Virus record (IMG/VR): IMGVR_UViG_3300025771_000162
Span: 1-25,923 of that record
Origin: a virus
Reading direction: 5' to 3' (one strand)
DNA: 25,923 nt
The notes beneath the pieces were generated by a model. The model worked only from the letters and a program-made list of their open reading frames with translations, had not been told where the DNA came from and did no database searches. Shown piece after piece: positions 1 to 25,923 of this stretch. Position numbers and translations under genes: made by a program. The number at the start of each line of letters is the position of its first letter. Position 1 is the stretch's first letter.

Positions 1-1
1 C

Positions 2-916
2 CGTTTATGTGATATAATTAATGATAATGATTTTCCATGGAAGCTTGTTAAGAATATAACAGGGCGGGAAGAAGACGGCCCGGGGTTAGTACACCCTATT
101 ATTAAAGAAGAAGGTGTTGTCACATCAGATGAAGTTTTACAAGCTGTAAAAGATGTTGTTATGTCTATACCTGATTATAGAGTAGAGGACATCTTTAGAA
201 TAAAATTAAACTGCTTGTTAAAAGATTCAAATCATATAACCTATAATAATAAACATATTGATCAAGACTTTGATCACAATGCTATGATTTTATATCTAAA
301 TGATAGTGATGGTGATACATTGTTATATGACGGCGATAATATTATTAATAGGTCATCTCCACAAAAAGGCAAATATATAATTTTTAATGGTCTGATTGAT
401 CATGCTAGCACTCGACCGGTAGACCATACATATCGTTTTGTTTTAAATATTAATTTTCAACCAGACGATAATTTTATAATAGACCAGGTAAAAAAAATAA
501 CTAAAGCTTTACCTCATTACAATCAAAGTTTATTTGATCATCTTGTTGGTACTTATACTATTTTAAAAAAAATAGGCGCGCCTAGATATGTTAGATTAGC
601 AGGATTATGTCATTCTATATACGGCTCTGCAACATATAATAATAATGCTGTAGATATAAAAGAGAGAGATAATATAAAATCTATAATTGGCCCAGCTGCT
701 GAAGAGTTAGCATTTACTTTTTGCACGTTAGATAGAACACCAGAGAGCTATAGAAGTATAGAAGAAGAAAAACAACACGATTTATTATTAATTGAATATG
801 CGAATTTAATTGATCAAAATCATAATGGAGAGCATAATAAAGTTGTAAATTCTATAATGCACAGAATAACAGAGCTCCAAAAAGAAGATAGGCGTATAGA
901 TGTTGAAAGTTACTGA
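2..916 (+). CDS. 2OG-Fe(II) oxygenase fused to a DUF6817 (HD-like) domain, 5' partial
   Basis: The reading frame is open from the window edge, so the gene starts upstream. The in-frame ATG at 161 is probably internal, because the 53 residues before it (with NDFPWKLV) resemble the N-terminus of phage 2OG hydroxylases. Numbered from that ATG, an iron/2OG facial triad is visible: His32-x-Asp34, distal His81 and Arg92 before a FVLNINF strand. Residues about 115-220 form a second, all-helical domain with FDHLVGTY, GLCHSIYG and AFTFCTLDR, which I recognise as DUF6817, an HD-like family of unknown function. The family knowledge is that 2OG enzymes hydroxylate or oxidise small molecules, peptides or bases; the substrate here is unknown. 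The 3' end overlaps the next oxygenase gene by 17 bp, implying one operon. Fold assignment is firm for the first domain and good for the second. Confidence 0.8.
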   Translation, partial: RLCDIINDNDFPWKLVKNITGREEDGPGLVHPIIKEEGVVTSDEVLQAVKDVVMSIPDYRVEDIFRIKLNCLLKDSNHITYNNKHIDQDFDHNAMILYLNDSDGDTLLYDGDNIINRSSPQKGKYIIFNGLIDHASTRPVDHTYRFVLNINFQPDDNFIIDQVKKITKALPHYNQSLFDHLVGTYTILKKIGAPRYVRLAGLCHSIYGSATYNNNAVDIKERDNIKSIIGPAAEELAFTFCTLDRTPESYRSIEEEKQHDLLLIEYANLIDQNHNGEHNKVVNSIMHRITELQKEDRRIDVESY

Positions 917-1574
917 CAGATATATTAAGTATAAATTAGAAAATAGTGCAGAGATAAACAAGTATGCTTCTGAAGATATAATTAATCTCAGCACATATCA
1001 CTACACTATGGGGTGGGATCGATCTAATCAAGGTGGTTGGCAAGCTCATTATATTGATATAAAAAAATTAGAATGGATGCAGCACTTAGATGATGCAATA
1101 ATAGCTTGTGCTAAGCAAATAGTAGATGATAATAATCCTAGAAGCGAGTTTGATTTACATACTTACTACTGGTTAAATTTAAATTATTACGGCACTAATA
1201 ATAATCCTCATCATCATTCTAGAGCAACATATACTGAATTTGTAGAGAAAACAGATGAAATGCTTTTAACTAAACCACCATATGCACCAGAAATATTATC
1301 TGGGGCTTATTATGTTAAGGTTCCAGAAAATAGCGGTAGGTTATATTTTAGAGAAAAGAGATATACATATTTAAATAATTTATTTAACACTAATTATGAT
1401 ACTAAAATAGATGTATCTGAAGGTGAAGCTATTTTCTTCTGGCCTGATGTTGTTCATGGCGTGGAGAAAAACGATAATAAAGAAGAACCTAGAATTAGTA
1501 TAGCATTTAATATAGGTATTAGACCGGTAGGTCAAAGACATGCAATGAGCGGATTTGATTGTGTAAATGACTAG
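900..1574 (+). CDS. 2OG-Fe(II) oxygenase (TIGR02466-like)
   Basis: A 224-aa protein with the pattern of the putative 2OG-Fe(II) oxygenase family TIGR02466. It has NLNYYGTNNNPHHHS carrying the proximal histidines, SGAYYVKVPENSGRLYF, then GEAIFFWPDVVHGV with the distal His, and PRISIAFNI with the 2OG-binding Arg. About 26 residues are inserted between the His cluster and the SGAYY strand, a region that is short in cellular relatives. It starts inside the end of the upstream oxygenase gene and its own end overlaps the next one, so the three are translationally coupled. Marine T4-like phages often carry such enzymes; the substrate (protein, nucleotide or lipid) cannot be told from sequence. Confidence 0.82.
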   Translation: MLKVTDRYIKYKLENSAEINKYASEDIINLSTYHYTMGWDRSNQGGWQAHYIDIKKLEWMQHLDDAIIACAKQIVDDNNPRSEFDLHTYYWLNLNYYGTNNNPHHHSRATYTEFVEKTDEMLLTKPPYAPEILSGAYYVKVPENSGRLYFREKRYTYLNNLFNTNYDTKIDVSEGEAIFFWPDVVHGVEKNDNKEEPRISIAFNIGIRPVGQRHAMSGFDCVND

Positions 1575-2262
1575 TCTAATTAAAGATATAAAACCGATAG
1601 GGTGGCAGTTTGAAAGCTGCTTTATTAATATAAGTGTGCCTATTGTTAGCTATAGCTTTGCACACGCCGATAAATTTAAAAATGAATTAGTTGATATTGT
1701 AGATGATATAGAATCTTTTTATTTAAGAAACAAACCAGAAAGCTTTGCTGAGCAGGACGGTGAAACAAATACACAGAGTCTTAATACTCATAATTTTAGA
1801 AATTATAATATATTTGACTTTAATGAATATGAAAGTATAAATTGTTTACAGCAATTTGTTAGCGAATGTATAATCCATTATAAAGAACAAATTTTTAATT
1901 TTAAATCTCAACCAACATATATTCAATGTTGGAGTAATAAAGTAGAAAGATTAGACTATCTTTCATATCACTATCATAACAACTTATCAAACATATCAAG
2001 TTTAAGTGCTAATTATTTTTTAAAATGTAGTGGTATAGAAACATTTACTGAATATAAAGCACCGTCTAATGTATTTGATGATTGTAAAATTATATACATT
2101 GATAACGTTGAGGGTGATTTAACTATATTTCCATCCTTTATTAAGCATAAGACCTCTCCTGTTAGAGATAGGTTTGGTGTTCGATATTCTTTAGGTATGG
2201 ATATACTTGAAAATCAATATGAAGATATAAAAAGAACTGGTTGCTGGAAACAAATAATATAG
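1567..2262 (+). CDS. putative 2OG-Fe(II) oxygenase
   Basis: A 231-aa protein, the third oxygenase-like gene in a row, overlapping the previous one by 8 bp. The centre has LSYHYHNNLSNISSLSANYFLKCS, shown here in part as YHYHNN, which looks like the proximal metal-binding turn. Near the C-terminus GDLTIFPSFIKHKTSPV supplies a distal His, followed by RFGVRYSLGMDI with a candidate 2OG-binding Arg. The order and spacing match a double-stranded beta-helix dioxygenase, but the HxH in place of HxD and the divergent N-terminal 90 residues make the assignment weaker than for its neighbours. It ends just before a promoter, so it closes the operon. Confidence 0.65.
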   Translation: MTSLIKDIKPIGWQFESCFINISVPIVSYSFAHADKFKNELVDIVDDIESFYLRNKPESFAEQDGETNTQSLNTHNFRNYNIFDFNEYESINCLQQFVSECIIHYKEQIFNFKSQPTYIQCWSNKVERLDYLSYHYHNNLSNISSLSANYFLKCSGIETFTEYKAPSNVFDDCKIIYIDNVEGDLTIFPSFIKHKTSPVRDRFGVRYSLGMDILENQYEDIKRTGCWKQII

Positions 2263-2291
2263 TTGCATTTGATATTATTATATCATATAAT
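2263..2291 (+). promoter_or_regulatory. sigma70-type promoter for the glycine-zipper gene
   Basis: TTGCAT, 17-bp spacer, TATAAT, preceded by AG. It begins one base after the previous stop codon and lies 24 bp before the ATG at 2315, which has an AAGGAG ribosome site at 2302-2307. It is one of five near-identical promoters in the window. Confidence 0.75.
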
Positions 2292-2314
2292 AGAAATATC
2301 AAAGGAGAAAATTT

Positions 2315-2821
2315 ATGAAAAACATTATTACTGGTTGTCTATTATTTACTTTCACATCTGGGTGCGTTCAAGCTCAAAATATTACACAGTCTGTTACCGG
2401 TACTGTTGTAGCTGTAGAACCTCTAACACAAGTTGTAAGTGTTGAGCGACCACATACTAGTTGCCATACAGTTGATGTTCCTATCTATGGTGGTAGAAAT
2501 TCTACTAATGATACTATCGTAGGAGCAGTGATTGGTGGAGCTCTTGGTAATCAGATTGGTGGTGGAAGTGGTAGAGATGCGGCCACTGTACTTGGTGCTA
2601 TTATTGGCGCTGATGTTGCTAAGAAAAGAAACAACAATAGTAATATCGTTGGCTATCGTCAAGAGAATCGTTGTTATACCGAATACTTGACCGAGCTTCA
2701 AGAACGACATGCTGGTTATAAAGTTACTATCGAAGTAGATAATTCTACTATTACATCAGTTACTGATAGAAATTATTCTGTCGGTCAAACAATTCAATTG
2801 AATAAACAATACTCTTTTTAA
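2315..2821 (+). CDS. glycine-zipper envelope protein (17 kDa surface antigen-like)
   Basis: A 168-aa protein with an N-terminal export signal: a hydrophobic stretch at residues 4-16, then TSGC17 (a weak lipobox) and VQAQ (a possible signal peptidase I site). Residues about 70-100 contain a glycine zipper with GAVIGGALGNQIGGGSG and GAIIGAD, like the Rick_17kDa_Anti/glycine-zipper 2TM family of outer-membrane-associated proteins. The rest is beta-rich and has paired cysteines (Cys50 plus one near residue 119). It has its own promoter directly upstream and a good ribosome site. In a phage it would act in the host envelope, perhaps in superinfection exclusion or membrane modification; that role is inference. 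The fold call is fairly secure. Confidence 0.72.
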   Translation: MKNIITGCLLFTFTSGCVQAQNITQSVTGTVVAVEPLTQVVSVERPHTSCHTVDVPIYGGRNSTNDTIVGAVIGGALGNQIGGGSGRDAATVLGAIIGADVAKKRNNNSNIVGYRQENRCYTEYLTELQERHAGYKVTIEVDNSTITSVTDRNYSVGQTIQLNKQYSF

Positions 2822-2823
2822 CT

Positions 2824-3369
2824 ATGAATATATTTGTTTTGGATCGGAACCCGTATTATGCGGCTCTTCAGATGTGTGATAAGCATGTGGTAAAGATGGT
2901 GACTGAAACCGCTCAGTTACTGTCTACATGTCATAGATTGCTCGACGGTGAAATGTATTTGGCATTGACTAAAAATGGTCGTCGAATAAAAAGATGGCGT
3001 TTATATGATGAAAGAGAACAGCTATTGTATAAAGCTTCTCATATTAATCATCCATGTAATATCTGGTTAAGAGAATCAAGAGGCAACTACGAATGGACGT
3101 TCAATCATTTTATTGGTTTGTGCGATGAGTATCGAAATCGATATGGACGTGAGCACAAAGCTGATACTGACTTTAGATTCTTTCTGCATAGATTTCCTGA
3201 CAACTTAAAAGACGGTTTAATAACTGAGTTCGCTCAAGCAATGCCTGATGAATGTAAGCAAAAAGATGTTGAACTTGCTTACAAAAGTTACTATAATAAG
3301 TATAAATCAGATATCGCAAAATGGAAGTCAGGTAATGTACCTGCTTGGTTTGAAGGAGAAGCTGCGTGA
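2824..3369 (+). CDS. conserved T4-like phage protein, possibly related to pyrimidine-dimer glycosylase
   Basis: A 181-aa cytoplasmic protein beginning MNIFVLDRNPYYAALQMCDKHVVKMVTETAQLLSTCHR (key positions: two Asp, CDKHVVKM, ETAQLLST). It continues with NHPCNIWLRES and a tryptophan-rich helix. This pattern is shared by a widespread marine phage family; database entries sometimes connect it to the pyrimidine dimer DNA glycosylase fold (T4 endonuclease V). I recognise the family from memory, but the enzymatic assignment is unproven. It starts 2 bp after the preceding stop and its end overlaps the next gene by 4 bp, so it shares the upstream promoter. A role in DNA repair would fit the phage, but is inference. 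Confidence 0.6.
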   Translation: MNIFVLDRNPYYAALQMCDKHVVKMVTETAQLLSTCHRLLDGEMYLALTKNGRRIKRWRLYDEREQLLYKASHINHPCNIWLRESRGNYEWTFNHFIGLCDEYRNRYGREHKADTDFRFFLHRFPDNLKDGLITEFAQAMPDECKQKDVELAYKSYYNKYKSDIAKWKSGNVPAWFEGEAA

Positions 3370-3791
3370 GTATGCATATGATTAAAGGCGTTGTGGTTCA
3401 TGGATCTAAGAAGCGCAAGTCTAAGAAAAGAATTGATATGAACAAGTTCGAGCTCGAGTGGCGGCAATATAATAAACGAATGAGACAGACTCATTGCCAT
3501 GCAGCTCAGTTTGAGACGTTAGATGATTATGTTAGATATGTTTCTGGTAAAACTAAAAAAGTAAAACGGGAGTTTGTTCCTTATGAACCGAAAGCTTCAT
3601 ACCACCGTACTACGGCAAAGATTAGCTCTTTCGAATCGTCGAACAGCGTACCTGAATCGGCTGCGCGAAAAGAGTCCCCAGTCTATTCAGGAGACTATAT
3701 TATCGGAATCGCAGGAATGCACAAGTCAAACTTCGTCCCAGTTGGACGAGGAGACGATCCGGAAGCATACGCTAAGATGAGACGTAACTAA
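3366..3791 (+). CDS. conserved hypothetical phage protein, basic N-terminus
   Basis: A 141-aa protein that most likely starts at GTG 3366: AAGGAG ends about 8 bases before it and the codon overlaps the TGA of the upstream gene, while the ATGs at 3372 and 3378 are further from the ribosome site. The first 25 residues are strongly basic (KKRKSKKR). The C-terminal half carries YSGDYIIGIAGMHKSNFVPV and ends in AYAKMRR, a signature I know from a conserved but uncharacterised protein of marine T4-like phages. No enzymatic motif is visible. It closes the transcription unit that starts at the glycine-zipper gene, as a strong hairpin terminator follows. Confidence 0.65.
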   Translation: MSMHMIKGVVVHGSKKRKSKKRIDMNKFELEWRQYNKRMRQTHCHAAQFETLDDYVRYVSGKTKKVKREFVPYEPKASYHRTTAKISSFESSNSVPESAARKESPVYSGDYIIGIAGMHKSNFVPVGRGDDPEAYAKMRRN

Positions 3792-3815
3792 ATTAGTTAA
3801 ATATCATAGAGTTAT

Positions 3816-3880
3816 AACCTATTGATTTTATTGAGTTTTTTATTTTTTTTCTAACTCATTGATTTCAATAGGTTTTTTTA
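3816..3880 (+). terminator. long nested hairpin terminator
   Basis: AACCTATTGA (3816-3825) pairs perfectly with TCAATAGGTT (3865-3874), and inside it TGAGTT pairs with AACTCA. A T run follows the outer stem. The loop is itself T-rich. The element separates the 3366-3791 gene from the next promoter. Confidence 0.8.
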
Positions 3881-3892
3881 TGAAAAAAACAG

Positions 3893-3921
3893 TTGATCTT
3901 TTGATTTCTCGTGACTATAAT
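3893..3921 (+). promoter_or_regulatory. sigma70-type promoter
   Basis: TTGATC, 17-bp spacer, TATAAT, again preceded by AG. It lies right after a terminator and 26 bp before the ATG at 3948, whose leader carries GAGGAG. It should drive the run of small genes up to the HD hydrolase. Confidence 0.78.
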
Positions 3922-3947
3922 ATATGTATCAAATGAGGAGATACATT

Positions 3948-4160
3948 ATGAGTAACAACGTAGCAACGATTTCAGAACTTACTGCTAGCTTTAATGCAGC
4001 GGTTCGTAATCCTGAGAACCTTAACGAAGACGGTTCTATTAACTGGAACTTTGTAGATGCTGATATTCATATGGATGCAGGCGAAGCTGATAAAGTAATA
4101 CCTAATGATTGGTACAATACTTTCAACGACCTTGCAGATCAACTCGAAGCCAATCAATAA
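3948..4160 (+). CDS. small conserved hypothetical phage protein
   Basis: A 70-aa acidic protein. I chose the ATG at 3948 because GAGGAG stands 7-8 bases upstream; the longer in-frame start at 3924 lies almost on the promoter -10 and has no ribosome site. The core 'DGSINWNFVDADIHMD' resembles short uncharacterised proteins of T4-like cyanophages. There is no signal peptide or membrane segment. It is first in a unit with two more small genes and the HD hydrolase. Function unknown. Confidence 0.7.
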   Translation: MSNNVATISELTASFNAAVRNPENLNEDGSINWNFVDADIHMDAGEADKVIPNDWYNTFNDLADQLEANQ

Positions 4161-4172
4161 GAGGAGAAGATT

Positions 4173-4466
4173 GTGAAAGATATTTTAGCTGTTATTTTGT
4201 TGAACTCGGTTCTTAACTCTGGTGCTGATGTAAATCAGAATCAACAAGTTCATGTACCTAATCAGGTCATTACTCATCAACAAGTAATCAATGATCGTCG
4301 TATTAGCGATGCGCATCGAGAAGCTGTTCGCATTCAGAATAGAATCAACTCTGTTCGTTCTATGAAAGATGGTCGTAGTGCTGGTGCAGTATATGATCTT
4401 TTGCGTAAGGGTACTGTATATGGTACCGGCGGCGCTACTAACACGATTATATATAATAATCGATAA
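4173..4466 (+). CDS. hypothetical protein with hydrophobic N-terminus (GTG start)
   Basis: A 97-aa protein starting with GTG at 4173, supported by GAGGAGA six bases upstream and 12 bp after the previous stop. The first 15 residues (MKDILAVILLNSVLN) are hydrophobic and could be a signal peptide or a short membrane anchor. The remainder is rich in Gln, Asn, Arg and Val (QNQQVHVPNQVITHQQV) and then basic, ending in a Gly/Asn-rich tail. I do not recognise the family. Its place between two other small genes on one promoter suggests an early accessory function. Confidence 0.6.
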   Translation: MKDILAVILLNSVLNSGADVNQNQQVHVPNQVITHQQVINDRRISDAHREAVRIQNRINSVRSMKDGRSAGAVYDLLRKGTVYGTGGATNTIIYNNR

Positions 4467-4478
4467 TTCGAGGGCGTT

Positions 4479-4691
4479 ATGAAAGATCTAACTAAAGAAC
4501 TTGAAAGTGTTTGGACGGCTATGAGTCTCTTGGCCAAGCAAGAAGCTATGGCTAAACTTATTGAGCAAAGCCATGCTAAAAAAGAAACCAAAGAAAAAGC
4601 GTTGCGTCAGCTTAAAGGAATCAATGCAGCCTTTAAAGTAGATCAATTTGCTACTAACTATATGCTGTCAGGCGAAGGAATGAAAGTTTAA
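4479..4691 (+). CDS. small helical hypothetical protein
   Basis: A 70-aa protein, nearly all predicted helix and rich in Lys, Glu and Ala (KQEAMAKLIEQSHAKKETKEKAL), which looks like a helical hairpin or a short coiled coil. A GAGGG ribosome site precedes the ATG. Its stop codon overlaps the ATG of the HD hydrolase (TAATG), so the two are translationally coupled and might act together; that is inference. I do not recognise the family. Confidence 0.6.
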   Translation: MKDLTKELESVWTAMSLLAKQEAMAKLIEQSHAKKETKEKALRQLKGINAAFKVDQFATNYMLSGEGMKV

Positions 4692-5209
4692 TGACCTTAT
4701 CTTCTGCAATATCATTTGCAACAATGGCTCATAAAGGGCAAGTAAGGAAGTATACAAACGAGCCTTATATTGTGCATCCTTTAGAAGTTGTCGATATTGT
4801 TAAGTCAGTAGATCATACGGAAGAGATGTTAATAGCTGCTGTCTTACATGATGTTGTAGAAGATACTCCTTTCACTAGCGACGATATACATGACAAGTTT
4901 GGTCCTGTAGTAGGAAAGTTAGTGGATGAGTTGACAGATATATCTAAACCATCTGACGGTAACAGAGCTGTTAGAAAGGCTAAAGACCGGGATCATTTAG
5001 CTAAAGCTTCAAAAGCTGCTCAAACTATTAAAGTAGCTGACTTAATAAGTAACACTACAAGTATTGTAGAGCACGATCCTAAGTTTGCTGAAGTCTACTT
5101 GAAAGAGAAAGCTGACTTGTTAGATGTATTAGTGTTAGCTGACAAAAAACTTTTAAAAAAGGCAATAAACCAGTTGCCTTTTTGTCAAGAAGATACTATA
5201 TTAATATAG
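4691..5209 (+). CDS. SpoT/MESH1-like HD-domain hydrolase (putative small alarmone hydrolase)
   Basis: A 172-aa stand-alone HD domain of the RelA/SpoT hydrolase type. Visible motifs are AHKGQVRK (13-20), YIVHP with His29, LHDVVEDT with His53-Asp54 and Glu57-Asp58, and KVADLISNT with Asp117. These correspond to the Mn-binding and catalytic positions of (p)ppGpp hydrolases. No synthetase, TGS or ACT domain is present, so it matches the length of MESH1-like small alarmone hydrolases. It would degrade (p)ppGpp, or the 2'-phosphate of NADPH as some MESH1 proteins do, in the host cytoplasm. It is the last gene of its unit, and the promoter of the next gene sits inside its 3' end. Family call is strong; the exact substrate is inference. 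Confidence 0.85.
   Translation: MTLSSAISFATMAHKGQVRKYTNEPYIVHPLEVVDIVKSVDHTEEMLIAAVLHDVVEDTPFTSDDIHDKFGPVVGKLVDELTDISKPSDGNRAVRKAKDRDHLAKASKAAQTIKVADLISNTTSIVEHDPKFAEVYLKEKADLLDVLVLADKKLLKKAINQLPFCQEDTILI
5174..5202 (+). promoter_or_regulatory. sigma70-type promoter inside the HD hydrolase 3' end
   Basis: TTGCCT, 17-bp spacer, TATATT, preceded by AG. The whole element lies within the last 12 codons of the HD gene and drives the DUF932 gene, whose leader carries GAGGAGG. Confidence 0.7.
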
Positions 5210-5243
5210 TAAGTTGAATAAACATCCTGAGGAGGATTATATT

Positions 5244-6185
5244 ATGGCACATATGGTTGAAACGATGGCTTATGCTGGTGAAGTTCCTTGGCATGGTCTT
5301 GGTGTTAAAGTTAATGATGATCTCACTGTAGATGAGATGATTGCGGCTGCTGGTCTTGATTGGACGGTTAGTAAGCAGCCTACCTTTTATCGCATTGGCG
5401 ATAATGAAATTGCGACAGGAAAATTTGCTTTGATTAGAGATACTGATCAACAATTCCTGTCAACAGTCTCCGATGGATGGGAGCCGTGTCAGAATGTTGA
5501 TGCGTTTTCTATCTTTGAGGAGTTCGTAGAGCGCAATGAACTGGAAATGCATACTGCAGGTTCATTGAAGGACGGCCAGGTTGTCTGGGGTCTTGCTAAA
5601 ATGAAAGATCAGTTTGCTTTGTTTAACGACGATGTGACGGAACAGTATCTCCTCCTCGTCAATCCGCACACGTTCGGAAACGGCATTCACGTCCGCTCTA
5701 CCCCTATTCGAGTTGTATGTAATAACACTTTATCATTTGCTCTTGGCTCAGCATCTGATGTTAAATCAACTCAGAACCATCGTAAAGTATTTGACGCTGA
5801 ACAAATGAAAGAGGCAATTGGTCTTACTCGTAAGAAGCTTGCTCAGTATGAGACAATGGCATCTTTCTTGGCCAGCAAGCGCTTTAACGATGAGTCATTT
5901 AAAGAGTATCTTAATGTTGTCTTTCCTAATTTTTCTAAGAAAGAAGATGCTGATAAGACACTTTCACGTAATGCTAGCCGTGCATTTGAAATAGTTGATA
6001 TTCAGCCAGGAGCCGAATTCGGCAAAGGTACTTGGTGGCAAGCTTTTAATTCTGTCACATACCTTGTTGATCATGAGCTTGGCCGTAGTCAAGATTCTCG
6101 ACTAAACTCTGCCTGGTTAGGTGTCAATAAAGATCGCAAAAATATGGCATTAGAAAAAGCCGTAGAGTTTGCTGAAGCAGCTTAA
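5244..6185 (+). CDS. DUF932 / TIGR03299 phage-plasmid-like protein
   Basis: A 313-aa protein. The ATG at 5244 is preferred over an in-frame start at 5214 because a full GAGGAGG ribosome site ends 6 bases before it and the remaining sequence then begins MAHMVETMAYAGEVPWHGLG, the usual DUF932 start. Further family marks are FALIRDTDQQFLSTVSDGWEP, the central PHTFGNGIHVRSTPIRVVCNNTL block (shown as key words RVVCNNTL) and a GTWWQAFNSVTYLVDHELG segment near the C-terminus. DUF932 proteins are common on plasmids and phages; some reports link them to plasmid or defence biology, but the function is not settled. It is monocistronic, with its own promoter and a tight terminator. Confidence 0.88.
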   Translation: MAHMVETMAYAGEVPWHGLGVKVNDDLTVDEMIAAAGLDWTVSKQPTFYRIGDNEIATGKFALIRDTDQQFLSTVSDGWEPCQNVDAFSIFEEFVERNELEMHTAGSLKDGQVVWGLAKMKDQFALFNDDVTEQYLLLVNPHTFGNGIHVRSTPIRVVCNNTLSFALGSASDVKSTQNHRKVFDAEQMKEAIGLTRKKLAQYETMASFLASKRFNDESFKEYLNVVFPNFSKKEDADKTLSRNASRAFEIVDIQPGAEFGKGTWWQAFNSVTYLVDHELGRSQDSRLNSAWLGVNKDRKNMALEKAVEFAEAA

Positions 6186-6188
6186 CTA

Positions 6189-6212
6189 AAGGGGCTACGG
6201 CCCCTTCTTTTT
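6189..6212 (+). terminator. intrinsic terminator with UACG tetraloop
   Basis: AAGGGGC, loop TACG, GCCCCTT, then a T run. The closing C(UACG)G loop is of the extra-stable UNCG class. It starts 3 bp after the DUF932 stop codon. Confidence 0.9.
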
Positions 6213-6224
6213 TAAAGGTAAAAA

Positions 6225-6848
6225 ATGATAGAAGAAAAAATTAATATTGAACCGGTTTACGATTATCGTGACGAAATTGTAGCTTATAAACTTATTAATC
6301 TTTTTTCTCCAATTACTCTAACTGTCTTTAATGAATTTTATTTAGAACAAAATTGGATTAATGAGACAGAGAGTTCTAAGCCGCCAGATAATATAATACC
6401 GCATGATAATTTTACTCTTGGTTTATATAATGACGCGCTGTCTATATCAATATTAAATACATTAACACCCGTGGTGTCTAATATTTTAAAAAAAGATGTT
6501 TTACCGTCATACACCTACTCTAGAGTTTATACAAAAAATACTGAGTTAATCTCTCATCGTGATAGAGATTCTTGTGAGATATCTCTAACATTAAATATAT
6601 TTCAAACCGGATCTGAAATTGAAAAATTTTATGTTTCAGATAAAGATAAGAAGCATTGCTTACCAGAAGAAATAACTACAATTAATACTAACATGGGGGA
6701 TGCTATATTATTCTGGGGACAAGATAACAGCAATGGAAGCTGGCATTGGAGAGATCCAACACGAAGCGATGAACATCTTCAAAGTTTCTTACATTGGGTT
6801 TATGCAGACGGTAAATATAAAGATAATGCGTTTGAGTGGAAAAAATAG
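6225..6848 (+). CDS. 2OG-Fe(II) oxygenase (prolyl-4-hydroxylase-like)
   Basis: A 207-aa protein with the layout of the phage prolyl-hydroxylase-like family: PSYTYSRVYTKNTEL, then SHRDRDSCEISLTLNI carrying the His-x-Asp metal pair, a central FYVSD strand, GDAILFWG, and finally WHWRDP with the distal His and a downstream Arg. Cyanophage relatives have the same 'SHxDRDSCEISLTLN' core. It is separated from the three oxygenase genes at the start of the window and clearly belongs to a different subfamily. It follows a terminator by 12 bp with only an AAAGG ribosome site, and I see no clear promoter, so it may depend on readthrough or on a phage-specific promoter. Substrate unknown. Confidence 0.82.
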   Translation: MIEEKINIEPVYDYRDEIVAYKLINLFSPITLTVFNEFYLEQNWINETESSKPPDNIIPHDNFTLGLYNDALSISILNTLTPVVSNILKKDVLPSYTYSRVYTKNTELISHRDRDSCEISLTLNIFQTGSEIEKFYVSDKDKKHCLPEEITTINTNMGDAILFWGQDNSNGSWHWRDPTRSDEHLQSFLHWVYADGKYKDNAFEWKK

Positions 6849-6877
6849 TTGCACTTCCTTATTTTTGTGATTATAAT
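6849..6877 (+). promoter_or_regulatory. sigma70-type promoter for the HAD gene
   Basis: TTGCAC, 17-bp spacer, TATAAT, preceded by AG. The -35 starts right after the previous stop codon. The leader ends in AAGGAGATA before the ATG at 6904. Confidence 0.78.
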
Positions 6878-6903
6878 ATGGTATGAAATAAGGAGATATT
6901 ATT

Positions 6904-7473
6904 ATGAATAATGTGATATTAACAGATGCCGATGGTGTACTTCTTAACTGGGAGTACGCTTTCGATTGTTGGATGGAAGAGAAAGGCTACACACCTTTAA
7001 CTCGGGACCATTACGATGTAGAGGCTCGCTACGGACTAGAGAAGAAAGAAAAAGATCTTCTTGTACGTGCATTTAACGAATCAGCTGCTATTGGCTTCTT
7101 ACCTCCTCTGCGTGATGCTATGCATTATATCAGACGTCTACATGAAGAACATGGTTTTATATTTCGTGTCATTACTTCATTGAGTCTCAATAAACACGCT
7201 GGACGTTTAAGACAAAAGAATCTATTTAAGTTATTTGGTACAGCCATTGATGAAGTTGTTTGTCTTGATACTGGAGCTGATAAAGATGAAGCTCTAGCGC
7301 CCTATAAAGACTCAGGAATGATTTGGATTGAAGATAAGCCTGAGAATGCAGATTTAGGTGCTCGACTTGGTCTTCAAACTTATCTTATGGAACATAAACA
7401 TAATATGAACCATAATAATAAAGATGTAACAATCGTAAAGAACTGGAGAGCTATTTACGATTTGATTGCATAG
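6904..7473 (+). CDS. HAD-superfamily hydrolase (5'-nucleotidase-like)
   Basis: A 189-aa protein with the HAD motifs in order: motif I LTDADGVLLNW (nucleophile Asp8 and acid/base Asp10), motif II VITSLS, a Lys in the DKDEAL segment, and motif IV WIEDKPENADLG with acidic metal ligands. The small helical cap fits the deoxy-5'-nucleotidase (NT5C) type. Such genes are common in marine T4-like phages and probably dephosphorylate nucleotides or another small phosphate ester in the cytoplasm; the substrate is inference. It is preceded by its own promoter and an AAGGAG site and followed by an 8-bp hairpin that overlaps the stop codon. Confidence 0.82.
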   Translation: MNNVILTDADGVLLNWEYAFDCWMEEKGYTPLTRDHYDVEARYGLEKKEKDLLVRAFNESAAIGFLPPLRDAMHYIRRLHEEHGFIFRVITSLSLNKHAGRLRQKNLFKLFGTAIDEVVCLDTGADKDEALAPYKDSGMIWIEDKPENADLGARLGLQTYLMEHKHNMNHNNKDVTIVKNWRAIYDLIA

Positions 7474-7508
7474 TATGGTAAAAATACCATACATCTAATT
7501 TATTTTTC
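7473..7508 (+). terminator. hairpin after the HAD gene, probable terminator
   Basis: GTATGGTA, loop AAAA, TACCATAC: a perfect 8-bp stem starting in the stop codon, followed by a T-rich but interrupted tract (ATCTAATTTATTTTTC). The tract is weaker than at the other terminators. Confidence 0.6.
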
Positions 7509-7536
7509 TATAGTTACAAAAATAAAGCTATAAAAA

Positions 7537-7544
7537 AATAAATA
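7537..7544 (+). promoter_or_regulatory. possible late promoter for the tmRNA
   Basis: AATAAATA matches the NATAAATA core of T4-like late promoters and lies about 7 bp before the likely 5' end of the tmRNA. The surrounding DNA is very A-rich, so chance is a real possibility. Confidence 0.3.
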
Positions 7545-7550
7545 AAATTG

Positions 7551-7797
7551 TTAACGTTGAAGCAACGTGGACACATACTGGACCCGGGGGCGGTACCCGG
7601 CGACTCCACCATAAGTACATTTGCTGAGTGTGTTTATGATGGGGTCGAAATAGGATCGACAGGTGTGAAAGTGAAGTGGAGTTAACCGGATGACTGCGTT
7701 ATTGGTCAATCACTACAAATGCAAACGATAACTTTGCACCTCAGGAATTTGCTCTAGCAGCATAATCCTATGAGCCGTTGAGGTGGCTTGGAAACAG
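7551..7797 (+). ncRNA. ssrA: tmRNA, circularly permuted (two-piece) form
   Basis: tmRNA rescues stalled ribosomes and tags the incomplete protein for proteolysis. The gene is permuted: the acceptor piece comes first and ends in an encoded CCA (7609-7611). Its T-arm region is GGGGGCGGTACCCGG. The coding piece starts at GGGGTCG (7641-7647), which pairs with CGACTCC (7601-7607) to make the 7-bp acceptor stem with one G-U. A GTGTG (7663-7667)/CACAT (7572-7576) helix matches P2. The 29-nt spacer folds into an 11-bp hairpin continuing the acceptor stem, as expected for a precursor cut into two pieces. The tag reading frame at 7721-7765 encodes ANDNFAPQEFALAA then TAA, close to alphaproteobacterial tags. 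After it AGCC/GGCT forms a P5-like hairpin. The exact ends are estimates. Confidence 0.92.
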
Positions 7798-7799
7798 AA

Positions 7800-7824
7800 G
7801 AGGGACTTCGGTCCCTCCCTCTTT
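7800..7824 (+). terminator. hairpin with UUCG loop ending the tmRNA transcript
   Basis: GAGGGAC, loop TTCG, GTCCCTC, then CCTCTTT. The C(UUCG)G loop is very stable. The T tract is short, so it may serve mainly as a 3' processing or stability element of the tmRNA precursor. Confidence 0.65.
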
Positions 7825-7849
7825 AAGTAACAACAAAGAAAGAAAATAA

Positions 7850-8218
7850 ATGAAATATGTTTTACCTTTAGCAGTCGCAACAACATTAACTGCTAGCTCT
7901 CTTTTTGCAAATGAGATTGGTGCCACTGGTATAAGCTGGGGTATAGAGACAACAACAGAATATAATACAGAATCAGAAGTATTAACTCTAACAACAACAC
8001 CAGAGCTAAACTACACAATGTGGAATCTAGACTTGACAGCATCAAGTGATATTGCCATTTACAATGAAGAATTTGTTCTAGGTGATAAGAACCCTACTCT
8101 AGATTTTGAAATTTCTAAAATGATGATGGAACAAGTAGAAATATATGCTAAGACAGGTTATGATCTAGAAAAAGATGAAATGAATGATATTGTTGTAGGT
8201 GCTACATTCTCATTCTAA
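7850..8218 (+). CDS. small exported beta-rich protein, possible outer-membrane barrel
   Basis: A 122-aa protein with a clear signal peptide: MKYVLPLAVATTLTASSLFAN, cleavage likely after the Ala at residue 20. The mature part is made of alternating beta strands (TTEYNTESEVLTLTTTPELNY) and ends in GATFSF, a C-terminal Phe after alternating hydrophobics as in outer-membrane beta-barrels. It is too short for a full porin, so an 8-strand barrel or a periplasmic beta protein is possible. Similar small exported proteins occur in marine phages, with unknown function. It lies 26 bp downstream of the tmRNA hairpin with only a weak AAAGAAAG ribosome site, and it is followed by a strong terminator. Confidence 0.65.
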   Translation: MKYVLPLAVATTLTASSLFANEIGATGISWGIETTTEYNTESEVLTLTTTPELNYTMWNLDLTASSDIAIYNEEFVLGDKNPTLDFEISKMMMEQVEIYAKTGYDLEKDEMNDIVVGATFSF

Positions 8219-8241
8219 TATAAATACATAACCATTTAAAG

Positions 8242-8263
8242 AAGGGGGTACGCCCCCTTTTTT
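8242..8263 (+). terminator. intrinsic terminator
   Basis: AAGGGGG, loop TACG, CCCCCTT and a run of T. It overlaps the start of the next promoter by a few bases on its 3' side. Confidence 0.88.
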
Positions 8264-8265
8264 AG

Positions 8266-8294
8266 TTGCCATTTGTAGAGGGTCATACTATAAT
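8266..8294 (+). promoter_or_regulatory. sigma70-type promoter for the cell-wall hydrolase gene
   Basis: TTGCCA, 17-bp spacer, TATAAT, preceded by AG. The leader TATGGTATGATGAGCAGGAG closely resembles that of the HAD gene. Confidence 0.78.
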
Positions 8295-8322
8295 AATATG
8301 GTATGATGAGCAGGAGATACAA

Positions 8323-8844
8323 ATGAATAAAGTTTTAACTATTGCTTTAGCTATTTCGATAGCTATTGGATCATCTTCTTTACTTGCAAAAAACAATATA
8401 GATCTTGCAAGTGAAGAGTATAATAGACAAATAGCTGCTGAGGTTGAATGCTTAGCTCTTAACATATATTTTGAGACTCATGCTGTATCTTTAGCAGACG
8501 CCGTAGCAGTTTCTGATGTAGTACTTAACAGAGTTAAAAGTTCTAACTATCCTAATACAGTTTGTAAAGTAGTTAAGCAAGGCTATTATGATTCAAACGG
8601 TAACCCTATCCGACATAAGTGTCAGTTTAGCTGGTGGTGTGATGGTAAATCTGATAATCCTAAAAATTATGAAGCGTGGGAAAGATCACTAGCCGTAGCT
8701 AAAGAGATCTATCTTGCCGAATCTTACATCGGTATTACAGAAGGCGCTACTCATTATCATGCTAATTATGTATCACCGGAATGGTCTAATCAGTTTACTC
8801 GAGTTACAAGAGTAGGTTCTCATATTTTTTATAGGCAGAAGTAA
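8323..8844 (+). CDS. SleB-type cell wall hydrolase (Hydrolase_2), exported
   Basis: A 173-aa protein. The ATG at 8323 is chosen because CAGGAG lies 7 bases upstream and the protein then begins with a signal peptide (residues 1-22, hydrophobic core LTIALAISIAIG, SLLA cleavage region). The mature domain matches Hydrolase_2/SleB: ECLALNIYFE with Glu51 as probable catalytic residue, DVVLNRVKSSNYPNTVCKVV, CQFSWWCDGK, GATHYHANYVSPEW and RVGSHIFY. It should cleave peptidoglycan in the periplasm. With a Sec signal it could work without a classical holin as a secreted endolysin, which is inference. Its stop codon overlaps the next start (TAATG). Confidence 0.88.
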   Translation: MNKVLTIALAISIAIGSSSLLAKNNIDLASEEYNRQIAAEVECLALNIYFETHAVSLADAVAVSDVVLNRVKSSNYPNTVCKVVKQGYYDSNGNPIRHKCQFSWWCDGKSDNPKNYEAWERSLAVAKEIYLAESYIGITEGATHYHANYVSPEWSNQFTRVTRVGSHIFYRQK

Positions 8845-9623
8845 TGCGACATGTTTTAGTGACTGGAGGATTTGATCCTCTTCATTCTGGTCATATAGAT
8901 TATTTTAAAGCTGCTAAGCAATTAGGTAATACTTTAACTGTTGGTTTAAATTCAGACGAATGGTTAACTAGAAAGAAGGGACGACCTTTTTTACCTTTTG
9001 AAGAACGTAAAGCTATTATTCAAGAGCTAAAATGTGTAGATAGGATTATTTCTTTTAATGATAATGACGATTCAGCTTGTAATGCTATTTACAGGCTACT
9101 ATCAAAAATACCATCAGGAGATAAAGTGATATTCGCTAACGGTGGTGATAGAAATCAAAACAACACACCTGAGTTTAAAACTTACGGTCAAATGCCCTGG
9201 GTTGATTTTGTACATGATGTTGGCGGTAGTAATAAGAAGAATTCATCTAGTTGGATATTAGATGAATGGAAAACTCAAAAGACAGAGCGTGACTGGGGTT
9301 ATTGGAGAGTATTAGATGACAAGCAGCCTCGTATAGGCCAAAAAGTAAAAGAGCTTGTTATTAATCCAGGTTGTAGTTTAAGTAATCAGAAACATTTATA
9401 TAGATCAGAATTCTGGTATGTTTTAGAAGGTGATATTGAAATTAGTTTAGTATTTCCAAATAAAGAATGGCAAATACAAATGCTATCAGAACATACTCAA
9501 TATGTTATTCCTGCAGGGGTGTGGCATAAGACTACTAATATAGGTTCTACCCCTGCTCATATTGTAGAGATACAATATGGAGAAAAATGTATAGAGGAGG
9601 ATATCGAGCGTAAAGATGGTTGA
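8844..9623 (+). CDS. cytidylyltransferase-like domain fused to a sugar-isomerase-type cupin
   Basis: A 259-aa two-domain protein. Residues 1-about 135 are a nucleotidyltransferase of the GCT/RfaE2 type: GGFDPLHSGHIDYF holds the HxGH motif (14-17), followed by VGLNSDEWLTRKKGRPFLPFEER and a Ser-rich end segment (SSSWILDEW). Residues about 145-255 are a cupin like the C-terminal domain of type II mannose-6-phosphate isomerase/GDP-mannose pyrophosphorylase, with RDWGYWRVL, YRSEFWYVLEGD and VIPAGVWHKTTN. The pair suggests activation of a sugar phosphate for a nucleotide sugar, perhaps to modify host lipopolysaccharide or phage glycan; this is inference. It overlaps both neighbours, linking it to the hydrolase and to gp33. 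Confidence 0.8.
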   Translation: MRHVLVTGGFDPLHSGHIDYFKAAKQLGNTLTVGLNSDEWLTRKKGRPFLPFEERKAIIQELKCVDRIISFNDNDDSACNAIYRLLSKIPSGDKVIFANGGDRNQNNTPEFKTYGQMPWVDFVHDVGGSNKKNSSSWILDEWKTQKTERDWGYWRVLDDKQPRIGQKVKELVINPGCSLSNQKHLYRSEFWYVLEGDIEISLVFPNKEWQIQMLSEHTQYVIPAGVWHKTTNIGSTPAHIVEIQYGEKCIEEDIERKDG

Positions 9624-9840
9624 AATAATGAACACTCAAGCCTTTTCGATGAAGATCGAGCAGGTAGTAAAAGAAAAAAGAATAACTTATTTTGATGCTG
9701 TACTATGGTATTGTGAGAAAAATGAAATAGAAATAGAGACTGGTGCTAAGTTAATTAACACTATTATTAAGAAAAAAATAGAAGCTGAAGCTTCAGATAT
9801 GAATTGTTTAAAAGAGAAATCTGCTAAGTTGCCTGTGTAA
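9616..9840 (+). CDS. 33: gp33-like late transcription accessory protein
   Basis: A 74-aa helical protein matching the short gp33 of marine T4-like phages: FSMKIEQVVKEKRITYFDAVLWYCEKNEIEIE, AKLINT, and the C-terminal KLPV. In T4, gp33 binds the RNA polymerase beta flap and connects it with the gp45 sliding clamp, working with the sigma factor gp55 at late promoters. The position directly before gp59 and gp32 is the same as in T4. The ATG at 9616 overlaps the upstream gene; an ATG at 9628 is an alternative. Its presence supports the reading of NATAAATA motifs elsewhere in the window as late promoters. Confidence 0.8.
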   Translation: MVEIMNTQAFSMKIEQVVKEKRITYFDAVLWYCEKNEIEIETGAKLINTIIKKKIEAEASDMNCLKEKSAKLPV

Positions 9841-10454
9841 TGAATAATGTGTATGAAGGATTGAACGCTTATAAAACTTATCTAGCGATCAGAAATCACT
9901 TCAATACTGATTATGATTATTTTAAATATAATGGAAAGCTGAAAGTATCAAATGATAGTTTCCTCAAAAGACGTGATAAATTTTTCTTCGCTAAACTGGA
10001 GCGAAATTATCGCAATAACGAGCTCGTCTATTTCTTTGTCGCAAATTTTCTCGACAATGATAGTAGCTGGTCTGGTTCTCTTGTTGGATCTGAAAGCGAA
10101 AAAAAATATTTAGAATGGCGTAAACGTATTGAAAGTTTAAAGTATACCTTTAAAACGGAATGTGAGAAAATACAAAATGAAATCGAATACAAAGATATCA
10201 CGTTTGATGAATTTTTTAGAGTTTTGGGGTCCAATCATCCTCGTTTACTTGGTTGGCAACTTGGTGGCCATATTAGCCTTGAAACATTTACTATCATGGA
10301 TGGGATATTAAATTTCACAAAACAGTGGAACTCTCATCTAAAAGATGATATAATGTATTATACAGTTAGAGATAAATCTAACAAGTATAAACCTTTCTTG
10401 CAAGTTGACCTACAAGCTTACAGAAAGATTATGAAAAGTGTATTTACTAGCTAA
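9840..10454 (+). CDS. 59: gp59 helicase loader
   Basis: A 204-aa protein with the features of T4 gp59, which loads the gp41 helicase on gp32-coated forks: GLNAYKTYLAIRNHFNTDYDYFKYNGK near the start, FLKRRDKFFFAKLER, YFFVANFLDN, and ISLETFTIMDGILNFTKQW in the C-terminal domain. The length is close to T4 gp59 (217 aa). It starts in the stop codon of gp33 (TAATG) and is followed by gp32, its binding partner, as in T4. Confidence 0.92.
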   Translation: MNNVYEGLNAYKTYLAIRNHFNTDYDYFKYNGKLKVSNDSFLKRRDKFFFAKLERNYRNNELVYFFVANFLDNDSSWSGSLVGSESEKKYLEWRKRIESLKYTFKTECEKIQNEIEYKDITFDEFFRVLGSNHPRLLGWQLGGHISLETFTIMDGILNFTKQWNSHLKDDIMYYTVRDKSNKYKPFLQVDLQAYRKIMKSVFTS

Positions 10455-10473
10455 ATATACATGTTGTTATGAT
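10451..10473 (+). promoter_or_regulatory. possible promoter region for gp32
   Basis: CTAAATAT (10451-10458) resembles the CTAAATA motif described for T4-like cyanophage late promoters, and TGtTATGAT (10465-10473) looks like an extended -10 without a good -35. Either could serve gp32, 42-64 bp downstream; neither is certain. Confidence 0.4.
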
Positions 10474-10514
10474 TATTGTGGATAAGAAACTATACATCGC
10501 ATACGGAGAAATAT

Positions 10515-11414
10515 ATGACTAGTTCTTTCGCTGAGCTTAAATCGGCTCGTAAGTCTTCACTCGAAGCACTCATCTCAGAAACTAATAAGCTTAATACTAA
10601 TGATGGTAGCGGCCCTGCGGTTGATGATCGCTGGTGGAAACCTGAAGTAGATAAAGCTGGTAACGGCTATGCTGTTATTCGTTTTCTACCTGCACCAGAA
10701 GGTGAAGATCTTCCTTGGGTGCGCATCTTTAATCATGGCTTTCAAGGACCAGGTGGCTGGTATATTGAAGAGTCTCTAACTACTATTAATAAGAAAGATC
10801 CTGTATCTGAACATAACTCAATGTTGTGGAATTCAGGTATTGAGTCTAATAAGGATCTTGTACGTAAGCAGAAGCGTCGTCTAAACTACTACGCTAATAT
10901 TTACGTAGTAAAAGATCCATCTAATCCAGCTAATGAAGGAAAAGTATTCCTTTATAAGTTTGGTAAAAAGATCTTTGACAAGCTCAATGAAGCTATGAAT
11001 CCAGAATTTGAAGATGAAAAGCCAATGAATCCTTTTGATCTTTGGGAGGGTGCGAACTTTAAGTTAAAGATTCGTAACGTAGAAGGTTATCGTAACTACG
11101 ATAAGTCTGAGTTTGATTCTCCTTCTGCTCTTCTTGATGATGATGGTGAACTTGAGAAGATCTGGAAGTCAGAAAACTCTCTACAAGAGTTTCTTGATCC
11201 TAAAAACTTTAAGTCTTATGATGAGCTTAAAGCTAAACTAAATCGTGTACTTGGTCTTGATGGTTCATCTGGTAGCACAACTAAAGCAGATGAAATTGAA
11301 ATTGAGAGTGCACCAGCTCAAAAAGCTGCTCCTGCACCTTCATTTGCATCTAGTACTGATGACGATGATGACGACAGCATGTCTTTCTTTGAAAAGTTAG
11401 CAGCTGACGACTAA
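10515..11414 (+). CDS. 32: gp32 single-stranded DNA-binding protein
   Basis: A 299-aa protein. The ATG at 10515 has GGAGA seven bases upstream; an in-frame ATG at 10476 has no site and adds a non-conserved tail. The N-terminus carries the basic LAST-type stretch (ARKSS) used for cooperative binding. The OB-fold core includes WWKPEVDKAGNGYAVIRFLP and NYYANIYVVKDPSNPANEGKV, then KFGKKIFDKL. The C-terminus is strongly acidic (DDDDDD) and ends in FFEKLAADD, the docking tail for replication proteins. The zinc-binding cysteines of T4 gp32 are missing, as in marine relatives. It coats ssDNA in replication, recombination and repair. Confidence 0.95.
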   Translation: MTSSFAELKSARKSSLEALISETNKLNTNDGSGPAVDDRWWKPEVDKAGNGYAVIRFLPAPEGEDLPWVRIFNHGFQGPGGWYIEESLTTINKKDPVSEHNSMLWNSGIESNKDLVRKQKRRLNYYANIYVVKDPSNPANEGKVFLYKFGKKIFDKLNEAMNPEFEDEKPMNPFDLWEGANFKLKIRNVEGYRNYDKSEFDSPSALLDDDGELEKIWKSENSLQEFLDPKNFKSYDELKAKLNRVLGLDGSSGSTTKADEIEIESAPAQKAAPAPSFASSTDDDDDDSMSFFEKLAADD

Positions 11415-11418
11415 AAAT

Positions 11419-11511
11419 CCATGCATGAGTCTGCAGCTCATGTATGGTCGGTGAGTCGCTAGTACCGAATGGAAAGCTAGCCGGGTGCTGTACTTCGAAA
11501 CAAACAGATAG
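11419..11511 (+). ncRNA. structured 3' RNA downstream of gp32 (hairpin plus H-type pseudoknot)
   Basis: Between the gp32 stop and its terminator are two strong elements. The first is an 11-bp hairpin, CCATGCATGAG (11419-11429) with CTCATGTATGG (11437-11447) and a 7-nt loop. Immediately after comes an H-type pseudoknot: stem 1 TCGGT (11448-11452)/ACCGA (11464-11468), loop of 5 nt, stem 2 GCTAGT (11458-11463)/GCTAGC (11476-11481), and an A-rich 7-nt second loop. Stem 2 abuts stem 1 with no gap, so coaxial stacking is possible. No coding frame of note lies here. It may be a 3'-UTR stability element, a small RNA or a ligand-sensing RNA; I know no named family that fits. Confidence 0.55.
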
Positions 11512-11542
11512 AAAAGGGGGCACCTAGGAAGGCCCCCTTTTT
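11512..11542. terminator. bidirectional terminator between gp32 and the tape measure gene
   Basis: AAAAGGGGGC (11512-11521) pairs with GCCCCCTTTT (11532-11541), loop of 10 nt. The T run on the plus strand ends gp32 transcripts and the A run gives a matching T run for the minus-strand operon, which ends 3 bp beyond. Confidence 0.9.
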
Positions 11543-11544
11543 GA

Positions 11545-14500
11545 TTATCCGAAAGAAGTTCCATATCCACAATTGATTGTAGACATTATAGTAGGTTCAG
11601 TTGCTCTCGGGCTGGCAGAATTGACATGTGTCTGATTAGATATATTAGTTACGTTTGTACTATTATCTGTTGGTGCTGATACAACTGCAGCACTGCCGCC
11701 CATTCTATCCTCTCTTGCAGCTGCAACAGATGTAGAACCGTTATTTACAGCTTTGCCCATTAAACTAAAGTCATCAGGGCCTTGATATCGTCTGTATATT
11801 TCTTCTTTAGCGGCATCCACTTCTTGAATGCTACGTCCTGTAGTTAACGCAAACGCCTCTTCAAAAGATTTTCCTGAAAGAGGGTTTCTAGAAAAAAGAC
11901 CTTCACTACTAAACAAATTACCATCACCACCATAAAACTTATCATACATTTCAGTAAAGCCCATCTGACCAGAAAAGTCCATACCGGCTAATTTAAATGT
12001 ACTGTCTTGCGCAGCAGTCGCGCTAGGTGCAGCAGCTGGAGGTGCAATTTCAGTACCTTCTGTAATACGAATTCGCATCGGAGCAGAGTCTGCACTAGGT
12101 TGGGCCCCGCTTGCAGCTGCAACACCGAGATCATAATATTCTTGACCTGAAGTCCCGAAAGCATCTTTACCACCAAGGCCTTGCTCTGCTACCCCGCCTG
12201 GTCCTAATAAATGAGCAGCAGCAAGATAACCAGCAACTTGTTCTGGTGGTGTATTTTCATCAATAACACCTAAACGTCTTAGCTCTTTCTCATTAAAGGC
12301 AGCTAGTTCATTGAACGCCATATCTTGCACCATTGGTGCACCAAGCCAGTCTTGAAGACTTTTAATACCGTTTTTACCTGTCCAGTTCTCTGGGTTCTTC
12401 ATTGCGCTGTTACCCCTCTTTGAAGCGCCTTCTTTTAGATACCCAATTGTTTCTAAAGCAGCAGCTCCAAATTGATAACCGCCTTGGTAACCGTATACAT
12501 TATAATCTGTATAATCACCACTAGATTCTCTTTGAAGCATAGCAGCTCGTAAAGAATCCATTATTGAATCAGAACTTTCTTCTGAAGGTACTTGTACAGC
12601 TTGGCTTTGACCGGGAATTTCCATTCCTCTCTTACCATCTGCTTTGACAGAAGTATCAGTAGTACCGAGATCCATTCCTCTCTTACCATCTGCTTTGACA
12701 GAAGTATCAGTAGTACCGAGATCCATTCCTCTCTTTTCTCCTGGTACATTAGAAAGAGCATCCTCAACCGTACTAATAATTTGTGCTGTAGATAGTTCTC
12801 TACTACCAACACTTACAGATGGTACTCGTTTTATGAATTCTCTTTTCATGAATTCTATATGCTCTGGCTCTAAATTACCACCCATAACATCTTCAGGCAA
12901 ATATTCTAACATATCTTCAGTAATATAATCACCAGCTTGTAAACTATCAAATGGTGTGCTTTGAGTACTACCTGCTGCTTCACTTTGCTGTCTTTGGTCT
13001 CCAAGCTCTAGAAGTGCTTCACTAGCTAAGCTACGTTTAATTGTACCGTCTTCTCTGCCTTGTCTAACTTGTTCTGCAGTTAGATCTTTAAGCCCGTCGT
13101 TGGTCATTACTCTAACAGTTGGTTGACCGTTACCTTGAGGTACATCACCGAAACCAGTTATTCTATTAGCAGCTGATCTTCTTATATTTTGTTGTTCAGC
13201 TATTCTCTCGTCTAAGTTACTTACTACTTGTTGTCTGGTACCTCGTACAACCTCTAACTCCCTTTCCCTATCAGCAATCTTTTCATCTATATCACTTTTT
13301 GTTGTAGTAAAAAACCCTCCAGTCTCAGGAGCTGTCTCTCTTTGCTGTTTCAGAAGTTCAATAGTTTTCTCTATCCGATCAATATTTTGGTCATGCCCTT
13401 CTGTCAATCTACTTCTAGACTCTTCAAGCATATTAATTTGCTCTTGAGCATCATCCATCGTGGCCTGAGATTCTCTTGTTACTCTTTGCTGTTCGGTTTC
13501 TATTTCACCAGTTTCTGGATTAATTCCAGCTTGTCTATACAATGCATCAGGTACTAACTTAGATGCAGCAGAGCCTACTTCAGGTAGAAGTGCTCTTAAT
13601 ATTGCTTGAGGATCAAACAATTCACCTAACCATTCCCAGACCTGTCCTAACTTTTCTGTAACTAAATCCACAAGACTGAATGGTGGTGCATCTTCATCTC
13701 TAAATTCAAATATATCATTTAAAAATGCAACTGCAGCATCGATAGGAGCAGCTAATATGTTTGCAAAGAAACCTAATGTGCCTTGAAACACATCTCCGAG
13801 TCCTGCGAGAACTTTCTTACCATCGAATTGGAATATACCAACTATAAAATCCCCAACACCGTTAGCTACTTGAGATACAGAGTTAGTAAAATCTTCTGTT
13901 AGCCGGTCTACAAATCCTGCAAGAGAATCTAACCCCAACTTACTTAAAAGCCAAGATATAGCTCCACCTACAAAATCTATTAATGTATTAACAAAGCCTT
14001 CGACAATACCGGTAAACGCTCCTTTGAGACCTTCTAGTACTGATCCTGTTCGAGCAAATTCTTTAACAAAGCCGGTTATACCATCTATAACTGCAAATAT
14101 TAGAGTGATAGGTAGAGCAAGCTTTCCTAGTAAACGAAGCATACCAGTAGCCAGGCTTTTAACTGGAGCTAAAAATTTACCGATCGCTGCTAAAAAGCCT
14201 CCTACCCCTTTAGTGATATTTGCAAATAATTTTCCTACAGGAGCAAACATTTTACCAATGCTAACGAACCAATCTTTTATTCTAACTATAGTTTGTACAA
14301 ATGCATTTGGTGCTTGCATAAAGCGCCCAGTAGTTAAGTTGCGCCATACACCAGCTTTAGGATCAAATGCAACTCTAAACTGGTTAGTAAAACTTTTAAT
14401 AAAACCAGATATACTTTGACTCATAGACGTTACGAGAGGTTTAAAAAACCCACCTGTAAACAATCTACCCATAAACGTTGAAAAAGTTTTAGTTCCTCTC

Positions 14501-15030
14501 TCCCATAAAGTACTTAATGCAGCAAATCTTCTTGGAAGATTCATTAAGTTTTTAGTAAAGAGTCGAATCGATTGACCAAGAGCAGTTAGATATGCTGGTA
14601 TACGCATATATTCATCTGAACCAAATATACTTGTAACAATAGCAGCAAGCGCGGGGATTCCTAAAATTCCGCCTAATCCTGGTAAATCAGTTTTAGCAAT
14701 TGCTACTGGTTTTGCTTGGCCAGAAGATTTACCTGCTCCAGCACGCTGTCTTTCAGCACGGTCTTCTGCATCTTGTGCTTGATCAAACCGACGATTAGCA
14801 TCTTCAATATCAGCTCTTCCTTGAAAAAACATAAGCATTTCTGATAAAGAAGCTTGGATATCATTCAATAAATTACCAATAGTCTTTAATCTTTCCAGAC
14901 CATTTATTTCATTAACAATAGACTCTTTGGTATGAGAAGAGATATCAGAGACGTGCTCTTTTACTTTCTCAGTATCGTCTACTATTTTTTTACCGTCTGG
15001 GTTGACGTTTGGTAATGTTGCCTCAGCCAT
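11545..15030 (-). CDS. tail tape measure protein with C-terminal transglycosylase-like domain
   Basis: A 1161-aa protein and the last gene of the minus-strand operon. Long amphipathic and hydrophobic helices (GLGGILGIPALAAIVTSIFG near residue 120; a segment at about 260-330 with ALPITLIFAVIDGITGFV) and a coiled coil at about 510-620 are typical of tape measures, which set tail length and may enter the host membrane. Residues 766-804 hold a tandem 17-residue repeat starting KRGMDLGTTDTSVKADG. From about 830 a lytic domain follows: RESSG with probable catalytic Glu835, NVYGYQGGYQFGAAALETIGY, and AGYLAAAHLLGPGG. It replaces T4 gp29 in position and roughly doubles its length. The T4-style gp5 lysozyme domain is missing from the spike here, so this domain may digest peptidoglycan during entry. 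The first 8 bases overlap the gp51 end. Confidence 0.8.
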   Translation of the reverse strand: MAEATLPNVNPDGKKIVDDTEKVKEHVSDISSHTKESIVNEINGLERLKTIGNLLNDIQASLSEMLMFFQGRADIEDANRRFDQAQDAEDRAERQRAGAGKSSGQAKPVAIAKTDLPGLGGILGIPALAAIVTSIFGSDEYMRIPAYLTALGQSIRLFTKNLMNLPRRFAALSTLWERGTKTFSTFMGRLFTGGFFKPLVTSMSQSISGFIKSFTNQFRVAFDPKAGVWRNLTTGRFMQAPNAFVQTIVRIKDWFVSIGKMFAPVGKLFANITKGVGGFLAAIGKFLAPVKSLATGMLRLLGKLALPITLIFAVIDGITGFVKEFARTGSVLEGLKGAFTGIVEGFVNTLIDFVGGAISWLLSKLGLDSLAGFVDRLTEDFTNSVSQVANGVGDFIVGIFQFDGKKVLAGLGDVFQGTLGFFANILAAPIDAAVAFLNDIFEFRDEDAPPFSLVDLVTEKLGQVWEWLGELFDPQAILRALLPEVGSAASKLVPDALYRQAGINPETGEIETEQQRVTRESQATMDDAQEQINMLEESRSRLTEGHDQNIDRIEKTIELLKQQRETAPETGGFFTTTKSDIDEKIADRERELEVVRGTRQQVVSNLDERIAEQQNIRRSAANRITGFGDVPQGNGQPTVRVMTNDGLKDLTAEQVRQGREDGTIKRSLASEALLELGDQRQQSEAAGSTQSTPFDSLQAGDYITEDMLEYLPEDVMGGNLEPEHIEFMKREFIKRVPSVSVGSRELSTAQIISTVEDALSNVPGEKRGMDLGTTDTSVKADGKRGMDLGTTDTSVKADGKRGMEIPGQSQAVQVPSEESSDSIMDSLRAAMLQRESSGDYTDYNVYGYQGGYQFGAAALETIGYLKEGASKRGNSAMKNPENWTGKNGIKSLQDWLGAPMVQDMAFNELAAFNEKELRRLGVIDENTPPEQVAGYLAAAHLLGPGGVAEQGLGGKDAFGTSGQEYYDLGVAAASGAQPSADSAPMRIRITEGTEIAPPAAAPSATAAQDSTFKLAGMDFSGQMGFTEMYDKFYGGDGNLFSSEGLFSRNPLSGKSFEEAFALTTGRSIQEVDAAKEEIYRRYQGPDDFSLMGKAVNNGSTSVAAAREDRMGGSAAVVSAPTDNSTNVTNISNQTHVNSASPRATEPTIMSTINCGYGTSFG
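12621..12735 (-). repeat. 51-bp tandem repeat inside the tape measure gene
   Basis: Two identical 51-bp units (starting at 12621 and 12672) and the first 13 bp of a third (12723). The unit encodes 17 residues, so the repeat keeps the frame. It lies in a linker between the helical part and the lytic domain. Confidence 0.95.
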
Positions 15031-15148
15031 TTTTTGCTAACCGTTCTCGTTCTTGATCTAAGTGTTGTATTAACATATTTAGATAGATATCTCTTTCAAA
15101 TGGTATCATTTCTTCTAACTCGGTTAATGAATATTTGTGGTGTTGCAT
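15023..15148 (-). CDS. 51: gp51-like baseplate hub assembly factor / tail chaperone partner
   Basis: The only ATG gives 41 residues beginning MQHHKYSLTELEEMIPFERD and ending LAKNG. This core (HHKYSLTELEEMIPFERDIY) is what I know from gp51 of marine T4-like phages, but the conserved part starts earlier: the upstream in-frame codons read DSLANLYYVNFAL, and this frame has no ATG, GTG or TTG before it. The frame is open up to and past the gp26 stop, in the -1 phase relative to gp26, where a T TTT TTC heptamer lies. The full protein is therefore probably made as a frameshifted gp26-gp51 fusion (about 296 aa). It overlaps the tape measure start by 8 bp. Confidence 0.7.
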   Translation of the reverse strand: MQHHKYSLTELEEMIPFERDIYLNMLIQHLDQERERLAKNG

Positions 15149-15171
15149 TAACGCAAAGTTAACATAATAAA

Positions 15172-15211
15172 GGTTAGCCAGGCTATCATGACCGAGGCTT
15201 AACCGAAAAAA
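15172..15211 (-). promoter_or_regulatory. candidate -1 ribosomal frameshift site joining gp26 and gp51
   Basis: On the minus strand, gp26 ends GGT TTT TTC GGT TAA. The heptamer T TTT TTC (15211-15205) suits simultaneous slippage because tRNA-Phe can re-pair in the -1 frame. The new frame avoids the gp26 stop and enters gp51. Directly downstream, GGTTAaGCC (15204-15196) pairs with GGCTAACC (15179-15172), an 8-bp stem with one bulge, although the 0-nt spacer is shorter than the usual 5-9 nt. Confidence 0.6.
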
Positions 15212-15912
15212 CCTTGAAGTCCTTCTATCTTAATACTCTCTTCCTTTCCACATGCATCACAAGTATATGAAAGTTCTTTAACAAGCTTTGGCATAGTATT
15301 AAAGAATGACATAATTTTTTCAAATTGGTTTTGATTTAAATTCTCTAACCAGTCCTTAATATCACTTTTTGTATTATCTTCATATACAGTTTCTTTGTCA
15401 AAAATATACTCAACAGAATCAGTTAAAAAAGTAAATACGTCATCTAAATTATTTGTGTTTAAACCACCTAATTGTCTAGCTGAATCAAGATTAGGATATT
15501 TAAGTTTTACCCCAACATCTTCAGTAATCATAACTTTATCAGTATGATCATCATATCTTTCTAATTCAACTTTGTCCAAGTCTATGTTAATTTCTTGAAC
15601 ATGCCTGCATTCAGGATCTTCACCGCCATGCCTAAATCTTAAAGTAACTACATCACCTACTGATTTAGCACGTAGCTTTAAAAACAAATATTCAATATCA
15701 AAATAAGATAATGTATTAACATCAATATCATCTTTAATACAAGCTGATAATACATTAACAACTGCGTTAATTATTTCCCCTTGTTCTCCACCCTCCATTG
15801 CCATATAGAGAGCTTTCTCTTCTTTAACTAAAAATGGTCTGAAAAATATATTCTGACCGGTTGATGGAATTGTCGCTTCAAATTCAGGTGCCGCGATTTG
15901 TGGTAAAGCCAT
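15199..15912 (-). CDS. 26: gp26 baseplate hub / tail assembly protein
   Basis: A 237-aa protein of the T4 gp26 family (T4_baseplate). Recognisable parts are FFRPFLVKEEKALYMAMEGG near residue 25, DIEYLFLKLRAKSVG, and the C-terminal YTCDACGKEESIKIEGLQGFF with a CxxC zinc-like knuckle; a second Cys/His pair is in DPECRH. In T4 the protein is needed for hub assembly. Here the order is tube-like protein, gp26, gp51, tape measure, which is exactly where other tailed phages have their frameshifted tail assembly chaperones. A GGAGG ribosome site precedes the ATG. The last codons form a slippery sequence. Confidence 0.88.
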   Translation of the reverse strand: MALPQIAAPEFEATIPSTGQNIFFRPFLVKEEKALYMAMEGGEQGEIINAVVNVLSACIKDDIDVNTLSYFDIEYLFLKLRAKSVGDVVTLRFRHGGEDPECRHVQEINIDLDKVELERYDDHTDKVMITEDVGVKLKYPNLDSARQLGGLNTNNLDDVFTFLTDSVEYIFDKETVYEDNTKSDIKDWLENLNQNQFEKIMSFFNTMPKLVKELSYTCDACGKEESIKIEGLQGFFG

Positions 15913-15933
15913 AATGCCTCCATTTATATAAAA

Positions 15934-16683
15934 TTAAAAACCAAAACCTACTCTAATACCAATGCCTTGTGAGCCAATACTTACTGCTCCGTTTGTTGCT
16001 CTATTCACTGATCTATTTACTGCTCCTAGCGCTAAGTTAGTAGCAAATCCTAATATACCATTTCTCACAGACTGGCCAAGATCATTAATAAATGGAGCAG
16101 TTGAACTTGACGACGCAGGTATATTATTTTCAATAAAATGTAAATACGCAAATTGAACAGTAACTCTATGAACTTCTTCACTTGCCCAGCTCAAAGGCAT
16201 TGAGTTAACTGTTACAGGATATGCGTCTACTAAAGTTACACTATGAGAGACTGACCCGGCTTCGTTGTACTGATTTATTTCTACAGTTGAAACATAATCT
16301 TTATAATAGCCGATACGCATATTTCTTTGATATGGTTGGTTAGTATTATGTTTACCTATAATTAAACTTTGCCATGCGGTGAATAAACTCTTTTCTGCTA
16401 GATCAGAACCACAAGTTATAGACATTGTAACTTCTGGATAAGTTACATCATAACCAATTTTGTGAGTAAGACCAGTATTATAAGGCTTATTTTGAATAGT
16501 CTGAATAGAGCGTCCTGGTATCTCGGCTGAGTCTACTCTAAAACGTAATTCGCTAATAGCTGCTCCTCCGCCGGCCGGAATTGCCATTCGAGCTGGGAAC
16601 GTAATAAGAGAATCAAAGCTATGTTGTTTTGCAACCGCTCTATTGTTAATTTGTCCACTAAATTCTGATACGCTAAATGCCAT
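15934..16683 (-). CDS. 54: gp54-like baseplate-tail tube initiator
   Basis: A 249-aa protein with the tail-tube (gp19/gp54) fold pattern: an N-terminal SEFSGQINNRAVAKQHSFDSLITFP, then FRVDSAEIPGRSIQT, YPEVTMSITCGSDLAEKSLFTAWQSLI, YYKDYVSTVEINQYN, VTLVDAYPVTVNSMPLSW and VTVQFAYLHFIE. The PGR turn and the W..I core are typical of tube-like proteins. In T4, gp54 binds the gp48-gp53 baseplate and starts tube polymerisation. The C-terminal 60 residues are glycine- and asparagine-rich and are an extension. It overlaps the upstream gene by one base (ATG/TAA) and is next to gp26. gp54 is my best call; a gp19-like tube protein is the alternative. Confidence 0.75.
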   Translation of the reverse strand: MAFSVSEFSGQINNRAVAKQHSFDSLITFPARMAIPAGGGAAISELRFRVDSAEIPGRSIQTIQNKPYNTGLTHKIGYDVTYPEVTMSITCGSDLAEKSLFTAWQSLIIGKHNTNQPYQRNMRIGYYKDYVSTVEINQYNEAGSVSHSVTLVDAYPVTVNSMPLSWASEEVHRVTVQFAYLHFIENNIPASSSSTAPFINDLGQSVRNGILGFATNLALGAVNRSVNRATNGAVSIGSQGIGIRVGFGF

Positions 16684-17273
16684 TAACTTGCCATCCTAAG
16701 ACTGTCTGAATAAACACGGCCAGCGCTTGCTTTCTGAAATCTTTGCAGCGGTAAAAATAATGCCATGTCCCATTCTACTGAGTCTATCTTAATTCGTCTT
16801 GATTTTATCTGTTTATTTAAATAATGTTTCACACAGGGCTTAAATAATTTATATCTTGAAGAAGCTTTTAAAATTTTATAGCTTATATTGAGTTTAGTTT
16901 TCTCATCATATCTATTATTGCTTCTCAAAGAGTATAAAGCGTCCATTAGTTTAGCTCTTTGACGTAACGGTAGATAATGTAAGTTTATCCCTAAGAAGCC
17001 GTTGTCTCTCGGTTCGATTGGGAAAACTAATGGAAATGTATCATAGTATGGTAATTGTTGTTTGAGCTTAGGGTCATAATTAAATAACATCATTTCACCT
17101 ATCTCATATCCTCTGACAATTTTTGATCCGCTTTCACGAATTAACTTTGTTGGGGTAACAGTAATTTGCTCAGCTTCATTACGATACCATTCTCTAGCTG
17201 CACGGGTACGACCAGGTAATTGATTAGCCTGCACACCTCTTGTTAACAATCTATCAAATACGTAAGCTACCAC
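16683..17273 (-). CDS. conserved T4-like phage structural/assembly protein, unassigned
   Basis: A 196-aa basic protein. Marks that I recognise from marine T4-like phages are ANQLPGRTRAAREWYRNEA near the N-terminus, YDTFPLVFPIEPRDNGFLGINLHYLPLRQRAKLMDAL (key words NGFLGINLHYLP) and a C-terminal WDMALFLPLQRF. The family has no assigned function that I can name. The gene sits between gp4 and gp54 in a late operon, so a virion or assembly role is likely. A GATAAATA late-promoter-like motif lies 27 bp before its ATG. T4 has gene 2 (DNA end protector) beside gene 4, but I see no similarity that would justify that name. Confidence 0.7.
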   Translation of the reverse strand: MVAYVFDRLLTRGVQANQLPGRTRAAREWYRNEAEQITVTPTKLIRESGSKIVRGYEIGEMMLFNYDPKLKQQLPYYDTFPLVFPIEPRDNGFLGINLHYLPLRQRAKLMDALYSLRSNNRYDEKTKLNISYKILKASSRYKLFKPCVKHYLNKQIKSRRIKIDSVEWDMALFLPLQRFQKASAGRVYSDSLRMAS

Positions 17274-17299
17274 TTGTAGTCCTCAAGATAATTTCTTAT

Positions 17300-17307
17300 T
17301 ATTTATC
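17300..17307 (-). promoter_or_regulatory. late-promoter-like GATAAATA
   Basis: The minus strand reads GATAAATA just after the gp4 stop codon and 27 bp before the next start. It is identical to the motif before gp25 and matches NATAAATA of T4-like late promoters. Confidence 0.55.
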
Positions 17308-17745
17308 TTACTTTCGGCCAAGTTCTTTTTCCGTTATGATTTGAAAATCCCATCTTTTATCTTTGCAATATTCTTGTGTGGCTTTCCATTTAGCTTCGTT
17401 AACTAAATAAGTAGTAACCTCATTAAGATAGCGACGTGTTTTTCGTTTTTGAACTATTGGCGGCTGAGTTTGTTTAAAGGGTTTTACTTCTACTAAAGTA
17501 ACACCGATAGTACCATCAGTCTTTTTTGCTTTGACTATGAAATCTACAAAATATCTGTGATACCTTCCATCTAATGGAGACTTGTATGGTATAACTATTT
17601 CTTCCGAGCCCCAGTTAACTATATTAGGATTATTATCAAAATATATCATACATTGACGCTCCCAAGAACTTCGATAGATAATGTTCGTAGGATCGCCTAA
17701 ATATTTACTAGGAAACTTCGGTCTAAATTTACCTTTATACGTCAT
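17308..17745 (-). CDS. 4: gp4 head completion protein
   Basis: A 145-aa protein clearly related to T4 gp4 (also called gp50): MTYKGKFRPKFPSKYLGDPTNIIYRSSWE, WGSEEIVIPYKSP, HRYFVDFIVK, VEVKPFKQT and YLNEVTTYLVNEAKW. Length is near the T4 protein (150 aa). The E..VIPY, D and E-x-K pattern is that of a restriction-endonuclease-like (PD-(D/E)xK) fold, which has been proposed to trim DNA after packaging. It is the first gene of the minus-strand operon, 14 bp from the divergent gp48 gene, so any promoter for it must lie inside gp48 or in the tiny gap. Confidence 0.93.
   Translation of the reverse strand: MTYKGKFRPKFPSKYLGDPTNIIYRSSWERQCMIYFDNNPNIVNWGSEEIVIPYKSPLDGRYHRYFVDFIVKAKKTDGTIGVTLVEVKPFKQTQPPIVQKRKTRRYLNEVTTYLVNEAKWKATQEYCKDKRWDFQIITEKELGRK
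17697..17704 (+). promoter_or_regulatory. CTAAATAT late-promoter-like motif before gp48
   Basis: CTAAATAT lies inside the 5' part of gp4, about 55 bp before gp48. The same octamer occurs before gp32. The neighbouring sequence CTAAATATTTAcTAG is a near palindrome, so a motif also reads on the other strand. Confidence 0.4.
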
Positions 17746-17759
17746 AACGAGAAAATTAA

Positions 17760-18662
17760 ATGCCTTTATCTATTAGTATTTCTGCCAGCGCTGGTGGCGC
17801 CCTTGCAAGCCTAGCATCTTTTGCTTTTGGAGGCGGCGGAGGATTAACCTTTCCGTCTGATCTAAGAGGGCATGGCCAAAACTTTATTCTATTTAGGGCG
17901 TTAAAAGACTTTCAGTTAACTAGATCATCAGCACCCCTCTCAGCCACAGTAGCAACAGTAGCTTTACCGTTACCAGGTAATCTTTCTACTACATACAATG
18001 CTCAGTATGCTGTAGAAGGTATTGGACCTATAGGAAAGATTGCAGCAGATGTTGCTCAAGGCGGTGGTGGTATGCAAGGAGTAGCTCAGCGACTGGTGGA
18101 TAAGTTTGAAAATAATAATGGAGCTGATGTTAAAGGTGCGCTTCTTAATTTAGCATCCTCTGCCTCAGACCCTGCAATCGGTGCAGTAGCTGGTAGTATT
18201 GGCGGTGCAACAGGAGCTGCGTCTGGTGCTGTCGCAGCACAAGCTGTAAAAGGTGCTATGGCAGGAGCTGGCGTCGCACGAAACCCACATCTAGCTACTC
18301 TGTTTACAGGTACTAATTTTAGGTCACACACTTTTTCATATAAATTTACAGCGAGAAATGCAGGCGAGTCTAGTGCACTTAGAGGAATAATTAGAGCATT
18401 TAAATTTCATATGTCACCAGCATATAAAGCAGCCGGGCATTTTTTCGACTATCCGGAGCAATGGGATATTGATATTGTAGGTGGTAATTATCTTTTTGAT
18501 ATCGGCACCTCAGTACTTACTAACTTTGAAGTGGGTTATGGTGGCGAAGGAGCTGCTTATCATTTCGAAGATACTAATGCCCCGTTTAGTGTAACAATGT
18601 CTATGACGTTTCAAGAAGTTGCTATTACTACTAAATCTGAAATATTAATAGAGGGTAGATAA
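17760..18662 (+). CDS. 48: gp48 baseplate tail tube cap
   Basis: A 300-aa protein. The C-terminal half matches gp48 of T4-like phages: VARNPHLATLFTGTNFRSHTFSYKFTARN, then ESSALRGIIRAFKFHMSP, FFDYPEQWDIDI, LFDIGTSVLTNFEVGYGGEG and PFSVTMSMTFQEVAI. This is the tube-like domain that caps the hub and with gp54 starts tail-tube growth. The N-terminal half is rich in Gly and Ala (GGATGAASGAVAAQA) and looks like an extended or loosely structured insertion. It is the first gene of the plus-strand baseplate operon, and the stop codon overlaps the gp53 start. Confidence 0.92.
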   Translation: MPLSISISASAGGALASLASFAFGGGGGLTFPSDLRGHGQNFILFRALKDFQLTRSSAPLSATVATVALPLPGNLSTTYNAQYAVEGIGPIGKIAADVAQGGGGMQGVAQRLVDKFENNNGADVKGALLNLASSASDPAIGAVAGSIGGATGAASGAVAAQAVKGAMAGAGVARNPHLATLFTGTNFRSHTFSYKFTARNAGESSALRGIIRAFKFHMSPAYKAAGHFFDYPEQWDIDIVGGNYLFDIGTSVLTNFEVGYGGEGAAYHFEDTNAPFSVTMSMTFQEVAITTKSEILIEGR

Positions 18663-19231
18663 TGAATTATTTCTTTAAAAACTTTCCAACTGTAGATTAT
18701 GATATTAAAAAGAATGGTAAGAAAATTACTGTTCCTAATATCACTGCAAGTATGAAAATTCAAGATTTAGTGAGAAGAAAGAAAGCAGTTTTTTACAACT
18801 ATAATGTACCAGAAGGTGAGAGAGCAGATGCTATTGCTTTTAAGTATTATGGTGACGCATCTTTAGATTGGGTTATATTTTTAACTAATCAATATATAGA
18901 TCCTCAATTTGATTGGCCGTTAGATAGAAGAAGCTTTGAAAATTATTTGACAGACAAGTATGGTAGTGTTAGACTTGCATCAAGCACTATTCATCATTAT
19001 GAGCAAATACTTCAGGAACAATCAGTAAACTTTGACGGTACAGTTGTGCCTGAAATATATATTGAAATCGATCTAGATACTTACAACAGTTTAGATATAG
19101 CTGAGAGAAGAACAGTCTATTGTTATGAATATGAACAACGTATTAACGATGCTAAAAGAGAAATTAAATTACTTGATGAACGCTATGTGATTGAGTTAGT
19201 TGGTCAAGCTCAAGAGGTTTTTAATAGATGA
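18662..19231 (+). CDS. 53: gp53 baseplate wedge protein
   Basis: A 189-aa protein of the gp53 family. It starts MNYFFKNFPTVDYDIKKNGK, has AFKYYGDASLDWVIFLTNQYIDPQFDWPLDRRSF (key words YGDASLDW, NQYIDP) and YGSVRLASSTIHHYEQIL, and ends with a helical EQRINDAKREIKLLDERY. In T4, gp53 clamps neighbouring wedges around the hub. Sequence conservation is high across the length. It is coupled by overlap to gp48 before it and to the hub gene after it. Confidence 0.95.
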   Translation: MNYFFKNFPTVDYDIKKNGKKITVPNITASMKIQDLVRRKKAVFYNYNVPEGERADAIAFKYYGDASLDWVIFLTNQYIDPQFDWPLDRRSFENYLTDKYGSVRLASSTIHHYEQILQEQSVNFDGTVVPEIYIEIDLDTYNSLDIAERRTVYCYEYEQRINDAKREIKLLDERYVIELVGQAQEVFNR

Positions 19232-20574
19232 CAGAAAATTGGAGGCCTGGTGCAATACTTTACAGTGTTGTACTTACCAATCATCTTGGTGAAATAGCCG
19301 ATATAAAAAATATAGTTGCTGAATTTAATGTTTATGAAGACATGTTTAGCAGTACATTAAAAGCAGATCTTTTAATTGTTGATACTCAAGGCTTGCCTGA
19401 GGCATTCCCTATTGTTGGTGATGAGACGTTTACTATTGAGTTTCAAACCGACCCGTCAGCTGAAAAGGTTAATTTAACTTTTAGATCATATAAACTTTCT
19501 AAGCGTACTATTTCAAAAGAAAGAGAGCACATGTATGTGTTGCACGGTGCATCTCCTGAGCTATTTGCTAATTTATTTACTGAAGTAGAAGAAGCATATA
19601 TTGGTTTAAAAGCTCATGAAGTAGCAAGTGCTGTACATGGTACGTATATTCCAGGTAAAGCAATAGAAGCGGAGCCTACAATTAACAAGCTTACTTTTAC
19701 TAGTGCCGGACAACATCCTATTGAATTTATCAACATGGTAGCAACTGAAGCACAATCAGAAGAGTTTCCTGATTCCTCATATTATTTATTTTATGAAGAT
19801 CATATTGGTTTTAAATTTAAGTCAATTGCTAAGTTACTGAGTGAAGGTCCAGTAGAGACTTATTACTTTGCGGACCCCGCGGGAGACAAAGATCTCGCCA
19901 GGGACAAAGGGGGTATCAAGCAGTATCAAATTATCGCAGCTTTATCTTTTGATGAGACATTTGATATATTAAAAGGTGTTGTAGGTGGTATGATAGACAC
20001 ACAAGTTGCTTATATCGATCCTTTAATGAAAAAATATGAAGTTTTTAAATTTAAATATATTGATGATTTCGATAAATTAGATAATTTTGAAGGTCCTGGT
20101 GGCGGTCAAAGAATACTACCTCAACCAGGATTTTATGCTGGTAAGCCAGGTATTGCACATACTAGAATGGTAGCTGCTGATTGGAATGATGACGAAGAGA
20201 CTCCCAACTCACAAACATTTGGCGATCGTATATCAGAAGCAACTGACCCGCATAGATTTCATAGTAGTAAAAGATGGAAGTGGTATCATAATGGTGTAGC
20301 GCTTTTACAAAGTTTACATCAATACTCTATTAATATAACAGTACCTGGTAATTCAAACGCCAAGTGCGGTGATGTAATAGATATTTTTATACCTCAAAAC
20401 TCACCTCTTCAAACAGACGATGCAACTAAGTATTTAAAAATGTTTGGACAAGAGAATTCAAAGTTTTTAGTAACTGCAGTATTGCATAACTATAAACAAA
20501 CAACTGGTGATTATTATACAACAATTCAGGGTGTTAAGCAGTCTATGGACAAAGAGCCAGTACCCACTGCATAA
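19228..20574 (+). CDS. 27: gp27-like baseplate hub protein
   Basis: A 448-aa protein between gp53 and the gp5 spike. Its N-terminal part has FNVYEDMFSSTLKADLLIVDTQGLPEAFPIVGDETF, the first barrel of tail hub proteins (key words YEDMF, IVGDE), and a central YLFYEDHIGFKFKSI. A C-terminal barrel carries SINITVPGNSNAKCGDVIDIFIP and KFLVTAVLHNYKQTTGDYYTT, the ending seen in gp27/gpD-type hubs. In T4, gp27 forms the trimeric ring that holds gp5. The length is larger than T4 gp27 (391 aa). Family assignment rests on fold pattern and position. It overlaps gp53 by four bases. Confidence 0.8.
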   Translation: MTENWRPGAILYSVVLTNHLGEIADIKNIVAEFNVYEDMFSSTLKADLLIVDTQGLPEAFPIVGDETFTIEFQTDPSAEKVNLTFRSYKLSKRTISKEREHMYVLHGASPELFANLFTEVEEAYIGLKAHEVASAVHGTYIPGKAIEAEPTINKLTFTSAGQHPIEFINMVATEAQSEEFPDSSYYLFYEDHIGFKFKSIAKLLSEGPVETYYFADPAGDKDLARDKGGIKQYQIIAALSFDETFDILKGVVGGMIDTQVAYIDPLMKKYEVFKFKYIDDFDKLDNFEGPGGGQRILPQPGFYAGKPGIAHTRMVAADWNDDEETPNSQTFGDRISEATDPHRFHSSKRWKWYHNGVALLQSLHQYSINITVPGNSNAKCGDVIDIFIPQNSPLQTDDATKYLKMFGQENSKFLVTAVLHNYKQTTGDYYTTIQGVKQSMDKEPVPTA

Positions 20575-20585
20575 TAGGATATAAA

Positions 20586-21602
20586 ATGAATTTTGATAAA
20601 GAATTTTTAGGACAAAATTTTACCTGGTTTATAGGTAAAGTAGAGGATAGAAAAGATCCTCTGTATATTGGTAGAGTGAGAGTAAGATGTTTTGGCTGGC
20701 ATCCAGATGCTATTACTACTGAGCAGCTACCCTGGGCTCAGACTATACAGCCTGTTACTACACTGCCCACAACACCTAGCGGTTTGCCAAACGATACATG
20801 GGTATTTGGTTTTTTCCTAGACGGTGAAAAAGCTCAACGACCTATGGTAATGGGTCATATACCTGGTTATAAATTTAACTCACCTGGCGAGTCAGATATA
20901 CCAGCACTCGGTAGAGGAGAGACAGCTGGTGTAGAGTTTGGTAAAGATAATGCTGCTGTTAATAACTTACCACCTTCTCAATCAACTAGTAGAGGAGAAG
21001 CTCTAGAAGATCCTTTATCAAAGGATGTAATAGTAGATCCGGTTAATGATGTAAAGTGGTCAGAGCCAGAGGAAGCAAAAGACGCTACGTATCCTTTTGT
21101 TCAAACACATAATTCAGAAGGCGGTGTCATCACTCAAATAGTCAGCGGCGATCCAGAAGGTGAAGCAGCTGGTCGCCATGTAATATATTACCCAGCTGGT
21201 GGTTATGAAGAAACTGGTACAGATGGAGTTAAAGTAGTAAAAATAGTTAGTGATAGGTATCAACTAATCGCTGGAGATGATTATGTTCATATAGCAGGTA
21301 GTGTAAATCTAACTGTTGATAGTGATGTCACTACACATATATTAGGTAATTTAACTGAGAATATAATAGGTAATGTAACAAGAAATATTACAGGTAATTT
21401 GGAAGAAAAAGTAACCGGTACTGTAACACAAACATATGAATCTACCAAAACAGAAAATGTAACAGGGGCTGTTACTGAAAACTTTAGTGCTGATCAAACA
21501 ACCTCAATTGGCGGAAGCGCTACTGAAAATATAAGCGGTTCTAAAACGATGGCTGCAGGCGGATCTGTTACTATTACCGGTTCTACAATTGATCTGAACT
21601 AG
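20586..21602 (+). CDS. 5: gp5-like baseplate spike (OB fold plus beta-helix)
   Basis: A 338-aa protein. Residues about 10-110 form the gp5 OB fold (FTWFIGKVEDRKDPLYIGRVRVRCFGWHP and WVFGFFLDGEKAQRPMVMGHIPG; key words IGRVRVRCFG, VMGHIPG). The C-terminal 100 residues are eight-residue repeats such as NLTENIIG, NVTRNITG, NLEEKVTG and TKTENVTG, matching the triple beta-helix of the membrane-piercing needle. The lysozyme domain that T4 gp5 has between these parts is absent; the linker is only a disordered, acidic stretch. The cell-wall-cutting role could be taken by the tape measure domain. A PAAR tip gene follows two genes downstream. Confidence 0.9.
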   Translation: MNFDKEFLGQNFTWFIGKVEDRKDPLYIGRVRVRCFGWHPDAITTEQLPWAQTIQPVTTLPTTPSGLPNDTWVFGFFLDGEKAQRPMVMGHIPGYKFNSPGESDIPALGRGETAGVEFGKDNAAVNNLPPSQSTSRGEALEDPLSKDVIVDPVNDVKWSEPEEAKDATYPFVQTHNSEGGVITQIVSGDPEGEAAGRHVIYYPAGGYEETGTDGVKVVKIVSDRYQLIAGDDYVHIAGSVNLTVDSDVTTHILGNLTENIIGNVTRNITGNLEEKVTGTVTQTYESTKTENVTGAVTENFSADQTTSIGGSATENISGSKTMAAGGSVTITGSTIDLN

Positions 21603-21610
21603 AGATTAGA

Positions 21611-22237
21611 ATGCCTTACCCTTACTTACCAACTGATTCGATTACATGGTCTGTTCCTACAGCAAATTTAGAAAATGAATTTGTAGGTGATCCAACATCT
21701 GTCAATCCAAGAGAGCTATTTAACTTTGAACATGATGTGAGTGCTCATGCTGCGTTTAGTAATACTGCTACATTAGAGTTTTGGGTATCAGGTGGGCAGC
21801 TGCCAAATGGTTTAACTTTATCTACCGGGGGACAAATATCAGGTGTAGTAGAAGAATTAGATTCATGGGTAGACTGGGATGGTACAGAATACGAAAAACC
21901 AGCTGATTTTGTAATAGCTAAAGATGGTTCTAATTTTGGTACATGGGGGTCAGCTAAAGCTGGTGAATATGTTGTTAATTTTACTGTAAGTGCTAAGCCT
22001 GATGATGACCCAGATGGTGACTTTACTGCGAACACTGCTATGGCTATAAAAGTAGTAAATAATTATAACTCAGATAGAGATCAGTTTATACGAGACTATA
22101 CAGCAGAATATGGTCTTTCATTTAAAGTAGATGGTGTGTTAGTTGATGCTAATACATACATTGAAGCACAAAACTATCCTGTCTTATCTGCTAATACAGG
22201 ATACTTACCAACAGACCCAGGATATATCGCACCTTAG
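21611..22237 (+). CDS. Ig-like domain structural protein
   Basis: A 208-aa beta-rich protein placed between the spike and the PAAR tip. The central part has GGQLPNGLTLSTGGQISGVV, the signature of a putative Ig domain (He_PIG type), and a later strand pair GEYVVNFTVSAK and MAIKVVNNY. The C-terminal 45 residues (RDYTAEYGLSFKVDG) look like a separate small module. No signal peptide or membrane segment is seen. It is probably a virion surface or baseplate component that binds glycans or neighbours; the function is inference from family and position. Confidence 0.7.
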   Translation: MPYPYLPTDSITWSVPTANLENEFVGDPTSVNPRELFNFEHDVSAHAAFSNTATLEFWVSGGQLPNGLTLSTGGQISGVVEELDSWVDWDGTEYEKPADFVIAKDGSNFGTWGSAKAGEYVVNFTVSAKPDDDPDGDFTANTAMAIKVVNNYNSDRDQFIRDYTAEYGLSFKVDGVLVDANTYIEAQNYPVLSANTGYLPTDPGYIAP

Positions 22238-22247
22238 GGAGATTATT

Positions 22248-22538
22248 ATGCCACCAGTAACTAGAAAAGGAGATCAATGTACAGGTCACGGATCATTTCC
22301 GCCAAGAGCTTCTACTGGAGGGAGCGGGAATGTATTTGTGAACGGCAAGCCTGTACATAGAGAAGGTGACGCTTGGGAACCACACGGCTCTCCATCTCCA
22401 GCACCGCCACATGGATCTACTTTGTCTGGTGGTAGTGGTACAGTTAAAGCTAATGGAAAAGCTGTAGGAAGAATTGGCGACCCAGTTGCATGCGGCTCAG
22501 CTGTTGCGTCTGGATCAGGTAACGTTAACGCGGGGTAA
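22248..22538 (+). CDS. PAAR-domain spike tip protein
   Basis: A 96-aa protein, start chosen at the ATG with GGGAG 8-10 bases upstream. The sequence is that of a PAAR-like tip: PPVTRKGDQCTGHGSFPPRAS, GSGNVFVNGKPVHREGD, GSGTVKANGKAVGRIGDPVACGS and a final GSGNVNAG. The repeated NGK..R.GD strands and the Cys and His residues fit the cone that binds a metal ion. In T4-type phages and type VI systems it sharpens the needle made by gp5/VgrG. It sits just after the spike and Ig-like genes. Confidence 0.92.
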   Translation: MPPVTRKGDQCTGHGSFPPRASTGGSGNVFVNGKPVHREGDAWEPHGSPSPAPPHGSTLSGGSGTVKANGKAVGRIGDPVACGSAVASGSGNVNAG

Positions 22539-22543
22539 ATAAT

Positions 22544-22717
22544 ATGACACATGAAACAATTATTTCTTTATATGAAACTTATTTAACAGAAAACGAAAAG
22601 TTTGAAAGCGGAAATAAAGCTGCTGGTACTAGAGCACGAAAAGCTTTATCTGAAATAGGTAAATTAACTAAAATTCGTAGACAAGAGATTCAAGATAAAA
22701 AAAATAATGATAAATAA
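22544..22717 (+). CDS. small histone H1-like protein
   Basis: A 57-aa gene that starts 5 bp after the PAAR stop codon. The protein is MTHETIISLYETYLTENEKF then ESGNKAAGTRARKALSEIGK, LTKIRRQEIQDKK. The centre, GNKAAGTRARKAL, is the hallmark of bacterial histone H1-like (Hc1/H1-family) proteins, and the net charge is basic in the C-terminal half. Such proteins bind DNA non-specifically; in a phage it could condense DNA or be packaged. The location inside the baseplate operon, between tip and gp25, is notable. I recall similar short genes in cyanophages. No strong ribosome site is visible, so it may be coupled to PAAR translation. Confidence 0.72.
   Translation: MTHETIISLYETYLTENEKFESGNKAAGTRARKALSEIGKLTKIRRQEIQDKKNNDK
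22709..22716 (+). promoter_or_regulatory. late-promoter-like GATAAATA before gp25
   Basis: GATAAATA sits on the stop codon of the H1-like gene, 23 bp before the gp25 ATG. It is identical to the minus-strand motif after gp4 and fits the NATAAATA late consensus. A GGAA stretch before the ATG is the probable ribosome site. Confidence 0.5.
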
Positions 22718-22739
22718 ACGTAAAGAATAGGAAATAAAT

Positions 22740-23159
22740 ATGGCTCGGGCGTCAGGTGCTGTAAATCCAATAACTAATGAGGTAGCGTTTAGTGACTTAG
22801 GAGTCACTATGACTGCTCATCCAGTTAATAAGAAACCACCTGTCTTCAAAAATGAAGAGGCAGTTAAACGTGCTATCAAAAATTTAATATTAACTAGTCG
22901 CTTTGAGCGTCCTTATGAGCCTTTATATGGTTGTAATATCTACAATCGTTTATTTGAAAACTTTGACCCTATAGAAGAAGCAACATTAAAAGCAGATATT
23001 GAAGAGGCAATCAGTAATTATGAACCTAGAGCTATAGTTGAAGATACTATTGTAAGAGCTAACTTTGATCAAAATGAGCTTTATGTTACTATTCGCTTTC
23101 GTGTAGTTAATCAAGCAGAACCAACCGAATTAGAAGTTGTAATACAGAGAACAAGATAA
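22740..23159 (+). CDS. 25: gp25 baseplate wedge protein
   Basis: A 139-aa member of the GPW/gp25 family, structurally related to the TssE sheath-initiator of type VI systems. Family marks are FSDLGVTMTAHPVNK, AVKRAIKNLILTSRFERPYEPLYGC (key words IKNLILT, ERPYEP), GCNIYNRLFENFD and an end segment VTIRFRV. In T4, gp25 with gp6 and gp53 forms the core bundle of the wedge and starts sheath polymerisation. The gene is followed directly by gp6 with no spacer. Confidence 0.95.
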   Translation: MARASGAVNPITNEVAFSDLGVTMTAHPVNKKPPVFKNEEAVKRAIKNLILTSRFERPYEPLYGCNIYNRLFENFDPIEEATLKADIEEAISNYEPRAIVEDTIVRANFDQNELYVTIRFRVVNQAEPTELEVVIQRTR

Positions 23160-25019
23160 ATGGCAGCTAATAACGCACTTCAGCTATCAAGCATAAACTT
23201 TGATGGTATTAAAGACAACTTAAAAACGTTTTTACAGAATCAGACCGAGCTGGAAGATTATGATTATGAATCTTCTACTATGCAAATTCTGTTAAATCTA
23301 CTTGCATATAATACATATATGAATAGCTATTATCTTAATATGGTAGCTAATGAAAGCTTCTTAGATTCTGCTCAATTGCGCAACAACGTTGTTTCAAGAG
23401 CTAAAATGCTCGGATATACGCCGCGTAGTGCGAGAGGAACAGCTGCTACCGTTCAGCTTGTTATTACACCAACAGATTCGCCTAGCAGTATAACTATAGA
23501 CAAGAATAAAAAGTTTAGAGCTGCTATTGACGGTGTTAATTATATTTTTGTAAATCCAGAAGCTAAAGTAATTAACGCTGATTCTCAGGGCATTTTTAGT
23601 ACTAATATCGACTTAGTAGAGGGTCGACCCTTAACTCACAAATATACTGTTAGCACAGTAAATCCAGTTAAATATGTAATACCTAATGAAAACGTAGATC
23701 TAGATAGTTTAGTTGTTACTGTTCAGGAATCAGCTGAAGATAGTAGCGTTATAACGTATACTGAAGGATCAGATTTAACAAACGTTACTGGTGATTCCTA
23801 TGTATATTTTATTGATGAAAATATTGATGGTAAGTATGAATTAAAGTTTGGAGATAATATTTTAGGCCGTCAGCTGAATGACGGTCAAGTTATCAATATT
23901 GATTATCGTGTATGTAACGGAGAAGCTACTAGAGGGGCTAGTATATTTACTGCGGTAGATACTATAGATGGTTATTCAACAATAGCTGTTAATACGGTAT
24001 CAGCTGCACAGTCTGGTGGCTCTCGAGAAACTATACAATCGATAAAGTTTAACGCTCCTAAAAACTATCAAACTCAAAATCGCGCTGTTACACGTAAAGA
24101 TTATCAAGCACTAATAACAAACTTTTTTACCGATATTCAAGCGGTTTCTGTGTGGGGTGGTGAAGATAATAACCCACCAATATACGGTAAAGTTTATATT
24201 TCTCTTAAACCACGAGAAGCACTATTATTAGCTGATGATAGAAAGAGAAGAATAAAAGATTATCTTTTAGAAAAAAGCGTATTAACAATCGAACCAGAGG
24301 TTGTCGACCCTTCATATCTGTATGTTAAGCCTGCGTTAACAGTAAAATATAATCCAGAGTTAACATCATTGACGTCTGGTCAATTAAACGATGCTATTTC
24401 TAATGCTATTATTAACTATGAAACAAATAAAATAGGACTGTTTGATCAAGATTATATTGAATCAGAATTAACTCGCGACATCTACACAGTAAGTAGCGCA
24501 ATAACCTCTATACAGATTGATACTATGATGGAGAAAACATTTACTCCAAATACATCAGCAGCTACTACTTACAGAATACCATTTAATAATGAAATTCATA
24601 ATTATGAAGATACTACTAAGCCATTTAATATATCTTCATCTAAATTTACCTATGATGGAAATAGTAATAGTTATTTTGATGATGATGGTTTAGGTAATAT
24701 ACGTGTTTATACTCCAACAACAACAGGAGAAAGAACATATCTTAACAGCACAGCTGGTACAGTTACATATTCAACAGGCTTAATTATTTTAAATAGTTTA
24801 TTAATTACAGACTATGATGGAGCAGAGGTTCGTATAACAGCTGATCCAGATAAAGAAGATATCTCTCCGGTGAGAAATCAGTTACTACTTATTAAAGACG
24901 CTTCAATTGACTTATTTAATACTAAACTTAAGAAGACTGTAGCAACAATATCGTCTATTAATACTGAAGGAGTAACTACGTCTATAGCTGAAGATGGTGT
25001 ATTAACAACGGTGTACTAA
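23160..25019 (+). CDS. 6: gp6 baseplate wedge protein
   Basis: A 619-aa protein with the gp6/gpJ N-terminus: FDGIKDNLKTFLQNQTELEDYDYESS, then MQILLNLLAYNTYMNSYYLNMVANESFLDSAQLR (key words LAYNTYMNSYY, NESFL) and AKMLGYTPRSARG. The middle has YELKFGDNILGRQLNDGQ and AVTRKDYQALI, typical of the family. It dimerises in the wedge to form the iris around the hub. Length is close to T4 gp6 (660 aa). The start codon directly abuts the gp25 stop, and its own stop overlaps gp7. Confidence 0.95.
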   Translation: MAANNALQLSSINFDGIKDNLKTFLQNQTELEDYDYESSTMQILLNLLAYNTYMNSYYLNMVANESFLDSAQLRNNVVSRAKMLGYTPRSARGTAATVQLVITPTDSPSSITIDKNKKFRAAIDGVNYIFVNPEAKVINADSQGIFSTNIDLVEGRPLTHKYTVSTVNPVKYVIPNENVDLDSLVVTVQESAEDSSVITYTEGSDLTNVTGDSYVYFIDENIDGKYELKFGDNILGRQLNDGQVINIDYRVCNGEATRGASIFTAVDTIDGYSTIAVNTVSAAQSGGSRETIQSIKFNAPKNYQTQNRAVTRKDYQALITNFFTDIQAVSVWGGEDNNPPIYGKVYISLKPREALLLADDRKRRIKDYLLEKSVLTIEPEVVDPSYLYVKPALTVKYNPELTSLTSGQLNDAISNAIINYETNKIGLFDQDYIESELTRDIYTVSSAITSIQIDTMMEKTFTPNTSAATTYRIPFNNEIHNYEDTTKPFNISSSKFTYDGNSNSYFDDDGLGNIRVYTPTTTGERTYLNSTAGTVTYSTGLIILNSLLITDYDGAEVRITADPDKEDISPVRNQLLLIKDASIDLFNTKLKKTVATISSINTEGVTTSIAEDGVLTTVY

Positions 25020-25923
25020 TGGCTGTAGATAACAAAACTTCCTTATTAGTAGAAGATTTACTTCCCGAATATCTCGCGGAAGAAGGTCCCAAGTTTCAAG
25101 CATTCATAAAAGCTTATTATGAATGGATGGAGACTACCGGGCAAGCAACCAACCAGTCCAAGCAACTTTTAACTAATCAAGATATTGATGAAACTGCTGA
25201 GGAATTTTTAAATTATTTTAAAAATGAAATATTATCTCAATTTCCTGAAAACATAGTTGCAAATAAAAATCTTGTATATAAAAGAATAAAAGATCTGTAC
25301 AGATCTAAAGGTTCAGAAGCTTCATACAAGCTGCTTTTCAGAATCTTATACGATGAAGAAGTAGAGTTTTACACGCCAGGTCAAGATCTTTTGAGAGCGT
25401 CTGATGGACGCTGGGTGCAAGAGACATCTATACGAATCACTGGTCCTTACGTAGGAGCTCCAGATCAATTAAGCGGCCAGATTACTGGACAAGAATCAGG
25501 TGCAACAGCAAGAGTAGAAAGAGTACAGGCTATATTTGATGATAGTATTTACTCTTTCGAGATTTTTGTTACTGATATATCAGGAACTTTTTTAGACGGT
25601 GAAATTGTTCAAAACGCAGCTGGCGATATAACAGCTGTTGTCAGGTCTAAAGCCGGTGCTTTACAAAGTGTCATCATATTAGACGGTGGTACAGGTCATC
25701 AGAGAAATGATACTGTTGCTATTACCAGCGATTCAGGCTCTGGTGGTAGAGGTAAGATTAGTATTACAAGTGGCGGATCAATAGTAAAACTAGCTGTTAC
25801 TAATGTTGGCAGCAGTTTTAGTAGATCAGATCCAGTAACTATTCAAAACTTATCTAGATCAGCTGCTAATGCTCTCGGGGCCCCGCTTGTTACTGTGCCT
25901 GTTCAATATACAGGTAGATATGC
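25019..25923 (+). CDS. 7: gp7 baseplate wedge protein, 3' partial
   Basis: The gene starts in the gp6 stop codon (TAATG overlap) and stays open for at least 301 codons to the window end. The N-terminus reads NKTSLLVEDLLPEYLAEEGPKF with IKAYYEWMETTGQA, and then RIKDLYRSKGSEASYKLLFRILYDEEVEFYTPG (key words YRSKGSEASY, LLFRIL), as in gp7 of marine T4-like phages. After it a repetitive beta-rich part begins, with ISGTFLDGEIV, DGGTGHQRNDTVAIT and VTNVGSSFSRSDPVTI. In T4, gp7 bridges wedge, gp10 and gp8. The position after gp6 is conserved. Confidence 0.85.
   Translation, partial: MAVDNKTSLLVEDLLPEYLAEEGPKFQAFIKAYYEWMETTGQATNQSKQLLTNQDIDETAEEFLNYFKNEILSQFPENIVANKNLVYKRIKDLYRSKGSEASYKLLFRILYDEEVEFYTPGQDLLRASDGRWVQETSIRITGPYVGAPDQLSGQITGQESGATARVERVQAIFDDSIYSFEIFVTDISGTFLDGEIVQNAAGDITAVVRSKAGALQSVIILDGGTGHQRNDTVAITSDSGSGGRGKISITSGGSIVKLAVTNVGSSFSRSDPVTIQNLSRSAANALGAPLVTVPVQYTGRY

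Follow-up and report, generated by a model that had tools for sequence, protein, structure and literature searches.

A predicted circularly permuted, two-piece-type tmRNA gene in a T4-like phage genome fragment, and putative protein genes nested in the spacers of its relatives

The window analysed here is the whole of a 25,923-base virus record (IMGVR_UViG_3300025771_000162), itself a genome fragment with the gene content of a T4-like myovirus. Its recognisable proteins include gp32, gp59, a gp33-type coactivator, a DNA end protector, and head closure, tail tube, baseplate wedge and baseplate hub proteins; the source is a T4-like virus of bacteria, probably marine. The nearest isolates for the gp6-type protein are the phages Melnitz, Mosig and HTVC008M, at an identity of just 38-39% at the amino-acid level, which makes this virus a distant relative of the pelagimyophage/Melnitz group. 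A much closer relative is the contig L124, which shares almost the same phage genes, most of them 96-100% identical in amino-acid sequence. Elsewhere in the window, positions 4691-5209 encode an HD-domain phosphohydrolase (PF13328, HD_4) that, on our reading of the sequence, looks to be of the (p)ppGpp-hydrolase type.

Between these phage genes, positions 7550-7824 contain a complete, phage-encoded, circularly permuted tmRNA gene of the two-piece type (Table 1). The Rfam model RF01849 (alpha_tmRNA) matches positions 7502-7808 with 135.2 bits (E 4e-37, cut-off 50), RF04321 (tmRNA_permuted) matches 7550-7765 with 126 bits (cut-off 47), and ARAGORN independently calls a permuted tmRNA with the tag ANDNFAPQEFALAA. 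The assignment is supported by these two covariance models and ARAGORN, by covariation in 152 relatives and by the T4-like genes on both sides. The initial annotation, made from the letters alone, had proposed such a gene and had named the alpha_tmRNA model as a check. That proposal is borne out by a score well above the cut-off, and the parts it had read (acceptor stem, encoded CCA, T-arm, P2 pairing, resume region and a tag with stop) are all present. It had ended the gene at 7824, the final base ahead of the first mismatch to L124.

Table 1. Features of the tmRNA locus in the window, with the loci of relatives whose spacers contain nested open reading frames.
Feature	Position	Strand	Basis
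Terminator-like stem-loop after the upstream gene, separating that gene from the tmRNA	7473..7492	+	terminator scan (1 found, 0.5 expected)
Acceptor piece (3' part of the mature molecule): P2 5' strand, T-arm, acceptor 3' strand, A73, CCA	7550..7611	+	RF04321, RF01849, sequence
P2 5' strand, pairing with about 7661-7667	7573..7579	+	RF04321 alignment
T-arm, stem CCGGG / CCCGG	7582..7600	+	covariance-model alignment, sequence
Acceptor-stem 3' strand CGACUCC, U70 at 7605	7601..7607	+	7/7 pairs with 7641-7647
A73	7608	+	read from sequence
Encoded CCA	7609-7611	+	read from sequence
Predicted excised spacer, 29 nt, hairpin prolonging the acceptor stem	7612..7640	+	RNAfold of 7597-7648
Coding piece: acceptor 5' strand, D-like region, P2 3' strand, resume site, tag ORF, 3' stem-loop region	7641..7824	+	covariance models, L124 identity
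Acceptor 5' strand GGGGUCG	7641-7647	+	read from sequence
Tag ORF ANDNFAPQEFALAA (7721-7762), stop TAA (7763-7765)	7721..7765	+	ARAGORN, tag reading
Coding-piece 3' domain with conserved AACAGAA; possible last pseudoknot AGCC/GGCU + GAGG/CCUC	7773..7799	+	
GAGGGAC-UUCG-GUCCCUC hairpin at the 3' end; putative terminator or 3'-end protecting stem	7800..7817	+	RNAfold
gp33-like late-transcription coactivator, downstream of the tmRNA	9616..9840	+	PF16805, E 1e-21
Nested ORFs in spacers of relatives: L057, L134, L021, L169, L102, L190, L023, L063, L251, L042, L056, L065			
Nested ORFs in spacers of relatives: L090, L100, L112, L197, L029, L186, L200, L040, L149, L020, L024 and others			

The acceptor stem is fully paired and contains a G3-U70 wobble (7643/7605), the identity element for alanyl-tRNA synthetase. 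RNAfold joins this stem and the spacer into a single long hairpin of 8 pairs, one C-A mismatch and 13 pairs, with a folding energy of -23.5 kcal/mol (7597-7648; z -4.4, equally stable in 0 of 200 shuffles). The initial annotation was thus right that a hairpin continues the acceptor stem, while its estimate of 11 bp was slightly short. Among the phage-type genes listed as matches, the spacer bases adjacent to the stem pair at 78%, compared with 60% when spacer ends are swapped between sequences. The fold of the whole precursor is unexceptional (z -1.4) and was therefore dropped as evidence, leaving the covariance models and the covariation among relatives to carry the case. The window's own 29-nt spacer contains no ORF.

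The tag ANDNFAPQEFALAA has the ordinary ANDN...ALAA form. A tag ORF is readable in 149 of 152 phage genes, in a reading that required a final alanine, and 103 of these 149 end in ALAA (among the matches listed). There is therefore no sign that the tag has been altered to evade or redirect proteases, a possibility that the initial annotation had raised. The exact tag recurs only in L124 among the matches listed, where close variants are abundant. None of 23 matches to ANDNFAxP codons in the cellular collection has it among those parsed, in a search whose pattern missed many small-genome tmRNAs. Some phage tags, as read, are long, reaching 29-31 aa in L083, L097, L108, L110 and others (e.g. ANDNALSNVTFVDFSAPVTAVNEDFALAA).

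Downstream, the tmRNA is followed by the genes for gp33 (9616), gp59 (9840) and gp32 (10476), and this arrangement recurs widely. Among the 60 tmRNA loci with a gp33 homologue in the flank, that gene shares the tmRNA's strand in every case and is no more than 3 kb downstream in 53, with gp59 and gp32 coming after it; 113 of 151 phage tmRNA loci have one or more homologues of window proteins. Directly after the tmRNA, positions 7850-8218 encode a small protein that appears, from its sequence, to have a signal-peptide-like start and a beta-barrel-like look; searches of Pfam and PHROG gave no match. Of 12 loci with both a tmRNA and a homologue of this protein, 11 have the homologue immediately after the tmRNA. 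A sigma-70 promoter scan of 7200-8400 returned 5 candidates against 5.2 expected from shuffles, the window has a single copy of the T4 late-promoter motif TATAAATA (fewer than expected by chance), and the terminator scan did not call the hairpin at 7800-7817. SmpB (PF01668) was not detected in 17 related phage records, including three complete isolates, in a search where control genomes behaved as expected. The host would thus presumably supply SmpB, making tmRNA function dependent on the host.

Two motif scans of viral contigs gave at least 120 matches each, which indicates that the permuted tmRNA type is common in phages. From the matches listed, the phage records and the window we assembled 152 non-redundant phage-type genes, requiring a fully paired T-stem and choosing them without any requirement for acceptor pairing or U70. 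Across this sample, 1057 of 1064 acceptor-stem cells hold standard pairs, against a maximum of 974 in 1000 partner shuffles, and positions 4 to 6 show compensatory changes. G3-U70 is present in all 152 genes, and the first P2 pair forms in 150 of them, its type varying between A-U, U-A, G-C and C-G. In a candidate 3' pseudoknot region, the motif ACAGAA occurs in 137 of 145 phage relatives, compared with 19 expected by shuffling. The charging determinant and the pairing that unites the two pieces thus appear to be held by selection in phages, and this favours a function during infection over a stray piece of host sequence. At shorter range, the L124 tmRNA has no change at all across window positions 7628-7824, a run of 197 nt that takes in the end of the spacer and the coding piece with its tag region, although the 1.7-kb alignment containing the tmRNA is 93.4% identical (about 6.6% changed). 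Given a difference of about 7.5% elsewhere and even rates, a run of 197 bases without change would arise with a probability of about 2e-7.

The two-piece tmRNA of phages is already known as a kind, having been published for Melnitz (PMC9004378) and annotated in Mosig. The Melnitz paper describes a two-piece phage tmRNA sited upstream of the coactivator, and reports 53 two-piece structures among 133 unique tmRNAs of 402 phages (PMC9004378). Methylophilales phage Melnitz (MZ577097) is the closest parallel to the window, being a T4-like marine phage whose permuted two-piece-type tmRNA also precedes the late-transcription coactivator; its tag ANDNYVPVDYALAA has the same form as ours, and its gene scores 113 bits against RF04321. 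The mature molecules are about 72% identical. They differ in the spacer (142 nt in Melnitz, 29 nt in the window) and in the glutamine riboswitch that directly follows the Melnitz tmRNA (52.8 bits), for which the window gave no match even at a relaxed threshold. The SAR11 (Pelagibacter) myophages Mosig EXVC030M and HTVC008M likewise have a permuted tmRNA near a gp33-type gene, with lower scores than the window (94 and 91 bits, respectively) and shorter tags (GEDNFALAA and ANFNEYALAA). As called, the Mosig tag (L256) starts with Gly, the usual resume codon being Ala. The HTVC008M gene (145161-145370, L257) is unannotated in both KC465899 and NC_020484.

The alphaproteobacterial two-piece tmRNA (RF01849, Caulobacter type) shares the permuted layout, G3-U70, P2 and the tag with the window gene. 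At 135 bits the latter scores below most cellular alphaproteobacterial genes, which mostly exceed 200 bits, because part of the 3' region of its coding piece is missing. Its best identity is 72% to a sampled cellular gene and 84% to another phage gene, and a tree separates 48 phage tmRNAs from 31 cellular ones by a single branch (SH-aLRT 92). This tree, built on 200 columns with phage rows gathered by motif, is of low resolution and weakly supported; the split fits a long residence of the tmRNA in phages. With the window gene, the phages known to have a ribosome-rescue RNA of their own gain a divergent lineage. Permuted tmRNAs also occur in the large Rhodobacteraceae phages RcXuper, DSS3_MAL1 and DSS3P8 (L363-L365), with tags ending in RLAA or AIAA; those of RcXuper and DSS3P8 are unannotated. 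Two phage-type genes came from cellular bins, L134 (PBDU01000009, named Euryarchaeota) with several T4-like genes and L149 (NZKY01000164, named Opitutia) with a DUF932-type homologue. Phage DNA placed in the wrong bin is the probable explanation for both.

Based on its anatomy, conservation, covariation and T4-like place, we consider it likely that the window gene specifies a working two-piece tmRNA that would perform ordinary trans-translation with host SmpB and alanyl-tRNA synthetase during infection. Its transcript would fold with the acceptor stem running on into the spacer hairpin, and host RNA-processing enzymes would remove the 29-nt spacer, yielding an acceptor piece that ends in CCA and a coding piece that starts at G1, with the acceptor stem and P2 keeping the two joined. 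This molecule would be charged through G3-U70 by the alanyl-tRNA synthetase of the host and, with host SmpB and EF-Tu, the charged tmRNA would enter stalled ribosomes, adding its alanine and then ANDNFAPQEFALAA before the ribosome is released; the ALAA end would direct the tagged product to host proteases. A copy of its own would most likely let the phage sustain ribosome recycling during the breakdown of host RNA. The steps from transcription through processing and charging to activity, and the gain for the phage, are inferred here.

Among the alternatives, one with a small chance of being correct is that the phage tmRNA acts as a decoy or modulator, binding SmpB, EF-Tu or alanyl-tRNA synthetase in competition with host tmRNA and so damping or changing trans-translation. 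A precedent is a phage tmRNA form without a tag, which is reported to inhibit the host tmRNA in E. coli (cited in PMC11915505), and the lack of a detectable phage SmpB in the 17 related records would leave phage and host tmRNA to draw on a single pool. A decoy would however have no need of the full tag ORF, stop and typical ALAA degron that the window gene keeps, unlike DS6A. The tag region is also unchanged between the window and L124.

Much less probable is an origin as a passenger, in which the gene would be the remnant of integration at a host tmRNA gene or of imprecise excision from one. Host ssrA genes often serve as integration sites, and the authors of the Melnitz study mention a possible origin by gene exchange with a temperate phage (PMC9004378). 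Nonetheless, the window gene is complete, with both pieces present, in a virulent T4-like gene set where none of the 30 scanned ORFs encodes an integrase, and its place upstream of gp33-gp59-gp32 is stable across many phages. The completeness of the gene, the lack of an integrase among the scanned ORFs and the stable place likewise leave the initial annotation's idea of an integration hotspot without support. The covariation and sequence conservation described above, together with the clustering of phage genes apart from the sampled cellular ones, further speak against a passenger. Finally, a cellular origin of the contig, or a chimera joining a host tmRNA to phage DNA, might be feared because IMG/VR contigs are machine-called and the window is a fragment, but this is ruled out for practical purposes by the independent contig L124, which has the same coding piece beside the same phage genes, and by the isolates Melnitz, Mosig and HTVC008M, which have a tmRNA at the matching place.

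While the window's spacer is short, those of its relatives are often not, ranging from 9 to 499 nt (median 85.5) in the 152 phage genes among the matches listed, compared with 11-68 nt in 21 cellular genes. Very long spacers seem to occur in some permuted genes of cellular genomes too, since the cellular tmRNA matches in L278, L279 and G194:C27:2350-3256 span 700-900 nt. In the 108 phage spacers of at least 60 nt, the longest ORF was reached by at most 1 in 100 shuffles in 27 cases, where about one would be expected. These nested ORFs, which belong to the relatives and not to the window, form at least seven families of small proteins (37-77 aa), and their within-family pN/pS ratios are mostly 0.1-0.5 (0.12 over 76 codons for L057/L134; 0.25-0.38 for L023/L063/L251). 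Clustering had joined L057/L134 with the dissimilar L102/L190 (ratios 0.8-0.9), and we treated these as separate families. The presence of putative genes under purifying selection in the spacers of relatives is well supported. The tmRNA around them appears intact, the acceptor stem pairing at all seven positions in 29 of 30 loci with a nested ORF. At many loci the nested stop codon ends one base ahead of G1, the mature 5' end, and the predicted product has a strongly hydrophobic segment at 18 of the 30.

Searching with the L057 protein gave 20 loci. In 15 of them (79-100% identical) the match is immediately followed by a tmRNA coding piece, the tmRNA being recognised by pattern in 14 and by Rfam in L349. 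The other five (53% identical) gave no tmRNA by pattern or Rfam; one of these homologues, L361, looks like a free-standing gene.

The related cases that our partial literature search brought up are a tRNA gene and a repeat in spacers of permuted tmRNAs, with homing endonucleases in the intron form (PMC11915505); it found no earlier report of protein genes nested in a tmRNA spacer. With the nested genes, protein-coding sequence would lie within the segment cut out of a processed non-coding RNA, which would be new as an arrangement. It is possible, and we suggest it only tentatively, that the spacer in this phage group acts as a slot in which genes for small, often membrane-type proteins travel as cargo on a shared transcript, from which processing may free a short mRNA. 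The further idea that expression of the nested protein might thereby be coupled to tmRNA maturation is speculation. Two consecutive small ORFs are apparent in the spacers of L355, L357 (about 1303-1848) and L020, and the nested protein of L102/L190 bears a weak resemblance to DUF2061, just under the cut-off.
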